From contig JAQBXY010000003.1 of NCBI GenBank assembly GCA_027623325.1, positions 1-64,000 on the forward strand: a DNA stretch of 64,000 nt, written 5' to 3'. Both the position numbers and the translations under genes were made by a program. Under the pieces are notes generated by a model that saw nothing but the letters and a program-made list of their open reading frames with translations, was not told where the DNA came from and made no database searches. Origin of the DNA: Gemmatimonadota bacterium. Lineage in GTDB: Bacteria > Gemmatimonadota > Gemmatimonadetes > Longimicrobiales > Gaopeijiaceae. Shown piece after piece: positions 1 through 64,000 of this stretch (its first letter is position 1; every line of letters begins with the position of its first letter).

Positions 1-1
1 G

Positions 2-82
2 ACCGAGCGATCGTCTGGCATCGCCGAGTACAACGCCGAAACGACCCTCGAGTTGCGTGAAAGGACAGTGATCAACCGCTAA
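2..82 (+). CDS. 3' end of an unidentified gene (partial)
   Basis: One frame is open from the window edge for 26 codons to a TAA at 80-82. It ends in a charged tail (…LELRERTVINR). Codon choice is GC-rich at third positions like the confirmed genes, and the other two forward frames do not look coding. The fragment is too short to assign a family, and a chance open frame cannot be excluded. Confidence 0.3.
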   Translation, partial: TERSSGIAEYNAETTLELRERTVINR

Positions 83-236
83 TCTTCGAAAAAGACATAC
101 CCTAGGCAGAAAGTGATACTACGCTCCGGGGGGTCGCTGGGAAAGTTCATCCGTGTAGAAAGTGAACCGCTGCTCAGTTCGGAGGCCCGAGCCGGCAGAA
201 ATCCAACCCGAGGATCTCCCCATGAAGACCCTACGC

Positions 237-266
237 TGGAGCTGTCCCGCTTTGGTGGACGGGTGA
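237..266 (+). repeat. IS3 terminal inverted repeat, transposase 3' side
   Basis: This 30-bp end begins TGGAGCTGTCCC and contains GGTGGAC. It matches the complement of the other end at about 23 of 30 positions. The block between it and the orfB stop (267-354) is non-coding element sequence. Confidence 0.7.
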
Positions 267-354
267 GTACTTGAGTTTATGACCGTCCCGTGGCCGCTGT
301 ACAGCCACGTTTCCCCGCGGTAGCGGGGGGACGGGTGCGACGAAGGTATCTGCA

Positions 355-1218
355 TCACGCGGCCTCAGCTTGACAGGTCGCGCAGTGAAGTCGCTCGAAG
401 GTGACCGGCGACATCTGGCCGATCGATGAGTGACGGCGGCGCGGGTTGTAGAAGCCCTCGATGAAGTCGAAGACCGCCATCTTGGCCTCGGCCTGGGTCC
501 GGAACCGGTGCAAGTCGAGCAGCTCACACTCGAGCGTCGCGAAGAAGCTCTCGGCCATCGCGTTATCGTAGCAATCACCCACCGTGCCCATCGAAGGTCG
601 GACGCCGACTTCCTTGCAGCGCAGCCCGAACGCAATCGACGTGTATTGCGTGCCTTGGTCGCTGTGATGTACGACCCCCTGTGGTCGCCGCTGATGCACC
701 GCCATGTCCAGGGCATCGAGCACGAGTTCAGTACGTAGATGCGTGGCCATGGACCATCCAACGATCCTGCGGCTCCAGACATCGAGAACCACAGCCAAGT
801 ACAGGAAGCCCGCCCACGTCGGGACATACGTGATGTCGGCCACCCACAACTGATTGGGACCATCGGCTTGGAAGTCCCGCTCGACGAGATCAGCCCAAGG
901 GCGCACATCCTTGCCCCTGGTTGTGGTCGTTGGGCCTCGGCGCCTGCTTACGCCCACGATCCCTTCGGCCTTCATGAGCCGACCCACACGCTTCTCGCCG
1001 ATGCGCTCACCCTCGTCCTTGAGCTCCGCATAGATCCGGGGCCGTCCGTAGACCCGCCGGTTGTCGTTGTGCGCTTTCCTGATCTTGACCACGAGCTCCG
1101 CGTCTCGTTTCGCTCTTCGCGAAGGTGGCCGACGAATCCAGGCGTAGTAGCCGCTGGGGGAGAGATCCAGCACCCGGCACATCACACGCACTGGGAACTC
1201 GGCCTGATTCGCCTTCAT
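355..1218 (-). CDS. IS3-family transposase OrfB (DDE catalytic subunit)
   Basis: A 287-residue integrase-core protein that cuts and joins DNA when fused to OrfA. The N-terminal HTH_21-like segment (about 40-95, with RRVYGRPRIYAEL) precedes an rve domain with the D-D-E triad: D128 in VADITYVPT, D187 in HHSDQGTQY and E223 in NAMAESFF. Length is normal for the family and there are no internal stops. Its ATG overlaps the orfA stop as ATGA at 1215-1218. The frame is also open upstream of that ATG as far as the slip site, so the working product is probably the OrfAB fusion made by -1 frameshifting. The ends and both ORFs look intact, so the element could be active. Confidence 0.93.
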   Translation of the reverse strand: MKANQAEFPVRVMCRVLDLSPSGYYAWIRRPPSRRAKRDAELVVKIRKAHNDNRRVYGRPRIYAELKDEGERIGEKRVGRLMKAEGIVGVSRRRGPTTTTRGKDVRPWADLVERDFQADGPNQLWVADITYVPTWAGFLYLAVVLDVWSRRIVGWSMATHLRTELVLDALDMAVHQRRPQGVVHHSDQGTQYTSIAFGLRCKEVGVRPSMGTVGDCYDNAMAESFFATLECELLDLHRFRTQAEAKMAVFDFIEGFYNPRRRHSSIGQMSPVTFERLHCATCQAEAA

Positions 1219-1529
1219 GAACTCGAACCCCGATCTGGGATCGAGTTGCTCTCCCGAGCGAACCAGGCCGCGGCTTTTTTTAGGATCTCCTGCTCCATGC
1301 GTAAGCGCTTGTTGTCCCGCCGCAGCTGTCGGAGTTCCTCCCGTTCTTCTGTCCGCAGGCCGTCACTGCGGACCCCTCCATCCAGGCCGGCCTGCTTCAC
1401 CCAGTTATGGATCGTCTGAGCCGTCGGTTCATACTCCCGGCTCAACTCTTCTGGCGTACGTCCAGAGCGCACCAGCTCGACCAGCTGGTGCCGGAACTCC
1501 GGTGCGTACGGCGGTCTCGTTCTTGGCAT
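1215..1529 (-). CDS. IS3-family OrfA (helix-turn-helix, leucine-zipper protein)
   Basis: A 104-residue protein that binds the terminal repeats and regulates transposition. Residues 9-50 form the HTH_Tnp_1 region (PEFRHQLVELVRSGRTPEEL, then TIHNWVKQ). Residues 62-90 form a heptad-like coiled coil (EELRQLRRDNKRLRMEQEILKKA) used for dimerisation. The start is the first ATG inside the right terminal repeat, 27 bp from the repeat. The frame ends in TGA overlapping the orfB ATG. An A7G run about 60 bp before the stop, inside the LKKA codons, offers -1 frameshifting into orfB. Confidence 0.92.
   Translation of the reverse strand: MPRTRPPYAPEFRHQLVELVRSGRTPEELSREYEPTAQTIHNWVKQAGLDGGVRSDGLRTEEREELRQLRRDNKRLRMEQEILKKAAAWFARESNSIPDRGSSS
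1274..1281 (-). other. Predicted -1 programmed frameshift site (A7G)
   Basis: On the minus strand CTA-AAA-AAA-GCC is read in orfA. A one-base slip back on the A7 run continues in the orfB frame, which is open from here through the orfB ATG. This is the standard IS3 arrangement for making OrfAB. No downstream stimulatory hairpin was confirmed. Confidence 0.7.
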
Positions 1530-1554
1530 CGTGGACTCCTTGCTCTCTTAGAGA

Positions 1555-1584
1555 TCAGGTGTCCACCGAATCGGGGCAACTCCA
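1555..1584 (-). repeat. IS3 terminal inverted repeat, transposase 5' side
   Basis: Read on the minus strand this end begins TGGAGTTGCCCCG and contains GGTGGAC, matching the opposite end with a few substitutions. The orfA start lies 25 bp inside it, so its inner edge probably carries the transposase promoter. Confidence 0.7.
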
Positions 1585-1919
1585 GGACCGTCGGAATGAG
1601 CGCCTGCGAGGGTGGGCACGTTATGACCTTGGGCGAGATTGGGGCGTCTCTGCCGGCGGCGCGTCAGGGCCGCTCGGTGAATACCTAACGATGAGTCTCG
1701 ACTGGTATCCGTAGCCGTCGGGGAATGAACTCGCGACATCTTCCCACCGTCGAGAGACGCTAGAATCGCCACGACCCGCCCGGCTGAGACTGAGGGTTAG
1801 CCTTCGGGCGGAAGCTCCCCACACGCCCCAACCGCTAGAGCGGGAACGGCTCGAAGCTAGGGATGTGAGAAGCCCCGCCCAGTCAGCTAAGACCAAGCGG
1901 GGCTATCACTTCCTCTAAA
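1585..1919. other. Intergenic, no gene recognised
   Basis: About 335 bp between the insertion sequence and tRNA-Pro. Short open frames on both strands have no coding character. The only structure I see is the hairpin at 1871-1904, placed where a terminator for the minus-strand tRNA would sit. Confidence 0.5.
1871..1904 (-). terminator. Hairpin downstream of tRNA-Pro
   Basis: An 8-bp perfect stem (AGCCCCGC / GCGGGGCT) with an 18-nt loop, 16 nt past the tRNA-Pro 3' end. Only TTCTC follows rather than a run of T, so termination is plausible but weak. Confidence 0.4.
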
Positions 1920-1995
1920 TCGGGACGGCCGGATTCGAACCGGCGACCCCCTGAACCCCATTCTCAGGTGCGCTACCGGGCTGCGCCACGTCCCG
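1920..1995 (-). tRNA. tRNA-Pro with an enlarged anticodon arm
   Basis: The acceptor stem CGGGACG/CGTCCCG, D-arm and T-arm (GCCGG-TTCGAAT-CCGGC) are all well paired, and the discriminator is A; CCA is not encoded. The gene is 76 nt, two more than the usual 74. The extra bases lie in the anticodon arm. Paired as a 6-bp stem it has a 7-nt loop AATGGGG with anticodon TGG. Paired as a normal 5-bp stem the loop has 9 nt, and without the extra GA the anticodon would be GGG. The partial copy at 2044-2174 carries an 84-nt insertion at the same point. The identity is Pro; which codons it reads is unsettled. Confidence 0.8.
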
Positions 1996-2001
1996 AAGAA
2001 C
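1963..2001 (-). repeat. 39-bp direct repeat, copy inside the intact tRNA-Pro
   Basis: Identical to 2142-2180. It covers the tRNA 5' half from the acceptor to the anticodon stem plus six bases upstream of the gene. The similarity ends abruptly on both sides. Confidence 0.9.
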
Positions 2002-2043
2002 TGCAAAACTACCGATTTGAACGGGGCTCGGGTACCACGGTGG

Positions 2044-2174
2044 CCCCTGAACCCCATGGAGCTCCGGTCGCCTTCGGCGATCCTCGCTCGTCTCGCGATG
2101 CACCTATTCCGGTAAGAACCACGACCGCCCGGGTCGCTCGGCTCAGGTGCGCTACCGGGCTGCGCCACGTCCCG
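2044..2174 (-). pseudogene. Broken tRNA-Pro copy split in the anticodon arm
   Basis: Read on the minus strand, 2174-2142 repeats the tRNA-Pro 5' half exactly through CACCTGAG. It is followed by 84 nt of unrelated sequence (2141-2058) and then ATGGGGTTCAGGGG (2057-2044), the tRNA's anticodon 3' half. After this the similarity stops, and only a loose T-arm-like GTTCAAATCGG follows. The 84-nt insert ends in a hairpin-forming module (GAGCGAGGATCGC…GCGACCGGAGCTCC) also found in the two elements behind tRNA-Ser genes. With no proper T-arm or 3' acceptor strand this copy cannot make a mature tRNA. It may be a relic of element insertion. Confidence 0.75.
2058..2141 (-). repeat. Short palindromic tRNA-associated element, copy P
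   Basis: An 84-nt insert in the anticodon arm of the broken tRNA-Pro copy. Its 3' third (minus strand, about 2089-2058) folds as GAGC…GGATCGCC-GAA-GGCGACC…GCTC. It matches the 3' module of the elements at 7054-7183 and 7333-7475. The 5' part (CCGAGCGACCCGGGCGG) is not shared, so the elements are mosaic. Confidence 0.6.
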
Positions 2175-2180
2175 AAGAAC
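2142..2180 (-). repeat. 39-bp direct repeat, copy in the broken tRNA-Pro
   Basis: A perfect duplicate of 1963-2001, with the two starts 179 bp apart. The perfect identity indicates a recent duplication or ongoing homogenisation. Otherwise 1996-2308 holds no gene. Confidence 0.9.
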
Positions 2181-2308
2181 CGGGAAAGTAAGGGCTTCCT
2201 CCCCCTTCTGGAAGCCGGGCCGCGAAGTGTGCCTTGGCTTGCGAGGCACCGGCCCCCCACCCTACCCTGCCCGCCGTTCCTCAGTGGACAAGAAGGGCCT
2301 AACCGCGC

Positions 2309-3376
2309 GTGTCGCGCGCCCGAACCGGACCGACGACGACGTTGAACCGCAATTCGCCCAGCCACCCCGAGCCGAATCAGGCGGAACGGCCCGAAGCATG
2401 GAGTTGGCACCTCCTGGGGCTCATCAGCCCGTTGCTGGTGCTCTCTACGAATCTGCTGGGCGGGGCCTGGGTGGTGACGGGGGTGCTCTACATGCTGGTG
2501 CTTGGGCCGGCCCTCGACGTCACGCTCGGAAAAGCCGAACGCCCCCGGCCACCCCACGAGTCGGGTCGGCCATTCGAGGCCCTGCTTTACGTTCACGCCC
2601 TGGTGCAGTTCATCGCGCTCGGAACATTGCTGTACCGGGCGAGCCTCGACGGGAACGCGTGGACGACGTGGGTAGCGGCGGCGAGCACGGGACTCAGCTC
2701 GGGAGTGTCGGGGATCATCGTCGCGCATGAGTTGGGGCACACGCGGCCACGGTCGATTTCGTGGTGGGTGGGGAGAGTGAATCTGCTCTCGGTGCTGTAC
2801 CTCCATTTCACGACGGAGCACAACCACACCCACCACAGGCTCGTCGCGACCTCGGCGGACCCGGCGAGCGCCCGCGATGGGGAGTCGCTATGGCACTTCG
2901 TCGCTCGGACGGTGCCCGGTCAGTTCATCGACGCGGTCCGTGTGCACTCGGCCAAGGATCAGAGGGGCGCGAACAATCCGGTGCTTCGCGGTATGGGCCT
3001 CCAGGTCCTACTGGTGGCGGGCATGTACGCGCTCGCGGGGCTGTGGGTCACCGTAGCGTTCGTATCGCAGGCGGCCTTCGCGGTATTCTTGCTCGAATAC
3101 ATCAACTACATCCGCCATTACGGACTCACTCGACAACTCGGTGAGCGGCAGACGGAGCAGCATTCCTGGCAGTCGGAGGAGCGCTGGTCACGGTGGACTC
3201 TGCTCGAATTGACCCGCCACCCGGCGCATCACATGAGGGCGAGTGAGCCTTTCTGGAGGCTCCAGCCCTATGATGACGTACCTACGTTGCCTTCGGGATA
3301 CTACGGGTGCTTCTGGATCGCGGTCTTTCCGCCGCTCTGGCGACGCGTCATGCGAGGGCGATGGACAAAGGCCTGA
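2309..3376 (+). CDS. AlkB-like membrane di-iron hydroxylase (alkane 1-monooxygenase family)
   Basis: A 355-residue member of the membrane fatty-acid hydroxylase/desaturase superfamily. The known family inserts oxygen at the terminal carbon of alkanes or related hydrophobic chains, using two irons held by eight or more histidines and electrons from rubredoxin. The histidine clusters are visible: HELGH (140-144), EHNHTHH (170-176), NYIRHYGL (266-273) and RHPAHH (303-308), between hydrophobic segments at about 35-70, 93-110, 120-140 and 228-262. Length is slightly below classical AlkB (about 400). The start used is a GTG; a TTG at 2342 is possible, and the first 30 residues look unconserved. No rubredoxin or rubredoxin reductase gene is nearby. 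Substrate is unknown: alkane, fatty acid or another lipid. Confidence 0.85.
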   Translation: MSRARTGPTTTLNRNSPSHPEPNQAERPEAWSWHLLGLISPLLVLSTNLLGGAWVVTGVLYMLVLGPALDVTLGKAERPRPPHESGRPFEALLYVHALVQFIALGTLLYRASLDGNAWTTWVAAASTGLSSGVSGIIVAHELGHTRPRSISWWVGRVNLLSVLYLHFTTEHNHTHHRLVATSADPASARDGESLWHFVARTVPGQFIDAVRVHSAKDQRGANNPVLRGMGLQVLLVAGMYALAGLWVTVAFVSQAAFAVFLLEYINYIRHYGLTRQLGERQTEQHSWQSEERWSRWTLLELTRHPAHHMRASEPFWRLQPYDDVPTLPSGYYGCFWIAVFPPLWRRVMRGRWTKA

Positions 3377-3500
3377 AGCGGCCATTTTCCTCGAACCATC
3401 GTCCTGACGCCACGACTCACCTATCTTCTTCAGGCCGGGTGGGTCGGCCCTCCCCCTCGTACCATCGGTCGCGACACGCGGCCGATCAACCGAGATCTCC

Positions 3501-4037
3501 TTGATAAGACTCGCCCGAAATATCCGGACGTCCGGCACGATCATGCCGAGTTCGAGATTCCTGATCGATCGCCTTCTGCGACCGATCGACTTCGCGACCG
3601 CCACGTCCATCGTCGAATTGGGTGCGGGCACGGGGTGTATCACGAAGACGCTGCTCAAACGCATGTCGCCGCGATGCCACTTGACGTGCGTGGAGGTCGA
3701 AGAGGAGTTCGCGAGAGCATGCTCAGAGATCGACGACGCGCGGCTCACGGTGCACCACGCGTGCGCGACGGATCTCAGGAAGGTCCTGGAAGGGGCAGGC
3801 ATCGCCGAAGTCGACTACATCGTGTCGAGCGTGCCCCTAAGCATTCTGGATGACGAGCTCGCTGACGAAATTCTCGAGGTGACGCAGTCCTGCCTGCGCT
3901 CGGGCGGGACGTTCATCCAGTACCAGTACAGCCCGTCCTATCTCGGGAAGCTGAACGCGAGATACGAGGATGTGCGACTCGGATTCACACTCCGGAATAT
4001 CCCACCGGCGGTCGTCTACGAGTGCGTGACCGCCTGA
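3501..4037 (+). CDS. SAM-dependent methyltransferase (phospholipid N-methyltransferase-like)
   Basis: A 178-residue class I methyltransferase. Motif I is VELGAGTGCIT (38-48), an acidic Glu (VEVEEEFA) follows strand 2, and the post-core motif IVSSVPLS (about 107-114) replaces the NPPY-type loop. Family knowledge: small proteins with an N-terminal P-S-S-R-F motif and this layout include PmtA-type phosphatidylethanolamine N-methyltransferases and rRNA-dimethylase relatives. A TTG start is used because the preceding segment (IRLARNIRTSGTIMPSSRF) is conserved in character with that family; ATG at 3543 is the alternative. The 3' end overlaps the convergent epimerase remnant by 53 bp. Substrate is unproven. 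Confidence 0.65.
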   Translation: MIRLARNIRTSGTIMPSSRFLIDRLLRPIDFATATSIVELGAGTGCITKTLLKRMSPRCHLTCVEVEEEFARACSEIDDARLTVHHACATDLRKVLEGAGIAEVDYIVSSVPLSILDDELADEILEVTQSCLRSGGTFIQYQYSPSYLGKLNARYEDVRLGFTLRNIPPAVVYECVTA

Positions 4038-4610
4038 CCCACTCGACGTAGCGCTCGACCCCTTCCTCGAGTCGCACGTGGGGTTGGTATCCGAGGGCCG
4101 CACCCGCTTTGCCGATATCGGCGTGCGTGAACGGGACATCTCCCGGCTGTGCAGTGAGCCACTCGATCCAGGGCTCCACACCCACGGCCTCCCCGATGAC
4201 TCGAACGACTTCACTCAGGGCCACGGGGCGACCCGAACCCAAATTGTAGGTAGCCATCCCCGAACACCGATCAGCAGCCAGCTCCACGCCGTCCACGATA
4301 TCGTCGACGTACGTGTAGTCCCGGCTCGAGGAGCCGTCTCCGAAGAGGGGAATCGACTGACCCTCCATACAACGGAGCACGAAGCGGTGGATCGCCATGT
4401 CGGCCCGTTGTCTCGGACCATACACGGTGAAAAAGCGGAGACAGGAAACGTTGGACCTGTATCGCTCGTGGTGTCGAGCGCAGAGTACCTCACCGGCTTG
4501 TTTCGACTCGGCGTACGGTGAGATGGGATCGAGCTCCTGACTCTCGATGAACGGCCCCTCCCTTTTCGCACCATACACGCTCGACGACGAGGCAAAGACG
4601 ATGGTTGGAG
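3985..4610 (-). pseudogene. NAD-dependent sugar epimerase/dehydratase, 5' end lost
   Basis: The frame is coherent from about 4610 down to the stop and encodes the C-terminal two thirds of an extended SDR epimerase. It includes VFASSSSVYG (the catalytic Ser region), PYAESKQAGE (the YxxxK catalytic pair) and LRFFTVYGPRQRADMAIHRF. RDYTYVDDIV and a sugar-binding C-terminus follow. The Rossmann N-terminus (GxxGxxG, about 110 residues) is absent. Upstream of 4610 the same frame turns into antisense-like sequence because the DNA there belongs to the MgtC-like gene. There is no start codon or ribosome site for the remnant, so it should be inactive. It was probably a UDP-glucose 4-epimerase or UDP-glucuronate epimerase. 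Confidence 0.85.
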
Positions 4611-5329
4611 AGGATCGCGATGAGGACGACTCGCCAGCTCGCGTTCTTGCTCGCATCCACTCTCGTGAGACGCGAGTACGACATTGTCGTCGCCGTACTC
4701 GAGATGACGCCACCCAGGATGCCGGCGAGCGCCGTTCCCGTCCGGGCGCCCATGACCCTGAACGCCCCGTATCCAGCAAGGTTCAAGCCGACGATCAGCA
4801 CGACCATCCACCAGACCTGGCGCGGATTGATGACCGCGTACGGTCCGAAGGTCTGATCGGGCAAAACGGGAAGGACCACGAGCGAAATCACCACGAACTG
4901 CATGATCGCCCGCACATCCCCGTCGCTCAGAAGGCCGACCCAGGTGCGTAGCTCCCCTCGAAGGTGAAGCAGCATGGCGATCGTCGCGCCACAGACGATC
5001 GCCACTTCGCGGGGACCGACGACGACGAACGCACCCACGAGATACATGAGGACGACAGCGGCTTCGGTTGTTTGACCTGGATCAGTGCCCGGCCCCCGTA
5101 CCAGAATCATGTTTCCGGTCACCATCAACGCGGTGACGGCTAGCAGCCCGGCGGCAATCACGAGGGGGGAGGTCGCGGCCCCGACCAGGGCAGCGATCGC
5201 CCCGGTCAGTGAGACCAGAGCGAAGGTCCTCAAACCGGCTAACGGAGACTCCGCTCGCTCCTTCTGTAGACCCACCAGGAGGCCCAGTCCAAGAGCGATC
5301 GCGAGATCCATGAAGGTGCTGCTCAGCAT
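4490..5329 (-). CDS. MgtC/SapB-like membrane protein, C-terminus replaced
   Basis: A 279-residue frame. Residues 1 to about 240 form an MgtC/SapB plus DUF4010-type membrane protein with repeated hydrophobic helices and signature segments such as LGLGLLVGLQKERAES (12-27). From about 4605 the frame enters the epimerase sequence out of phase, and its last 39 residues (…RLCLVVERVWCEKGG…) are nonsense. The natural C-terminal helices of the DUF4010 half are missing. A deletion has therefore fused the 5' part of this gene to the 3' part of the epimerase. Function in the family is linked to magnesium and acid stress or is unknown; here it is probably damaged. The start at 5329 has a GGTGAG just upstream; 5311 is an alternative. 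Confidence 0.7.
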   Translation of the reverse strand: MLSSTFMDLAIALGLGLLVGLQKERAESPLAGLRTFALVSLTGAIAALVGAATSPLVIAAGLLAVTALMVTGNMILVRGPGTDPGQTTEAAVVLMYLVGAFVVVGPREVAIVCGATIAMLLHLRGELRTWVGLLSDGDVRAIMQFVVISLVVLPVLPDQTFGPYAVINPRQVWWMVVLIVGLNLAGYGAFRVMGARTGTALAGILGGVISSTATTMSYSRLTRVDASKNASWRVVLIAILSNHRLCLVVERVWCEKGGAVHRESGARSHLTVRRVETSR

Positions 5330-5402
5330 CGGCTCACCATGGCAGGAAGATTCGCCTAGAAGTGGGCTCCCAAGAGGGCGGAACGCAAGCGTTCTCAGCG
5401 GG

Positions 5403-5432
5403 TTGACCTCATCTCGGGGGCTCGACTAACTT
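5403..5432 (+). promoter_or_regulatory. Probable sigma70-type promoter of the tRNA array
   Basis: TTGACC (5403-5408), an 18-bp spacer and TAACTT (5427-5432), 11 bp before the first tRNA base. This is the placement expected for a stable-RNA promoter. The -35 matches 5 of 6 consensus positions and the -10 is weaker. Confidence 0.5.
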
Positions 5433-5443
5433 CTTTGCCCTGT

Positions 5444-5517
<74 letters not shown>

Positions 5518-5526
5518 TGTATTCGT

Positions 5527-5552
5527 GAAGCGCCGCCGCCAGGCGGCGCTTC
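5527..5552 (+). other. Strong hairpin after tRNA-fMet
   Basis: An 11-bp perfect stem (GAAGCGCCGCC / GGCGGCGCTTC) with loop GCCA, ten bases past the tRNA. No T tract follows, so it may act in processing or partial termination. Confidence 0.5.
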
Positions 5553-5678
5553 CCATGTTCGGGTAGATCCCATGGAGAAGCGATGACCACTTCGGATCTC
5601 TGGACGGTGTCCGATACATGGAGTACGCGAATGCGGGCGGGAGCGGAGAGCCGGTAACTGGGCCTTCTCCGATGACTT

Positions 5679-5714
5679 CCCGCTCGCGCCGGCATCGGCT
5701 CGGGCGGGTTTTTT
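5679..5714 (+). terminator. Intrinsic terminator 5 nt before tRNA-Phe
   Basis: An 8-bp stem (CCCGCTCG / CGGGCGGG, one G·T) directly followed by TTTTTT. It would end the tRNA-fMet transcript, yet tRNA-Phe starts at 5720, leaving no room for a promoter between them. Its promoter must overlap the hairpin, or termination must be incomplete. Confidence 0.65.
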
Positions 5715-5719
5715 GTCTG

Positions 5720-5792
5720 GGCCAGGTAGCTCAGTTGGTAGAGCACATGACTGAAAATCATGGTGTCGGCGGTTCGATTCCGCCCCTGGCCA
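5720..5792 (+). tRNA. tRNA-Phe (GAA)
   Basis: Acceptor GGCCAGG/CCTGGCC; anticodon arm CATGA-CTGAAAA-TCATG; T-arm GGCGG-TTCGATT-CCGCC. 73 nt, discriminator A, no encoded CCA. Confidence 0.95.
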
Positions 5793-5831
5793 TGATGGGA
5801 CCCTCAGGGTAGCGAGGGCAGCAGGGAACAG

Positions 5832-5904
5832 AGGTCCGTAGCTCAATCGGTAGAGCACCGGTCTCCAAAACCGGGGGTTGGGGGTTCGAGTCCCTCCGGG
5901 CCTG
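5832..5904 (+). tRNA. tRNA-Trp (CCA)
   Basis: Acceptor AGGTCCG/CGGGCCT; anticodon arm CCGGT-CTCCAAA-ACCGG; discriminator G as is usual for Trp; 73 nt. Confidence 0.95.
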
Positions 5905-5919
5905 TAGGATGGGATGAGA

Positions 5920-5991
5920 GCCCCGGTCGTCTAATGGTTAGGACACCAGGTTTTCAACCTGGCAATCGGGGTTCAATTCCCCGTCGGGGTA
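5920..5991 (+). tRNA. tRNA-Glu (TTC)
   Basis: Anticodon arm CCAGG-TTTTCAA-CCTGG; T-arm CGGGG-TTCAATT-CCCCG; the acceptor has G·T pairs at both ends; 72 nt. Confidence 0.92.
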
Positions 5992-6031
5992 CTGGCAGCA
6001 CAGAAGCATGAGGTCGTTGGGTAGTACAAGA

Positions 6032-6105
6032 GGGGCTGTAGCTCAGTCGGTTAGAGTGCCGGTCTGTCACACCGGAGGTCGCGAGTTCGAGTCTCGTCAG
6101 CCCCG
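6032..6105 (+). tRNA. tRNA-Asp (GTC)
   Basis: Acceptor GGGGCTG/CAGCCCC; anticodon arm CCGGT-CTGTCAC-ACCGG; discriminator G as is usual for Asp; 74 nt. Confidence 0.95.
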
Positions 6106-6175
6106 CTCTTCGCTATTTGAAATGATTTCGAAGCTCAACGCGCCCCTGGCGCGAGGCTTCCCAGGTCGTGTGGAG

Positions 6176-6248
<73 letters not shown>

Positions 6249-6282
6249 TGTTGGGTGGCTCTTTAGGCCGCATCTCAACAGA

Positions 6283-6366
6283 GCTCGGGTGGCGGAACTG
6301 GTAGACGCGCAGGGTTCAGGACCCTGTGGGGGCAACCCCGTGAGGGTTCGAGTCCCTCCTCGAGCA
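6283..6366 (+). tRNA. tRNA-Leu (CAG)
   Basis: A class II tRNA with a long variable arm (TGGGGGCAACCCCGT). Anticodon arm CAGGG-TTCAGGA-CCCTG; 84 nt; discriminator A. Confidence 0.94.
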
Positions 6367-6401
6367 TGGTACGGTCGATTGGACCGCAGATTGTTTGTGT
6401 T

Positions 6402-6485
6402 GCCCACGTGCTGGAATTGGTAGACAGGCTGGTTTGAGGGACCAGTGCCGGAAACGGCGTACAGGTTCAAGTCCTGTCGTGGGCA
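6402..6485 (+). tRNA. tRNA-Leu (GAG)
   Basis: Class II; anticodon arm CTGGT-TTGAGGG-ACCAG; variable arm TGCCGGAAACGGCGT; acceptor GCCCACG/CGTGGGC; 84 nt. Confidence 0.94.
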
Positions 6486-6500
6486 TGTTGTTCAATAGTT

Positions 6501-6574
6501 GCGCCCGTAGCTCAGCTGGATAGAGTGCCTGGCTACGGACCAGGAGGTCGGGGGTTCGAATCCCTCCGGGCGCA
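6501..6574 (+). tRNA. tRNA-Arg (ACG)
   Basis: Acceptor GCGCCCG/CGGGCGC; anticodon arm CCTGG-CTACGGA-CCAGG. A34 is expected to be edited to inosine so that it reads CGU, CGC and CGA. 74 nt. Confidence 0.95.
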
Positions 6575-6602
6575 TGTCGGAGCGTGGTGGTCAACAAGGA
6601 TC

Positions 6603-6676
<74 letters not shown>

Positions 6677-6692
6677 TGGGAGACGAAGACAA

Positions 6693-6765
6693 GGGGCCGT
6701 AGCTCAGCTGGGAGAGCGCAGCGTTCGCAACGCTGAGGTCAGGGGTTCGAGACCCCTCGGCTCCA
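6693..6765 (+). tRNA. tRNA-Ala (CGC)
   Basis: Acceptor GGGGCCG/CGGCTCC with G3·T70, identical to the Ala(GGC) acceptor at 6176; anticodon arm CAGCG-TTCGCAA-CGCTG; 73 nt. Confidence 0.95.
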
Positions 6766-6776
6766 CTGATACGATT

Positions 6777-6849
6777 GCCACCATAGCTCAGTTGGTAGAG
6801 CACGTCATTCGTAATGACGGGGTCGTCGGTTCAAATCCGACTGGTGGCT
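6777..6849 (+). tRNA. tRNA-Thr (CGT)
   Basis: Acceptor GCCACCA/TGGTGGC; anticodon arm CGTCA-TTCGTAA-TGACG; T-arm loop TTCAAAT; 73 nt; discriminator T. Confidence 0.94.
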
Positions 6850-6853
6850 CTGC

Positions 6854-6926
6854 TGCCCCGTGGTGTAACTGGCAACACGTCGGATTCTGGTTCCGAAGAG
6901 TCTAGGTTCGATCCCTAGCGGGGCAA
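6854..6926 (+). tRNA. tRNA-Gln (CTG)
   Basis: Acceptor TGCCCCG/CGGGGCA; anticodon arm TCGGA-TTCTGGT-TCCGA; 73 nt; only four bases after tRNA-Thr. Confidence 0.94.
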
Positions 6927-6964
6927 TGCATGGGGACGTGGCGCTTCGCGCGGTGCGTCCTTGG

Positions 6965-7048
6965 GGAGGGATGGCCGAGTGGCTTATGGCGGCGCCCTGC
7001 TAAGGCGTTGGTGGCAACACCGCGTGGGTTCGAATCCCACTCCCTCCG
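6965..7048 (+). tRNA. tRNA-Ser (GCT)
   Basis: Class II; acceptor GGAGGGA/TCCCTCC; anticodon arm GCGCC-CTGCTAA-GGCGT; T-arm GTGGG-TTCGAAT-CCCAC; discriminator G. Its last 16 bases are copied with one change at 7184-7199, on the far side of a palindromic element. Confidence 0.94.
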
Positions 7049-7051
7049 TAA
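7033..7051 (+). repeat. 19-bp direct repeat covering the tRNA-Ser(GCT) 3' end
   Basis: Matches 7184-7202 at 18 of 19 positions. It spans the T-loop, the 3' acceptor strand and three bases downstream. The two copies flank the element at 7054-7183. Confidence 0.85.
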
Positions 7052-7053
7052 GA

Positions 7054-7183
7054 TTGGGTGGTGTGCAGACAGGCTTAGTGGGGTTCAACCCACGTGCTCT
7101 TCAAAGAAGAGCGCAGCGTGGGTTTGGCTCGGAACGAGCGAGGCGAGTGGAGAGGAGCGAGGATCGCGAAGCGACCGCAGCTC
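7054..7183 (+). repeat. Short palindromic tRNA-associated element, copy S1
   Basis: A non-coding element behind tRNA-Ser(GCT), about 130 nt and flanked by 19-bp copies of the tRNA 3' end. Its 5' module (7081-7131) opens like a T-arm (GGGTTCAACCCAC). It forms a large hairpin between AACCCACGTGCTCTTC and GAAGAGCGCAGCGTGGGTT. Its 3' module (about 7154-7183) is GAGCGAGGATCGC-GAA-GCGACCGCAGCTC, also self-complementary. Both modules recur in copy S2, and the 3' module recurs in copy P. There is no open frame that could code a transposase, so it would need to be mobilised in trans. Confidence 0.75.
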
Positions 7184-7202
7184 AATCCCACTCCCGCCGT
7201 AA
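7184..7202 (+). repeat. Second copy of the tRNA-Ser(GCT) 3' end
   Basis: A duplicate of 7033-7051 with one substitution (CTCCCT becomes CTCCCG). It directly follows the GCAGCTC end of the element. Confidence 0.85.
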
Positions 7203-7236
7203 AGGTCGTGAACACGGGTCGCACCACGGCTTCGTT

Positions 7237-7320
7237 GGACGGGTGGCCGAGTGGCTTAAGGCGCACGATTGGAAATCGTGTGGGCTCACGCCCGCGTGGG
7301 TTCGAATCCCACCCCGTCCG
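7237..7320 (+). tRNA. tRNA-Ser (GGA)
   Basis: Class II; acceptor GGACGGG/CCCGTCC; anticodon arm CACGA-TTGGAAA-TCGTG; variable arm TGGGCTCACGCCCGC; discriminator G. The 3' end is duplicated at 7476-7502 beyond a palindromic element. Confidence 0.95.
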
Positions 7321-7332
7321 TGGTTGAGTAGA
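7306..7332 (+). repeat. 27-bp direct repeat covering the tRNA-Ser(GGA) 3' end
   Basis: Perfectly repeated at 7476-7502. It covers the T-loop to the tRNA 3' end plus 12 bases downstream. Confidence 0.92.
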
Positions 7333-7475
7333 CAGGAAAGGTACGGGGGTTCGAACCCACGAGATCTTCGAAGAAGAGCGCAGCGTGGGTTTGACTCGAG
7401 CGGCAAGACAGGGAACCGCGAAGCGCCAGAACGGCAACACGCGAGAGGAGCGAGGATGCGAAGCACCGCAGCTCC
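7333..7475 (+). repeat. Short palindromic tRNA-associated element, copy S2
   Basis: About 143 nt between perfect 27-bp copies of the tRNA-Ser(GGA) 3' end. Its 5' module (7347-7398) matches copy S1 closely, including the T-arm-like GGGTTCGAACCCAC and the hairpin arms CTTC/GAAG and AACCCACG/CGTGGGTT. Its 3' module GAGCGAGGATGCGAAGC…GCAGCTCC matches S1 and P. The middle (about 7400-7440) differs from S1, again showing a mosaic build. It is non-coding. Confidence 0.75.
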
Positions 7476-7502
7476 ATCCCACCCCGTCCGTGGTTGAGTA
7501 GA
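7476..7502 (+). repeat. Second copy of the tRNA-Ser(GGA) 3' end
   Basis: A perfect duplicate of 7306-7332, starting directly after the GCAGCTCC end of the element. The copies start 170 bp apart. Confidence 0.92.
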
Positions 7503-7517
7503 GGTACCCGAGAATTC

Positions 7518-7591
7518 CGGGGCGTGGCTCAGTCCGGTAGAGCGCTGCGTTCGGGTCGCAGAGGTCCCCGGTTCGAATCCGGGCGCCCCGA
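7518..7591 (+). tRNA. tRNA-Pro (CGG)
   Basis: Acceptor CGGGGCG/CGCCCCG; anticodon arm CTGCG-TTCGGGT-CGCAG with a normal 7-nt loop; T-arm CCCGG-TTCGAAT-CCGGG; 74 nt. It provides a useful contrast to the enlarged tRNA-Pro at 1920. Confidence 0.95.
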
Positions 7592-7620
7592 TTAGATGGG
7601 AACTGCAGGCCTCGTGTTGG

Positions 7621-7702
7621 GGAGCGCTGGCAGAACGGTATTGCACTCGCCTCGAAAGCGAGCGCCCGAAAGGGCTTGGGGGTTCGAATCCCTCGCGCTC
7701 CG
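7621..7702 (+). tRNA. tRNA-Ser (CGA)
   Basis: Class II; acceptor GGAGCGC/GCGCTCC; anticodon arm CTCGC-CTCGAAA-GCGAG; variable arm CGCCCGAAAGGGCTT; 82 nt; discriminator G. It is the last gene of the array and, unlike the other two Ser genes, has no element behind it. Confidence 0.92.
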
Positions 7703-7707
7703 TCCGC

Positions 7708-7740
7708 GCCCTCCAGGTCTTCGACCTGGGGGGCTTTTTT
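7708..7740 (+). terminator. Intrinsic terminator of the tRNA array
   Basis: A 12-bp stem (GCCCTCCAGGTC / GACCTGGGGGGC, one T·G) with loop TTC, then TTTTTT. It starts six bases after tRNA-Ser(CGA). Confidence 0.9.
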
Positions 7741-7841
7741 CGTGTTGTCGGCCCAGCGGTACACCCCTCCCCGCCGTGGAGACTCGGTCCGTCAAATCTT
7801 CTAGATTGGTTTCTGACACTCGCTCAACACAGGAGGCCGAG

Positions 7842-8613
7842 ATGCATTCTCCCGTTCGCACGATCCGCATGCTCTTGCTTCTGGTCTCCATGACCGTTGC
7901 CCAAGGGTGCTCCGAAGATCCTGCGATGCCTATGGACACGGACGTTGCGGCGCTGAGCTTCGACGGTGTCGATGACTACGTGACAGTGACTGACGCACCG
8001 GCCCTGGATATCACCGGCAACATCACGCTGAGTGCTTGGTTCTACTTCACCGGCAACGTTTCCGGGGAACCGGGGCTGATTCAGAAGGACGGCCCGGGAT
8101 CTTGGGGTCGCTACGGGCTCTGGGTCTTCGGGAGCAGGATCGACTTCTGCATCTTCATCGATGGTGGAGCTCAAAGCTGCGTCGCGTCCGTCGGCGATCT
8201 CACGCTCAACGCCTGGAACCACGTTGCGGGTGTGTACGATGGCGCGGAGATGCGGCTCTATCTCAACGGCATGTTGGACGCAAACACTGCGCTGACCGGG
8301 GCGATCTCCGCGAGCACGGAAGCCCTCTACCTCGGCGGCGATCCGACGGAGTCGCTCTTTCTCCCGGGTCAGCTCCACGAAGTGTGCGTGTGGAACATCG
8401 CACGCGCCCAGGCGTCGATCATGATGGACATGGACGGACATGCGTATGACCGGTTCCGAAACGGGACTCGTCGGCTACTGGTCGATGATGGAGGGTATGG
8501 GCCAAAACGTCGGAGACTTTACCCCCAACAATCTCGATGGCGTGCTGGGTTCCAGTGCGGGGGCAGATGCGTCGGATCCAACCTGGGTGAGCACAACTTG
8601 GCCTCACTCCTGA
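7842..8613 (+). pseudogene. LamG-domain lipoprotein gene with a 3' frameshift
   Basis: AGGAGG (7831-7836) sits five bases before the ATG. A lipoprotein signal peptide (RMLLLLVSMTVAQGC) is followed by a LamG/concanavalin-like fold, from ALSFDGVDDYVTV through TLSAWFYF and WNHVAGVYDGAEMRLYLNG to LHEVCVWNIARAQA. Near 8445 the expected C-terminal strand (TGLVGYWSMMEG, then a run to DPTWVSTTWPHS) appears in the +1 frame and ends at TGA 8611-8613. The zero frame runs on to 8645 as unrelated, Arg-rich sequence. A one-base insertion or two-base deletion near 8440 explains this, either real or a sequencing error. The intact product would be a surface protein that binds glycans or other ligands. Confidence 0.8.
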
Positions 8614-8641
8614 CGCCGGGTCCACGCTCCGGGGTCACTGT

Positions 8642-10003
8642 TTGAACCGAACGACCGGGCCACGCTCCCAACGCTCGATCCTGCTCTTCTGGGCTCCGCT
8701 CGCGGCGACCTGGATCATGATGGCATCGGAGGGCCCGTTCCTCGCAGCCATCATCGCTCGTCTGCCGTTTCCGACGTTCAACCTGGCAGCCTACGGCGTC
8801 GCCTTCGCGCTGGCGATCCTGATCGAGGCTCCCGTCATCATGTTGATGAGTGCGGCGACTTCGGTTGTGAAAGACCGCGAGAGCTTCATCAAGCTCCGCA
8901 ACTTCTCGAGGGCGCTCTGCCTCGGTACCACGGTCATCCTGTTGGTTGTGCTCATACCGGCGATCTACGAGAGACTCATCGTGTCGCTCATGGGCGTGCC
9001 GCGAGAGATAGCCGACCTTACCTACGGAGCCCTCTGGTTTCTGTTGCCCTGGCCGAGCGCCATCGGATATCGCCGCTTCCTGCAAGGGGTGCTCATCCGT
9101 TCGGGCCGGACGAAGCTGGTCGCATATGGCACAGTGATCCGCTTGTTCGCGATGGTCGCAGCCGCGCTCGTCGGATTCTTCGTTCTCGGGATTCCCGGCG
9201 CATGGGTCGGAGGTCTATCTCTCGCGACCGGGGTTACCACGGAGGCGATCGCTGCTCGGTTCATGGCTGCATCCACAGTCCGATCGATTCTGGCGGGTGG
9301 CCTCGACAGCGGCGATGCGCGCGAGATCACGTACTGGGAGATCGCGAAGTTCTACTACCCGCTCGCGTTGACGTCCCTCATCGGTCTGACCGTGCAGCCG
9401 ATGCTTACGTTCTTCATGGGCAGGAGCATTTCCCCAGTCGAATCGTTGGCGGTCTTTCCCGTGGTCCACTCCCTTTCTTTCTTCTTTCGATCCCTGGGCC
9501 TCGCCTTTCAGGACGTTGCGATCGCACTGATCGGCGACCGCTTCGAGCATTTGCACGCCCTACGTCGCTTCGCGATCGGGCTGGGCGTGACAACGTCCGC
9601 CGCGCTCGCCCTCGTGGCGTTCACCCCTCCGCTCTCCAACCTCTACTTTCGCGACGTCTCGGGGCTGAGCCCCGTCCTCGCCGGCTTCGCGCTGACCCCC
9701 ACTCGCCTGATCGTCGTGCTCCCCGCCCTCTCGGTGTTGCTGTCACTGCAGCGCGCGATACTTCTGGTGGGCAGGCGAACCCATCACATCACGGTCGCGA
9801 GTGCCGTCGAAGTGGGCACGGTAGCGATCACGTTCGTGTCACTTGGATGGGGCCTCAACTTCGTGGGTGCGACCGCCGCCTTCGCGGCATTCGTGGCTGG
9901 TCGAATCACGAGCACCGCCTACCTGTCATGGGGGTGTCGGGGAGTCGTCACTTCTCACGGTTCGACGCGCATCAATCCGTCTCCCGAAGGCCGGACGGAG
10001 TAG
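8642..10003 (+). CDS. MATE/ANKH-like multipass membrane transporter
   Basis: A 453-residue protein with about 12 hydrophobic helices, arranged in two halves as in the MOP superfamily (MATE, MurJ, progressive-ankylosis-like). The N-terminal helix pair contains LLFWAPLAATWIMM and MASEGPFLAAIIARL, with a charged loop (VVKDRESFIK) between early helices as in MATE proteins. I lean to the ANKH-like branch because of the MASEGPFL segment, but I cannot align it here. Substrate is unknown. TTG is taken as the start because the frame is open and helix 1 begins at residue 12; no good ribosome site is seen. The 3' end overlaps thrB (convergent) by 49 bp. Confidence 0.75.
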   Translation: MNRTTGPRSQRSILLFWAPLAATWIMMASEGPFLAAIIARLPFPTFNLAAYGVAFALAILIEAPVIMLMSAATSVVKDRESFIKLRNFSRALCLGTTVILLVVLIPAIYERLIVSLMGVPREIADLTYGALWFLLPWPSAIGYRRFLQGVLIRSGRTKLVAYGTVIRLFAMVAAALVGFFVLGIPGAWVGGLSLATGVTTEAIAARFMAASTVRSILAGGLDSGDAREITYWEIAKFYYPLALTSLIGLTVQPMLTFFMGRSISPVESLAVFPVVHSLSFFFRSLGLAFQDVAIALIGDRFEHLHALRRFAIGLGVTTSAALALVAFTPPLSNLYFRDVSGLSPVLAGFALTPTRLIVVLPALSVLLSLQRAILLVGRRTHHITVASAVEVGTVAITFVSLGWGLNFVGATAAFAAFVAGRITSTAYLSWGCRGVVTSHGSTRINPSPEGRTE

Positions 10004-10878
10004 CCGACACACTCTGGGTCACCCGTACCCGCGTCGAAGATCTCGTGCATCGCCGAAGCCACCGCGTCCGCATCGCTCGGGTCGCACAACGCGATGAGCC
10101 CCGACCCGGCTCCGGAGATCGTCACGCCCCAAGCGCCGGCATCCACTCCGACCGACATCGCCGCCATTACGCTGGGGATGAGTGACAGGCGATGCGGAAC
10201 GTGGAGTTCATCCTTCATGCCAATGCGGATGAGCTCAGGATTGGCCTCTGCCAGGCCGCGGATGAGGGCGACGACGCGTCCGAGTGCGGCACCCGCCACC
10301 TTGTGCGGCACCGTTTTCGGAAGGATCGCTCGCGCTTCCTTCGTCGACACCCCGGCCGCCGGAGCCGCGTAGGCAAAGCCGACCCGCTCCGACAGCTGGA
10401 GACCTATGACAACGGGGCCGTCAGCGGTCAGCGCAACTGCACGCAGGCCGCCGAACAGGCTGGGGGCGGCATTGTCTCCATGCCCTTCGTGACGCATCGC
10501 GACGGCGAACGCCGAATCGTCGTCCCGCGCCTCATCCCGAACCGCTCTGGCGAGATCGTACCCGGCCAGCACCGCTGCCGCTGACGCACCGAGCCCGCGG
10601 GCCACCGGAATTTGAGAGCGCAGTCGGAGCGTGCCCCGCGGAACGATCCGATGCTTGCCCAACTCTTTGGAAAAGGTCGTGGCCACTAGGTCGGGCCCGT
10701 CCTCGCCATCGAGAGAGGCCAGCGTTCCGGAGCGTTCGACTACGAGACCCTCGCCATCCGAAGGCTCGAAAGAAACATCCAGGTACCGGTTCAGCGCGAG
10801 TCCGATGGTGTCGTATCCCGATCCGAGATTGGACGTCGAGCCCGGCACTCGCACACGGGCCGCATTCAGTTCGATCAC
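9955..10878 (-). CDS. thrB: Homoserine kinase
   Basis: A 307-residue GHMP kinase that phosphorylates L-homoserine with ATP, the penultimate step to threonine. It shows the N-terminal VRVPGSTSNLGSGYDTIGLAL segment, the ATP-binding glycine-rich PVARGLGASAAAV (about 91-103) and the C-terminal GHMP motif GVTISGAGSGLIAL. Length is normal. Its ATG overlaps the thrC stop (ATGA, 10875-10878), so the two are translationally coupled in a thrC-thrB operon. The convergent 3' overlap with the transporter gene leaves no room for a separate terminator. Confidence 0.95.
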   Translation of the reverse strand: MIELNAARVRVPGSTSNLGSGYDTIGLALNRYLDVSFEPSDGEGLVVERSGTLASLDGEDGPDLVATTFSKELGKHRIVPRGTLRLRSQIPVARGLGASAAAVLAGYDLARAVRDEARDDDSAFAVAMRHEGHGDNAAPSLFGGLRAVALTADGPVVIGLQLSERVGFAYAAPAAGVSTKEARAILPKTVPHKVAGAALGRVVALIRGLAEANPELIRIGMKDELHVPHRLSLIPSVMAAMSVGVDAGAWGVTISGAGSGLIALCDPSDADAVASAMHEIFDAGTGDPECVGYSVRPSGDGLMRVEP

Positions 10879-12191
10879 GTGGACGCTTTCTCCAGTTCGA
10901 CGAGCAGGGCAGCGAGTGTGGGGGCGATCGTTTCCATGCGCTCGGCACGGTGTTCGAGAGCAGCCAAGTCCGGGGGCACTGGAATCGCACGTCCGATGAC
11001 ATCCTCCACGGACTCAGGAAACTTCGCAGGATGTGCGGTCGCCAAGATAACCAGCGCCTCATTTGACGGAGCATCATGTCGACGCGCCGCTTCGTACGCC
11101 ACCGCCGAGTGGGGATCGAGGATGTAGCCCGTCGCACGGTAGACGTCCGCGATGCACTCCGTCGCTGACTCGTCCGAAACCGACACACCTGTTACGTCGC
11201 GTCTCAGCGCATGGGCGTCTCCGCCATAGAGCCACAACAGCCGTTCGAGATTGCTCGGCGAACCTACATCCATGGCATTCGACGACGTGGTGACCGAGGC
11301 ACGCGACTCGAAGTCAGCGCCGTTGAGAAAGTCGATGAAGCCTCGGTTGGCGTTGGCGGCGGCGATGAACCCCGTCGTCTGCACACCGGCTCGCATGGCC
11401 ATGAGTCCTGCACACAGATTCCCGAGGTTGCCGGAGGGCACCACGAAACGCGGCCGAGGCACGACGTGCGCCGCGTACACGTAATACAGTATCTGTGGAA
11501 GCAGCCGGGCCACGTTGATCGAGTTCGCGGAGGTCAGGCGGTGAGCAACCGACTCCGTGGTGCTCAGAAACGCCTCCTTCACGAGACGCTGACAATCGTC
11601 GAACGTCCCGCGCACTGCGAGCGCATGCACGTTCTCGCCGAGCGTCGTCATTTGTCGGCGTTGGCGTGCGCTGATGCCGTCGACCGGGAAGAGCACCACG
11701 ACAGAGGTCCCGGCGAGTCCGCGAAACGCGTCTGCGACCGCCCCGCCCGTGTCCCCCGAGGTCGCGACAAGAACGATCCGGGAAGCCGGCTCGCCCTCGT
11801 CGACCTCCTCCATGAGCGCTGCCATGAAACGGGCGCCGACGTCCTTGAAGGCGTGGGTCGGGCCGTGAAACAACTCGAGCACGAAACGCCCCGCTTCGAC
11901 CTCCACAAGCGGAATCGGGAACGTCAGCGATCGTTCGACAACCCGAGTTACCGTCGCTCTTGGGACACCCGGGAAGAGCGCGGGCGCCGCCCACTTCGCG
12001 ATCCGGAGGAGGGTGTCGCACCCATCGCCATCGGGACTCGTCAGCATGCCGGGGGCGGGAGGCACCTCAGTGTTCGGGAGCATGGGAATGGCCACAGGGA
12101 CATAGAGGCCTCCTTCCGGACCAAGGCCACGGAGGATCGCCTCCTTCAGCGGAACGGCCCGACCGCCTCGTGTTGTGGTGTATCCACTCAT
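10875..12191 (-). CDS. thrC: Threonine synthase
   Basis: A 438-residue PLP enzyme converting O-phosphohomoserine to threonine. The N-terminus MSGYTTTRGGRAVPLKEAILRGL and the PLP-lysine motif HGPTHAFKDVGARF are typical of the bacterial fold-type II form. The phosphate-binding VPSGNLGNLCAGL loop and SGDTGGAV are also present. Length suits the longer E. coli-like class. It is the first gene of the thrC-thrB operon. The start is the ATG immediately preceding the conserved N-terminus. No threonine attenuator or T-box is recognisable in the 45 bp upstream. Confidence 0.95.
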   Translation of the reverse strand: MSGYTTTRGGRAVPLKEAILRGLGPEGGLYVPVAIPMLPNTEVPPAPGMLTSPDGDGCDTLLRIAKWAAPALFPGVPRATVTRVVERSLTFPIPLVEVEAGRFVLELFHGPTHAFKDVGARFMAALMEEVDEGEPASRIVLVATSGDTGGAVADAFRGLAGTSVVVLFPVDGISARQRRQMTTLGENVHALAVRGTFDDCQRLVKEAFLSTTESVAHRLTSANSINVARLLPQILYYVYAAHVVPRPRFVVPSGNLGNLCAGLMAMRAGVQTTGFIAAANANRGFIDFLNGADFESRASVTTSSNAMDVGSPSNLERLLWLYGGDAHALRRDVTGVSVSDESATECIADVYRATGYILDPHSAVAYEAARRHDAPSNEALVILATAHPAKFPESVEDVIGRAIPVPPDLAALEHRAERMETIAPTLAALLVELEKAST

Positions 12192-12251
12192 GCGCGGAAA
12201 TCTAAGCCGGAGCGATCCGCTGGTCGCGGCACCCCGTAGGAGTCGATAAGC

Positions 12252-12285
12252 AAAAGGCGCCGACGCCCCTCAGGACGTCGGCGCC
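12252..12285 (-). terminator. Terminator of the histone-H1-like gene
   Basis: On the minus strand a perfect 10-bp stem GGCGCCGACG / CGTCGGCGCC with a 10-nt loop is followed by TTTTG. It lies 35 bp after the stop codon. Confidence 0.8.
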
Positions 12286-12319
12286 GACTCTCTCGGAAGA
12301 GAGGGACTACGAAATGCTA

Positions 12320-12613
12320 CTACTTCTTCTTCGGCGCAGCCTTCTTCTTCGGCGCAGCCTTCTTCTTAGGCGCAGCCTTCTTCTTCGGCGCGGCCTTCTT
12401 CTTAGGCGCAGCCTTCTTCTTCGGCGCAGCCTTCTTCGCAGTCGTCGCCTTCTTCGGCGCCGTCTTACGAGCAGGACGCTTCTTCGCTCCGGCTGCCTTC
12501 TTCGCTGCCGGCTTGGCTGCCGCTTTCTTCTTCGGCGCAGCCTTCTTCTTCGGTGCTGCCTTCTTCTTCGGTGCTGCCTTCTTCTTGGGTGCCGCCTTCT
12601 TCTTGGCCGCCAC
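12320..12613 (-). CDS. Histone-H1-like Lys/Ala/Pro repeat protein
   Basis: A 97-residue protein made almost entirely of K, A and P. It starts MAAKKK, then has four AAPKKK repeats, a divergent centre (AAKPAAKKAAGAKKRPARKT, then APKKATTAKK) and six more AAPKKK repeats. Family knowledge: bacterial H1-like proteins with such tails bind DNA non-specifically and compact the nucleoid. The DNA repeat unit is about 18 bp with synonymous variation, so copy number could change by slippage. The gene has its own terminator and a likely promoter. The start is the first ATG, directly before the repeats. The long leucine/arginine-rich frames on the opposite strand are artefacts of this repeat. Confidence 0.85.
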   Translation of the reverse strand: MAAKKKAAPKKKAAPKKKAAPKKKAAPKKKAAAKPAAKKAAGAKKRPARKTAPKKATTAKKAAPKKKAAPKKKAAPKKKAAPKKKAAPKKKAAPKKK

Positions 12614-12661
12614 GGGTGTGCCTCCAGGACTGGGTTTACCACGCGGGTTACATGGAGATTC

Positions 12662-12688
12662 AATTTACGTAGCACGAAATCGCGTCAA
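12662..12688 (-). promoter_or_regulatory. Candidate promoter of the histone-H1-like gene
   Basis: On the minus strand TTGACG (12688-12683) and TAAATT (12667-12662) are separated by 15 bp, 48 bp before the ATG, in a locally AT-rich stretch. The spacing is shorter than the ideal 17. A near-palindrome ACTATATACAGT lies further upstream at about 12713-12724. Confidence 0.35.
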
Positions 12689-12801
12689 CGCGCAATAGGC
12701 TTTTTTTACGAAATACTATATACAGTGTTTCGATGATCTTCCGGATACGATATCCGGTACCGTAGCTTAGGTGGGCAATCAGAACACCCCAGGGCCGTAA
12801 G

Positions 12802-13566
12802 ATGCTGACAACTACTGACTTCCTTCACGAACTCCGACGGCGCGGCGCGAAGCGCGTAAGCCGCGTTCGCTTCAGGACCAATCGAAATACGGTCTGGTCT
12901 TTGACGCAGCGAGGAACCGTTCTCAACGTCCATTCCGCCTACAGACTGGCGCCGCCTTCCTTGCTCGACGCGTTCGCGACGCTCGCAATCGAGGGCGGTG
13001 TCCGCTCGGCGGCGTCGAAACGTGCCGCCCGTTTGGTGGGCGACTGGCCCGAGGTCGCGATCGCAATCGAGGAAGCGCGAGCCCGACATCTGGCGCGCAC
13101 TCGCGAGGACCCGAACTTCGGTCGGACCCACTGCAGCGCGACTGATGAACAGCGCGCGTACCTCCGGACTCTGTACCGCTACTTCAATCAGACGCGCTTC
13201 GAGAGTGGCCTTCCCGCAGACGTTCCGGTCCGGTTGAGCCGTCGCATGAAATCCGCACTTGGCCACATGGTTCCGGGAGAACGGCCCGACGGAAGTCGAT
13301 ACGTGATCGAGATCGCGCTCAATATCGACCTCATGTTGGCCGGCAACGGGGCCGAGAGGATCGACACGCTGCTCCACGAGATGGCGCACATTGCTGACTA
13401 CCTGGAGTCGGGGAGCCTCGGACACGGAAAGTCCTGGCGGTCCTGGGCCCACCGGGTGGGCTGCCAACCGACGACGCTCTACGATCGACCGGTCGGCCGT
13501 CGACCCCGACGCCGCAGCCGAGTGACGCGTGTGCCCCCGCTTCCCCCTGCCCTCCTCGGGCCGTAG
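12802..13566 (+). CDS. SprT-like zinc metalloprotease
   Basis: A 254-residue protein. The C-terminal half is a SprT-like domain with a substrate-facing region (LYRYFNQTRFESGLPADVPV, about 124-143), the zinc-binding helix HEMAH (192-196) and the third ligand region LGHGKSW with H208. Family knowledge: SprT/Spartan-like domains cut DNA-bound or unfolded proteins, but most bacterial members are uncharacterised. The N-terminal 100 residues are basic and unassigned. The C-terminal tail (RPVGRRPRRRSRVTR) is strongly basic and could bind DNA, which fits its place beside the histone-like gene. The ATG start is the first in frame. Confidence 0.8.
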   Translation: MLTTTDFLHELRRRGAKRVSRVRFRTNRNTVWSLTQRGTVLNVHSAYRLAPPSLLDAFATLAIEGGVRSAASKRAARLVGDWPEVAIAIEEARARHLARTREDPNFGRTHCSATDEQRAYLRTLYRYFNQTRFESGLPADVPVRLSRRMKSALGHMVPGERPDGSRYVIEIALNIDLMLAGNGAERIDTLLHEMAHIADYLESGSLGHGKSWRSWAHRVGCQPTTLYDRPVGRRPRRRSRVTRVPPLPPALLGP

Positions 13567-13639
13567 AACCTTTTCTAGTCGACCGGTATTCATCTCTCTG
13601 CAGACGTGGATGACCGCGACTCCCGGGAGACGACGCAGG

Positions 13640-14143
13640 ATGTCGAGGACCTTCGAAGAGCTGGCCGGAACCGAACTGGACGCCCTCTACCAAGGGGCGC
13701 TTTTTCTGGCGGGCGGAAACCCTCGCGGTGCCGAGGAACTCTTGGTCAACGCCGTGACTCTCGCCTTCAAGGAACATGAGAGGGACGCTGGCCCGAACGA
13801 GATTCGTCGGTGGCTCGAAGCTCGGTTGGTCCGTTCCTTTCTACGCCATCTCCGAGAGGGACCGCTCGTCCTCCCCGAAGACACCGCGAGGAGGGTCGCA
13901 CTCGATCCTGTCACCTTCGAGTCGCTGGGGTCGACCGAACTGTTCGCCGCAGCCGCCGTGCTGCCGCCACGACCACGCGCGGCCCTGTGGCTCGTCCTGC
14001 TTCGCCGATGGAGCTACGCCGATGCGGCGTCGATCCTCGAGGTCGATGTCGCAGATTTGGAGAAGCTACTCGGGTACCGCGACGTGCTGATGCGGGAGAT
14101 CATGTCCGCTCCCGGCCTCCGTCGAACCGGCACGGAGATGTAA
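13640..14143 (+). CDS. ECF-like RNA polymerase sigma factor
   Basis: A 167-residue protein. Residues 1-70 resemble sigma region 2 (TFEELAGTELDALYQGALFLAGGNPRGAEELLVNAVTLAF). Residues 100-160 resemble region 4 with a helix-turn-helix (LPPRPRAALWLVLLRRWSYADAASILEV). The region-2 aromatic/acidic core is diverged, so promoter recognition may be unusual. ATG 13640 begins the conserved block; GCAGGA lies very close upstream, so 13607 is an alternative. A putative anti-sigma factor starts three bases after its stop, the usual pairing. Confidence 0.7.
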   Translation: MSRTFEELAGTELDALYQGALFLAGGNPRGAEELLVNAVTLAFKEHERDAGPNEIRRWLEARLVRSFLRHLREGPLVLPEDTARRVALDPVTFESLGSTELFAAAAVLPPRPRAALWLVLLRRWSYADAASILEVDVADLEKLLGYRDVLMREIMSAPGLRRTGTEM

Positions 14144-14146
14144 TAG

Positions 14147-14917
14147 GTGAATTGTCACGAAGCTCGAGCGGGCCTCTGGCCTCCGGAGCGGCCGCGGCTG
14201 GCGGCAGACCTCGTCGTGATCGCGCGAGAACACGTTCGCACATGCACCGCGTGCGGCGCGTACTTCGCTCAGGATCGCGCGCTCCTCGATCTGTACGATC
14301 GTGCGCGGGCCGTACGGGTTCCGGACCAGCTTCGAGAGCGAGTCTTCGACGCATTGGCCCAGGTCCGGTCGTCAGATCGAACCCACTCTATCGTCCCACG
14401 GATCGCATCGATGCGCTTGGGGATCGGGCCGGCGGCCGGCGCGATGCTTCTCATCGTCGCCCTCGCCTTGATGAGTCGGGGGCCTTCGTCTGCCTCTGTC
14501 AGCGCGCCCAGCGTTTTCGTCGAGGACCATATGAGGCGCGCGGTGGGTGAGGATCACCTCGAAACCGGCGATCCGATTCAGGTGACTCATTTCCTGCAGC
14601 GGGAACTCGGGGTGCGTTTCGAGCCGATCCGACACCCGCACCTCGAAGTGACTCGCGTCGAGATCTGCCTGCTCGACGGTCGGCGTGGGGCGATGATCGT
14701 CTACAAGAACAGCGGCGTGCAGGTCGCTCACTATCTGGTCCCCATAGACGACGCGATCGCACGGCCGCCTGCGATCTCCGAGCATAGGCCCGGTGAAGCG
14801 GGACGGGCCATGCCCGTAGTGACGTGGGCTACGCCTCGAATCGAGCAGGCCCTCGTAGGCGAGGTAGACCGCGAACAACTCCTCGAGCTAGCTGCCGCAG
14901 CGATCTCGGCGAACTGA
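14147..14917 (+). CDS. Membrane anti-sigma factor with a zinc-binding N-terminus
   Basis: A 256-residue protein. The N-terminus has a ZAS/zf-HC2-like motif: NCHEA at 2-6, then HVRTCTACG (H29, C33, C36), which chelates zinc and holds the sigma factor. A single transmembrane helix (about 94-112, AAGAMLLIVALALM) puts the C-terminal ~140 residues outside, where they could sense envelope state. The GTG start is fixed by GGAG at 14133-14136 and by the conserved Cys-His right after it. Co-directional and nearly contiguous with the sigma factor gene. Confidence 0.75.
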   Translation: MNCHEARAGLWPPERPRLAADLVVIAREHVRTCTACGAYFAQDRALLDLYDRARAVRVPDQLRERVFDALAQVRSSDRTHSIVPRIASMRLGIGPAAGAMLLIVALALMSRGPSSASVSAPSVFVEDHMRRAVGEDHLETGDPIQVTHFLQRELGVRFEPIRHPHLEVTRVEICLLDGRRGAMIVYKNSGVQVAHYLVPIDDAIARPPAISEHRPGEAGRAMPVVTWATPRIEQALVGEVDREQLLELAAAAISAN

Positions 14918-14932
14918 GCGCACTCCGTGCGA

Positions 14933-15496
14933 TCAGGCGGGCCAGAGCCAGCCGAACGCTCCTGCCGTGACCAGCGAGTAGACGAGCCCGTCGAACATCG
15001 TCCGCGCCGTCGATCCCCATCTCTGCTTGTACCAGATGGAACGCTGCGGCATCGCCATCGCATAGCAGGCGAATGCAACCGTTCCCGTGAGACGGAATAC
15101 CGCGAGGTAGTCCTCGCCGGCCATGAGGGTCCGACCCCCGACATACGCCGCGATCACGCTCACGACTAGCGAATACACGAACCACTGCGCGAGCTGGGGA
15201 CCCATGTTGAACATCGATCCTGGGGCCAGCACCGTGAAGAACGCGACGGGCCCCTTCTCTACCTTTGCCTTGTACTCCGCAGAGTTCATTACGTCCATGC
15301 CACCGGCATAGGGCATGACGTAGTCACCGGCCGGAATGTTCATGGGACGGAGTGCGTCCATGACGGCATCCTCGTTCGGCACCTGGACGAAGTCGTTCTT
15401 GTGGTACGTCAGGAGCATGTGGATGACCGAGCTGGTCAGGAAGACCAACACACCGGATAGCAGGATCGGCAGCCACAACGAGGGGATGGAGATCAT
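14933..15496 (-). CDS. Conserved membrane protein, function unknown
   Basis: 187 residues. There is an N-terminal hydrophobic helix (7-28, WLPILLSGVLVFLTSSVIHML) and a soluble segment (30-85) with YAGGMDVMNSAEYKAKVEKG. Three further helices follow (about 86-128, 138-152, 170-186). I know no function for this type. A soluble loop between the first and remaining helices suggests an anchor or channel subunit rather than a transporter. The ATG start is followed at once by the helix. It stands alone, tail-to-tail with the anti-sigma gene. Confidence 0.6.
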   Translation of the reverse strand: MISIPSLWLPILLSGVLVFLTSSVIHMLLTYHKNDFVQVPNEDAVMDALRPMNIPAGDYVMPYAGGMDVMNSAEYKAKVEKGPVAFFTVLAPGSMFNMGPQLAQWFVYSLVVSVIAAYVGGRTLMAGEDYLAVFRLTGTVAFACYAMAMPQRSIWYKQRWGSTARTMFDGLVYSLVTAGAFGWLWPA

Positions 15497-15575
15497 GACC
15501 TACCTCACGGAACGAGGGACGTAGCAGCGCGGTCACGCTGGAACGCCCCAGTCTGCGAAGCAAGTTTTCCGAGGC

Positions 15576-16322
15576 CTAGCTCACCCACGCCTCGGTATAC
15601 AGGAGCAGGGCACCCCCGGGGTACGTGCTCACCCCGTCGGCCGGCGTAACCAGAACGATGGAGAAAAACATCTCGAGCTGAAGCTGGTCGAGCAGCGAAC
15701 GATTGACCCGCGCACCATCGAGGAAGACGGGGAGACAGTCCTGGCCACGGAGCGAGAAACACGGCCCGGCCGTCGTCTGACGCACGGTGAGTCCCAGACG
15801 ACTGGTCCTCTGCAGCGCCGCCGAGAGCCCCCGACCGTCACGAGCGTGGGCCATAATGGCGTTGACCTGCATCGGGCTATTCCGTAGCGCACTCGGACTT
15901 ACCCCCAGGACGAGGCGAATCTGCCTGTCCATTTCACGGCGCGTGTCTTCACGCTGCGTTTCAACGGTGATCCCCTCCAACGCAACGGGAGCTGGATCCA
16001 GAGTCATGCTGACCGAATACAGGCCGCCTCTGGACGTCGCGCTCACGGCCGCGGTCACGAATTTCTTGTAGCCGATTCGGGCGGCTTCGAGTCGGTACGT
16101 ACCCGGACCCGGCGCTTCCAACTCGTAGAAGCCTTCCGAGTCGGCGATCGCCACTCCTCGCGGTTCGCCACCCTCGTCGAGGAGTCGAACCATTGCCGTG
16201 GCGATCGACCGGTCCTCTCGGTCCTTCACTCGCCCTTGGAAGGTTTGTGCCTGTGTCGCAGAAGTGGACACGAGCATTGCGAGGAATACCACGACGAGTG
16301 TCGTGCCTGTGCGCCTGATCAT
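15576..16322 (-). CDS. Exported carboxypeptidase-regulatory/plug-like protein B
   Basis: 248 residues: signal peptide (MIRRTGTTLVVVFLAMLVSTSATQAQ), a carboxypeptidase-regulatory-like beta sandwich (FQGRVKDREDRSIATAMVRL through GTYRLEAARIGYKKF) and a C-terminal part resembling the tail of a TonB-receptor plug (CLPVFLDGARVN … GVSTYPGGALLLYTEAW). There is no beta-barrel. ATG 16322 is chosen because it overlaps the upstream gene's stop as ATGA, giving translational coupling; the longer TTG start at 16331 is less likely. It is a paralogue of the upstream gene. Function is unknown; periplasmic or outer-membrane location is inferred. Confidence 0.72.
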   Translation of the reverse strand: MIRRTGTTLVVVFLAMLVSTSATQAQTFQGRVKDREDRSIATAMVRLLDEGGEPRGVAIADSEGFYELEAPGPGTYRLEAARIGYKKFVTAAVSATSRGGLYSVSMTLDPAPVALEGITVETQREDTRREMDRQIRLVLGVSPSALRNSPMQVNAIMAHARDGRGLSAALQRTSRLGLTVRQTTAGPCFSLRGQDCLPVFLDGARVNRSLLDQLQLEMFFSIVLVTPADGVSTYPGGALLLYTEAWVS

Positions 16323-17080
16323 CTCAGCCAAGCCTCCGTGTACAAAAGAACCGCCCCCTGGGGGTATGTGATCGTCTCGTTGGGATAAAGGATCACTACA
16401 CTATAAAGCATGTCGAGGGGCACAACGTCCGTAAAAAGTGGATTGAGCACCATGCTGTTCAGGTAGATCGCCAGGCAGCCCCGCGCACGGACCGAGAAGC
16501 ACGGCCCCTCGGTCGTCTCGTACACGATAAGCCCGCCGGCGTTCTGCCAGCGCATCATCGCCGATAGGTCATGAGCCCGCTCGATATGCCCTTGGATCTC
16601 CTCCCAGAAGAGCGGAGCCCGTCTCAGCGATCGAGGGTTCATTCCGATCATGAGGCGCAACTCTCGTTCCGCGCGCTCCGTTGAAACCTGCAAGCCCTGG
16701 ATCGGAATCGGGGCGCGATGCATGAGCAGGTCGATCGGATATACGCCCTCGGGGTTCTGCGTCTCGAGGAGCGGCGTTTCGAAACCGTCGTAGCCGAGTC
16801 GCTCAGCCTGCAGCCGGTACACCCCCGGTCCGGGGGCGACGATCCTGAAGAAGCCCGACGAGTCAGCCGCGCTGACGCCCCTCGGCTCCCCCTGCGCATC
16901 GACGAGACGCACGAGGGCGGTCACGATCGGGCGATCATCCTGGTCATCGAGGACCCGCCCCTGGATGGTTTGGGCCGCGAGCGGGGGCCCGCCCCCGAGC
17001 ACTGCACTTGCAAGCGCCAACACCGCCACAACCCGAACCGTCCGCGAAACCGTCATGGGCTGAATAGGTCTCCTCGCCAT
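16319..17080 (-). CDS. Exported carboxypeptidase-regulatory/plug-like protein A
   Basis: About 253 residues with a signal peptide ending …GGGPPLAAQ. A regulatory-like sandwich follows (IQGRVLDDQDDRPIVTALVRL, then GVYRLQAERLGYDGFETP) and then a plug-like C-terminus (CLAIYLNSMVLN … ITYPQGAVLLYTEAWLR). It aligns end to end with the downstream gene, so the pair arose by tandem duplication. The start is ATG 17080; ATG 17056 is also plausible, with GGCGAGGAG 13 bp upstream. Conserved Cys pairs (PCFSVRARGC here, PCFSLRGQDC in the paralogue) suggest a disulphide. Confidence 0.72.
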   Translation of the reverse strand: MARRPIQPMTVSRTVRVVAVLALASAVLGGGPPLAAQTIQGRVLDDQDDRPIVTALVRLVDAQGEPRGVSAADSSGFFRIVAPGPGVYRLQAERLGYDGFETPLLETQNPEGVYPIDLLMHRAPIPIQGLQVSTERAERELRLMIGMNPRSLRRAPLFWEEIQGHIERAHDLSAMMRWQNAGGLIVYETTEGPCFSVRARGCLAIYLNSMVLNPLFTDVVPLDMLYSVVILYPNETITYPQGAVLLYTEAWLR

Positions 17081-17151
17081 TGGTAGAGCAAGAGGACCTA
17101 CGGCGTACCCGCCGCCGACCTTACCGGCCGACGTCTTCCGCAACCCGAGGC

Positions 17152-19179
17152 CTACAGGATCTCCGCCGCTACCCGATCCAGATTCTCGACGGTGAAGCCG
17201 AACCGCTCGAAAAGGACCTCGGCAGGAGCCGACGCACCGAAGTGATCGAGCCCTACGGCACGGCCACCATCCCCGATCCATCGCTCCCAGCCGAAGGTGC
17301 TGCCCGCTTCGACGGAGACCCGAGCAGACACTGCGGGCGGCAGGACCTCGTCGCGGTATTCTCGATCCTGTCGTGCGAAAAGAAACCAGCTGGGGAGACT
17401 CACCACGCGCGTGGGTGTGCCCTTGGCCTCCATGTGGGCCCGGGCTTCCACGGCGAGACCGAGTTCGGTCCCACTCGCGATGATGATCAACTCTGGCGTG
17501 CCGGTGGACGCCTCCGCCAGCACGTAGCCGCCTCGGCGCAGACCTTCGGCCGAGGCGAACCGTGAAGCGCCGTCCCCATCCGCCGCACTCCCCTCTCGAG
17601 GGAGGAGCGGGACCTTCTGGCGACTCAGCGCCAGAAATGCGGGGCCGTCGGTTCGTTCGATCGCAACGCGCCACGCCATCTCCGTTTCGGGACCGTCCCC
17701 TGGACGCAGGTCCAGCACGTTGGGAATCGCGCGCAGCGATGCCATCTGCTCGACCGGCTGATGCGTGGGACCATCCTCGCCGAGCCCGATGGAGTCGTGG
17801 GAGAACACATAGACGACCGGCTGACCCATGAGGCCAGCGAGTCGAATGGCCGGGCGCATGTAATCAGAGAAGATCAAGAACGTGCCAGCGTAAGGCCGCA
17901 CGCCGCCGTGCAACGACATACCGTTCATGATGGAGCCCATCGCGTGTTCACGGACGCCGTAATGAACGATGCGGCCGTCCGGTGACTCGGGCAGCAGACT
18001 GTCCGCCCCGTCGATGTCGGTCTTATTCGAACCCGCGAGGTCGGCGGAGCCGCCGATGAGATTGGGAACCCGACCGGCGATTCCCTGGATGACCTTCCCG
18101 GACCAGTTTCTGGTCGCGTCAGCGGACGTCGCTGCGGCGAGGTCGGGGATGTCCGAATCCCAATTCGCCGGCAGTTCACCCGCCATCGTCCGTTCGTACT
18201 CCGCGGCGAGATCCGCATGCGCCGCGCGATACGACTCGAATCGGGCTGTCCACGCCTCTTGAAGCCGCTCGCCTTTCGGCAGGCATGCCGCCCAGTGCTG
18301 CCGAACGTCGGTATCGACATGAAACGGTTCGAGTGACGGATAACCCAGATTTCTCTTCGTGGCCTCGATCTCGGCCGCTCCGAGGGGTGACCCGTGCGAC
18401 GACGCGCTGCCAGCCTTCCCCGGACTCCCAAATGCGATGGTCGTGCGCAGCACGATCAGCGTAGGCCGGTCGGTCTCCTGTTTGGCCTCCGTGATGGCGA
18501 GGTCGATCGCTTGCAGGTCGTTCCCATCGCTCACGTGCACCACATGCCATCCGTAGCCCGCGAAACGTTTGGCCTGGTCGGTCGACGTAGAGAGGTCGGT
18601 GCTGCCCTCGATCGTGATCCGATTGTCGTCAAAGATCCAGATGAGCTTGCCGAGTTTCTGGTGCCCCGCGATTTCGGCCGCCTCGTGTGACACGCCCTCC
18701 ATCACATCCCCATCGGAACAGAGCGCGTAGGTGAAGTGGTCGACGACCTCGTGGCCGGGGCGATTGAAGCGCTTGGCGAGCCACCGCTCGGCTAATGCGA
18801 ACCCGACGGAGTTGGCGATACCCTGCCCCAAGGGACCGGTCGTCGTCTCCACGCCGGGAATGTGTCCGTACTCGGGGTGACCGGCTGTCGGCGAACCCCA
18901 CTGCCGGAAATTGCGAATGTCTTCCTCGGATACCTCGTAGCCGCTCAAGTGGAGGAGCGAGTAGATGAGCATCGAGGCATGGCCGATCGACAGTATGAAC
19001 CGATCGCGATCGAGCCAGGTGGGATCGGCCGGATTGTGGTGCAGCTGACGATGGAAGAGCACGTAGCCAACCGGCGCCAGCGCCATGGGGGTCCCGGGGT
19101 GCCCCGAGTTGGCCTTTTGCACCGCGTCCATGGAGAGAACACGGATGGCATCGATCGATCGTTGCTCCAACGAACTCAT
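17152..19179 (-). CDS. tkt: Transketolase
   Basis: About 675 residues, a thiamine-diphosphate enzyme transferring two-carbon ketol units in the pentose-phosphate pathway. Visible are the N-terminal LSMDAVQKANSGHPGTPMALAP, the cofactor-binding GDVMEGVSHEAAEIAGHQ … IWIFDDNRITIEGS, SKNLGYP-like LGYPSLEPFHVD, and the YGVREHAMGSIMNGM / EDGPTHQPVEQMASLR region. ATG 19179 is chosen: AAGGA precedes it, it lies 11 bp after the leuS stop, and it matches the usual N-terminal length. An in-frame TTG at 19203 would overlap leuS. Probably cotranscribed with leuS. Confidence 0.95.
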   Translation of the reverse strand: MSSLEQRSIDAIRVLSMDAVQKANSGHPGTPMALAPVGYVLFHRQLHHNPADPTWLDRDRFILSIGHASMLIYSLLHLSGYEVSEEDIRNFRQWGSPTAGHPEYGHIPGVETTTGPLGQGIANSVGFALAERWLAKRFNRPGHEVVDHFTYALCSDGDVMEGVSHEAAEIAGHQKLGKLIWIFDDNRITIEGSTDLSTSTDQAKRFAGYGWHVVHVSDGNDLQAIDLAITEAKQETDRPTLIVLRTTIAFGSPGKAGSASSHGSPLGAAEIEATKRNLGYPSLEPFHVDTDVRQHWAACLPKGERLQEAWTARFESYRAAHADLAAEYERTMAGELPANWDSDIPDLAAATSADATRNWSGKVIQGIAGRVPNLIGGSADLAGSNKTDIDGADSLLPESPDGRIVHYGVREHAMGSIMNGMSLHGGVRPYAGTFLIFSDYMRPAIRLAGLMGQPVVYVFSHDSIGLGEDGPTHQPVEQMASLRAIPNVLDLRPGDGPETEMAWRVAIERTDGPAFLALSRQKVPLLPREGSAADGDGASRFASAEGLRRGGYVLAEASTGTPELIIIASGTELGLAVEARAHMEAKGTPTRVVSLPSWFLFARQDREYRDEVLPPAVSARVSVEAGSTFGWERWIGDGGRAVGLDHFGASAPAEVLFERFGFTVENLDRVAAEIL

Positions 19180-19189
19180 TAGCTGGTCC

Positions 19190-21643
19190 TTATCCGACGA
19201 CAAAGTTCACGAGACGTCCCGGCACATAGATCACGCGCCGTTCCATTACCCCTTCGAGATGCCGAGCAACGTTCTCCTCGGCGCGCGCCGCGACAACGAC
19301 GTCGGCCTCGCTGACGTCGACCGGAGCGTTGATCGAGGCGCGTAGCTTGCCGTTGACCTGAACGGCGATGACGATCGAAGTCTCGATCGTCTTGGCCTCA
19401 TCGAAGTCGGGCCAATTCGCCCCGTCGAAAATGCTACCCTCGTGCCCCAGTCGCTCCCACAGCTCCTCGGCCACGTGGGGGGCGAAAGGTGCAATCATCA
19501 CGACCATCGGTTCGACCTCGGCTCGCAGGGCCGACCGGCCACCCGCTCGGATCGCATTGAGGCATTCCATCAGCGCGGCGACCGCCGTGTTGAACTGAAG
19601 TGCCGGCAGCTGCTCACTGACCTGGCGGATCGTCTGATGGACTTTTCGCTCCACGTCCACATCGGGCGGACCGGCGACAGCAGACACGACGGTATCCCAC
19701 AGACGGTGCAGGAATCCATAGGGCCCTTGAATTCCCTGAGGACGATAGTCGCCACCTTCCTCGAACGGACCCAGAAACATGAGGTAGGTCCGGAACGTGT
19801 CCGCCCCGAATTCGTCGATGATGGGGTCCGGAACGATCACGTTCCCCTTGCTCTTCGACATCTTGGCGCCGTCGGCGATGATCAGCCCATGCGCCCGGAA
19901 GACCTCATAAGGCTCCTCGAAGTCGATGTGCCCGAGATCCTTCAACACCATCGTGATGAAACGCGAGTACATGAGGTGCAGAACGGCGTGTTCATTCCCA
20001 CCGATGTACGTGTTGAGCGGCAGCCACTTCTTCGTGATCGCCGGGTCGAAGGGACGATCGTCGAAGTCGGCGGACGGATATCGAAGGAAGTACCAGCCGG
20101 AATCGAGGAACGTGTCGGACACGTCGGTCTCGCGCCGGGCCGCCGCACCACACTCTGGGCACGTCGTCCGGTACCATTCCTCGACTCTTGCCAACGGGCT
20201 CACCCCGGAGTCATCGGGTTTGAAGTCCTCGACCCGAGGCAGCACTACCGGGAGGTCGGCCTCCGGTACCGCAACCGGCCCGCACGCCTCGCAATGGATG
20301 ATCGGGATGGGCGGGCCCCAGTAGCGCTGACGTGATATGCACCAGTCGTGGAGCCGGAAGTTGACCCTCGCCTCACCCCAACCGGCTTCCGCCGCCCAGC
20401 GGGTCACGATGTCGACGGACTCGGTGGTGTCCGTTCCGTCGAAATCGCCCGAGTTCACCAGCTTGCCCGCTCCGACGTAGGCCTCTTCGAGGGGTGTGTC
20501 GGAAGAGGCATCCGGTCCGGCGACAACACGGACGATCGGAAGATCGAACTGAGTGGCGAACTCGAAATCGCGCGTATCGTGGCCCGGTACGGCCATGATC
20601 GCCCCGGTGCCGTAGTTCATCAGCACATAGTCCGCTACCCAGATCGGGATCAGCTCGCCCGTCGCTGGGTTGCGGCAGTACCCTCCGGTCGGGACGCCCG
20701 TCTTCGACTTGTCCGCCTTTTGGCGCGCAACCAGATCCTTCTTGGAAGCCTTGTCGATGTATGCGTAGACCGGGGCCCTCAGGCCATCGTCGGTGACCCG
20801 GTCGACGAGCGGATGCTCCGGCGACAGCACCATATAGGTGGCACCGAACACGGTGTCGGGCCGCGTAGTATAGACCTCGATGCTGGCACCCGTCTCCTCG
20901 CCCTTCCCGTTGACGATGGGAAAGTGAAGTTGGGCACCGGTGCTCCGGCCGATCCAGTTGGACTGGGCCTTGAGGGTGGTGGGCGACCAGTCGATGTGCT
21001 CGAGGTTGTCCAGCAGGCGCTGGGCGTACTTCGTGATCTCGAAGAACCACTGCGCGATCCGACGCTGCTCGACGGGTGTGCTGCAACGCTCGCACGCACC
21101 GCCCACGACCTGCTCGTTCGCCAGCACGGTCATGCACGACGGGCACCAATTCACCGGCGCTTCCTTCCGCTCGGCGAGGCCCGCCTTGAAGAACTGCAGG
21201 AAGACCCACTGCGTCCACTTGTAGTAGGACGGATCCGTGGTATCGACCGAGTGATTCCAGTCGAACATTCCGCCGATCCGCTTCAGTTGACGCGTGAAGT
21301 TCCGCACGTTCGATGGAATCAGATCCATCGGGTGCGTGCCGATTTTCAGGGCGAAGTTCTCGGAATGGATGCCGAACGCGTCGAAGCCCATCGGCTCGAA
21401 GACGGTCTTCCCGGTGAGCCGCTGGTATCTCCCGTGCACGTCCGCGCCCGTGAACGCGTAGATGTTGCCCACGTGGAGGCCCTCGGCCGAGGGGTAGGGG
21501 AACATCATGAGGTTGTAGAAAGGATTCTCCGCGTTCTCCAACTCCTCGCGGGTGAACGTGTTCGTGCCACGCTCCTCCCACAGACGCTGCCACTTTTCTT
21601 CCACGGATGACGGGTCGTACCCGTCTCTCTCTTCGTTCGCCAT
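19190..21643 (-). CDS. leuS: Leucyl-tRNA synthetase
   Basis: 817 residues, class I synthetase charging tRNA-Leu; two Leu tRNAs lie in the array upstream. The HIGH-type motif is LHVGN (in EGLHVGNIYAFTGADVHGRY), with Asn instead of the final His. The KMSKS motif is intact in AKMSKSKGNVIVPD. The editing (CP1) domain spans about 220-410, with TTRPDTVFGATYMVLSPEHP and the D-rich YGTGAIMAVPGHDTRDFEFA. Zinc-type Cys clusters (CPSC … CERC; CEAC; CPEC) occur as in several bacterial forms. The C-terminal domain ends VIYVPGRLVNFVVG. Length is normal. Confidence 0.96.
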   Translation of the reverse strand: MANEERDGYDPSSVEEKWQRLWEERGTNTFTREELENAENPFYNLMMFPYPSAEGLHVGNIYAFTGADVHGRYQRLTGKTVFEPMGFDAFGIHSENFALKIGTHPMDLIPSNVRNFTRQLKRIGGMFDWNHSVDTTDPSYYKWTQWVFLQFFKAGLAERKEAPVNWCPSCMTVLANEQVVGGACERCSTPVEQRRIAQWFFEITKYAQRLLDNLEHIDWSPTTLKAQSNWIGRSTGAQLHFPIVNGKGEETGASIEVYTTRPDTVFGATYMVLSPEHPLVDRVTDDGLRAPVYAYIDKASKKDLVARQKADKSKTGVPTGGYCRNPATGELIPIWVADYVLMNYGTGAIMAVPGHDTRDFEFATQFDLPIVRVVAGPDASSDTPLEEAYVGAGKLVNSGDFDGTDTTESVDIVTRWAAEAGWGEARVNFRLHDWCISRQRYWGPPIPIIHCEACGPVAVPEADLPVVLPRVEDFKPDDSGVSPLARVEEWYRTTCPECGAAARRETDVSDTFLDSGWYFLRYPSADFDDRPFDPAITKKWLPLNTYIGGNEHAVLHLMYSRFITMVLKDLGHIDFEEPYEVFRAHGLIIADGAKMSKSKGNVIVPDPIIDEFGADTFRTYLMFLGPFEEGGDYRPQGIQGPYGFLHRLWDTVVSAVAGPPDVDVERKVHQTIRQVSEQLPALQFNTAVAALMECLNAIRAGGRSALRAEVEPMVVMIAPFAPHVAEELWERLGHEGSIFDGANWPDFDEAKTIETSIVIAVQVNGKLRASINAPVDVSEADVVVAARAEENVARHLEGVMERRVIYVPGRLVNFVVG

Positions 21644-21820
21644 CGATCGATCCCAGTAGGCTCGCCCCGACTCGCCCGGGGAAAGGCAAAGCTACACGGC
21701 CTGCGGAGCCCTCCCAAGGGCGGCACCTTGCTTTGCCGATCGCCCGATCAGGGCGACTCCCGGGACAGCTCTGCTTATCTTTCCGGCTCTCTCAACCGGC
21801 TCCCTCGCTCCCCTGTCTCC

Positions 21821-23572
21821 ATGTCGAAGCCGCAGAAGAAGATCTCTGGCGCTAGCCTCCGTCACGCGTTCGAGGAGATCATCTGGCCAAGAAGGCGGCT
21901 GATCGGGCTCGGCCTGGTCCTGATCCTGTTCAACAGGCTCGCAGGACTCGTCCTGCCGGCATCGACCAAGTACCTGATCGACGACGTAATCGCGAATGGT
22001 GACGCCGACCTTCTCTTTCGGATCATCGCGCTCGTTGGATTGGCCGTGACCATCCAGGCCGCCACGTCGTACTCGCTGACGATGCTGCTGAGCGTCGAGG
22101 CGCAGCACCTGATCGCCAACCTCCGCTCACAGGTGCAAAAGCACGTACTGCAGCTGCCCGTGCGAATCTTCGACAACACCAAGACGGGCGAACTCGTCTC
22201 GCGCATCATGGATGACGTCGAAGGCGTGCGGAATCTGGTCGGGACCGGACTCGTCCAACTGGTAGGCGGCACGGTCACCGCGATCGTCGCGTTCTTCTTC
22301 CTGATTCGTATCGATCCGATCATGACCGGGCTGGCCATCGTGCCGTTGGCCGCTTTCGGATTCGTGTCGACAAAGGCGTTCCAGACCCTCCGGCCGGCCT
22401 TTCGCGAGCGTGGGAAGATTCGCGCCGAAGTGACGGGCCGACTGACCGAGGCCCTCGGCGGCATTCGGGTCATCAAGGGCTTCCACGCCGTCGACAAGGA
22501 AGGCGAGATCTTCCACGACGGCGTCATGCGCATCTTCGACAACGTGAAGACGACGCTGACCACATCGAGCCTCGTGACGAGTCTGGGCGCGTTCTTCATG
22601 GGGCTCGCCAGTGTCCTCATTATGGGATACGGGGGGTGGCTCATTCTCCAGGATCAGCTCACGGTCGGTGAGCTGTTCTCCTTCACGCTCTTCCTCGGGT
22701 TCCTGATCGCGCCGGTCCTGCAGATGGCGAACATCGGTACGCAGATGACCGAGGCGTTCGCCGGCCTCGACCGCACGTCCGAACTGCTGTCATGGCCTCA
22801 GGAGGACGACGACCCGCTTCGCACCGAGACCATGCCTCCCGTGGTAGGTCACCTCGTCTTCGAAGACGTCCACTTTCGCTACGAGGAGGACAAGCCCGTC
22901 CTGCATGGCGTCTCGTTCGAGGCGACGCCCGGTATGGTCGTGGCGCTCGTGGGCAGCTCGGGCTCCGGCAAGTCGACGATGGCAGGACTGGCCGCGACGT
23001 TCCTCGAGCCCGAGAAGGGACGAGTAATGGTCGATGGGGTGGATCTCCGGACCGTCCTTCTCGCCAGCTACCGCGAACAGCTCGGGCTCGTCTTCCAGGA
23101 CGACTTCCTCTTCGACGGGACCATCCGGGAGAACCTCCGCTTCGCGCGACCGGCCGCGACCGAGGACGAGATCGCGGAGGCCGCCCAGAAGGCCTACGTG
23201 TCCGAGTTCTCGGACCGCTTCCCCGACGGGCTCGAAACCATCATCGGCGAACGTGGCGTGAAGCTGTCAGGAGGGCAGCGCCAGCGCGTGACGATCGCTC
23301 GCGCGCTTCTGGCGAATCCAAGGATCCTGCTTCTCGACGAGGCGACGTCGAGCCTGGATACCGAAAGCGAGGCACTGATTCAGCGGAGCTTGAACGACCT
23401 GCTTCGCGGCCGCACGACCATCGTGATCGCGCACAGGCTCACGACCATCCAGCGGGCCGACTTGATTCTCGTCATCGAGTCGGGCAGGATCGTCGAACGC
23501 GGCAGACACGACGACCTGATGGCCTTGGAGGGCCGATACCACCAGTTGTACACGGTGCAGGCCCGCATCTAG
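21821..23572 (+). CDS. MsbA-like ABC exporter (half-transporter)
   Basis: 583 residues: a six-helix transmembrane domain (about 25-315) fused to an ATPase domain (about 345-583). ATPase motifs are Walker A GSSGSGKST, Q-loop VFQDD, signature LSGGQRQR, Walker B ILLLDEATSSLD and switch His IVIAHR. It works as a homodimer in the inner membrane. Family members flip lipid A core, lipids or drugs, and substrate cannot be told from sequence. ATG 21821 is chosen because the preceding in-frame residues are unconserved and ABC exporters begin about here; SD is weak. It is a lone gene, diverging from leuS. Confidence 0.92.
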   Translation: MSKPQKKISGASLRHAFEEIIWPRRRLIGLGLVLILFNRLAGLVLPASTKYLIDDVIANGDADLLFRIIALVGLAVTIQAATSYSLTMLLSVEAQHLIANLRSQVQKHVLQLPVRIFDNTKTGELVSRIMDDVEGVRNLVGTGLVQLVGGTVTAIVAFFFLIRIDPIMTGLAIVPLAAFGFVSTKAFQTLRPAFRERGKIRAEVTGRLTEALGGIRVIKGFHAVDKEGEIFHDGVMRIFDNVKTTLTTSSLVTSLGAFFMGLASVLIMGYGGWLILQDQLTVGELFSFTLFLGFLIAPVLQMANIGTQMTEAFAGLDRTSELLSWPQEDDDPLRTETMPPVVGHLVFEDVHFRYEEDKPVLHGVSFEATPGMVVALVGSSGSGKSTMAGLAATFLEPEKGRVMVDGVDLRTVLLASYREQLGLVFQDDFLFDGTIRENLRFARPAATEDEIAEAAQKAYVSEFSDRFPDGLETIIGERGVKLSGGQRQRVTIARALLANPRILLLDEATSSLDTESEALIQRSLNDLLRGRTTIVIAHRLTTIQRADLILVIESGRIVERGRHDDLMALEGRYHQLYTVQARI

Positions 23573-23578
23573 GCGAAG

Positions 23579-23609
23579 AAAAAGGGGGGCCGCTTTCGCG
23601 ACCCCCCCC
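23579..23609 (-). terminator. Bidirectional hairpin terminator between convergent genes
   Basis: On the minus strand GGGGGGTCGC-GAAA-GCGGCCCCCC is followed by TTTTT, ending the beta-barrel gene. The same hairpin lies seven bases after the ABC exporter stop, without a T tract on that strand. Confidence 0.85.
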
Positions 23610-23641
23610 GATGTGTCTTCCGGCGTGAGCTCGTAAGAGCC

Positions 23642-24157
23642 TTAGCCGATGAGAATACCGCCCTTGATGACGATCGGGCTGTCGAGGTCCGGGATTCCCG
23701 CGACGGCGACATCGTCCTTGCTCAACTCGAGCGTGCCCTCGAGGAAGAGCGACAGGCCGAGGTTCACCTGGACGCCGGCTCCGAGCATGATGCCGGTTTC
23801 AGCGTCGCTCTCGGGACCGGCCGTGGTGCCCCGGGTCTGGAGCCCACCGATCACATAAGGCGCGACCAAGGGAAGCGGAATGCGCAGCTGTGCAGCAAGC
23901 GACGCGGTCCAATACTTACAGTCTGCGCAGTCCGGCTTGTAGTAGACGAAGCCACCGACAAGCGCGAGCGGGAAGAGCGGCGGATCGAGCATGAGGCGGG
24001 CACCGGCCCCCAGCTTCCCGTTCAACTCGAACGTTGGGATGTCGGCGGCACTGGTGATCATCGCTCCCTGGACACCGATCTTGAACTGTGCTTCGACGGG
24101 GTTCGCCAGCACTACGAGGGCAAATACCGCACTGAGAGTCAGTAACACACGACGCAT
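23642..24157 (-). CDS. Small outer-membrane beta-barrel protein
   Basis: 171 residues with a signal peptide (MRRVLLTLSAVFALVVLANPVEAQ). Alternating hydrophobic/polar strands follow (FKIGVQGAMIT, GKLGAGARLMLD, LVGGFVYYKP, YVIGGLQTRG, GIMLGAGVQVNLGLSLFLEGTLEL), ending VIKGGILIG. A Cys pair (DCADCK) lies in one loop. It resembles porin-like/OmpW-like opacity proteins of about eight strands. The start is set by GGAGGAATT seven bases before ATG 24157; upstream in-frame sequence is not signal-like. Role unknown: a membrane pore or surface protein. Confidence 0.72.
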   Translation of the reverse strand: MRRVLLTLSAVFALVVLANPVEAQFKIGVQGAMITSAADIPTFELNGKLGAGARLMLDPPLFPLALVGGFVYYKPDCADCKYWTASLAAQLRIPLPLVAPYVIGGLQTRGTTAGPESDAETGIMLGAGVQVNLGLSLFLEGTLELSKDDVAVAGIPDLDSPIVIKGGILIG

Positions 24158-24284
24158 GGGAATTCCTCCAAGCCGGAAACATTTGTTTACGTATGCTAGA
24201 ATTATGAATCTCTTTTCGGACAATGCAACAGAACAAGTCGAAACCCTGCCCTCCATCCGCGCTATCGAGGGACGGCAAAGGCCG

Positions 24285-25805
24285 TCATCGAACGAGATCG
24301 GCCAGGAAGGCGAACGCCACCTCGACGGCTAGCACCACCCCGGCCTCATCGCCCCATGAATAGCCGGCCTTCAGAGCCCCGACGTCGAGGCCATCGAGTC
24401 GGCCGACGAGTCCCCACTGGCGGGGCTTCATGAGAGCGAAGCCCATCAGGCCCAATCCCAGCCCCTCGCCGACCTTTCGTTCGAGGCCAGCCTGGGCGAA
24501 AGCGGTCAAAGGAAACTCCTCGGTCACGAGCCCTCCGTACGCGGAAATCACGAGCGTCCATTCAGGTACTTCACACGGAACGCCGCCCGGTTCACAGTCG
24601 GATGCGCCGAGGTCGTCGGTGCCCTCGAGACCAAAGAGCAGATGGCCATCGGTGAACGTTCCGGTCCCGCCCGCCTGAACCCGGTACTGTTGGGCCGAGA
24701 TTTCGCCATGGACGGCACCCGCGAACAGGACGACGAGAGCGGCGAGGAAACGCGTGATCTTCTCGGCCACAAACTTGCCGTCGCACAACGCAGCGTGACC
24801 CTTCACTTTACCCGAGAGCCTCAGCGCCTTGGACCGGAAGCGGTCGCCGCACCACCGGACGGTCACATCGCTGGGGACTAGTGTGTCACCCTTGGTCATG
24901 CCGAAGTCCGGGCGGGGGCGGTCGCCCACGGGTGCTCCCGAGGTGACGAGCGTTTCTCCCACCCGAGTGATCCACGTGGGAGTATCCTGCTTCTCACCTT
25001 GCACGACGAGTACCTGGATGTCGCCGTGCAGCCGCGAGAGCGGGTCCGCCATGAGTGCGTGTGTCTCACGCGCCCGGACCAGCAGGTCCTCGCGAATGCC
25101 CTCCCGCCACGGTTCCGGGTAACCTCCGAGACGCAGTAGTTGCTGGTCACTCGGCACGCTCCGACCCGATGGGTCGAGCACGGAGTCCCACGCGGGCAGC
25201 ATCTGGTAGAGCGCGGGCCACGTCTGGGCCATACGCCTTGCGGCCTCGTAGCTCAGCGGGTCGTCGCCGAAGTCACCCCGACCCACCATGATCGCTTCGC
25301 TCGCTCGCTGCGTGCCAGCGAGCGGACAACCTACCAAGACGACCCGTCCGACCAGTGAGGCGAATTCGTCGCTGTCCCGCGCGAGCGCACTCGCGAGCAC
25401 GATGAGGAGTCCGCCCTGCGAATGACCCACGAGATTCCATCGACCCCGCGCCGGCCTGTCGGCGCGTAGTCGTTCGAGTAGACGCAGCGCATTATACCGG
25501 CAATCGAGACGCCAGTCGTAGGGGAAGGAAACGTTCGGCTTGGGCAATCGGTCGTAGGGAGTCGCGACCACGGAGCCAGGCGCCAGCGTGGTCCCGCGGA
25601 TTCTCGAAGTGCGTGCGGGGGCCCAGCTCCCGGGGTCGTGGTCGAGCCTCAAGAGCTCCTGCCACTCCACCAGGTCACGACCCCCGAGGTCGTCCCGATC
25701 GAGGCCGATGGCAATACGCACAGCGTTGTAGACGGTGCGACCGTCCTGGTCCTTCAGCGTGGTCGCCTGAGTGCCCGGAACGACGAGGGTTCGATCACGC
25801 GTCAT
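24285..25805 (-). CDS. LCAT-like lipase/acyltransferase fused to a beta-barrel-like module
   Basis: 506 residues. The N-terminal ~355 form a lecithin:cholesterol-acyltransferase-type alpha/beta hydrolase: VVPGTQATTL (oxyanion region), PYDWRLDCRYN, nucleophile elbow GHSQGG (Ser about 129), and possibly a late Asp/His in GDTLVPSDV and KGHAALC. There is no signal peptide at the N-terminus. Residues about 356-378 (ITRFLAALVVLFAGAVHGEISAQQ) look like an internal signal peptide. They are followed by ~125 residues of strand-rich sequence resembling the small outer-membrane protein next door. Either two genes have fused after losing a stop, or this is a two-domain envelope lipase. It lies 29 bp after the PqqB-like gene in the same direction. 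Confidence 0.7.
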   Translation of the reverse strand: MTRDRTLVVPGTQATTLKDQDGRTVYNAVRIAIGLDRDDLGGRDLVEWQELLRLDHDPGSWAPARTSRIRGTTLAPGSVVATPYDRLPKPNVSFPYDWRLDCRYNALRLLERLRADRPARGRWNLVGHSQGGLLIVLASALARDSDEFASLVGRVVLVGCPLAGTQRASEAIMVGRGDFGDDPLSYEAARRMAQTWPALYQMLPAWDSVLDPSGRSVPSDQQLLRLGGYPEPWREGIREDLLVRARETHALMADPLSRLHGDIQVLVVQGEKQDTPTWITRVGETLVTSGAPVGDRPRPDFGMTKGDTLVPSDVTVRWCGDRFRSKALRLSGKVKGHAALCDGKFVAEKITRFLAALVVLFAGAVHGEISAQQYRVQAGGTGTFTDGHLLFGLEGTDDLGASDCEPGGVPCEVPEWTLVISAYGGLVTEEFPLTAFAQAGLERKVGEGLGLGLMGFALMKPRQWGLVGRLDGLDVGALKAGYSWGDEAGVVLAVEVAFAFLADLVR

Positions 25806-25834
25806 GGTCGGGCAGGGAGCTCAGGGTCGGGACG

Positions 25835-26809
25835 CTACAGCGGGAAGCGCTGGCCTTCGGTGGCGATTTCGAAGCCCCTGCGGCGGATCTCGGCGGCCTC
25901 GACGCTGTCTTCGAAGATGGCCGGATTCGTGTTGTTCAGGTGCGTGAAGACCACCCGATCGCCGGCATCTACACGGGCCTGGAGCAGATCCATGGAATGG
26001 GGCACGAGCGGATGCGGAATATCCTCGATGTTGCGCCCCGGGACTTCCTCGCCGGAGTAGAACGACGCGTCGATGAGCGCCGTATCCACCGTCGACACAA
26101 CGTCCTCGATCTTCAGATCCCATCGCTCCCATGAGTCGATGTCAGGCAGATAGAGAATGGTCTGCGTCGGCCCCCGGAAGAGCCAGCCGACGGTATCAGA
26201 GAACTCCGGCCGATGTGGAACCAGCAGCGCCTGAGCCTGGAGCCCCGAATCGACGGTGATCCATTGCCCCGGTGTCACCGGCCTCAGATCGAGCCGGCCT
26301 TCGCTCACCATCAGACTCCACGGACCGTTCGTCGACAGATAGTCCGCCATCTGGGTGGTGCAGTACGTCGGGGTGGCGAGGATCCCGAGCCCTTCCCTGC
26401 CCAAGACAGCGAGCCCCGCATAGTGGCCGATGTGAGCGTGGGTCAGGAAAATGCCATCGAAGGGCCTGCGCTGCCCCGCCCGGTCGCGAAAGCCCGGCTC
26501 GTCGATCAGGTCCAGCTGCCGGGTGATGTCGGGCGTCGCGTCGACGAGGTAGTAGCGGTCCCGGTCCGCGTCGATGAGCGCCAGCGAAGCCGCGAAACGT
26601 GGCTCGGCCCGCGCCCGCGCCCGCTGGCAGCGCTCCGCGTAGCACCCCACCTGAGGCATACCGCCGTCCTGTGTCACGCCCAACACCAGCGCGTAGGGTT
26701 CGGCCCGGAGTGCTGCAGCGAGCCGGAGCGGTCCGAGCGCCGCCGCCGCAGAAGCGGCCGCGAGCGCGGAGGTCGTCGAGGCTAGGAATTCCCGTCGGGT
26801 CTTTGGCAT
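25835..26809 (-). CDS. PqqB-like metallo-beta-lactamase-fold hydrolase, exported
   Basis: About 324 residues. A Tat-type signal (KTRREFLASTTSALAAASAAAALG) precedes a PqqB-type metallo-hydrolase: LGVTQDGGMPQVGCY, then the metal motif LTHAHIGHYAGL (HxHxxH-like), HRPEFSDTVGW, LPDIDSWERWD and HLNNTNPAIF. Family knowledge: PqqB takes part in PQQ cofactor synthesis in the cytoplasm. A Tat signal is unusual for that role, so this may be a secreted relative. ATG 26809 begins the signal sequence; upstream in-frame sequence is not conserved. A PQQ-type dehydrogenase lies at 43651, but no pqqA, C, D or E is in the window. Confidence 0.75.
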   Translation of the reverse strand: MPKTRREFLASTTSALAAASAAAALGPLRLAAALRAEPYALVLGVTQDGGMPQVGCYAERCQRARARAEPRFAASLALIDADRDRYYLVDATPDITRQLDLIDEPGFRDRAGQRRPFDGIFLTHAHIGHYAGLAVLGREGLGILATPTYCTTQMADYLSTNGPWSLMVSEGRLDLRPVTPGQWITVDSGLQAQALLVPHRPEFSDTVGWLFRGPTQTILYLPDIDSWERWDLKIEDVVSTVDTALIDASFYSGEEVPGRNIEDIPHPLVPHSMDLLQARVDAGDRVVFTHLNNTNPAIFEDSVEAAEIRRRGFEIATEGQRFPL

Positions 26810-26891
26810 GCGCCAATAGACGGTCTGAGTTACGAATCGGCGAGTGGCGGCGTAGCTTATCCTCTCACCTTCACCGAACCACGATACGCCC

Positions 26892-27392
26892 ATGGCCAAG
26901 AAAGAGTCCTTCGACATCTCCACCAGCGTCGACTTCCAGGAAGTCGACAACGCGGTGAACCAGTCGATCAAGGAGACCCAGACCCGCTACGACTTCAAGG
27001 GCACGAAGTGTGTCCTCGAACTCGACCGCGAGGCGGGCGCGATCAAGCTCGACGCCGACGACGAATATCGCCTCACACAACTGGTGGCCGTGCTCCGAGA
27101 AAAGTTGAGCCGCCGTCAGGTCCCGTTGAAGAACATCGACGAAGGTGATGTCGAAATCGGATCACTCGGTCGCGCCCGGAAGGTCGTTCGGCTCAAGAAC
27201 GGCATCGACCAGGAAACCGCCAAGAAGATCTCGAAGGAGATCAAGGACGGGGGCTTCAAGAAGGTCCAAGTCCAGATTCAGGGGGAGGAGCTTCGTGTGA
27301 CCTCACCGTCACGGGACGAACTACAGGCCATCATGGCCTTCCTCAAGACGAAGGACTTCGGCGTAGAACTGATGTTCGGCAACTACCGCTAG
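26892..27392 (+). CDS. yajQ: YajQ-family nucleotide-binding protein
   Basis: 166 residues, full length. Diagnostic segments are ESFDISTSVDFQEVDNAVNQ, RYDFKGT, the central LKNIDEGDVEIGSLGRARKVVRLKNGI and the C-terminal VTSPSRDELQAIMAFLK…FGNYR. It has two RNA-recognition-like folds. Some members bind cyclic di-GMP and act with a LysR-type regulator; others bind RNA or ATP. It starts 82 bp from the divergent PqqB-like gene. Confidence 0.95.
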   Translation: MAKKESFDISTSVDFQEVDNAVNQSIKETQTRYDFKGTKCVLELDREAGAIKLDADDEYRLTQLVAVLREKLSRRQVPLKNIDEGDVEIGSLGRARKVVRLKNGIDQETAKKISKEIKDGGFKKVQVQIQGEELRVTSPSRDELQAIMAFLKTKDFGVELMFGNYR

Positions 27393-27453
27393 GCGGAGCC
27401 CGACATGAGACCGCGGTAACAAGTGTGGATCGCACCGCCGCCCTCCGCATCCT

Positions 27454-28869
27454 ATGATTTCACCGTTTCCTGAACGGTCCCTGAGGTCGATCGTCGCCGG
27501 GCTGCGCGCGCGCGAATTCTCGGCGATGGAACTGGTGGAAGACTCTCTCTCCAGCCACTCAGCGCTCGGGGCTAGACTCCACGCGTACAAACACTGGGAC
27601 GCCACTTCTGCGCTGGCGAGTGCACGAAGGGCCGACGAACAACTCTCCGGCTCGAGCCCTCCGCCTCTATGTGGGATCCCCGTGTCGGTGAAAGACCTCT
27701 ACGGAGTCACCGGCATGCCGACGTTCGCCGGATCGGCCCGCGAGCTTCCGCCGGAGATGTGGTCCCGCGACGCCTGGCTGGTCGAGCGTCTGCGCCTGGC
27801 CGGCGCCGTGATCGTGGGCAAGACCCACACGGTGGAGTTCGCGTACGGCGGCGTCGGCATCAATCCGCATTGGGGAACCCCGCGAAATCCATGGGATGCC
27901 GATACCGCCCGCATTCCCGGCGGGTCGTCGTGCGGTGCGGGCGTGAGTCTGCTCGAGGGATCGGCGTATGTGGCTCTAGGATCGGATACGGGCGGGTCCA
28001 TAAGAATCCCGGCGGCGTTCACGGGTGTCGTGGGCCACAAGACGACGAAGGGACTCTGGCCGACCGACGGCGTCGTCCCCCTCAGCAACACCTTCGACAC
28101 GGTGGGGGCGCTAACCCGAACCGTCGAAGACAGCATCATCTTCTTCGGCTCCGTCGACCCCCGGTGGGGTGATCCCGAGCCTCTGCTGGACTCCCTGGCA
28201 GCGACGGCGATCGATGGCCTGAGAATCGCGGTGCCGCGGTGCGGCATTTGGAACGACTGCCAAGGCGACATCGCCGATGTCTTGTCCGGCGCGCTCGACG
28301 AGCTCGGGGCGGCAGGCGCGGAACGTGTCGACATCGACGGACGTTTGCTGGACGACGCGTGCAGCCTCTACATGACCGCAGGGATCGGGAAGGCGGAGTT
28401 CCATGCCTTCCTCGCCAACGAAATGCCCGAGTGGCTGGAGTTGCTACACCCGACCGTCGGCGCCCGGGTGGCCGGAGCGGTCCCGCTCGAGGGCGAGACG
28501 TACCGCAAGGCGCTCGCGAAGCAGAGGCGGATGGCCGCCTTCGCGGTCAGCCTCTTCGCCGACGTCGAGGCGGACGTCGTGGTGCTGCCCGGCAACGTGA
28601 TCACCCCGCCGCCGGTGTCCGACCTTGACGATCTGGACCGCTACGCCGAGGTGAACGGTCAGACCCTCCGACCGACCTGCCCGGTGAATCTCCTCGAACT
28701 CTGTGCGATCTCCCTGCCGGTTGGCCGTGACGCCGCGGGTATGCCGGTCGGCCTTCAGATCATCGCGCGGGCGGGCGAAGACGAAGCGCTACTCGGAGTG
28801 GCTTTGGCGGTGGAGCGCACGTTGGGCACGGGTGCGGACCGCATGGGGCGCCCGCCCTTCCTGAGCTAG
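27454..28869 (+). CDS. Amidase-signature hydrolase, cytoplasmic
   Basis: 471 residues. The Ser-cisSer-Lys catalytic system is visible: Lys80 in GIPVSVKDLYG, the cis-Ser in PGGSSCGAG (158-159) and Ser182 in GSDTGGSIRIPAA. The amidase signature spans about 155-190. There is no signal peptide. Closest in feel to the aryl/allophanate-type amidases and unlike GatA, since no gatB or gatC is near. Substrate unknown. It ends four bases before the convergent dipeptidase stop. It is a distant homologue of the Tat-exported amidase at 30344, so two amidases of different location are present. Confidence 0.88.
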   Translation: MISPFPERSLRSIVAGLRAREFSAMELVEDSLSSHSALGARLHAYKHWDATSALASARRADEQLSGSSPPPLCGIPVSVKDLYGVTGMPTFAGSARELPPEMWSRDAWLVERLRLAGAVIVGKTHTVEFAYGGVGINPHWGTPRNPWDADTARIPGGSSCGAGVSLLEGSAYVALGSDTGGSIRIPAAFTGVVGHKTTKGLWPTDGVVPLSNTFDTVGALTRTVEDSIIFFGSVDPRWGDPEPLLDSLAATAIDGLRIAVPRCGIWNDCQGDIADVLSGALDELGAAGAERVDIDGRLLDDACSLYMTAGIGKAEFHAFLANEMPEWLELLHPTVGARVAGAVPLEGETYRKALAKQRRMAAFAVSLFADVEADVVVLPGNVITPPPVSDLDDLDRYAEVNGQTLRPTCPVNLLELCAISLPVGRDAAGMPVGLQIIARAGEDEALLGVALAVERTLGTGADRMGRPPFLS

Positions 28870-28873
28870 CAAG

Positions 28874-30220
28874 TCACCCGCCGGACTGGATCGTCGCGGC
28901 AACGGCCTGTACTTCGTCGAGCACTCGGAGGAGGTTGCCGCTCCACAGCATGCCGATCTGGGCTTCGGTGTAGCCCCTGCGAACGAGCTCGAGCGTCACG
29001 TTGAACGTCTCGGCTGCGTCGTCCCAACCGACCACACCACCGCCCCCATCGAAGTCCGAGCTGATACCCACGTGCTCCAGCCCGATCTTGCCGACGAGGT
29101 AGTCGACATGATCGATGAAGTCCGCGACATCCACGGGGGGAGAGACCGGTGTGACCTCTGAGGCGATGCGCGCGGCTGCAGCCGACTGCACGCGTGCGAA
29201 GCCCTGTTGGTACGCTTCGCGCTGCTCGGGCGTCATGGCCGCGAGAGCACCTCGCCCACCACGTCCGCCGCCACGGCCACCCAGCACCTCGAAGTTCATC
29301 TCCTGGGCGACCGCCGCGGTGACGGCCTGGCTCGCCTCATTGTATGCGGTGTTCTTGGCACCATTCACGTAGCTGCTGAACGCTACAGTCTGAACGACGC
29401 CGCCGTTCTCCTTGAGCGCCATCAATTGATCGTCGTCGAGGTTACGACTGTGATCGTTCACCGCCCGAGCGGACGAGTGCGACGCGATCACCGGGGCGCG
29501 ACTCAGTGCCATCGCCTGCAGATTCGCATCCTTCGACGGGTGCGATATGTCGACCATGATGCCCCACTTGTTCATCTCGCCGATCGCCTGCCGACCCAGC
29601 TCGCTGAGGCCGTTGTGCAGCCACACGCCATCTCGCTCGCCCGTGTTCGAATCGGCGAACTGGCTGTGCCCGTTGTGTGCCAACGACATGTAGCGGCCGC
29701 CACGCTCTGCGAAGTCACGGATGTTGTCGAGATTCGTGCCGACCTGATACGCGTTCTCGATACCGATCATGGCGACCTTCTTTCCCGCAGCGTCGATGCG
29801 ACGCACGTCTGACGAGGTCAGCGCGAGTTCGATCCGGTCCGGCGCGATCTCTTCGGTCAGCCGGTGGATCGCGTCGAACTTCTCGATCGCTTGGGCGGTC
29901 GCGTTCGCAAAGCCCTCGTCCGTCAGCGGCCCCTGGCCCACATAGACGATCATCCACGAGACGTCCAGCCCGCCCGCTTCCATCTTCGGGAGATTCACCT
30001 GGTTGCCCAGGTCCATCGTGTAGTTGCGCTCGGGGGTGAAGTTGGCCGCACTAATGTCATTGTGAGTGTCGAGCGTGATCACTCGTTCGTGGATGCCACG
30101 GGCCCGCGCCACGAGTTCGGCTTCGGTCTCTGTCGCAGGTGTACCCGTGCAGGCGGTGGCCGCGAGCAGGCCGAGAGCAGCAGAGAGTACGACACGGTTT
30201 CGCGAAATCGAGAGGTCCAT
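28874..30220 (-). CDS. Lipoprotein membrane dipeptidase (peptidase M19)
   Basis: About 448 residues. The lipoprotein signal is VVLSAALGLLAATAC (lipobox ATAC). The M19 zinc site begins with DTHNDI, followed by MIGIENAYQVG, YMSLAHNGHSQFADS, GIMVDISHPS, PVIASHSSARAVNDHSRNLDDD and the late GLEHVGISSDFDGGGGVVGW. Known members hydrolyse dipeptides at the cell surface. A glycine/arginine-rich insert (GGRGGGRGGRGALA) before residue 330 is a local oddity. ATG 30220 begins the signal peptide; residues further upstream are unconserved. It follows the amidase and the AEC carrier on the same strand. Confidence 0.9.
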   Translation of the reverse strand: MDLSISRNRVVLSAALGLLAATACTGTPATETEAELVARARGIHERVITLDTHNDISAANFTPERNYTMDLGNQVNLPKMEAGGLDVSWMIVYVGQGPLTDEGFANATAQAIEKFDAIHRLTEEIAPDRIELALTSSDVRRIDAAGKKVAMIGIENAYQVGTNLDNIRDFAERGGRYMSLAHNGHSQFADSNTGERDGVWLHNGLSELGRQAIGEMNKWGIMVDISHPSKDANLQAMALSRAPVIASHSSARAVNDHSRNLDDDQLMALKENGGVVQTVAFSSYVNGAKNTAYNEASQAVTAAVAQEMNFEVLGGRGGGRGGRGALAAMTPEQREAYQQGFARVQSAAAARIASEVTPVSPPVDVADFIDHVDYLVGKIGLEHVGISSDFDGGGGVVGWDDAAETFNVTLELVRRGYTEAQIGMLWSGNLLRVLDEVQAVAATIQSGG

Positions 30221-30343
30221 GAGACGGGTCCGTCGGTGCGGGTGGTGTTCCGGAGATGGCAATCGGAGATAGTAGAGGCGCGGCCCGAAACGGGCCACTG
30301 ATCAGCAGCCCATCGTAGAATTGGCATGCACCCCGCTGGGCTG

Positions 30344-31972
30344 CTAGCCGAGTGTCGCTGCGAACGTCGGCGCTCTGCGATGGTTCGTCGCCTGCTCGAA
30401 AGCGTACGCGACCCGAAGCAGCGTCGGTTCGCTCCACGCGCGGCCGAAGAACGAAATACCGACCGGCAAGCCCGACACGAAACCCATTGGGACGCTGATG
30501 TCGGGGTAGCCGGCGATCGCGGCCGGGCCTGCACTACTGCCCCCGTCGAGGCGATCTCCCATGATGTGATCGGTCGGCCAAGTGAGTCCCATGGTCGGCG
30601 CCACGATGGCGTCGAGGCGGTGTTCGTTCACGAGCCGATCGATCCCGTTCTCGCGGTTGTTACGCTGAATCGTGGCCTTTGCGTCGAGGTACGCGCGGTC
30701 CGTGAGTGGGCCGCGAGCCTGGGAGTCGTACATACGTTCTTGGCCGAAGTAAGGCATTTCGCGATCGGCGTTTCGTTCATTGAAGTCGATGATGTCAGCC
30801 AGCGTCTTCACTGACGCGTCCGGCCCGAGTGTCGCGAGATACGCATTCAGGTCGGTCTTGAATTCGTACTCCAGCAGTACCAGCGAGAGGGGGTCGTTCC
30901 AGGCCGTCGCGTCAAGATTCGCGGGATCCACCACGATCCCACCTGCATCTCGTATCGCTGACACGGCATTCTCGAAAACCGCGAGCACCCGAGGGTCGAA
31001 GCCGGTGAAGCTGCGCGCCACGCCGATTCGGGCACCGCGCAGTCCGTCTGCGTCGAGGAAGAGGGTGTAGTCGACGTGGGAGTTTCCACTACTGCCAGCG
31101 GTCGCACTGTCCCGCGGATCGACCCCCGTCAGCGGACCCAGCAGAACCGCAGCGTCCCGCACGGTCCTCGCCATGGGGCCCGCGGTGTCCTGTGAGTGCG
31201 AAATGGGGATGATCCCCGACCGACTCCACAGTCCGACCGTCGGCTTGATGCCGACGACGCCGTTGATCGACGACGGGCACATGATCGATCCGCCGGTCTC
31301 GGTTCCGATCGTGATCGCGGCCAGATTCGCCGACACGGCCACACCTGACCCCGAACTGGACCCACACGGATTCCGATTGAGGGCGTATGGATTGCGACAC
31401 TGCCCGCCGCGGGCGCTCCATCCGCTCGTCGCTCGTACGCCGCGGAAGTAGGCCCATTCACTCATGTTCGCCTTGGCGAGAATGATGGCGCCTGCCTCTC
31501 GCAGTCTTTGCGCGATGAACGAGTCCTGCGCGGGTATCGAACCTTCGAGCGCGAGCGAGCCGGCCGTGGTCGTCATCCGGTCGTGCGTGTCGATGTTGTC
31601 CTTGATGGCAATCGGAATACCGTGCAACGGTCCGCGCGGCCCACGGTCTCTGCGCTCGGCGTCGAGCTCGTCGGCGATTGCGAGAGCATCGGGATTGGTT
31701 TCGATGATGGAGCGGAGCCCGGGCCCTCGGCCGTCGATCTCCTCGATGCGGGCGAGATAGAGCTCAGTGATGGAACGTGCGGTCCGCTCCCCGGACTCCA
31801 TGCTCCGTTGCAGGTCTGCGACCGTCAGCTCATCCAATTCGAATGGCGCGACCCCGGCGAACACCCCGTTCGGAGAGCTCGCAGGTCCGGAGGGTTCACA
31901 GCCGCTCATGCCGAGCGCCAGCCCTGCGCCCGCCCCTGCTGCCGTAGTCCCGATGAATCGGCGTCGATCCAT
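30344..31972 (-). CDS. Tat-exported amidase (probable lipoprotein)
   Basis: 542 residues. A twin-arginine signal (DRRRFIGTTAAGAGAGLALGMSGC) ends in a possible lipobox. The amidase-signature domain shows Lys in IPIAIKDNIDTH, NPCGSSSGSGVAVSANLAA and the nucleophile region IGTETGGSIMCPSS. The C-terminal segment includes YPDISVPMGFVSGLPVGISFFG. Fully folded export fits the Tat route. It is likely a periplasmic scavenging enzyme for amides or peptide amides. It starts four bases after the AEC carrier stop, suggesting one transcript with that transporter. Confidence 0.9.
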   Translation of the reverse strand: MDRRRFIGTTAAGAGAGLALGMSGCEPSGPASSPNGVFAGVAPFELDELTVADLQRSMESGERTARSITELYLARIEEIDGRGPGLRSIIETNPDALAIADELDAERRDRGPRGPLHGIPIAIKDNIDTHDRMTTTAGSLALEGSIPAQDSFIAQRLREAGAIILAKANMSEWAYFRGVRATSGWSARGGQCRNPYALNRNPCGSSSGSGVAVSANLAAITIGTETGGSIMCPSSINGVVGIKPTVGLWSRSGIIPISHSQDTAGPMARTVRDAAVLLGPLTGVDPRDSATAGSSGNSHVDYTLFLDADGLRGARIGVARSFTGFDPRVLAVFENAVSAIRDAGGIVVDPANLDATAWNDPLSLVLLEYEFKTDLNAYLATLGPDASVKTLADIIDFNERNADREMPYFGQERMYDSQARGPLTDRAYLDAKATIQRNNRENGIDRLVNEHRLDAIVAPTMGLTWPTDHIMGDRLDGGSSAGPAAIAGYPDISVPMGFVSGLPVGISFFGRAWSEPTLLRVAYAFEQATNHRRAPTFAATLG

Positions 31973-31976
31973 GTCC

Positions 31977-32912
31977 TTACGCTCCGACTAAGGTGAGCAC
32001 GATCGAGATCGTGAAGATCGAGCAGACCGACGTCAAGAGAACGGTGCGCGCGGCGACTTCGGGTGCGGCATCGTAACGAGCGCCGAACAGGTAGACGTTG
32101 ACCGCGCTCGGCATCGACGCCATGACGACGGCCACGGAGACCCACAGACCTCCGAGGCCGAGAATCGGAACCGCGATGATCCAGACCAACAGGGGGTGGA
32201 TCAAGAGCTTGAGCAACGACAGTACGATGGCAGGCCTGACTTCGCCCACGAGCGAGTAGCTGGCCAGCGACGCGCCCATCGCGAAGAGTGCACAGGGGAC
32301 AGCCGCCAGGCCCAGGAATTCCAGGAGCCGGTCGAGCGCTGGCCAGATCGTGACGCCGCTCCAGTTGACCGCCAGTCCCACGAGGATCCCCACGATGATC
32401 GGATTCCGCAGGATCTCCCAAGAGATCGTGGCGAACTGACTGGCCTTCGAAGTCCCGCTCCCCAATCCCGCTTGAATGAGCCCGACGGAGAGGGGCATGA
32501 AGGTCGCGGAATGGAACCCGATGATCAGAAACATCGGAAGTGCCGCCTCGGGACCGAGTGCCGTTAGTACGATCGGGATGCCCATCAGCACGATATTCGA
32601 GAACGCGGCGCCCATCCCGAAAATGGCCTGCTCGTGAAGCGGGCGCGCGAATAGGAACCTCCCCACCCCGACACCCAGTCCATAGGTGATGAGGGAGCTG
32701 GCATAAAACGCGACCATGAACCCCCACTCGATGTCAGTGGGGAACTCCGTCCTCGCCATTGTCCCGAGAAGTAGAGACGGGATCGAAAAATTGAAGACGA
32801 AGAGTACGAGGCCCTTCACCCCGGCATCGTCGATCACGCCTCGGCGTGCAGCGGCGAACCCGAGCGCCATCAAACCAAAGACCGGAACCATCGTTTCGAG
32901 GAGCGTGCCCAT
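31977..32912 (-). CDS. AEC-family (auxin efflux carrier-like) permease
   Basis: About 311 residues with ten hydrophobic helices in two five-helix halves. An N-terminal LLETMVPVFGLMALGFAAARRG and a C-terminal ASMPSAVNVYLFGARYDAAPEVAARTVLLTSV (AEC hallmark region) are visible. Bacterial members move malonate, malate or other small organic acids. Tight linkage to a Tat amidase suggests the pair releases and moves an organic acid, but this is inference. ATG 32912 is chosen because the first helix begins six residues later. Confidence 0.85.
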   Translation of the reverse strand: MGTLLETMVPVFGLMALGFAAARRGVIDDAGVKGLVLFVFNFSIPSLLLGTMARTEFPTDIEWGFMVAFYASSLITYGLGVGVGRFLFARPLHEQAIFGMGAAFSNIVLMGIPIVLTALGPEAALPMFLIIGFHSATFMPLSVGLIQAGLGSGTSKASQFATISWEILRNPIIVGILVGLAVNWSGVTIWPALDRLLEFLGLAAVPCALFAMGASLASYSLVGEVRPAIVLSLLKLLIHPLLVWIIAVPILGLGGLWVSVAVVMASMPSAVNVYLFGARYDAAPEVAARTVLLTSVCSIFTISIVLTLVGA

Positions 32913-32967
32913 GAGACTCCGTGTGGGAAGGAAGCCCGAACGAGTGTCGAAGCTACCGGATGGCTTG

Positions 32968-33399
32968 TCATACAGCAGCGCCCCTCGGGTCACTCACATC
33001 AAGGCAACCCACTACGCGCTCAACGGGACCGCTCGATGTCGCGTCCGTCGTAGCTGCCTCGATCATGAGCCGACCCTCCCCCTCGCTTTGTACGCTCAGA
33101 CGTCGTGTGCGTTCGTGCGCCGTGAATCGAATGACCCCGAACAGCCATGTCCTGAACGAAGATCGCCCTGAGAAACGAGCCTTTCCGGAGATCACCTTCA
33201 GGTAGGTCGTCTGCAGCACGTCCTCGGCATCCATTTCATTCCAGCGACAACAGGCGCACGCCCAGCCGAAGCTGGCGGCGTGCAGTTCCGAGAGCCGGGC
33301 GTCCAGCTCGTCGCGGTCGACCTCCCCTGGATTCATCCGAGCACCGCTGGCGGTCTTCTCTCCTGAATGAGTGACGGCTACGTGCAAGATATATGACAT
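32968..33399 (-). pseudogene. Truncated ECF sigma factor (region 2 only)
   Basis: A 143-residue frame. Residues about 35-100 match sigma region 2 (AEDVLQTTYLKVISG, then SSFRTWLFGVIRFTAHERTRR, a typical core-binding and -10-reading helix set). After a short linker (LSVQSEGEGRLMIEAATTDA) the expected region 4 helix-turn-helix is absent and the frame ends GCLDVSDPRGAAV. No region 4 is visible in the other frames before the AEC gene at 32912, so the 3' end was deleted. Without region 4 it could not read a -35 element. Start: ATG 33399, or ATG 33336. Confidence 0.65.
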
Positions 33400-33456
33400 T
33401 GCCGCCCGCGCGCCCCGGACCTAGGATCCCTCTCAGTACCTCAGCAGGAGCGAGTC

Positions 33457-34092
33457 GTGAGCGAGCTGCACCCCCCTACCACCACCGTGCTCGCGCCCGA
33501 GCCCCGATCGAACTGGTCCAGGCGCGACTTCATCAAGGGTGTGATCGCCTCGGGAGTGACGGTCTCTGGCGTCTCGTATTTCGGCGCCGGCTTGACGCCG
33601 CGCCTCAGTGCGCAGATCGGTGGAGTGGAGCGTCTGCTGTCGCTCGCGGTGAACGGCCAGACGCGAAGGGTCGACGTCCTGCCGGGCGAGACTTTGGCGA
33701 TGACGTTGCGATACAAGCTCGGCCTCACGGGGACCAAGCTCGGATGCGACCGCGGGGAGTGCGGGGCCTGCACCGTCCTCTTGGACGGCGTCACGAACTA
33801 CTCCTGCTCAACGCTGACACACCGCGTCCGTGGTCGCGAGATCACGACCGTCGAGGGGCTCGAGGGAGAAGACGGCACTCTCCACCCGGTCCAACAGGCC
33901 TTCATTGACGAACTGGGACCACAGTGCGGGTTCTGCACCCCAGGGCAGGTCATGTCGGCCGTCGCGCTGCTTCGGCGCAATCCGAACCCGACGCGCGCCG
34001 AGGCGCGCACGGCGATGTCCGGGAATCTGTGTCGTTGCGGAGCCTACGAGCACTATCTCAATGGCGTGATGCGCGCCGCCCAGGAGGCCTGA
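33457..34092 (+). CDS. Molybdenum hydroxylase, 2Fe-2S subunit with Tat signal
   Basis: 211 residues. Residues 16-52 are a twin-arginine signal (SRRDFIKGVIASGVTVSGVS). A plant-type ferredoxin domain with cysteines 97, 102, 105 and 117 is followed by the second cluster helix bundle with cysteines 157, 160, 192 and 194 (QCGFCTPGQ … NLCRCGAY). It passes electrons from the Mo site to FAD. The GTG start is supported by GGAG seven bases upstream and by the RR signal 20 residues in. First gene of a small-large-medium operon like E. coli PaoABC, which is also periplasmic. The large subunit starts two bases after its stop. Confidence 0.92.
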   Translation: MSELHPPTTTVLAPEPRSNWSRRDFIKGVIASGVTVSGVSYFGAGLTPRLSAQIGGVERLLSLAVNGQTRRVDVLPGETLAMTLRYKLGLTGTKLGCDRGECGACTVLLDGVTNYSCSTLTHRVRGREITTVEGLEGEDGTLHPVQQAFIDELGPQCGFCTPGQVMSAVALLRRNPNPTRAEARTAMSGNLCRCGAYEHYLNGVMRAAQEA

Positions 34093-34093
34093 C

Positions 34094-36493
34094 ATGGCCG
34101 AACTGATCGGAAAGGACTTCACGCCTCCGGACATTCGCGCCAAGGTCACGGGCGCGGCGAAATACTCCGAAGACTTTCGCATGGACGGAATGCTCTTCTG
34201 CCGACTGCTCAAGAGCCCCATGCCCCACGCTCGGGTGCGCAGCATCGACGCCCGTCGAGCGCTGGAGATGGAGGGTGTCGTCGCGATCCTGACCGCCGAC
34301 GAGGTGCCCGCACAGACCGCGCCGGGCAACAACATCCTCACGAACGAACCTCACTTCGTCGGAGAGCCCATCCTCGCGGTCGCGGCCGTCGATGAAACGA
34401 CCGCCCAGAACGCGATCGATGCGATCGTGCTCGACCTCGAGCCCCTACCCTTCTGCATCGATCCGCTGGAAAGCCTGAGACCGGACGGTCCGAACGCACG
34501 CACTGCGGGAAACACGTTCTCCAGAGAACAGGGCGTGTTCGAGCACAAGTGGACGCAGGAGGACTTTCAAGCGGCGGCCGAGGGCGAGATGCCGATGGGC
34601 GCGCCGGGCGACGAGTGGCAGTACGGCGATCTCGAGGCGGGATTCTCTCAAGCCACGCTGATTCTCGACGAGAGCTTCGTGACGGCAAGCAACGCCCATC
34701 ATTCGATGGAGCCGCGCACGGCTATGGCGTACTGGCAGAATGGGAAGTGCTATGTGCACGGCTCGGCACAGAGCCAGGCGATGATCGTTCCGGGCCTCGC
34801 CAACTACATCGGCATCCCTCCTGAAGACCTCGTCTTCATTGCGGAATACTGCGGCGGCGGATTCGGCTCCAAGGGAGGAGCTTATCCCGTCATGTCGATT
34901 CCGGCTCACATGGCGAAGAAGACCGGGCGTCCGGTCATGATGCGCATCAGCCGTGCGGAGGAGTACTTCCTCGGGGCGGCCCGTTGCGGATTCCAGGGCC
35001 GCATGCGTCTGGGTTTCCGGGCCGACGGACGCATGACCGCGTGCGATCTCTACATCGTCCAGGAGAACGGGCCCAACACCGGCTTTGGAGACATGGGGAG
35101 CGCGGCCGGAGCGGTCTCGCTCGTGTACACTCCGCTCGCGATGCGATATCGCGGCATCTCAGTTCTGACCAACACCCCTCCTCGAAGCGCCCAACGCGGC
35201 CCTGGCCAGAACCAGATGGCGGCGGCGATCGAACCCCTTCTCGACAAGGCGGCCCGTGAACTCGGACTCGATCAGGTCGCGATCCGACGTATCAACGCGC
35301 CGGACAACAACGCCCGCTACGGGGGCGGCCAGGGATCGGTAACGAGCGCGTATCTCGGAGAAGCGCTCGACCTCGGAGCGGAACGCTTCGGCTGGTCCGA
35401 GCGCCGCGCCCGCAGCGGTCGGCGAACGGGCTCGAAGGTGATCGGCGTCGGTGTCGGACAAGCGTTTCATTCCGCCGGTTCGAGTGGCTTCGATGGGCTT
35501 GTACGCATCGACACCGACGGCAAGCTCCACATCCACACGGGTATCGGCAACCTCGGCACCTATTCGTATGCCTCGACGTCGCGGGTCGCGGCCGAGGTCC
35601 TCGCGTACGACTGGGACAACTGCGTCATCGAGCGAGGCGACTCGAGCCGGCATCTCCCCTGGAACAACGGGCAGTTCGGTAGCAACACCTCGTTCACCAT
35701 GACCCGCACGAACTACGTCGCTGCGATGGACGCGCTGGCGAAGCTGAAGCAGATCGCCGCGCTTCGCCTCGGGGGTCGTGCCACGGACTACGATATTCGC
35801 AACGAGACCGTCTTCCGGCGTGACGCGCCTTCGCAGCGAATGACGTACGCGCAGGCCGCGCGTTGGGCCATCGAGATGGGCGGTCCGTACAGTGGGCAGA
35901 ACCTCCCCGACGACCTCAATGACATGACTCGTCGATCGGCGGAGGCGCTGGCTGGGACCGGCCTCATTGGGGTCGCTCGCGACAGTGACCGTCATATCGG
36001 CACCGTGCCCGCCTTGGCGGCCGGCTTCATCGAAATCGAAGTCGACGTGGAGACCGGAGCGGTCGAGATCTTGGATTACCTCGGGGTCGCCGATTGCGGG
36101 ACGGTCCTGCACCCGCAAAGCCTCGGGGCCCAAGTGCGCGGCGGCGCCGTCATGGGATTCGGAATGGCGGCGAGCGAGCGGCACGTGTACGACCCGGAAT
36201 GGGGACTCCCGGGAGCCGTCGGATTTCATCAGGCCAAGCCTCCCACGTATCTGGACGTGCCGGTGAACACCGATTGGGCGGCGGTCGAAATCGCCGATCC
36301 GCAAAATCCGGTCGGCGCGAAGGGAATTGGCGAGCCGCTCATGGGGTGCGCCACCGCGGCGCTCCTTTGTGCGATCTCCGACGCGTTGGGTGGGCACTAC
36401 TTCAACCGGACCCCGGTTGTAGCCGACATGATTCTCAACGCCCTATCGGATCGAGCGCCGTCGCACCGAGCCCTCGCGGTCAACACCCAATAG
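34094..36493 (+). CDS. Molybdenum hydroxylase, Mo-cofactor-binding large subunit
   Basis: 799 residues, xanthine-dehydrogenase/aldehyde-oxidoreductase family. The N-terminal domain (RAKVTGAAKYSEDFRMDGML) is followed by Mo-pterin contacts (EYCGGGFGSKGG, RSAQRGPGQNQM) and the base-catalyst motif GAKGIGEPLMG with its glutamate. Together with the Fe-S and FAD subunits it hydroxylates aldehydes, purines or N-heterocycles with water as the oxygen source. An insert-like stretch at about 140-180 (QEDFQAAAEGEMPMGAPGDE) is not one I recognise from well-known members. No signal peptide is present, so export would be by hitch-hiking on the Fe-S subunit. Substrate unknown. Confidence 0.92.
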   Translation: MAELIGKDFTPPDIRAKVTGAAKYSEDFRMDGMLFCRLLKSPMPHARVRSIDARRALEMEGVVAILTADEVPAQTAPGNNILTNEPHFVGEPILAVAAVDETTAQNAIDAIVLDLEPLPFCIDPLESLRPDGPNARTAGNTFSREQGVFEHKWTQEDFQAAAEGEMPMGAPGDEWQYGDLEAGFSQATLILDESFVTASNAHHSMEPRTAMAYWQNGKCYVHGSAQSQAMIVPGLANYIGIPPEDLVFIAEYCGGGFGSKGGAYPVMSIPAHMAKKTGRPVMMRISRAEEYFLGAARCGFQGRMRLGFRADGRMTACDLYIVQENGPNTGFGDMGSAAGAVSLVYTPLAMRYRGISVLTNTPPRSAQRGPGQNQMAAAIEPLLDKAARELGLDQVAIRRINAPDNNARYGGGQGSVTSAYLGEALDLGAERFGWSERRARSGRRTGSKVIGVGVGQAFHSAGSSGFDGLVRIDTDGKLHIHTGIGNLGTYSYASTSRVAAEVLAYDWDNCVIERGDSSRHLPWNNGQFGSNTSFTMTRTNYVAAMDALAKLKQIAALRLGGRATDYDIRNETVFRRDAPSQRMTYAQAARWAIEMGGPYSGQNLPDDLNDMTRRSAEALAGTGLIGVARDSDRHIGTVPALAAGFIEIEVDVETGAVEILDYLGVADCGTVLHPQSLGAQVRGGAVMGFGMAASERHVYDPEWGLPGAVGFHQAKPPTYLDVPVNTDWAAVEIADPQNPVGAKGIGEPLMGCATAALLCAISDALGGHYFNRTPVVADMILNALSDRAPSHRALAVNTQ

Positions 36494-36502
36494 GAGAAGC
36501 CC

Positions 36503-37495
36503 ATGCTGAAGGACATGATCGCGGGCTTCGAGTTGTACCAGCCCACCGACGTCGAAACCGCTCTCGAGCTACTGGATCGTTACGGAGCCGACGGGTGGGC
36601 CATGGCAGGCGGGTATGACAGCCTCGACTGGTTCAAGGACCGAGCGAAGGAGCCTCGCGCGGTCATCGATCTGCAGGGGATCGCCGAGTTGCGGGGCATC
36701 CGCGAGACCACCCAAAGCCTTGAGATCGGGGCGCTGACGACTCTGACCGAGATCGAGAGCCATCCGTTGATCCAGGCCCGGTTCGAACTACTCGCGGAGG
36801 CCGCGCGCCGAGTAGCGAGCCCTCAGATCAGAAACGCGGGTACGCTTGGTGGCAACATCTGTCAGGACACGAGGTGCTGGTACTACCGGTACGGCGTGAA
36901 GTGTTATCGGGCGGGCGGCAATACCTGTTACGCGGCGGCCCCCGATGCCATGAATCGTGAGCACGCCCTGTTCGGGGCGAATCGGTGCGTGGCGGTATCT
37001 CCCTCGGACACTGCGCCCGCGCTGGTCGCACTCGACGCAGAGATGGTCGTGCGGAACGTGCGCGGGGAACGCGTCATCGCCGCCGGCGATTTCTTCATGG
37101 AGCCGGCGGTGGACATCCGGCGCATGACGGTGCTGAACCCCGGTGATCTGCTTACGGCGGTGCGGCTGCCCGATACCTGGGCGGGAGCCGACTTCTACTT
37201 CGAGAAGGCAGCCGATCGGAAAAGCTGGGACTTTGCTCTCGCGAGCGTAGCCGCGGCCTTCCGGACCAACGGATCGACCATCGAAGACTCACGCATCGTC
37301 TGTGGAGCCGTACAGTGTGTGCCGCGGCGCCTTCGTTCCGTGGAACGAATGCTGCGAGGTAAAGCACGTTCAGAGACCGTAGCGGAAGCCGCAGGAGACA
37401 TGGCCGTCCGAGGCGCAGAGCCCCTGAGTTTCAACCACTTCAAGATTCCACTGATGGCGAATCTCGTGAAGCGGGCGGTGCGCGGAACTACCTGA
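36503..37495 (+). CDS. Molybdenum hydroxylase, FAD-binding medium subunit
   Basis: 330 residues, CoxM/XdhB-like. FAD motifs AGGYDSLDWF and IRNAGTLGGNICQDTRC are visible. After the second motif comes a cysteine-rich stretch (CQDTRCWYYRYGVKCYRAGGNTC) like the extra 4Fe-4S-binding insert of 4-hydroxybenzoyl-CoA reductase and PaoB types. The C-terminal CO-dehydrogenase flavoprotein domain ends SFNHFKIPLMANLVKRAV. ATG start 10 bp after the large subunit, with AGGAGAAGC before it. The 3' end overlaps the convergent NHL gene by eight bases. Confidence 0.92.
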   Translation: MLKDMIAGFELYQPTDVETALELLDRYGADGWAMAGGYDSLDWFKDRAKEPRAVIDLQGIAELRGIRETTQSLEIGALTTLTEIESHPLIQARFELLAEAARRVASPQIRNAGTLGGNICQDTRCWYYRYGVKCYRAGGNTCYAAAPDAMNREHALFGANRCVAVSPSDTAPALVALDAEMVVRNVRGERVIAAGDFFMEPAVDIRRMTVLNPGDLLTAVRLPDTWAGADFYFEKAADRKSWDFALASVAAAFRTNGSTIEDSRIVCGAVQCVPRRLRSVERMLRGKARSETVAEAAGDMAVRGAEPLSFNHFKIPLMANLVKRAVRGTT

Positions 37496-38522
37496 CCCGC
37501 ACGTACTTCCTCAGCATCCGGGGGCCCACCTCAGCGCCGTAGACGTTGCCCGCCGCGTCAGCCGCGACCCCTTCTGCGGCCGTCGTGCCGCGAACTCCGA
37601 TTTGCCACTGCGGATCGGGAATGAACGCGGTAACGAGGCCATCGTGGACGCTCCCGATCCGGATGCCGCGCACGAACCCCATGTTCGACATGCTGCCCGC
37701 GTTCGTCGACTCAGAATCCGCCGAGTAGAGGACGTCGTTGGAGTCGATGAATAGTCCGCTCGGGCGCCCGAACTGCGTCCAGGTCGCAATGTGTTCTCCC
37801 GCCTGGGTGAAGATCTGCAGCCGACTGTTGCCGCGGTCGCCCACGAACAACCGGCCCTGAGAGTCCATCGCGAGAGCGTGGGGATCGCGGAACTCCCCGT
37901 CTTCCTTACCCGTCTCTCCCCACTGCATGAGGAACCGGCCCGTGCGGTCGAACTTCACCACACGATTATTGCCCGCAGCCCCATGACCGTCGGCCACAAA
38001 GATCGATCCATCGGGCGCGACCAGGACGTCTGACGGCTGATCGAAGGTGGTCTCCCCACTCCCCGCCACGCCGGCCGTGCCGAGGCTCATGAGGAGCCGC
38101 CCCTCGGGACTGAACTTGTGAACCTGATGTCCCTTCCCGTCGGCGCCGCGCGCGTCTGCGACCCAGACATTGCCCGCAGGGTCAACGTGGAGGCCGTGCG
38201 GCCACACGATCATGCCGGCGCCGAAACTGCGTAGCAGTGTGCCGTCGGGTGCAAAGAGTAGGATCGGATCGAGGTCGTCGCGGCCCGTGCAGAGATTGGC
38301 GCCGCAACGCTCGCCGACCCAGATGTTGATGCCGTCCGCGGCAGGATACACCGCGCTGGTAGACCCCCAGGTCCGTCCCTCAGGAAGCTGCCCCCAGATT
38401 CCTTCGACGGTGCGAAACGGATTCGAGGCATGGTTCTGCGCTGTGGCCACAACCGGTTGGGCCAGCATCGCCACCATCAGTACCAACGCAGTCAATCCCA
38501 ATGCTCGCATCCGCACCATCAC
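37488..38522 (-). CDS. Secreted NHL-repeat beta-propeller protein
   Basis: 344 residues. A signal peptide (LGLTALVLMVAMLAQPVVATAQ) precedes about six NHL-type repeats, each with a G-x-x-V-A/D pattern: GLHVDPAGNVWVADARG, DVLVAPDGSIFVADGHG, ALAMDSQGRLFVGDRGN, GLFIDSNDVLYSADSE, GVAADAAGNVYGAEVG. The family includes peptidyl-alpha-hydroxyglycine alpha-amidating lyase-like and vgb-like propellers. No catalytic signature was identified. Start: the first ATG 38522, or 38516 (MRALGL). The 280 bp between it and the divergent metalloprotease gene holds no clear gene. Confidence 0.82.
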   Translation of the reverse strand: MMVRMRALGLTALVLMVAMLAQPVVATAQNHASNPFRTVEGIWGQLPEGRTWGSTSAVYPAADGINIWVGERCGANLCTGRDDLDPILLFAPDGTLLRSFGAGMIVWPHGLHVDPAGNVWVADARGADGKGHQVHKFSPEGRLLMSLGTAGVAGSGETTFDQPSDVLVAPDGSIFVADGHGAAGNNRVVKFDRTGRFLMQWGETGKEDGEFRDPHALAMDSQGRLFVGDRGNSRLQIFTQAGEHIATWTQFGRPSGLFIDSNDVLYSADSESTNAGSMSNMGFVRGIRIGSVHDGLVTAFIPDPQWQIGVRGTTAAEGVAADAAGNVYGAEVGPRMLRKYVRVR

Positions 38523-38802
38523 TGCTCCGCTGTCGAAGGAATCCAGGGGCCGTCAACTTGGGGAAGAACCGTGGGGTCAGCCAGGTCCGTTCGCCGGGCT
38601 GGACATATCCGGTCGGCGAGCCACCAGCATCGACTCGATCGATTCGACGCCGGCCATGAACGCCTGACCGATCTCAGCAAAGCGCTCGGCTCCGTAGGCA
38701 ATGCCTTGGTCAGATCGGTGCCGGCGCCGTACTTTGACCCGCTCTCGTCGCGACGATGGACGTTGCGACTATGGAAGAACCACCCCGAACCAGGTCCATG
38801 AT

Positions 38803-41361
38803 ATGTCGACTCCACGCCTCCCTCGCCTCCCTCACGTTCCCCTGCGCCGACTCCGAGGGTCCTGCATGGGGCTCCTCACATGCCTAGTCCTGGCCGTAAG
38901 CACAGCGCCGATCCAGGGACAGACGGCAGCCCGGCCGAGCATCGAAGACCGCACTGCCGGCATGCAGCGGATGGAAGGCTTCTTCAACCTCTACTGGGAC
39001 GACGCCACGGGTTCGCTCTTCTGGGAGATCGCCCGCCTCGACACCGAGTTCCTGTATCAGGTGTCCATGGGATCGGGCTTGGGCAGTAACCCAATCGGGA
39101 TCGATCGCGGTCAGCTGCGCGGGACCCACATTCTCGAAGCGAAGCGGGTCGGGCCACGCGTCATCCTCATGGAGCCGAACTATCAGTACGTAGCGCGCAG
39201 TGAGAACCCGACCGAGGTCGACGCCGTGCGCGACGCCTTTGCTCCGTCGGTCCATTGGGGCTTTGATATCGAGGCCGCCACAGGCGCCCGCATCCTCGTG
39301 AACGCCACGCAGTTCTTCCTTCGTGACGCCCGCGGCGTCATCGATCAGATCGCGGCGCGCGGCCAGGGCACCTTCGCGCTCGACGCCGGCCGAAGCGTCA
39401 TCCACATGCCGGCGACCGCGTCCTTCCCGGAGAACACGGAGGTGGAGGCGATGCTGACCTTCACGAGCCGGAACCCCGGGGGCCTGGTGAACGGCGTGGC
39501 CGTCAACGGCGAAGCGATCACGCTGCGCTTGCACCACTCGTTCATCCAGCTTCCGGACGCCGGATTTCGCACACGTATCGCCGATGCCCGCGTCGGCGTG
39601 AACGGCCCCACGGTGTACGACTACGCAACACCGATCGACGTCGAGACCCGTGTCCGCTTCGCTGCGCGCCATCGTCTGGAAAAGGCCAACCCGTCCGCGG
39701 CTCGATCCGAAGCCGTCGAGCCGATCATCTACTATGTCGATCCCGGTACACCCGAGCCGGTGCGGTCCGCTCTGATCGAGGGCGCGCGCTGGTGGAACGA
39801 TGCCTTCGAGGCAGCCGGCTTCATCAACGCGTTCCAGGTAGAGGTACTCCCGCCGGGCATCGACCCACAGGACATCCGCTACAACATGATCCACTGGACG
39901 CACCGGCGGACGCGCGGATACTCGTACGGCAATACGGTCACCGACCCGAGGACCGGGGAGATCGTGCGCGGCGTCGTCAATCTGGGCAGCCTACGCCTGC
40001 GCCAGGATTACCTACACGGCCAGGGCGTCGTACCTCCGTTCCGCCCCGGGATCTCGGCCCCTCAGGACGAGAGCCTGGGTGAGTTCGCCGACGCACCCGA
40101 CTACGAGTACTTGGCCCAGGTTGCTCCGGCTTCCGACGCGGTCGAGATGGCGTTGGCACGCGTTCGCCAACTCTCAGCGCACGAGGTCGGCCACACCATC
40201 GGCTTCCCACACAACTACATGGCGAGCGCCTACGGACGCGAGAGCGTCATGGACTATCCAGCGCCCCTCGTCGAGATCGACCAGAACGGCAATATCGATC
40301 TATCGAACGCTTATGTGCAGCGGATCGGCGAGTACGACAAACTGTCCGTGAACTGGCTCTATCGCGAATTTCCTGCTGGCACGGACGAGGCCGTGGCGTT
40401 GGGACGCATCGCGCAGCAAGGCGTGACCGACCAGCTCATCTACATGGGGCACACGAACAACAACTTCATCGGCGCAGGGCACCAGTACGCCGGTGTCTGG
40501 GACAACGGCTCGAATCTGGTGGATCACCTTAAGTTGGAGATCCGCGTTCGGGAGATCGGGCTCCGGAACTTCGGCACCGACGTGATTCGGACCGGAGAGC
40601 CCCTGTCCAATCTCGAATTCGTGCTGTTGCCGCTCTACATGCATCACCGTTTCCAGCTGCGGTCCGCCGTGCAGAGTCTCGGCGGGGCAGACTATCGATA
40701 CGCACTGAAGGGGGACGGGCAGACGCCCTTCACGATCGTCGACGCGGCCGAGCAGAGAGACGCGCTGGAGACCGTGCTTTCTACGCTTGCTGTAGACTTC
40801 CTCGCCCTTTCTCCGGAAATCGTACGAATGATTCCACCCCCGGCATTCCGCCACGACGAGGGCGAGGATTTCCCGGGCTATACGGAACAGATCTTCGACC
40901 CGATTGGAGTCGCGGAAGCATCCGCGGCGTTCACGGTCGGAGAGATTCTCAACCCTCAGCGGATGGCCCGCCTCGTCATGTATGGCAGCATGGGCGACTA
41001 CCCGACCCTCGAGGAAGTGACCGACCGCCTCATCGCGGTGACATGGGGCGTTGCCGAGCCGACCAACCGTTATCAGCAGCAGGTATTGCACGTCGCTCAG
41101 CGAGCCGTGGCCGACCAGATGATGCAGCAGGCCAGCATGGGTGGAAACCCATCCGAAGTACGGGCAATCCTGTCCGATCGCTTGGATCGCCTCGCCGATG
41201 GGATCGAAGCCGGCGGGGGATCGTCACCTCACGCCAATCTCGTGGCAGCGGATATCCGCCGGTGGGAATCGCGCATCGAGAACACGGTACCTGGGCCGCA
41301 GCTGCAGTTGCCTGCCGGTGACCCCATCGGAGGATCGAGCAGAAGCGGAAACGGCCGCTGA
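38803..41361 (+). CDS. Secreted zinc metalloprotease (DUF5117/DUF4953 type)
   Basis: About 852 residues. A signal peptide with a long basic n-region (MGLLTCLVLAVSTAPIQGQ core) is followed by the DUF5117-like N-terminal domain: GFFNLYWDDATGSLFWEI, then GSNPIGIDRGQLRGTHI. A metzincin-like catalytic region follows with HEVGHTIGFPHN (zinc His and Glu) and a Met-turn-like VMDYPAP. The C-terminal 350 residues are helical. These large enzymes are common in Bacteroidota and Gemmatimonadota, and the natural substrates are unknown. ATG 38803 precedes the signal; ATG 38866 (MGLLTC) is possible. A hairpin follows the gene. Confidence 0.88.
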   Translation: MSTPRLPRLPHVPLRRLRGSCMGLLTCLVLAVSTAPIQGQTAARPSIEDRTAGMQRMEGFFNLYWDDATGSLFWEIARLDTEFLYQVSMGSGLGSNPIGIDRGQLRGTHILEAKRVGPRVILMEPNYQYVARSENPTEVDAVRDAFAPSVHWGFDIEAATGARILVNATQFFLRDARGVIDQIAARGQGTFALDAGRSVIHMPATASFPENTEVEAMLTFTSRNPGGLVNGVAVNGEAITLRLHHSFIQLPDAGFRTRIADARVGVNGPTVYDYATPIDVETRVRFAARHRLEKANPSAARSEAVEPIIYYVDPGTPEPVRSALIEGARWWNDAFEAAGFINAFQVEVLPPGIDPQDIRYNMIHWTHRRTRGYSYGNTVTDPRTGEIVRGVVNLGSLRLRQDYLHGQGVVPPFRPGISAPQDESLGEFADAPDYEYLAQVAPASDAVEMALARVRQLSAHEVGHTIGFPHNYMASAYGRESVMDYPAPLVEIDQNGNIDLSNAYVQRIGEYDKLSVNWLYREFPAGTDEAVALGRIAQQGVTDQLIYMGHTNNNFIGAGHQYAGVWDNGSNLVDHLKLEIRVREIGLRNFGTDVIRTGEPLSNLEFVLLPLYMHHRFQLRSAVQSLGGADYRYALKGDGQTPFTIVDAAEQRDALETVLSTLAVDFLALSPEIVRMIPPPAFRHDEGEDFPGYTEQIFDPIGVAEASAAFTVGEILNPQRMARLVMYGSMGDYPTLEEVTDRLIAVTWGVAEPTNRYQQQVLHVAQRAVADQMMQQASMGGNPSEVRAILSDRLDRLADGIEAGGGSSPHANLVAADIRRWESRIENTVPGPQLQLPAGDPIGGSSRSGNGR

Positions 41362-41378
41362 CCGTTCTCTGAAAGGAC

Positions 41379-41411
41379 GAGCCCCCGGAGACGCGTCGTC
41401 TCCGGGGGCTC
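41379..41411 (+). terminator. Perfect hairpin after the metalloprotease gene
   Basis: A 15-bp stem (GAGCCCCCGGAGACG / CGTCTCCGGGGGCTC) with loop CGT. No T tract follows on either strand, but its place between convergent genes suggests a terminator or transcript-end stabiliser. Confidence 0.6.
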
Positions 41412-41448
41412 TGTCGTACTCCAACTCCACGCGCTTACATCGGACAGC

Positions 41449-41640
41449 CTAGACCGTGCAGGTCATGTCCTCGGCGCAGCACATGGGTGACTTGATCTTG
41501 CCGTGCCCCTCGGGGCACTTGGACACCGCGACCTCGACGCCGGCATCCGTGGTAATCGTATCGTGCACCAACTCTTCATCGCAGGTGGCGCACGTCATGT
41601 TGACACTCATGCCGCAGTGGTCGCAGGTGTAGGTGGCCAT
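41449..41640 (-). CDS. Small cysteine-rich zinc-ribbon-like protein
   Basis: 63 residues with eight cysteines: CDHC (6-9), CATC (17-20), then KCPEGHGK and MCCAEDMTC at the C-terminus. The paired CxxC knuckles indicate zinc binding. I do not recognise a named family. AAAGGAA lies about nine bases before the ATG, and codon usage matches neighbours, so it is probably real. It could be a metal-storage, RNA-binding or regulatory ribbon. Confidence 0.7.
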   Translation of the reverse strand: MATYTCDHCGMSVNMTCATCDEELVHDTITTDAGVEVAVSKCPEGHGKIKSPMCCAEDMTCTV

Positions 41641-41731
41641 GTGGGCAGGTTCCTTTTCTGATGACAGACGATCCGTCGGTTGGAGCGAGCACGTTAGCGA
41701 AATCCGACCGCCTCGTCACCCGCTCCATGGC

Positions 41732-43165
41732 TTAGCGAACACCTACCCAACCCTGAACTGAGGCAAACAGCTTCGGGGAGTCATACCCGACACCGTCCTT
41801 GAAGACGAGCGTCATGGCTCGAAATGCGCCCGGATCGGCGGCGGGATCCCCTCGCATGAGCACGAGGTCGGCGCGTTTTCCCACCTCGACCGTACCGACT
41901 TCATCGAGCCGCTCGAGGTATTCGGCCCCGTTCCGGGTCGCGACCTCGACAGCCTGTTCGACTGTGAGGCCCAATTCCATGAGGAGTTGAAGGGCACGCT
42001 GGTTGGCGTACCCCGGCACGACATCCCCACCGCCGGTCGGGTCCGTCCCCACGACGAGGACTCCTCCTGCATCGTAGAACGCCTTCTCCATAGCCATGTA
42101 TTTCGCCAACAGCTCTCCGCCGGAGTTACCCGGCCGATCGGCTCGAGCGAGTCCGGCCATCACTCGCTCGTGAAGTTGGGGCAGCATGGCGTCCTGCGCG
42201 CCTTGGGGAGGAGGCTCCCTACCCGGTGCTCGCCGCTCGACTACGGTCAGCGTCGAGGTGAGGGCGACACCACGCTCAACGAGGTGATCGACGAGGTCCG
42301 TGAACGCAGGGCTCGCGAGGTCGAGGTCGAGGTACGATTGATTGGCACCGCCTGGACACTCGTCGGGACGTTTGTCAGCCACCCAATCGGTCGCGGCGAA
42401 GAAGCCGTGCTCCAAGTTGTCGATACCGAGGTCGGCCGCCTCTCGGTAGGTGATCGAGCAGAGATGGCCCGTAACCTTCAGGCCACGCAGGTGCGCCGCC
42501 TCGATCGCGGCACCCAGTGTGGCACGGTCGATCACGTTGTAGGCCTTGAAGGACGTGGCGCCCCGATCGGCCCAGAAGTTCACATGAGCCCGCGCTTCGT
42601 CGGGGTTCGCCAACTTTGGAAAAGCCCACAGGAAGCCCGTCGGCCCCTCCAGATAGGGGGCGGTGACATCCATGTTCGGGCCGACGTGCCGACCCGCCTC
42701 GATCTCTGCACGAATGGAGAGGTCCGTGTACGGATCGAGGCTACCCCCCGTTCGGATCGTCGTCGTGCCGCCCGCCAGGTACAGCGGGGGAAATGAGAAC
42801 TGGTTGGTATTGTATCGACCCGGCCCGGACGGGTAGAACATGTGTTCGTGGAGCATCACGAAGCCCGGCGTCAGCGTCTGGCCCGTCCCGTCGACGACTT
42901 CCGCGCCGGCCGGGCTTCCGACCTCCGCGGTCGAGCCCACGCGTTCGATCCGCCCGTCACGGAGTACGACCGACATTCCCTCGCGCGCTGGGGCGCCGGT
43001 GCCGTCGATAAGCCGGACATTTCGGATGAGGACGTGGGTCGCCGAAACCGTGACGAACTCCCGCACCTGTGGCGAAAGGTCCGCGTAGACCTGCGCCGTT
43101 ACCGGTGCACCGGAGAGGGCGAGCAGGACCGTGAACAACACAACTGGTGCGCGCGACGACCTCAC
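41732..43165 (-). CDS. Secreted amidohydrolase-family enzyme
   Basis: 477 residues. A signal peptide (VVLFTVLLALSGAPVTAQ) precedes an amidohydrolase (imidazolonepropionase/prolidase-like) fold: IRNVRLIDGTGAPAREGMSVVLRDGRIERVG, the metal site TPGFVMLHEHM (H-x-H variant), the SFKAYNVIDRATLGAAIEAAH strand with the usual bridging lysine, LKVTGHLCS, NLEHGFFAATD and VVGTDPTGGG (the late Asp). The C-terminal beta domain ends with the GKRADLVLMRGDP motif. Known relatives hydrolyse cyclic amides or dipeptides; substrate unknown. Confidence 0.88.
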   Translation of the reverse strand: MRSSRAPVVLFTVLLALSGAPVTAQVYADLSPQVREFVTVSATHVLIRNVRLIDGTGAPAREGMSVVLRDGRIERVGSTAEVGSPAGAEVVDGTGQTLTPGFVMLHEHMFYPSGPGRYNTNQFSFPPLYLAGGTTTIRTGGSLDPYTDLSIRAEIEAGRHVGPNMDVTAPYLEGPTGFLWAFPKLANPDEARAHVNFWADRGATSFKAYNVIDRATLGAAIEAAHLRGLKVTGHLCSITYREAADLGIDNLEHGFFAATDWVADKRPDECPGGANQSYLDLDLASPAFTDLVDHLVERGVALTSTLTVVERRAPGREPPPQGAQDAMLPQLHERVMAGLARADRPGNSGGELLAKYMAMEKAFYDAGGVLVVGTDPTGGGDVVPGYANQRALQLLMELGLTVEQAVEVATRNGAEYLERLDEVGTVEVGKRADLVLMRGDPAADPGAFRAMTLVFKDGVGYDSPKLFASVQGWVGVR

Positions 43166-43180
43166 GGTGCTCCTTCCAGG

Positions 43181-43573
43181 CTATCGGATGCCGGTATCGA
43201 AGTTGATGGTCACCGGAGTGTAGACGCCCTCGCTGACCTCTACAACCACCTCGTTCGCAGTCGGGAACGGGTTGCCATTCCTCGGCAGGAGGATATAGGC
43301 ACCGGGCTTCAGCCCGACGACGAAACGCCCATCCTCACCGGACGACACCCGCGTCACCAAGTCACCATTCTGGTTCAGGATGGCAATCGAAGTCTGATGC
43401 GGCAGATCAGGACACGGATTGGACGGGCTCGCCACGGGGCACTGGGGGCCAGCGAGCACGAGTCCGTCGACCCCCTGGGGCGCGTCGTCACCGAGCAGAT
43501 CACTGCCTTGGCAGCCCGCCGTCATCAGTATAGCCAGGCAGACCCAGATGCTCGCCTTCGTCCTTTCAGTCAT
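43181..43573 (-). CDS. Small lipoprotein with a prealbumin-like domain
   Basis: 130 residues. The lipobox is LMTAGC after a short basic n-region (MTERTKASIWVCLAI). The mature part (VDGLVLAGPQCPVASPSNPC through VSEGVYTPVTINFDTGIR) has the strand pattern of a carboxypeptidase-regulatory/transthyretin-like sandwich, and a Cys pair. ATG 43573 is chosen over 43594 because AGAGAGAG precedes it and the signal peptide is then of normal length. It sits only 22 bases past a terminator of the upstream quinoprotein gene. Function unknown. Confidence 0.65.
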   Translation of the reverse strand: MTERTKASIWVCLAILMTAGCQGSDLLGDDAPQGVDGLVLAGPQCPVASPSNPCPDLPHQTSIAILNQNGDLVTRVSSGEDGRFVVGLKPGAYILLPRNGNPFPTANEVVVEVSEGVYTPVTINFDTGIR

Positions 43574-43595
43574 GCTCTCTCTTATGCGTTTCATG

Positions 43596-43628
43596 AAAAA
43601 GGGGTCCCCGGCTCTCGCCGGAGACCCC
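43596..43628 (-). terminator. Terminator of the quinoprotein gene
   Basis: On the minus strand GGGGTCTCCGGC / GCCGGGGACCCC (one mismatch) with loop GAGA is followed by TTTTT, starting 22 bases after the stop. Confidence 0.85.
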
Positions 43629-43650
43629 TCCTCTTGGGTGCGGCTCCGGC

Positions 43651-45669
43651 TTAGCTCGGCAGCGCCAACGTGGCGTTACCTCCGTTCAGATTCACGAGAA
43701 TGTACTGCTTCCCTTCGTGCATGTACGTCATCATCCCGTATCGGATACTGCCGGGAACCGCTGCCCGACCAACCTCCTGACCCGTCGCCTTGTCCACCGC
43801 AAAGATCATCGGATTATTGTCGCTGTCGTGCCCGCTGTAGATCAGCATATCCGGCGTCGCAATCAGCGCGGCCTGGCGGCCGCTACCGGTGCGAGGGTCC
43901 GGCTGGCCACGCAGGGCCGGGTGCTCCAACACATTTCGCGGCGTGTCACCGATCGGGATCCACCACAGATGGTCCCCGGTGTTGAGGTCGATCGCCGTAA
44001 TCTTGCTGTACGGAGCCTTCCAATACGGCAGGCCATCGACGCGGCCTGGATTCGGTGAGGGACCCGGAACCCAGTCGGTAATCGTCGTGCCGGTCGGCTG
44101 AGTCGTTTGGTCCTCGTACCTTCCACCCGGGTCCTTTTCGCTTCCCGGGATCATCACCCTCGTCCCGCAGCCCTTCTGCGACGGTACATAGATGACCCCC
44201 GTCGCCGGGTCATAGGCGGGGGTTCCATCGATGTTCGTGCCGCCCACGTCGGCCGGGCACCAGAGCGCCGCGATCTTCCCGATGTCGTTGTCTCGATGGA
44301 GCGGCGGCAAGAAGAGCGGCCCCAGCTGGTAGTCCTTGAGCAGGTCGATCGCTTTCCGCCGTAGCTCGGGTGTGAAGTCGATCAGATCGTCCTCACTCAA
44401 TCCCTGCATGTCGTAGGGCGCGGGTCGGGTCGGAAACGGCTGCGTCGCGGCAAGATGCTCACCAGGAATCAATGACTGGGGCACCGGACGCTCCTCGATC
44501 TCCCATACTGGCTCACCGGTCTCGCGGTTCAGGACGTAGAGGAACGCCTGCTTCGTCGCCTGTGCCACGATCGGGGTCGGTACCCCATCGATGACTACGT
44601 CGGCGAGGACGGGAACCTGAGGTGTGTCGTAATTCCAGATATCGTGATGGATGAGCTGGTAGTGCCAGCGACGTTCACCCGTTGCGACGTCGAGTGCGAT
44701 CAAGCTCGTGCTGAAGAGGTTGTCGCCCGGCCGGAAGCCGCCGTAGTAATCCTGCGTCGCTCCGTTCGTCGGTATGTAGACCAAGCCGAGTTGGGCGTCA
44801 GCCGACAACGGCGCCCACGATGAAATGTCGCCCGTCCACTGCCACGCATCATTCTCCCACGTCTCGTGCCCTACTTCACCGGGCCCGGGCAGGACGTCGA
44901 ACTTCCAGAGGTGCTCCCCGGTGCGAGCATCGTAGCCGAGAATGTCGCCGGGAATCATCTCGCGGCGAGTCTGGTTGTAGCCCTGCTCGGCGGAGTTTCC
45001 GACCACAACGACGCCGTTGACGACGAGGGCCGGAGACGAGCTCGTGATGTACCCGGTCTCTAGCGGAATCCCGTCGGAGGGGTCGTACTCATGCCCCAGA
45101 TCCGCGAGCAGATCGACCACACCCGTCGACGGGAACCCCTCGACCGGGACCTGGCCGCCGAAGCCTTCAACATGCTGACCCGTGTGAGCGTCGATCGCAT
45201 GGAGGAAAAACGCCGGGGAGATGAGGAAGACGATGTCACGTCCGTCGATGTTGGCGTAGGCCACGCCCTTCCCGTGGTTCTTCCGCATGGAGTATTCCCA
45301 ACGGAAGGTCTCGGGCTCGGTGTACGTCCAGAGCTCTTCACCGGTACCCGCGTCGGTCGCCACGACCGAGCGGTACTCGCTGTGAACGTTGATCAACATC
45401 CCGTCCACGTAGATCGGTGTGGACCTCGCATTGACCGAACCCAAGTGAGAAGCATCGTACTCCCACGCCACCTCGAGGTCCGAGAAGTTACTGGCGTTGA
45501 TCTGGGTCAGATCGCTGAACCGCTGTCCGGCGTTGTTGCCGGTGATTACGGCCCAATCTCCTTCGGTGACAACACCCGCGGCGCGGTCTCCGTCGGCCGG
45601 GGCGCAGGCACCGACGATTAGCGCAACAGCGCCGACGGGGAGCCAGGAAAACAGCTTCCGACTGCTCAT
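43651..45669 (-). CDS. PQQ-dependent dehydrogenase-like lipoprotein (quinoprotein)
   Basis: About 672 residues. The lipoprotein signal ends LIVGAC. An eight-bladed quinoprotein propeller follows with tryptophan-docking-like repeats (TGEELWTYTEP, TGEHLWKFDV, TGERRWHYQLIHHDIWNYDTP, TGEPVWEIEERPVPQS, TGDHLWWIPIG). LIHHDIWNYDTP and IYVPSQKGCGTRV are typical of the membrane-type glucose/alcohol dehydrogenase group. There is no N-terminal membrane domain and no cytochrome c domain (no CxxCH). ATG 45669 has AGAGG six bases upstream; the ATG at 45687 is less likely. PQQ would have to be made elsewhere or taken up. Confidence 0.88.
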   Translation of the reverse strand: MSSRKLFSWLPVGAVALIVGACAPADGDRAAGVVTEGDWAVITGNNAGQRFSDLTQINASNFSDLEVAWEYDASHLGSVNARSTPIYVDGMLINVHSEYRSVVATDAGTGEELWTYTEPETFRWEYSMRKNHGKGVAYANIDGRDIVFLISPAFFLHAIDAHTGQHVEGFGGQVPVEGFPSTGVVDLLADLGHEYDPSDGIPLETGYITSSSPALVVNGVVVVGNSAEQGYNQTRREMIPGDILGYDARTGEHLWKFDVLPGPGEVGHETWENDAWQWTGDISSWAPLSADAQLGLVYIPTNGATQDYYGGFRPGDNLFSTSLIALDVATGERRWHYQLIHHDIWNYDTPQVPVLADVVIDGVPTPIVAQATKQAFLYVLNRETGEPVWEIEERPVPQSLIPGEHLAATQPFPTRPAPYDMQGLSEDDLIDFTPELRRKAIDLLKDYQLGPLFLPPLHRDNDIGKIAALWCPADVGGTNIDGTPAYDPATGVIYVPSQKGCGTRVMIPGSEKDPGGRYEDQTTQPTGTTITDWVPGPSPNPGRVDGLPYWKAPYSKITAIDLNTGDHLWWIPIGDTPRNVLEHPALRGQPDPRTGSGRQAALIATPDMLIYSGHDSDNNPMIFAVDKATGQEVGRAAVPGSIRYGMMTYMHEGKQYILVNLNGGNATLALPS

Positions 45670-45774
45670 CTCAACCTCTCGAATCATGGTGGCGGCGTAG
45701 CTGAGGATAATGGGCCGACCCGCGCAGATCGCGCCAGGGGTCGGGCCCCAGTCGCCCCTAGGACCCGATTCGGC

Positions 45775-47199
45775 TCAGCACCACCGAGCCCTCACTCGGT
45801 ACTCGACGCGCACCTCACCCCTCGCCTCGATCTCCGGGGTGATGCTGAACGTCCACGCATCCCGCTGCTCGAACGCATGACTCGAGGACAAGATCTCCCA
45901 GTCGCCTCCGACAGGTTCGATGAGCGTAACGTCGACGCTCTCGTCCTTGTGGTTTCGCAGGTCGATCCGCCAGCTGCTCTCGGAGACACATCCCGACACG
46001 ACTGTGTAGTCCATCTGCCTGCGGTCGGCGACGACGTCGAATGCCTCCCCCATCTTGATCCGGACCACTTCGTCGCGAGGGGTGTGGTCGATGAGATCTT
46101 CCCCGATGAACTGCTGGGCCCCGTCGTGATCCTGTTTGTAGACGCGAATGATGCCCTTCGGTAGGGGCATCCCCAGACCGTTCGACTCGCTGTTCTCGAA
46201 ATCGAGGAAGACCCCGACCTTCTGATTGGTACTCACCTGCCCGTACTGGCCACGGTAGTAGTGGTTCTGGCCCTGGAAGACGAGTTTCTTCTCCACGCCG
46301 AACCCGTCGGACTCGAGCAGAGTGACCTGTTTCTGCTCGTTGTTCAACAGGTCCGCAGGCCGTCCGAGCGTGTACAGGTGATACTCGAAGAAGGCTGCCT
46401 CGGTGAAGCCGACCTCATCCGCCATCATGGCGCTCTCCATCATCACTCGGCGGGCATCAGGGCGGGAGTCGCCGCTGACTCGCTGCACGTCGCCCGCCAC
46501 GAGTTGCAAGCGCGCGTTCTCGTACGCCGTACCGCTCTGATTCGTGAGCGTGACCCACCCCGTCAGAGACGCCTCGTCATCGTCCTCATTGAGGACCATC
46601 ACGTAATCGGACTTCCAGTTCAGATTGTTGGTCAGATACGTAACTTCGATCTGCTGGCGTCCACCGGGTGCGTCGAGCCCCCACAGAAGTGTGGGCTCGG
46701 AAATGAGATTGTCCGGGACTTCGGGGAAGCCGAAACGTCCTGGATAGTTGAACGTGATCTCGTCGCCGATTCGGAGAATCGTGCCGCCGTTCACGGAGAG
46801 GACCTCGGCCGTGAGCGCTTCCTCCACCCCGGAAAGAGGGTTCGTCCGATACACGTTCACGGTCCGGCCCACGTACTTCTCGAGGAGCTTCTGAGGGCTG
46901 AGCAGATCGAACTGGTAGTTCTGCTCGAGGACCTGCAACGGGCGCCCACCCAAAGGACTTATGTGAACGGTCTCCGGTTGGATCCCCGAGGCCACGTCGC
47001 CGAACTCGAGAGTCACGCGACCGCGGCTCAGATCCAGGGTCCGCACCTCGCGCACGAGCCCGAAGTTCTGGTTGTACACGGTAATAGCGACCGCATCTCG
47101 GGCCTCGGCTCCCGAGCGAAATCGGGGAACCTGCTGCGTCGCAACAGGAGATATCGTGATCGCGAAGAGGGCGACCGTCAGGGCGAAGCGTCAAATCAT
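45775..47199 (-). pseudogene. DUF4139 protein gene with an in-frame stop at codon 3
   Basis: ATG (47199-47197) has a GAGGA-type site upstream and is followed by ATT and then TGA (47193-47191). The same frame then continues without interruption as a classic signal peptide (RFALTVALFAITISPVATQQ) and a 440-residue DUF4139 protein (VLEQNYQFDLLSPQKLLEKYVG, VTYLTNNLNWKSDYVMVLNED, GWVTLTNQSGTAYENARLQLVAGDVQ). The body is intact to its stop. A CGA-to-TGA or TGG-to-TGA change would explain it, as would a sequencing error. The next ATG/GTG (GTG 47079) would lose the signal peptide. Function of the family is not established. Confidence 0.75.
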
Positions 47200-47397
47200 G
47201 GAGAGTATCCTCGGTCGGAAAACCAGCGGCTCAGCTACCGCCTAGTGTGTGTGACCTCGTGATGTGGAGACGTGACACATGCTGAGTATTGCACACGACA
47301 TGGCCCTGCCTCGTGGCGAGAAAGTTACCGGTGCGGCGCCCGGGGGCTACCTTCGTTCCGTCAACCGCTTCCGCACCCAGATAAGGATCGGGACCCC

Positions 47398-47928
47398 ATG
47401 ACTCGACTGCCCCTGCTACCTGTCGTCACCGTGTTCCTACTCGGCGCTTGTGCCGACGTCGACTCCGAGGCCACTTCTCCGAATCCGCTCGCGGCGTACG
47501 AACCCGACGCGCAGGCTCGAGCCGGTGCCCTCGCGGCGGTCCAAGCGCTTTTCGACGCGCTCGAGACGGGCGACGCTGATCTCCTGCGCTCAAGCGTTGA
47601 CCCGACGGTCGTCATGCACTTCACCGAAACACGTGACGGCCGCACGACCTTCGGGAGCTCGACGCTCGAGGGGCTCGCGACCCGGATCGCTTCGAGCGAC
47701 GTCCCGTTGATCGAACGCATGTGGGACCCGGTCGTCGTGGTGAGCGGCTCCATGGCGACGGTGTGGACGCCGTATGACTTCTATGCCGGTACAACGTTCA
47801 GCCATTGTGGCATCGACGCGGCAAACCTCCTTCATACGGAGGAGGGCTGGAAGATCGTGGCGTTGTCGTGGACCCGACTCCAGCCCCCCGCCTGCGACCT
47901 CCACCCGGAGGGCCCTCCGTCGGTGTGA
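47398..47928 (+). CDS. SnoaL/DUF4440-like (NTF2-fold) lipoprotein
   Basis: 176 residues. The lipoprotein signal is TRLPLLPVVTVFLLGAC. The mature part has the cone-shaped NTF2-like pattern: an N-terminal helix AALAAVQALFDALETGDADLL, then VVMHFTETRDGRTTFGS, MWDPVVVVSGSMATVWTPYDFY and the closing strand LLHTEEGWKIVALSWTRLQ. Family members are small-molecule-binding proteins or enzymes; role unknown. ATG 47398 starts the signal peptide, and upstream in-frame sequence is not conserved. Confidence 0.75.
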   Translation: MTRLPLLPVVTVFLLGACADVDSEATSPNPLAAYEPDAQARAGALAAVQALFDALETGDADLLRSSVDPTVVMHFTETRDGRTTFGSSTLEGLATRIASSDVPLIERMWDPVVVVSGSMATVWTPYDFYAGTTFSHCGIDAANLLHTEEGWKIVALSWTRLQPPACDLHPEGPPSV

Positions 47929-48011
47929 AACGCGCCGCCCAGGTGCTGCGTAGGTCAAGCTACGCCAGCCTTGGCCGGTTTCGAGAGGCCGCACCTCGTA
48001 TTGAGTAGCCC

Positions 48012-50435
48012 ATGGACTCGTTCATAACTGACCTGCGTTACGGCCTTCGCATGCTCCTGAAGACGCCGGGGCTCACGCTCGTGGCCACCCTGACGATCGC
48101 GCTCGGCGTCGGCCTCACGACCCATACGTTCAGCGTCGTGTACGGATCGATCCTGAGAGGCCTCGACTTCGACGAGGGAACTCCCCTGCTCTCCCTCTCG
48201 GAAGACGAACCCTCACAGGGCAATCGCGGAAATAGTATCCCGATCCTCGACGTCATCGACTGGCGTTCCGAGCAGACATCGTTCCGCGGCATCGCCGGAT
48301 ACACCCAAGGGACGGTCAACTTGGCCGACGAGGGGTCGCCGCCCGAGCGGTACAACGGCGGATTCGTGTCCGCCAATCTCTTCGCCCAGGTCGACGCCAC
48401 TCCCGTGGTCGGGCGGGTCTTCACCCCCCAGGAAGAGATGGGGCAGGGCGAGTTGGTCGTCATTCTGGGCTACGACGTCTGGCAGAATCGCTACGCGGGC
48501 GCACCCAACGTCATCGGGCGCAGCGTACGAGTGAATGCGGAACGCGCGACGATCGTGGGTGTCATGCCAGAGGGTTTTCGCTTCCCGTTCAACGAAGACA
48601 TCTGGCTGCCGCTTCGCATCGATCCGCTCCAAGCTGTGCGAGGGGGGAACCGCATACAAGTCGTCGCCCGGCTGCTCGAAGGCGTCTCGATCGAGCAGGC
48701 CGACGTGCAGATGCAGGGCATCGCGTCGAGAATCGCCGCGGAGTACCCGGAAACGAATGAAGGCATCGGTGTGTGGGTCCAGACGTATGAAGAGCAGACG
48801 ATGCCGCCGGAGATCGTCGCCGTACTCTGGCTCATGCTCGTCGCCGTGTTCGGCGTACTCCTGATTGCTTGTTTCAACGTGGCGAATCTGCTGCTCGCCC
48901 GAGCGGCGGTCCGTTCGCGGGAGATTGCGATCCGCTCGTCCTTGGGGGCCGACCGCAGCCGCTTGGTCCGGCAGCTCATGATGGAGGCGACGATGCTCGC
49001 GGCCATCGGTGGCCTGGGCGGAGTGGCACTCGGTTGGATCGGCATCGAGATGTTCAACGCAGCGATCCTCGACGTCCAGAAACCCTACTGGATCGACATT
49101 CGACTCGATGCCCCGGCGTTGCTCTTCACCATCGCCATCACGGGCTTTGCGAGTCTGGCCGCCGGCACCGTGCCCGCCATTCGCGCGTCCGGGGCCAAGA
49201 TCAGTGAGATTCTCCAGGACGAAAGCCGGGGCTCATCGAGCTTCCGCATGGGACGCTTCAGCGGGGCGCTCGTAATCGGAGAAATCGCGCTCTCGTGTGC
49301 TCTGCTCGTGACCGCCGGAATGATGATCAAGAGTGTGATCAACGTGAACCGACTCGACATGGGATTCGAGTCCGATCAGATCTTCACAGCACGGCTCGGG
49401 CTCTTCGAGGCGGATTATCCGGACGACGCGAGTCGTCTACGATTTTATGAACGACTGGTCGAAGAGTTGAGTTCAGAGCCTGGGGCAGCCGCCGCCGGAC
49501 TCGTACAGAATCTACCTGCCCTTGGCTCTGGTATGGCGAGAATCGCGTTGGACGGTGTCGCCTATCCAGAACTACGCGATCAGCCGTTGTCCAATGTTAC
49601 CTCGATCACGCCCTCCTACTTCGATGTATTGGGAACGCGAGTCAGTGCAGGCCGAAACTTCGGCGACTCCGACCGGAACGGCTCGGTACCCGTCGCGATC
49701 GTGAACGAGAGCTTTGCGGCGAAACACTTCGCGGGCGCTTCAGCGCTCGAGCAGCGATTCCGCGTGAACGTCGATGGCCCCTGGCTGACGATCGTGGGCG
49801 TTGTGCCCGACGTCTACGTGGGTGGGGGCGGGATCACAGGCACGGGCGGGATCCCCGATCAGTACTTCATACCGCTCGCTCAAGGCTCGGACGTCCGCTT
49901 CATCAGCCTCGCCGTGAAGACGCGCGGCGAACCGGGCGCCTTCGCCAGCACCGCCATCGCTGCCGTCCAACGGATCGATCCTAGCCTACCCCTCTATTGG
50001 CAGCGCACGATGGACGAATCGGTTCAGACCACCATGTGGATCTTTACGATTTTTGGTTCGTTGTTCACGGTGTTCGGCATGGCGGCACTCTTTTTGGCTG
50101 CGGTGGGCCTGTACGGCGTGATGTCATTCTCGGTCAGTCTTCGGACTCAGGAGATGGGGATCCGGATGGCGTTGGGCGCGAGCGCGCGCACCGTGTTCGG
50201 GCTCGTCCTCGGTAAGGGCATGCGCCAGCTGGCGATCGGTGCCGTGTTTGGATTGGCGATGGGTGCGGCGATGGCCCAGCCGTTGGCCGTCGTCTTCTTC
50301 GACGTCGAGCCCTCCGACGCCATGGTGTATCTCACGATTATGGTCACGATGGGGCTGACCGGTCTACTCGCGTGCATGATCCCCGCGAATCGTGCGACAC
50401 GGGTCCAATTGGTGGACGCTCTGCGGCCTGAGTAG
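48012..50435 (+). CDS. ADOP/MacB-like FtsX-family permease
   Basis: 807 residues with duplicated FtsX/MacB_PCD units, as in acidobacterial duplicated orphan permeases. It has an N-terminal amphipathic segment (DLRYGLRMLLKTPGLTL) and a first helix, then a periplasmic core domain (about 45-260). Three helices follow (about 270-400, including LLIACFNVANLLLARAAVRSREIAIRSSLGA). A second core domain (about 430-660) and three final helices (GLYGVMSFSVSLRTQEMGIRMALGA) complete it. No ATPase partner is adjacent, which fits the orphan class. A role in export or envelope signalling is assumed from the family. Confidence 0.9.
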   Translation: MDSFITDLRYGLRMLLKTPGLTLVATLTIALGVGLTTHTFSVVYGSILRGLDFDEGTPLLSLSEDEPSQGNRGNSIPILDVIDWRSEQTSFRGIAGYTQGTVNLADEGSPPERYNGGFVSANLFAQVDATPVVGRVFTPQEEMGQGELVVILGYDVWQNRYAGAPNVIGRSVRVNAERATIVGVMPEGFRFPFNEDIWLPLRIDPLQAVRGGNRIQVVARLLEGVSIEQADVQMQGIASRIAAEYPETNEGIGVWVQTYEEQTMPPEIVAVLWLMLVAVFGVLLIACFNVANLLLARAAVRSREIAIRSSLGADRSRLVRQLMMEATMLAAIGGLGGVALGWIGIEMFNAAILDVQKPYWIDIRLDAPALLFTIAITGFASLAAGTVPAIRASGAKISEILQDESRGSSSFRMGRFSGALVIGEIALSCALLVTAGMMIKSVINVNRLDMGFESDQIFTARLGLFEADYPDDASRLRFYERLVEELSSEPGAAAAGLVQNLPALGSGMARIALDGVAYPELRDQPLSNVTSITPSYFDVLGTRVSAGRNFGDSDRNGSVPVAIVNESFAAKHFAGASALEQRFRVNVDGPWLTIVGVVPDVYVGGGGITGTGGIPDQYFIPLAQGSDVRFISLAVKTRGEPGAFASTAIAAVQRIDPSLPLYWQRTMDESVQTTMWIFTIFGSLFTVFGMAALFLAAVGLYGVMSFSVSLRTQEMGIRMALGASARTVFGLVLGKGMRQLAIGAVFGLAMGAAMAQPLAVVFFDVEPSDAMVYLTIMVTMGLTGLLACMIPANRATRVQLVDALRPE

Positions 50436-50581
50436 ACTCCGCGCCGTATCAAGCGGGAATCGATGGCCGCAGCGCCGACTCTTCAAATTCGAAGGGTACG
50501 ACTCGCATGGCCCCGTGCCCGTCGATCACTATGTTATCAGTCCTGCATCACGCCCCATTCGTCCGCCCTCCCCGCTGGCTC

Positions 50582-52684
50582 ATGACCACTTCGTCGGCCA
50601 ATCACTGGCTAAAAGACGTAGCAGCCCACGCCGGCATGGACTTGGACCTGCCGAGGCGTCCGGACATTGCTTCGGTCCGGAACGCTTGGCCCGGAGTGGC
50701 ACGTGCTTGCCGCCTCCCCGACGACAAGTTCACGCAGCGAGTAGCAGGATACTTCCGCATGGGCGTGGCGGACGTCTCCACGTATGACCCGCAATCGGTA
50801 AAGCTCATCCCCGAAGCGATTGCGAGACGGTACGGGCTTCTGGCGCTGAGTTCTACCGATGCGTCGATCGTAGTCGCTACGTCCGACCCTGCGAACCGCG
50901 CTGCCCATCGCGACATCGTCGCCCACTCCAGTCGGCAACCGGTGTTCATGATGGCGAGCCCCACGGTTCTCGGTCATGCGCTCGAACGAGCCTACGCACC
51001 AGCTCGAGCTCCGAAGAACGCTCTTCAGACGCTGGTCGCCCAGGTGGCGGAGAGTGACTTCCAGGTCGTGACGAATCAGGGGAAGGGGTTGTTCACGAGC
51101 TTCGAGCTCGAAGATCCGGGTGTCGTCAAACTCGGCGAAATCGTCCTTCAACAGGGCCTCCGCTATCGCGCGACGGAGATTCACGTCGAGCCCGGTGCGA
51201 CGAACGGACGTGTTCGGTACCGCATTGATGGAGTACTCCATCACGTGGTGGACCTGCCGCCCGCGGCTCACAATCGATTGGTCGCCCGCCTGAAGCATCT
51301 CGCCTTCGAACAGCCGGGCGCCAATCCAGAAGACGGCTTCACGGTTCGGATCTCATCCGATGTCTACAAGCAGGCCCACCTCCTCACGACTCCCACGCCG
51401 GATGGGGAGCTCGTGTGGATTCGGCTCGTGAGTCCGAACGTGGTCCCGTCGCTGGATGATCTGGGATTCGATGGCCCGGAGGACCGGAAGATCCGCCAAG
51501 TCCTCGCCAAGAAGGAGGGCCTGGTGCTGGTTACGGGTCCTGCCCGATCGGGGACGACGAGCTTCATCTATGCGGCACTACACTCCCTCGAGAGTCAGGC
51601 CGTAATTTCGCTCGAAGGCCGGCCTGAGTTGGTCGTTCCGGGCGTCACTCAGATTCGGTACGACCCATCGACCGGACTCTCCTTCGCGGAAACGCTACAA
51701 CAGCTGCTCGATCGAGCCCCCGACGTGATCCACGCCGGTGAGATCCGTGACCTGGCAACCGCGAGGATCGTCCTGCGCACCGCCGTAACCGGCCGCAAGA
51801 TTCTCGCGACGGTTCACACGTCCGATGCCGTGTCCGGCGTTCGTCGACTGGTAGACATGGGACTCGCATCGGGGCGGTTGGCCGAGTCCCTGCATGCGGT
51901 CATATCGCTGCGACTCGTTCGAAAACTCTGTGAGTCGTGTGCACGCGCCTTCGATCCGGAGCGCGATGCGAAGTCCCGTGAAGCGAAGCTCGCCTCGGTG
52001 CTCGGCGTTCCACCGGTGATGCGAGCCGTCGGTTGTCGCGCGTGCGCTGGAACGGGGTACCTGCACCAGATCCCCATCCCGGAGATTCTCGTGGTGTCGC
52101 CAGCCATGCGAATGGTGCTCGCTCGGTCGCCGAACGACATCGAGCTGTTACGAGCCGCGCAGGCCGACGGTATGCGAACGTTCGCCGAGGTGGGCCTCGA
52201 ACGGGTCGCGAATGGCCTGACCACCGTGGAAGAAATCGAGCGCGTACTCGGGGTCGTGCCGACCCGCGACGAAACCGCAGATTCGGTCGGCCCGGTTCTC
52301 GTCGTCGACGACGAGGAGCAAGACCGCCTCATCGTGTCGAGCGTACTTCGTCAGATGGGATTTCAGGTACGGGAGGCGACCGACGTCGCGACGGCAAAGA
52401 GCATGCTCGAATCAGGCGACGAAGCATTCTCCATGGTCATGATGGACCTGTACATGCCCGGGTCCGATGGAACGGAACTTCTGCGGAGCATTCGGCAGTC
52501 TCTGTCGACTCAGTCGCTTCCGGTCATCGTGCTCACGAGTTCGGCCAACCCCCGCGATGAACTCGAACTTCTCGAGGCCGGAGCCGATGACTTTCTCCTC
52601 AAGCCGGTTGTCGCCGAGCGCCTCGAAGCGCGCGTGCGAGCGGTCCTGAGGCGGAGCGGGGTCCGCATCGCAGCAGGTGGTTAA
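50582..52684 (+). CDS. GspE/PilB-like ATPase with degenerate Walker A, fused to a receiver domain
   Basis: 700 residues. The T2SS-E N-terminal domain (about 1-160) is followed by the secretion-ATPase core: ATEIHVEP, the P-loop position GPARSGTTS (319-327; Lys replaced by Thr), Walker B-like DVIHAGEIRDLATA (381-394) and ATVHTSDAVSGVRRLVDMG. The zinc knuckles are C450, C453, C485 and C488. Residues about 572-688 are a receiver domain with acidic pocket VVDDEEQD, phospho-acceptor D622 in MMDLYMPG, Thr in VIVLTSS and Lys in FLLKPV. ATG 50582 is chosen because the N-terminal domain begins there. Without the P-loop lysine ATP turnover is doubtful, so it may be a regulatory subunit for a pilus or secretion motor controlled by phosphorylation. 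Confidence 0.85.
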   Translation: MTTSSANHWLKDVAAHAGMDLDLPRRPDIASVRNAWPGVARACRLPDDKFTQRVAGYFRMGVADVSTYDPQSVKLIPEAIARRYGLLALSSTDASIVVATSDPANRAAHRDIVAHSSRQPVFMMASPTVLGHALERAYAPARAPKNALQTLVAQVAESDFQVVTNQGKGLFTSFELEDPGVVKLGEIVLQQGLRYRATEIHVEPGATNGRVRYRIDGVLHHVVDLPPAAHNRLVARLKHLAFEQPGANPEDGFTVRISSDVYKQAHLLTTPTPDGELVWIRLVSPNVVPSLDDLGFDGPEDRKIRQVLAKKEGLVLVTGPARSGTTSFIYAALHSLESQAVISLEGRPELVVPGVTQIRYDPSTGLSFAETLQQLLDRAPDVIHAGEIRDLATARIVLRTAVTGRKILATVHTSDAVSGVRRLVDMGLASGRLAESLHAVISLRLVRKLCESCARAFDPERDAKSREAKLASVLGVPPVMRAVGCRACAGTGYLHQIPIPEILVVSPAMRMVLARSPNDIELLRAAQADGMRTFAEVGLERVANGLTTVEEIERVLGVVPTRDETADSVGPVLVVDDEEQDRLIVSSVLRQMGFQVREATDVATAKSMLESGDEAFSMVMMDLYMPGSDGTELLRSIRQSLSTQSLPVIVLTSSANPRDELELLEAGADDFLLKPVVAERLEARVRAVLRRSGVRIAAGG

Positions 52685-53970
52685 GGAAGTCCCTCCAGGC
52701 TCTTCTTCAGGACATCCATCGTCATGGAGAAGCTTCGCAGGGCGGTGAGCGGGTCGTACGCCACCAGCATGGCGCCCTGGTAGCCTAGCCGGTCCGGGCT
52801 ACTCCGCGAGAACGCCATCAGGGTCCGAGCCAGGCGCTCCTTGCCCTTCTCGTCCGCCTCATCCGTCGGATTCTGAACGAATAGCTCGTTCAATGAGAGC
52901 GGCTGAGCCCTTCCTTCGAGTAGGGCCAACGTGACGATGGCCACGAGTGTGTTGTGCGGAAAGTTGAAGTGGAGCGCGAGCGGCGAATACGCTTCCTTCG
53001 AGGGTCGGTGCTCCTGGGCGTCCTCGAGGAATCGGGTGCCGTAGCGCTGCAAGAGGTCCAATACCTCGGCATAGTCGGATCCGTAGCCGGCCAGCGCGCC
53101 AGGAGCCTTTCCCCTGAACGCCCACGGGTCCGCAGCCAACCCCTGAACCAACCCCCCCACGACGCGAGCGCGCTCCTCACTCATCACGTTGCCATCGACC
53201 GAGCGGGCGTATCCGCGCAGGAGCGTCAAGACCGAGTTCAGAAGCCACGGATAGTCCCCGACGTTGTCGTTCCTCATGCGTACGACGTCGCGGTCGTACA
53301 TGAGCCAGAGGCCCCAGCGCAGGTGGGCGCTGAGCACCGCGGTGCTAACCCTAGCGAACGTCATCTGATGCCTCTCACTCAGCTGGGTCACGCGCTGGAT
53401 GAGACGGTCGTAGGCCTGTTCTTCCGGGTGGAACTGTGACAGCCCGTAGATGAGGAGCGTTTCCGCGTCGTCGACGAAGTGGTGACCGCTGCCCTCCGCC
53501 CCCTGCAACGCACCTACCAACTCTGTAAGTCGATCAAGGTTGGTATCGGCATCGGCGTCGTCCCATACCCGCATAGCGCACAAAGCCAGAAGGTGCAGGA
53601 AGTAATAGTCCAGGAGAATGGCCAGCGAGACTGCCGCGTTCGAGTGCTCCGAGCGGGCGCGCTGGTGGAAGTCGAGCATGAGCACGGGCACGATGTCTTC
53701 CGTGAAGCGATGCTCATTGTGATCCCACGCGTGAAGTACCCGAAACCCGTCCTGTCGGGTCTGGGCGTCGAGGCGTTTGACCCACTTGTCGAACGTCTTC
53801 GTCGCGGATCCCGCGCGGAACCCATGCGCGCCCATGCTCGAACGGAGTCGGCGAAACCAATCCTCTTCCCCGCCAGTCCGCATGATCTCGGAGACGATCT
53901 CGGCTCGGACACCTCCGGCGAGCACGGACTCGAGTTCCCCAAATGCGTCGAGGATCAAAGACTTTTGCAC
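52681..53970 (-). CDS. Hypothetical protein, largely alpha-helical
   Basis: 429 residues, predicted mostly helical, with no signal peptide and no motif I recognise. A hydrophobic segment (VSLAILLDYYFLHLLALCAMRVW, about 115-137) is moderately apolar but interrupted by charged or aromatic residues, so it is probably a buried helix. Codon use is typical of the window and the frame is intact. It starts eight bases after the asparaginase stop on the same strand, so it is likely cotranscribed with it. Its 3' end overlaps the stop of the GspE-like gene by four bases. Confidence 0.6.
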   Translation of the reverse strand: MQKSLILDAFGELESVLAGGVRAEIVSEIMRTGGEEDWFRRLRSSMGAHGFRAGSATKTFDKWVKRLDAQTRQDGFRVLHAWDHNEHRFTEDIVPVLMLDFHQRARSEHSNAAVSLAILLDYYFLHLLALCAMRVWDDADADTNLDRLTELVGALQGAEGSGHHFVDDAETLLIYGLSQFHPEEQAYDRLIQRVTQLSERHQMTFARVSTAVLSAHLRWGLWLMYDRDVVRMRNDNVGDYPWLLNSVLTLLRGYARSVDGNVMSEERARVVGGLVQGLAADPWAFRGKAPGALAGYGSDYAEVLDLLQRYGTRFLEDAQEHRPSKEAYSPLALHFNFPHNTLVAIVTLALLEGRAQPLSLNELFVQNPTDEADEKGKERLARTLMAFSRSSPDRLGYQGAMLVAYDPLTALRSFSMTMDVLKKSLEGLP

Positions 53971-53977
53971 GGCGGGC

Positions 53978-55030
53978 TCAGCGGTCGAAGTAGGCGCGCA
54001 AGCGTTCGGAATCCGTGGTGCGGGTCATCGCGATCATGAGCAGAACTCGTGCCTTCTGCGGGCTGAGATTATCGGCCTGCACGACACCGATGTCGAGCAG
54101 CTCGATGTTGTTCGTATAGAGTGGGACGATTCGCCCGGTGAGGACACGAGACGAGACCACGACGGGGATTCCGCGGGCCCGCACCTTCGTGAGCGCCGCG
54201 AGTGTGGGCTTGCTCACATGGCCGAGGCCGACACCCGCGACGACCAGGCCGTCGAGATTGCCATCCTCGAGAAGCAGTTCGATCGCACGCCCGTCCGATC
54301 CGGCGTACTCAGCGATGATCGCAACGTTGCCGAGGGCGGCGCCCGCCTCGAGCGCGATCGTCTGGCGGCGCATCGGCCTGCGATAGAACCGGACGGTCTC
54401 GATGTCCGCGACACCGAGGAGCCCAAAGTCGAGGGTCTGGAAGGTCTCCACATCGAGCGTGTTGGTTTTGGTGACCTCCCGAGCCGCGTTGATCTGGCCA
54501 TTCATGACGACCAACGTGCCCATACCAACCGCCTCCTCGGAGATCGCGACCCTGACGGCGTTCAGCATGTTCCTGGGCCCGTCCGTGTCGTACATCGTCG
54601 GGGCCCGCTGCGCACCGACGACGACAACAGGCTTGTCGCTCGTCACCGAAAGATCCAGAAAGTACGCGGTCTCTTCGAGCGTGTCTGTGCCGTGGGTGAC
54701 CACGATAGCGGTGACGTCCGATCTCGCCAGCAGCTCGTTCGCCCGGTCGGACAGTGCGCGCCAGATCGCGGGCGTCATATCGCTGCTGTTGATATTGGCG
54801 ATCTGCTCGACGGTGACCTGAGCGATCTCGCCGAGGCCCTCGACCGAGCTGACGATCTCGTCTCCCGTGAGTGCGGCCCTGAGCGCTCCCACCTCTTCAT
54901 CGTATACGCTAGCGATGGTGCCACCCGTGGCGAGCACCACGACGCGCGGAAGCTGAGCCTCACCCGCGCGCGCCCCAAGCACCAACAGAACAGACACCAC
55001 CGCTGCCGTGATGAACCGGTGCTTATTCAT
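53978..55030 (-). CDS. L-asparaginase, type II-like, exported
   Basis: About 350 residues. A signal peptide (HRFITAAVVSVLLVLGARAGEAQ) precedes the asparaginase fold with both catalytic threonine motifs: VLATGGTIAS and VVTHGTDTLEETAYFLDL, plus IANINSSDMTP. It hydrolyses asparagine to aspartate and ammonia in the periplasm. ATG 55030 starts the signal peptide; the 65 in-frame residues upstream have no coding character. It lies 61 bp downstream of the VOC-fold gene, at the tail of the lipid-synthase operon. A link in function is not obvious. Confidence 0.92.
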   Translation of the reverse strand: MNKHRFITAAVVSVLLVLGARAGEAQLPRVVVLATGGTIASVYDEEVGALRAALTGDEIVSSVEGLGEIAQVTVEQIANINSSDMTPAIWRALSDRANELLARSDVTAIVVTHGTDTLEETAYFLDLSVTSDKPVVVVGAQRAPTMYDTDGPRNMLNAVRVAISEEAVGMGTLVVMNGQINAAREVTKTNTLDVETFQTLDFGLLGVADIETVRFYRRPMRRQTIALEAGAALGNVAIIAEYAGSDGRAIELLLEDGNLDGLVVAGVGLGHVSKPTLAALTKVRARGIPVVVSSRVLTGRIVPLYTNNIELLDIGVVQADNLSPQKARVLLMIAMTRTTDSERLRAYFDR

Positions 55031-55091
55031 GGTGCGACTCTCCGAGACGAATTGGGCGAAGGGAGGAAATTCCCTAGATGGCGACACGCTC

Positions 55092-55706
55092 CTACCGCAG
55101 CTCGATGACTCCACGGAGTGTGCGGATCGTGGCGATGACAGCGGGAGCATCTCCCAGCTCGACCGGAATGTCGAGCCCGAGGGCACGCAGCCATACTTCC
55201 ACGGTGGCAGGATCAGGGTGTTCAAGCCGCGCGCTGAGGAATGTACTGATCGCGGGAAGAGTACGGCACGGATGACGGGTCTTACCCCAGTCGATGAAGA
55301 ACGGGATGACTCCGCCCGCCCGTTCCGCCCAGGGGTCGGTGACGGTCCAGCTCACACGACTTCCGTCCGGCCTGGTTCGGCCACCCGGCGCGGGATCACC
55401 GAGATCGATGCCGGCGGCCCGACCACGAGCCACCAGAGCCGGAAGATCCGGCGCCGCCGCACACCACGTCACGAGCCGTGGCGCGGCCAGGTCGTCCAGG
55501 CCGAACCAACGCGGCCGCTCTGGGTCAGGCTGATCGGGGTCGATGCTCACGACCTCCATATAGGTCGAAGGTCCGAGGCCGACTAGTCGATTGCGCGTGC
55601 CGAAGCCGTGATGCTGTCCTCCGGCCTTCATCTCGACCCCAAAGAGGTCCTCGATGGTTCGCACACCTTCATCGAGGTCCGGCGCGGCGAAGACTAAATG
55701 ATCCAC
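55092..55706 (-). CDS. VOC-superfamily (glyoxalase-like) protein
   Basis: 204 residues. The N-terminal MDHLVFAAPDLDEGVRTIEDLFGVEMKAGGQHHGFGTRNRLVGLG and STYMEVVSIDPDQPDPERPRWFGLD are the glyoxalase-like-3 pattern: a paired beta-alpha-beta-beta-beta module with a metal-site-like His (DHLVF) and Glu (YMEVV). Its ATG lies 13 bp inside the 3' end of the phosphopantetheinyl transferase gene, so the two are cotranscribed and probably translationally coupled. Some VOC proteins act on small acyl or aldehyde substrates. Function here is unknown, but linkage to the lipid synthase is strong. Confidence 0.8.
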   Translation of the reverse strand: MDHLVFAAPDLDEGVRTIEDLFGVEMKAGGQHHGFGTRNRLVGLGPSTYMEVVSIDPDQPDPERPRWFGLDDLAAPRLVTWCAAAPDLPALVARGRAAGIDLGDPAPGGRTRPDGSRVSWTVTDPWAERAGGVIPFFIDWGKTRHPCRTLPAISTFLSARLEHPDPATVEVWLRALGLDIPVELGDAPAVIATIRTLRGVIELR

Positions 55707-56410
55707 GAGCCCTCCTCGGGCCGAACGAAATCCAATTGATCGATGACTTCCGCACTCGCGACCGCAGCTGCGTAGCCGGTCGCCGGAGAGAATACCCGGA
55801 GGCGCCCTTCTCTCTCCTCCCCCTGCACATCGAGTTCTCCTTCCCGACCGCTCATGAGTCGAAGTCCCGCTCCGTGGCGCTTCGCGAGCGCTTCCTTCGC
55901 GGTCCAGACGCGCATGAACTCGACGTCCACGTCCTCATCGGCGAACCCACTCAAGCGGGCGTTCTCCGAAGCGGCAAACCAACGGCTGGCGATCGACCGC
56001 GCGCGCGGAACGGCACGCAGTCGCTCAACGTCCAATCCCACGCTGGATACGGTTCCGACCGCTACGCAAAAAAGATCGCCGGAGTGCGCCACGGAGAACG
56101 CGAACGTCGGGCCCAGCATGTCGGCCGGAAGTAGGACCGGCTTGCCACCGGGCGCCGTCACGATCCCGACGTCGCCGGGCGCACGGGACAGGTACTCGCC
56201 CAAAATCAGCCGTAGCACGGAGCGGCGCGCGACCAAGCGCCTCCTAGTCTTCTCCTCGCCGAGCGCTGCGGCCCTCACTCGCTCCTGTTCCGACATCACC
56301 TCCGCGTCGGCGAGTCGCTCGAACCACGCCTCGGTGGTGTCGAGAACCCACACGTGGGGCCGACCGGGGTCGGGCGGCCGCCTTCCGCTCGCGCCGGAAG
56401 GCTTCGCCAC
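55694..56410 (-). CDS. 4'-phosphopantetheinyl transferase (Sfp type)
   Basis: 238 residues. It transfers phosphopantetheine from CoA to the carrier-protein serine. The magnesium/CoA motifs are VGLDVERL and FMRVWTAKEALAKRHG (WxxKEAxxK), with LGPTFAFSVAHSGDLFCVAVG before them. The GTG start at 56410 is chosen: it lies four bases after the megasynthase stop (TAA, GCGC, GTG), with GGCAGG upstream. The longer in-frame extension would run back inside the megasynthase gene. The position right behind the synthase says its target is the ACP array of the upstream protein. Confidence 0.92.
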   Translation of the reverse strand: MAKPSGASGRRPPDPGRPHVWVLDTTEAWFERLADAEVMSEQERVRAAALGEEKTRRRLVARRSVLRLILGEYLSRAPGDVGIVTAPGGKPVLLPADMLGPTFAFSVAHSGDLFCVAVGTVSSVGLDVERLRAVPRARSIASRWFAASENARLSGFADEDVDVEFMRVWTAKEALAKRHGAGLRLMSGREGELDVQGEEREGRLRVFSPATGYAAAVASAEVIDQLDFVRPEEGSWII

Positions 56411-56414
56411 GCGC

Positions 56415-59400
56415 TTACCTGCCCCCGGAGCGAACCCGAATCGCGAACGACGGCACCTCGTAGATGCGCAGGCCGTCGACCCACTGTGTGCCATACAGTG
56501 TCAGGGTGACCGACTCGCCCTCAACGATCTCGACCTCGAGTGCCTCGACTTCGGTGACCACTTCCTTGTTCAGAGGCACGACCTGTCCCCGATATCGCCA
56601 GGCCAGGGGGAAGCCTACGATCGGATGTTCCCAAACCGGACTCTCGAGATCATCGAGCCACCCCTTCAAATGCATCAGTGCACGAGCCGACTGTACCAGC
56701 GCCTCGAGACCGAGCGACCCGGGCTGAACCGGATCTTCGTAAAAGTGTGACTTGAAGTACCACGAGTCGCAGTGAATGCGCTGAAAAGTGCGAATCCGAC
56801 CCAGTCCGGCGTCGCCCGCATCTTCCCAGAACCCCGTGATCTCGTCGAGCATGCGCATCTTTCCACTCGCCATGCTCGGGAGATGAGCGAGTGCGCCCCC
56901 TCCGTCAGTGAGCGTCATCGGTGCGAGCAGCGACACCTCATCGCGCCGTGCGCGCATGGCATCCGTGGTCGATAGGCCTCGCTGATCTTCGAGGATCTTC
57001 GGACTGAAGAAGCCGAAGTCGGTCGTCAGCGTCATGATCGGACCGTTCGCGTCCTCACATGAGACATCGAAGAAGACGATGCTGGTACCCGCGGCCTTCG
57101 CGAACCTGGTCAGCTTGGTGGTGAGGGTCAGCGTGCCGATGTCCGGCGGGATGGGTCGATGAAGAATGCACTTCTCGCCATCGAGATTGCGGAACGCCAC
57201 GTCACCGGGCGTATCGGCGAAGAAGTTCAGATACGACGCGAACCACCCACACGGTTGTAAAAGAGCCTCCACGATGATGGCGAAGGGCATGTGCCCCTGA
57301 CCCTCGTCGAAGTACCACGCGTCCGGGTCGACCTCGAACGTCGAGACCAAGGTACCGCCCTCGGATGCCGAGGCAGGAGCCACATCGACCGACAGGATGC
57401 TGCTCACGAAGTGGTACGGCGGACCCGGGAGCCGCGGGCATTTCAGGGCTCCATCGAACTTGGTGAACATTCGTCCGAACGCGTCGCTCGGACGGCCCCA
57501 GGCACATGACAGGAGAGCCCCGTAGTCACCACGTACGTCGCTGTCTCCCGGTCCCACGAGCCTGGGGGCCTCGATCCCTTCGAGGAACTCGGGCATCGTA
57601 GTGAGCGGGAAGTCAGGAACGAGGCGTAACCCGAATCGGCGACACTGGAACACCTTGAAGCCGTCACTCTTGCACAGCAAAGAAGCGTAGACCTCGGGGA
57701 AGTCACCATCGACGACCTCCTCGATGAAGACCTCGTATTCCAGCGTGTGCGGACCGTCCGGGATTACCTGCCCCCGACACAGGAAGCGCGCCAGCTCACC
57801 CGGTACGGGTTCGAAGCGCCAACCGTCGCGACGGACGGTGAACCCCATCGCGGCCATCGTGAACGACAGCGCCTGCGTCGCCGCATCCGCCATCAGTGTT
57901 CCGGGCATGCAGGGGTCGTTCTTGAAGTGCCCCGCGTAAAACCATGCGTTAGCCGGTACATGGGCCTCGGCCCGCAGGTACCCGCGACCCCATGGGCCAC
58001 CCTCCGGATCGAACAGCGGGACGTGATCGATGAGTTTCAGGCGACCCGCCGGAGTGTTCGGTGTTCGGGTGTGGCTCGCAGCCAACTCGAAGCCCGCACC
58101 GAAACAGCGATAGGCGTCGCCGTCGACCCAGTGCTGCAGGTCCTCGCGCGAGAAGCTGCGCTTCGTCGTCAGGCGCGGTGCCGGGTCCAGTCGGGCGTCC
58201 GGCTTGGGCTCGTCGTCCGCGGCGTCCCAAAGCACACCGCCTGACCCCGCCAATTCCTCATTCGTAAAGAAGCCTGCCTGCCCATTGCGGACCGAGATCA
58301 GCAGGCGGTCACCGACATAACAGTCGTAGTGGAAGAAGAAGAGTCGGACGTCACCGGTCTTTGCGTGCCCATCCACGTAGATGTCATACGTCAACGTCTC
58401 ACCCGGCGCGGGTAGCTCGCCGTAGAACGTCAGGTCGCACCCCAACAGGCGATACACCCGGTCGCTCTGGTTCTGGAAGTCCGCCCCCAACCAGGAGATC
58501 AGAAGCAGATCCGCCTGGCCGGACTCGATGACGACACCCGGGGCCATGCGGCCCGCGTGCAGGTACCAGGTGTCCGACTGAACGTCGGTCTCCGTGACCA
58601 CGCGGCCCTTCTTCATGGTGCCGGGCTCACCTTCGATCATCAGCGCCCGATCCGCGAACAGCAGTGGCGGCTCGGGCATCCTCACCTGCCGCTCAAAGCC
58701 ATCCTGCTTTTCGAACAGCGAACCGAAGATCTCCGAGATCTTCCCGCCGGCGTGGACTTCCAGCTGCTCTCGCGTCAGGAAGACGGTCGCCGGCATCGTG
58801 GAACGATCGATCGGTGGCGGGATCGGTATGACAGGTGACGGCGCGCCGCCCCCTGCCTTGGCAGGTGGGGCCGCTGTCGTCGTGGCCGAATGGGTCGGCG
58901 CCAGGGGTGCCGCAACCGGAGGAAGCGGAGCAACCGGCGCGGTCGCCGCCGGAGCGAGCCTCACTTCGGCAGGCGGAGCGAGGGGCACGGGGGCGGGGGG
59001 CGCAGCCGGTGACCGGACCGGCGTGTCCTGGACGACGACTCTGACATCCGGCTCACGGGCTGGCAGAGTGGGCGCACCGGCATTCATGGCCGTCGCGGCA
59101 CCCAAGGCGCCGTGGAGCCCGAGCGCCAGAAACGCGTCGTGCGTCTCCTTCTGGCCACGCAGGAAATCGGCGTGAGCCTGAGCAATGGAATTGAAGAGGT
59201 CGAGAGCGGGATTTTGACCCGCTTCGACCCAGCCTCCCAACGGCGCCGTGGCGACTGTATTACCCGCGTGTTCGACCCCGGCCACCGGAGCGGTTGCTAC
59301 GATCGACTGGCTCATGGCCGCCGGCGCAGCCGCGGCTCGCCCTCCATTGAAGTGCCGGGAAACATCGTAGCCCAGGCCCCCCGTCGGGGGAGGAGCCATC

Positions 59401-62400
59401 GACTCCCCGCCCGCGTTCGAAGTGATTGTGTTCATGGTATTGGGTACCGCGGGATGAGAGGTCTCGGCCCGTGATTCGGGCCAGACGATGTCCGGTTCGT
59501 GAGCCGGCAGCCTCAGTTCGGCGCCGCCGGGACCTTGGAGCGGGACCGCGCCGTCTCGCAGGCCCGCCATGCGATCACTGAACTCCCCCAGCCGCATGGG
59601 AACGCCGGCCGCCCAAAGCCTCGCGACGGAACGCGCCAGAGGTTCCAGTCCGGCTCGCTCGTGGGGATCGAGTGCGACTACGGTATGCGGCCGTCCTTCG
59701 AGAATGCGACCGATCGCCCCTGTGAGCGTAGCCCTCGGTCCATGCTCGATGAATACGCGAACACCATCCGCGTACGCCTGCTCGATCGTCTTGGGGAAGT
59801 CGATAGGATCGATTGCTTGCTGCGTGATCGCGTCGGCCGCGGACGCTCGCGTCGGTACATACGCCCGGTTCCCGGCGTTCGTATAGAACCGGATGTCGGG
59901 GACCTCGGAGGTTTCACGCTCGTGAACCTTGTGCCAGACCTTGGCAAACGGTTCGAGCGGAGCACAGTGGACCACCATATCGAGCCCAAGGTCGATCGCC
60001 CGATTTCGTCCGACCGCCTCGACAACCCGTTCGCATCCGTCGGCGTCACCTCCAATCACGACGTCCTCGTAGTGATGGATTACAGTGACGTAGACGCGGG
60101 GCTCGCCCTCGACGGCCTTCCGAATCGCTTCAAGCGGCGCCGCGATCCGGTAGTTCCGCCACCGCGGCACCTCACCTTCGGGCAACTCCCAGAACGCGGC
60201 AGCCGCCTTACACTCGCCCGTTAATTGGTCGGCGTACATCTCGGAGGCGTCTATCTCGGCCAGCAGCGCGTCGAGGTCGTTCCAGACCCCGAACGCCATC
60301 AGCGAGTTGGTCTCACCCGACGATAGACCAAGCGCAACCTGAGGCTTGATGCCGAGGACCTGCCTCGTGAAGTCGGTATGCGCCTGGCACACGAAGGACG
60401 AGCCGGTCAGCTGCGCCTCCGGGGAGAAGGCCACACCCCACTCCCCGTAGACCGTCGCGGCGAGTCGCGACGTTCCCGCGAATCGGGCACAGAGATCGTG
60501 ACCTATTTTCGGGAACGCGAGCAGCATGTCTCGTACCGCCCCACGGTAGGCAGCAGCCGCCCCGGTGTAACAAAACGCGACCTCGCCATCCAACTCGCCG
60601 GCGCCGTAGAAGAGGCCCGGCGCGGCAGGTGCCCGCCCCGCCGCAAGCTCTTTAGCAGCATATCGGCGCAGCGTCCCGAGATCTGCCGAAGTCCGCGCGA
60701 CCAAACCAACGCGCTCGTTCCCGTCGAACGCCTGAAGGTCCGACGAGACCGCAGTCGCGAGCGCCGCCATCGACTCGGCCGCATAGAAAGCGCAGGCCGG
60801 GGCGTCCACGGGGCTGATGACGTTCGTCGTCCTCTCCGGAGCGGCGAACGAAACCGTCGACCCGATCCCGGAGAACGAGGTGACCGAGACTTTCGTGTGA
60901 ACGGAGTCGCGGCGACGCGGGGAGGGCCAGGCGCCATCCCGCTCGATCTTCACGCCGAGGTGCGCTGCGATCGCTCCTGCCGCGACGTGCAGCAGCCCCG
61001 ACGCGCCATGGGCGTGCCCGAACCTGGCGGTCACCTCGCTCTCACCGGATTCCGGGGAGAGGACGATATCAACGGAGCCCGCCGGCGACGGGCTCATGGC
61101 CTCGACGACGGAGGCGAACACCGGATATCCCTTGTCGAGTGCGTCCCGCTCCCGCATGACGATGAGCGCAACGGCCGCGTCACCCGGCTGTCGACGATCC
61201 TCCGGCAAGACTTCATTGGCGGCCGCGACATGCGCTCCCTCATGCGAGAAGTCGGAGGCGCCAACTACCGCCGCGTCGATCTCGCCGGACTGCAACGCCC
61301 GGACGGCAAGCTTGAGCGCATCCAGGCCTGAGAGCTCCTCACTGGCCACCGTGAACCCCGGTGCCCGCCAGTCCTGCTGGGCGTGCACACGGTTCGCTGG
61401 AATGTTTGGCATACAGCCGATGACGCCCGCCGCGGTGAGGTGCCGGGCAGACAGACTGTTCGCGGCCCTCCATCCATCCACATCCGCGTCGCCGGACAAG
61501 AGCTCCCGCAGGCGAACGCGTAGTCCGTGGCGAGCCGCCTGGGGGTCGACGCACATTCCGATGTAGACGCCAGTCCGATCCGGATTGAGGCCTCCCACCT
61601 GCCCCAACGCCTCGTCTACTACCGCCAGAATCGAGCTCTGCTGAGCGAGGCTCTCCTGAAGGTCCTTCGGAGGAAAGCCCAGGCCTGTCATCGACAGGAC
61701 GATCTCTTCCGTGACCGTGCTCTCGGTGCCCCTGGCCTCGACGAGGCGTCGGACGAATGCGGAGAGCCCAAGACTTTCTCCAGCGATGACGCCGATGGCA
61801 GAGATCGCGATCGGCTCCGCAAGCTTAGCCGTCGGATCGACTCTGCGAACCGCCGGCACCGGGAGTTCACCGACCCACTCCTCGACGATCAAGTGCGCGT
61901 TGTTTCCTCCGAACCCGAAGTTGCTGATCGCCGCCCTGCGCGGACCCTCACTCTCCCACGGTTCAGCGGATGAAAGCAGCCGAAAACCATGCTTCGCAAT
62001 GGCGTCGAGCGGATCGTCACAGGGAGTCGGTGGCAGGAGCTTCGCCTCGAAAGCGCCGAGCACCTTGAGGAGACTGGCCACACCCGACGCGGTGATGGGA
62101 TGGCCTATGTTGCCCTTGAGCGAGCCGATGGCAGGCTTGGGACCCGGGCCCCACATCTGCGCGAGACTCTCCAACTCCACGCTGTCGCCGCGCGGAGTCC
62201 CCGTCGCGTGGCACTCGATGAAGCTCACGTCCTGCGGCTTCAGGCCGGCCTGCGCATACGCCGCCTCCATGGCACGGATTTGCCCGTCCGTGGAGGGAGC
62301 CAGAAATCCGCTCTGCCGACCGTCATTCGACAAGCCCACGCCACGGATGACACCGTAAATGTGATCGTTGTCACGCACCGCATCATCGAGACGTTTGAGC

Positions 62401-63188
62401 ACCACCAGTCCCGCCCCTTCAGCGGGGAGCAGTCCATCCGCTCCCTTGTGCAGGGGTCGCGAACGGCCGCTCGGACTGAGCGCCTGAAGGGCGGTGAAGC
62501 CCAGATGGATGAAGAGCGGATCGGCCCGAGCGACGCCTCCCGCGAGCATCAACTCCGCTTCCCGATCCTGTAGACGTCTGCACGCGATCCCGAGCGCGTA
62601 GAGCGACGATGCGCACGCAGCGTCGAGCGCGAACACGTCCCCTGTCAGACCGCAGGCCTTCGCGACGATGTGTGCGGGTGCTCCCGAAGAGAATCGATTC
62701 CGAGGGTCCGATGTCACCCCTGCGCGGCCCGGCAGCGGCGCGCCCTCTCCGGCGCCAAGCCAATAGTCCTCGACGAACCGAGTGTGTCCGACCGTCGGGT
62801 ACGAGAGATTCCCGACAATCAAGCCCGTGTTGGGAGGCGGTGTCTCGGCGCCGGCCTCTGCGAGCGCCACCGTGGCACAGTGAAGGAGCCACTTCGTCAG
62901 CGGATCGAGGCGTTCCGGTTGAGGAATCCGATCCGCGAACAACTGAGCATTGAAGATCTCGTCGAAGCCACGGACGTATCCGCCGCGATTGCTGACGACG
63001 TACTCGGCTCCTGGCCCCGGCGACCGCTCCCGGATCAGGCGGCGAGAGTCGAGGCCCCATGCCCGATCGGGTGCCTCGTCGATGAGGACCCGAGCTTCCC
63101 GAACCGCTTCGAACAGGGCCTCCGGACTCAACGCGCCGGGCAACACACAGGAACGCCCTACAATCGCGATGGGCTCGAAACTACTCAT
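56415..63188 (-). CDS. pfaC: PfaC/Pfa3-like lipid megasynthase: KS-CLF-AT-(hot-dog)4
   Basis: 2257 residues. Ketosynthase 6-440 has Cys192 (DAACASS), His327 (ECHATGT) and His363 (GNIGH). A second KS-like chain-length factor at 460-785 has Ser-Glu in place of Cys (VASEELSG, 614-621). An acyltransferase at 868-1200 has GLSSG with Ser956. A Pro/Ala linker covers about 1230-1465. Four FabA-type hot-dog folds make two dehydratase pairs, with active-site-like motifs WYLHAGRMAPG (His1544), FYAGHFKNDPCMPG (His1754), WYFDEGQGHMP (degenerate) and WYFKSHFYEDPVQPG (His2148). This order matches myxobacterial Pfa3 without its terminal acyltransferase. There is no ACP, ketoreductase or enoylreductase. GGAG lies seven bases before the ATG, which is 23 bases after the upstream synthase stop. 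Confidence 0.9.
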   Translation of the reverse strand: MSSFEPIAIVGRSCVLPGALSPEALFEAVREARVLIDEAPDRAWGLDSRRLIRERSPGPGAEYVVSNRGGYVRGFDEIFNAQLFADRIPQPERLDPLTKWLLHCATVALAEAGAETPPPNTGLIVGNLSYPTVGHTRFVEDYWLGAGEGAPLPGRAGVTSDPRNRFSSGAPAHIVAKACGLTGDVFALDAACASSLYALGIACRRLQDREAELMLAGGVARADPLFIHLGFTALQALSPSGRSRPLHKGADGLLPAEGAGLVVLKRLDDAVRDNDHIYGVIRGVGLSNDGRQSGFLAPSTDGQIRAMEAAYAQAGLKPQDVSFIECHATGTPRGDSVELESLAQMWGPGPKPAIGSLKGNIGHPITASGVASLLKVLGAFEAKLLPPTPCDDPLDAIAKHGFRLLSSAEPWESEGPRRAAISNFGFGGNNAHLIVEEWVGELPVPAVRRVDPTAKLAEPIAISAIGVIAGESLGLSAFVRRLVEARGTESTVTEEIVLSMTGLGFPPKDLQESLAQQSSILAVVDEALGQVGGLNPDRTGVYIGMCVDPQAARHGLRVRLRELLSGDADVDGWRAANSLSARHLTAAGVIGCMPNIPANRVHAQQDWRAPGFTVASEELSGLDALKLAVRALQSGEIDAAVVGASDFSHEGAHVAAANEVLPEDRRQPGDAAVALIVMRERDALDKGYPVFASVVEAMSPSPAGSVDIVLSPESGESEVTARFGHAHGASGLLHVAAGAIAAHLGVKIERDGAWPSPRRRDSVHTKVSVTSFSGIGSTVSFAAPERTTNVISPVDAPACAFYAAESMAALATAVSSDLQAFDGNERVGLVARTSADLGTLRRYAAKELAAGRAPAAPGLFYGAGELDGEVAFCYTGAAAAYRGAVRDMLLAFPKIGHDLCARFAGTSRLAATVYGEWGVAFSPEAQLTGSSFVCQAHTDFTRQVLGIKPQVALGLSSGETNSLMAFGVWNDLDALLAEIDASEMYADQLTGECKAAAAFWELPEGEVPRWRNYRIAAPLEAIRKAVEGEPRVYVTVIHHYEDVVIGGDADGCERVVEAVGRNRAIDLGLDMVVHCAPLEPFAKVWHKVHERETSEVPDIRFYTNAGNRAYVPTRASAADAITQQAIDPIDFPKTIEQAYADGVRVFIEHGPRATLTGAIGRILEGRPHTVVALDPHERAGLEPLARSVARLWAAGVPMRLGEFSDRMAGLRDGAVPLQGPGGAELRLPAHEPDIVWPESRAETSHPAVPNTMNTITSNAGGESMAPPPTGGLGYDVSRHFNGGRAAAAPAAMSQSIVATAPVAGVEHAGNTVATAPLGGWVEAGQNPALDLFNSIAQAHADFLRGQKETHDAFLALGLHGALGAATAMNAGAPTLPAREPDVRVVVQDTPVRSPAAPPAPVPLAPPAEVRLAPAATAPVAPLPPVAAPLAPTHSATTTAAPPAKAGGGAPSPVIPIPPPIDRSTMPATVFLTREQLEVHAGGKISEIFGSLFEKQDGFERQVRMPEPPLLFADRALMIEGEPGTMKKGRVVTETDVQSDTWYLHAGRMAPGVVIESGQADLLLISWLGADFQNQSDRVYRLLGCDLTFYGELPAPGETLTYDIYVDGHAKTGDVRLFFFHYDCYVGDRLLISVRNGQAGFFTNEELAGSGGVLWDAADDEPKPDARLDPAPRLTTKRSFSREDLQHWVDGDAYRCFGAGFELAASHTRTPNTPAGRLKLIDHVPLFDPEGGPWGRGYLRAEAHVPANAWFYAGHFKNDPCMPGTLMADAATQALSFTMAAMGFTVRRDGWRFEPVPGELARFLCRGQVIPDGPHTLEYEVFIEEVVDGDFPEVYASLLCKSDGFKVFQCRRFGLRLVPDFPLTTMPEFLEGIEAPRLVGPGDSDVRGDYGALLSCAWGRPSDAFGRMFTKFDGALKCPRLPGPPYHFVSSILSVDVAPASASEGGTLVSTFEVDPDAWYFDEGQGHMPFAIIVEALLQPCGWFASYLNFFADTPGDVAFRNLDGEKCILHRPIPPDIGTLTLTTKLTRFAKAAGTSIVFFDVSCEDANGPIMTLTTDFGFFSPKILEDQRGLSTTDAMRARRDEVSLLAPMTLTDGGGALAHLPSMASGKMRMLDEITGFWEDAGDAGLGRIRTFQRIHCDSWYFKSHFYEDPVQPGSLGLEALVQSARALMHLKGWLDDLESPVWEHPIVGFPLAWRYRGQVVPLNKEVVTEVEALEVEIVEGESVTLTLYGTQWVDGLRIYEVPSFAIRVRSGGR

Positions 63189-63211
63189 GCTGGACTCCGC
63201 TCTTGCTTCGA

Positions 63212-64000
63212 TCAGGCGCCACCGGTCTCGAACTGTACCTCGCGCAGTTCTGCCACCAGATCACCGTCCTCGGTAGCCAGGATGAAGTCGAACAAGGTGC
63301 CCTTCTCTGTGATGCGCGCCGTGAACGCGGAGCGGAGCCGTTCCGGGATCGTCTCCAAATGGTGCACCACCATGGTGCCCATGCTCGCGAGCTTCTCCAT
63401 GGCCCCGGCCTTGTGATGGGTCCAGAGTTCGCCCAACTGGAGGAGGCCTTCGAACGCGGCCGGATCAAAACCACGGGAGAAACCCTTCGCGGGCCAACCG
63501 AGACTGGCAGCACTGCGCAGCAAGGCCATGCCGCCCTCAGCGGATACCCCTTCCAGGTCGATGATCGAACGGTAATCGCTCTCGCTTCCCAAGACCGTTT
63601 CGTAGGCGGCTTCAGCCTGGTACGGCCAGGGTTCCAGACCTCCGGAGGGTACTGCGGGCGGCGGCGCCGACCCATTCTCCGAGTAGCGGACCGTGGTCTC
63701 GTGGTGCGCATTGCCCTTGGCATCCCGGAAGATGAGCCGGTACCCAGGAATGGCGGCCACGATGGGGTGGATGTCGACCGTGTTTCCTTCTTCAGAGCCC
63801 TCGCCGGCATCGCCGCGCATGGCGCTGACGAAGTCCTCGAGGTACGTGCGCATGGTACGAACGGGCTTCAAGGCCTGTCCGAGGCGGAGTGCGAAGTCCG
63901 CGACCAGTGCAGGCGCCATGCGGTTACCAAACGAACCGAGGCCGGAGCCCCGCTGGGCGCTGCCCGCCGAGAAGGTCAGGCGATGCGTGGCGGCCGGGAA
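63212..64000 (-). CDS. PfaA/Pfa2-like megasynthase, C-terminal end (5' part outside window)
   Basis: The frame is open from the window edge to the stop at 63212, about 262 residues. The readable part begins FPAATHRLTFSAGSAQRGSG. Residues 27 onward (ALVADFALRLGQALKPVRTM) lead into hot-dog-like sequence. It carries FDPAAFEGLLQLGELWTHHKAG and METLAS-like strands and ends FDFILATEDGDLVAELREVQFETGGA. This resembles the second half of a polyketide-type dehydratase domain, the C-terminal domain of Pfa2/PfaA-type proteins. No catalytic residues can be judged because the first half is off the window. KS, AT, ACP and KR domains are expected upstream. Confidence 0.7.
   Translation of the reverse strand, partial: FPAATHRLTFSAGSAQRGSGLGSFGNRMAPALVADFALRLGQALKPVRTMRTYLEDFVSAMRGDAGEGSEEGNTVDIHPIVAAIPGYRLIFRDAKGNAHHETTVRYSENGSAPPPAVPSGGLEPWPYQAEAAYETVLGSESDYRSIIDLEGVSAEGGMALLRSAASLGWPAKGFSRGFDPAAFEGLLQLGELWTHHKAGAMEKLASMGTMVVHHLETIPERLRSAFTARITEKGTLFDFILATEDGDLVAELREVQFETGGA

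Follow-up and report, generated by a model that had tools for sequence, protein, structure and literature searches.

At one end of the 64,000-nt stretch of Gemmatimonadota DNA analysed here (hereafter the window), the minus strand carries a tRNA-Pro sequence interrupted in its anticodon arm by 84 nt, followed by a second, complete-length tRNA-Pro. The question raised by this locus is what the 84 nt represent and how a split and a complete copy came to stand in tandem. The reading that we favour, with a probability of about 0.6, is that the split tRNA-Pro is a copy of a miniature element which targets tRNA loops, is maintained as a DNA hairpin and leaves the tRNA rebuilt.

Organisation of the tRNA-Pro locus

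The features of the locus, with the evidence on which each was delimited, are as follows.

2143-2174, minus strand: copy A, 5' half of tRNA-Pro(GGG), identical to 1995-1964
2059-2142, minus strand: 84-nt core in the anticodon loop (GCCGAGCG ... GGAGCTC), from alignment with 13 other copies
2058-2100, minus strand: conserved 3' module (covariance model R1, 62 bits; covariation)
2044-2057, minus strand: copy B', 14 nt of the 3' side of the anticodon arm (ATGGGGTTCAGGGG), exact repeat of 1961-1948
1996-2043, minus strand: spacer between the split copy and the downstream tRNA, by direct reading; its length varies among genomes
1920-1995, minus strand: downstream tRNA-Pro with GA inserted in the anticodon loop (ARAGORN, Rfam, comparison with relatives)

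Read along the minus strand, the order is thus promoter-side flank, 2174-2143, insert, C, ATGGGGTTCAGGGG, a 48-nt spacer and the complete-length tRNA-Pro, which begins 62 nt past the end of the core. Positions 2180-2142 and 2001-1963 form an exact direct repeat of 39 nt, itself contained in a 49-nt repeat of 92% identity, and the 14 nt at 2057-2044 recur exactly at 1961-1948. The upstream copy reads CACCTGA, then GCCGAGCG...GGAGCTC (2142-2059, 84 nt), then C and ATGGGGTTCAGGGG (2057-2044), and the 39-nt repeat and the 84-nt insert between CCTGA and ATGGGG, both reported in an earlier sequence-only reading, were recovered as described. A repeat of 39 nt is far more than chance would give, and an assembly error is very unlikely to have produced the split tRNA-Pro because five loci of the same type occur in different genomes.

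Copy A holds the acceptor 5' strand, the D arm and the 5' strand of the anticodon stem, with CCTGA last. The split copy is a half gene, without T arm and without acceptor 3' strand, that stops shortly past the anticodon stem, and its RNA fold taken as a whole is no better than that of shuffled sequences (z -0.95). Upstream of copy A, the sequence (CTTACTTTCCCGG / CTTACTTTCCCGGTTCTT) corresponds to that which flanks the gene in relatives such as G005 and G007; the split copy thus occupies the ancestral position, the unit having been added within the gene.

The anticodon-arm position is also that of group I and archaeal-type tRNA introns, and the sequence-only reading had named an intron-like stage as one possibility. 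An intron, removed from the RNA, fails on the half gene itself, since the T arm and the acceptor 3' strand that a spliced tRNA would need are missing and the host copy of such introns is a whole tRNA; most copies of the element in T loops likewise lack the 5' part of the tRNA, and the 84 nt have no Rfam intron match. When the insert was removed by script from all 109 copies, almost no tRNA emerged; ARAGORN found none in four of the five loci with the layout of the window, and the window itself gave only a 91-nt misfit. An intron is consequently given next to no credence.

A two-frame IS3-type transposase (HTH_Tnp_1 and rve domains) is located at the start of the contig (window 231-1529, minus strand), less than 400 nt from the tRNA-Pro unit. 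Tyrosine integrase was not among the Pfam names of the five proteins near the tRNA-Pro locus.

Related units in the window and in other genomes

The insert had been guessed to be related to two other elements of the genome, S1 and S2, on the grounds that it ends with the same hairpin. A model search bore this out, with covariance-model matches at all three sites. S1 and S2 are located in a tRNA-Ser/Pro cluster.

7049-7199, plus strand: S1, T-loop type unit after tRNA-Ser(GCU) (sequence reading; model match)
7322-7490, plus strand: S2, T-loop type unit after tRNA-Ser(GGA) (repeat; model match; empty site in relatives)

S1 is composed of an antisense T arm, a hairpin, a T-arm 5' half (7118-7126), the core (7127-7183) and a copy of the tRNA 3' end (7185-7199). 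In S2, the T-arm 5' half (7384-7394) precedes the core (7395-7474) and the 3'-end copy (7476-7490), and an exact direct repeat of 27 nt links 7306-7332 with 7476-7502. The RNA folds of the S1 and S2 units beat shuffles (z -4.7 and -3.8, respectively). The matches at 2058-2100 (minus), 7144-7184 (plus) and 7437-7475 (plus) had (rough) whole-genome E-values of 3e-12 to 7e-9; the three sites were among the sequences on which the model was trained. They are three of the four strong module copies that the model found in this genome (G000).

Using the same model on draft genomes, the module was detected in 58 of the 121 genomes of this Gemmatimonadota family (a family in the GTDB sense), covering 25 of 40 genera with up to 14 copies per genome, while being missing from many genomes of the same genus; only four carriers were found outside the family among 395 genomes sampled from the phylum as a whole. 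Fourteen core copies could be aligned along their length, with invariant GAGA, CGAGGAT, ACCG and AG blocks, and the core has a median length of 84 nt (middle 80% about 79-88 nt; 80 copies).

The core is directly followed by a tRNA or tmRNA segment in 93 of 109 copies, so that it lies inside the loop of a partial copy: in 88 cases the segment begins at the T loop of Pro, Ser, Arg, Cys, Gly or tmRNA and extends to its 3' end, and in five it is the anticodon side of Pro(GGG), the remaining 16 having no recognised tRNA segment after the core. Among the 80 copies with a delimited 5' end, the preceding sequence was GTTCGA (61), GTTTGA (6) or ACCTGA (5). In 60 of 61 cases the copy and its closest tRNA share a strand, and nearly all T-loop copies lack the 5' part of the tRNA. 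For 294 tRNA genes taken from loci chosen for such copies (the rates are therefore not genome-wide), a 3'-end copy was present within 400 nt downstream for 42 and a copy of the 5' part upstream for 6, as compared with 1 and 0 in reversed controls. An antisense arm of at least 9 nt corresponding to the tRNA 3' end is found in 26 of 77 T-loop type units (3-4% in controls), and several downstream units are placed after a terminator-like hairpin. Similarity between cores was 0.72 within a genome and 0.70 between genomes, which is weak evidence for spread inside a genome.

The model undercounts the element family, since it misses units whose module differs: in the interval that separates tRNA-Ser(GGA/GCU) from the following tRNA, G003, G011, G017 and G020 carry units of like construction whose terminal hairpins are quite different. 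At locus L079 (G008:C29, 600-1330), three tandem units of 232 bp follow an apparent tRNA-Cys 3' end, each made of tRNA 3' end, possible terminator, antisense 3' end and core, and no whole tRNA was found by ARAGORN within this stretch. Four further loci (L136, L155, L162 and L148) hold core-bearing tRNA 3' fragments that start near the anticodon loop, distant from an intact tRNA, and look like the displaced ends of integrated islands.

Loci with the layout of the window

Comparison with the tRNA-Pro loci of relatives, which the sequence-only reading had suggested, showed the same arrangement in four other genomes (G104, G127, G128 and G129), making five loci under three genus labels; the extra bases of the downstream tRNA were absent from the other four. 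The common plan of these mirror-type loci is a tRNA-Pro(GGG) 5' half, the core, ATGGGGTTC, 39-63 nt and a whole tRNA-Pro(GGG). In each of the five genomes, the split and the intact copy agree in 32 of 32 nt of the 5' half (read directly from the sequences, the search expression having fixed 30 of these 32 positions). These halves vary among genomes (GCAGTCCGG, GCAGCTCGG, GCAGCCCGG) while the pairs within a genome agree, and the flanks adjoining the paired halves mostly disagree within a genome. Such pairs may be either young, homogenised by gene conversion, or constrained.

This bears on the idea that the locus is a decaying relic, i.e. a chance duplication of tRNA-Pro that later received a single insertion. 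A split copy unable to make a tRNA and a scarred downstream copy would suit it; five genomes sharing the layout with identical 5' halves, and more than 100 relatives at other tRNAs, would not, and recurrence already contradicts it, which leaves it very improbable. Of the "insertion relic" initially proposed, the insertion is retained, the insert belonging to a recurring element that is also present at other tRNA genes of the genome, and the word relic is not fully apt in view of 5' halves kept identical to the intact copy in five genomes where the flanks mostly differ.

A sixth mirror case is located at L140 (G093:C574, about 930-1182). Here a nearly complete tRNA-Pro(CGG) lies upstream of the intact gene; its T loop houses the core, its 3' end is cut short and its anticodon loop (CCCCTAG) has been destroyed. 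A search for further anticodon-type copies with a short pattern and one mismatch allowed was noisy, control counts being equally high.

The downstream tRNA-Pro

The downstream tRNA had been described as intact with one extra A. Same-genus copies have an anticodon arm of the form CCTGA-ATGGGGT-TCAGG or CTGCA-ATGGGGT-TGCAG, with a 7-nt loop, and the window has CCTGA-GA-ATGGGGT-TCAGG, so the addition amounts to two bases (GA) before ATGGGG, absent from these relatives. Because of this GA, ARAGORN labels the gene TGG, although relatives identify it as the GGG isoacceptor. The anticodon loop of the downstream tRNA is normal in the other four mirror-type loci, the GA being particular to G000.

The GA scar is perhaps a conversion tract carrying the first base of the core, and the rebuilt tRNA-Pro(GGG) that bears it is probably impaired. 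Elsewhere the genome has a Pro(UGG) on contig C28 and a Pro(CGG) at 7518, both normal. Since a UGG tRNA can often decode every proline codon, the genome could plausibly do without the GGG isoacceptor, and the scar could be tolerated.

Structure and covariation of the 3' module

The 3' module is made of a GAGC/GCTC stem, a tandem G-A loop, GG/CC, a bulged A and a variable hairpin. Its 11 pairs are standard in 99.1% of cases over 100 distinct copies, and nine of them change on both sides, with 161 double-change cells versus 39 in shuffles (reached in 0 of 500); these figures lean towards the structure, to which the alignment was fitted, and the 13 copies aligned by hand agree with them. The covariation vanishes when the partner is slid by one to three columns. 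G-U pairs account for 1.0% of module cells, as against 5.2% in 260 tRNAs from the same loci, related cells being non-independent so that the p-value of this comparison serves as a guide only. Matched changes without G-U intermediates suggest a palindrome maintained as DNA, and favour a DNA reading of the terminal hairpin. In the internal loop, invariant G and A positions face each other (GA opposite GNA) and form a tandem sheared G-A motif, which could function in DNA or in RNA; the conservation of these positions would also suit RNA and to that extent speaks against the DNA-hairpin view.

The main rival supposes a small RNA beneficial to the host, co-transcribed with the tRNA and excised by tRNA-processing enzymes, the core of which binds a protein. 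A core structure kept despite much sequence change would be expected of it, as would tRNA-derived ends that stay identical in the manner of processing signals, and three 5S-linked repeats of E. coli (RrA, RrB and RrF), for which such a role has been proposed, give rise to transcripts that bind both Hfq and CsrA in vitro (PMC8144298). The near absence of G-U pairs, the many same-genus genomes without the element and the several downstream units beyond a terminator-like hairpin argue against it, as does the lack of known function for the other 19 E. coli repeats, in tRNA operons (PMC8144298). We regard this explanation as unlikely, if worth keeping in mind. No Rfam family matched the units, either at the gathering score or at E-values up to 5.

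Empty sites and proposed origin

The preferred reading, a loop-targeting element, draws on sites where the unit is missing. In G013, G011 and G004, the spacer from tRNA-Ser(GGA) to tRNA-Pro(CGG) is 20-21 nt long and ends in GGTACCCGAG / TACCCGAGTAGTC; in G000, G005 and G003 this same spacer end is found distal to the unit, after its copy of the tRNA 3' end. The unit is therefore an addition at the tRNA end which pushed the old flank outward, as happens with integrated islands. The anatomy, the recurrence, the single orientation, the two loop targets, the covariation, the empty sites and the identity between copies and neighbouring tRNAs can be seen in the sequences themselves; the mobility and function of the element are our inference.

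Writing a tRNA as A and B, split at the loop, with primes for copies, the T-loop type (S1, S2, E. coli repeats) reads A-B'-spacer-A''-core-B and the mirror type (the tRNA-Pro of the window) A-core-B'-spacer-A'-B. Both added segments correspond to one circle, core-B'-spacer-A', opened at different points. The element thus lies within the tRNA gene, while the unit supplies the missing half and the tRNA is rebuilt. Units would arise by insertion or copying at the loop of a DNA hairpin, their core would be kept as such a hairpin (as the near absence of G-U suggests), and they would persist through a low cost to the host. Both layouts can be reached if insertion is specific to the loop and restores the gene, or if a duplication occurs and the inner part is then lost. 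This second route counts against the insertion view, movement being read from layouts that tandem duplication and deletion could give identically; so does the restriction of the tRNA-specific antisense arm to about one third of T-loop type units (26/77).

The T loop and the anticodon loop are the usual crossover sites of tyrosine integrases in tRNA genes. The units might then be attachment-site debris, left by crossover of an integrase in the loop, with the cores as att arms of tiny integrative elements. Both loops observed here fit, and so do layouts that are circular permutations of one circle (core-B'-spacer-A'). Genomic islands similarly split their target in a loop, rebuild the tRNA and leave a displaced fragment (Islander, PMC4383910). 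They differ from the present units, which measure 150-230 bp, too little for a gene, hold no integrase and have a structured core that is similar across different tRNA targets, unlike the att arms of unrelated islands; moreover, the mirror type duplicates the 5' half, and islands commonly duplicate the 3' side. We consider this origin quite improbable.

As regards enzymes that could mobilise the loop-targeting element, a search for Y1 transposases gave no candidate: they occur in only 4 of the 121 family genomes and not in G000, from which an IS200/IS605 or RAYT transposase is thus absent. Elements of the REP/RAYT and IS200/IS605 types have in common with the present ones short imperfect bulged hairpins, presumably active as single-stranded DNA; they differ in that Y1 transposase is almost absent from this family and the present copies are tied to tRNA loops, not scattered between genes. 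The exact module was not found in viral contigs, nor was a stricter pattern, and 11 matches to a looser pattern had no tRNA 3' end and were read as chance, so that a phage origin was set aside.

Comparison with the tRNA-linked repeats of E. coli

E. coli has tRNA-linked repeats (TLRs; the RtT repeats, RttR at tyrTV), described by Egan and Landy 1978 and Rudd 1999, as cited in PMC8144298. E. coli K-12 has 22 of them, in which 18-19 bp exactly repeat the 3' end of the upstream gene (PMC8144298). At tyrTV, direct reading gave GGTTCGA-CTCGAGCG...CGAGAG...-AATCC followed by the tRNA 3' end, with an antisense copy GGGGAAGGAT upstream. The Gemmatimonadota units share this plan (GGTTCGACTCGAGCG, CGAGAG, the (A/C)ATCC junction and the antisense tRNA 3' end), the base preceding ATCC being A or C in both, and, like TLRs, they are tandem units with a partial copy of the neighbouring gene's end. 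Most T-loop type units, including S2 and (with one mismatch) S1, have a copy that starts at the T loop and stops with the tRNA, about 15-16 nt in all, and in S1, S2 and most copies the element lies in a T-arm loop copy, between GTTCGA and ATCC. TLRs stand in tRNA (or rRNA) operons, in tandem with an intact gene; likewise, the Pro copy precedes an intact-length tRNA-Pro, and S1 and S2 belong to the tRNA-Ser/Pro cluster. The Pro copy differs in duplicating the 5' half, upstream of the tRNA, and in using the anticodon loop. On these features the T-loop type units qualify as TLRs by definition, and the Pro copy, which falls outside the definition and shares the core, as a mirror-image variant.

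Differences remain: E. coli belongs to another phylum, the published E. coli TLR RNA families do not match the Gemmatimonadota units, and the 3' module (GAGGAT...ACCGCA) was not seen among the E. coli TLR units read. An earlier description of TLRs in Gemmatimonadota may exist outside the part of the literature searched.

E. coli TLRs have been known since 1978 without an agreed function. The Gemmatimonadota set provides comparative material missing in E. coli (a conserved core, empty sites, two loops, a mirror layout), and displays the element inside a tRNA loop, a tRNA-end copy matched to each tRNA and paired hairpin changes that favour DNA, which makes the choice between mobile element and small RNA directly testable. 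More tentatively, and with somewhat less than even confidence, the units could represent a new class in which a mini DNA-hairpin homes into tRNA and tmRNA loops in two mirror layouts and rebuilds the tRNA, E. coli TLRs being related; if so, the 45-year-old TLR puzzle would come down to a selfish insertion in tRNA loops.

Other observations in this genome

The fourth core copy of the genome (L045, G000:C21, 4943-4990) has no adjoining tRNA and lies inside an open frame, again before ATCC; this frame may resemble the C-terminal part of a transposase. Five contigs of the same genome (C6, C10, C15, C27 and C38) end less than 500 bases from a tRNA gene, perhaps as a result of an assembly broken by repeats beside tRNAs.
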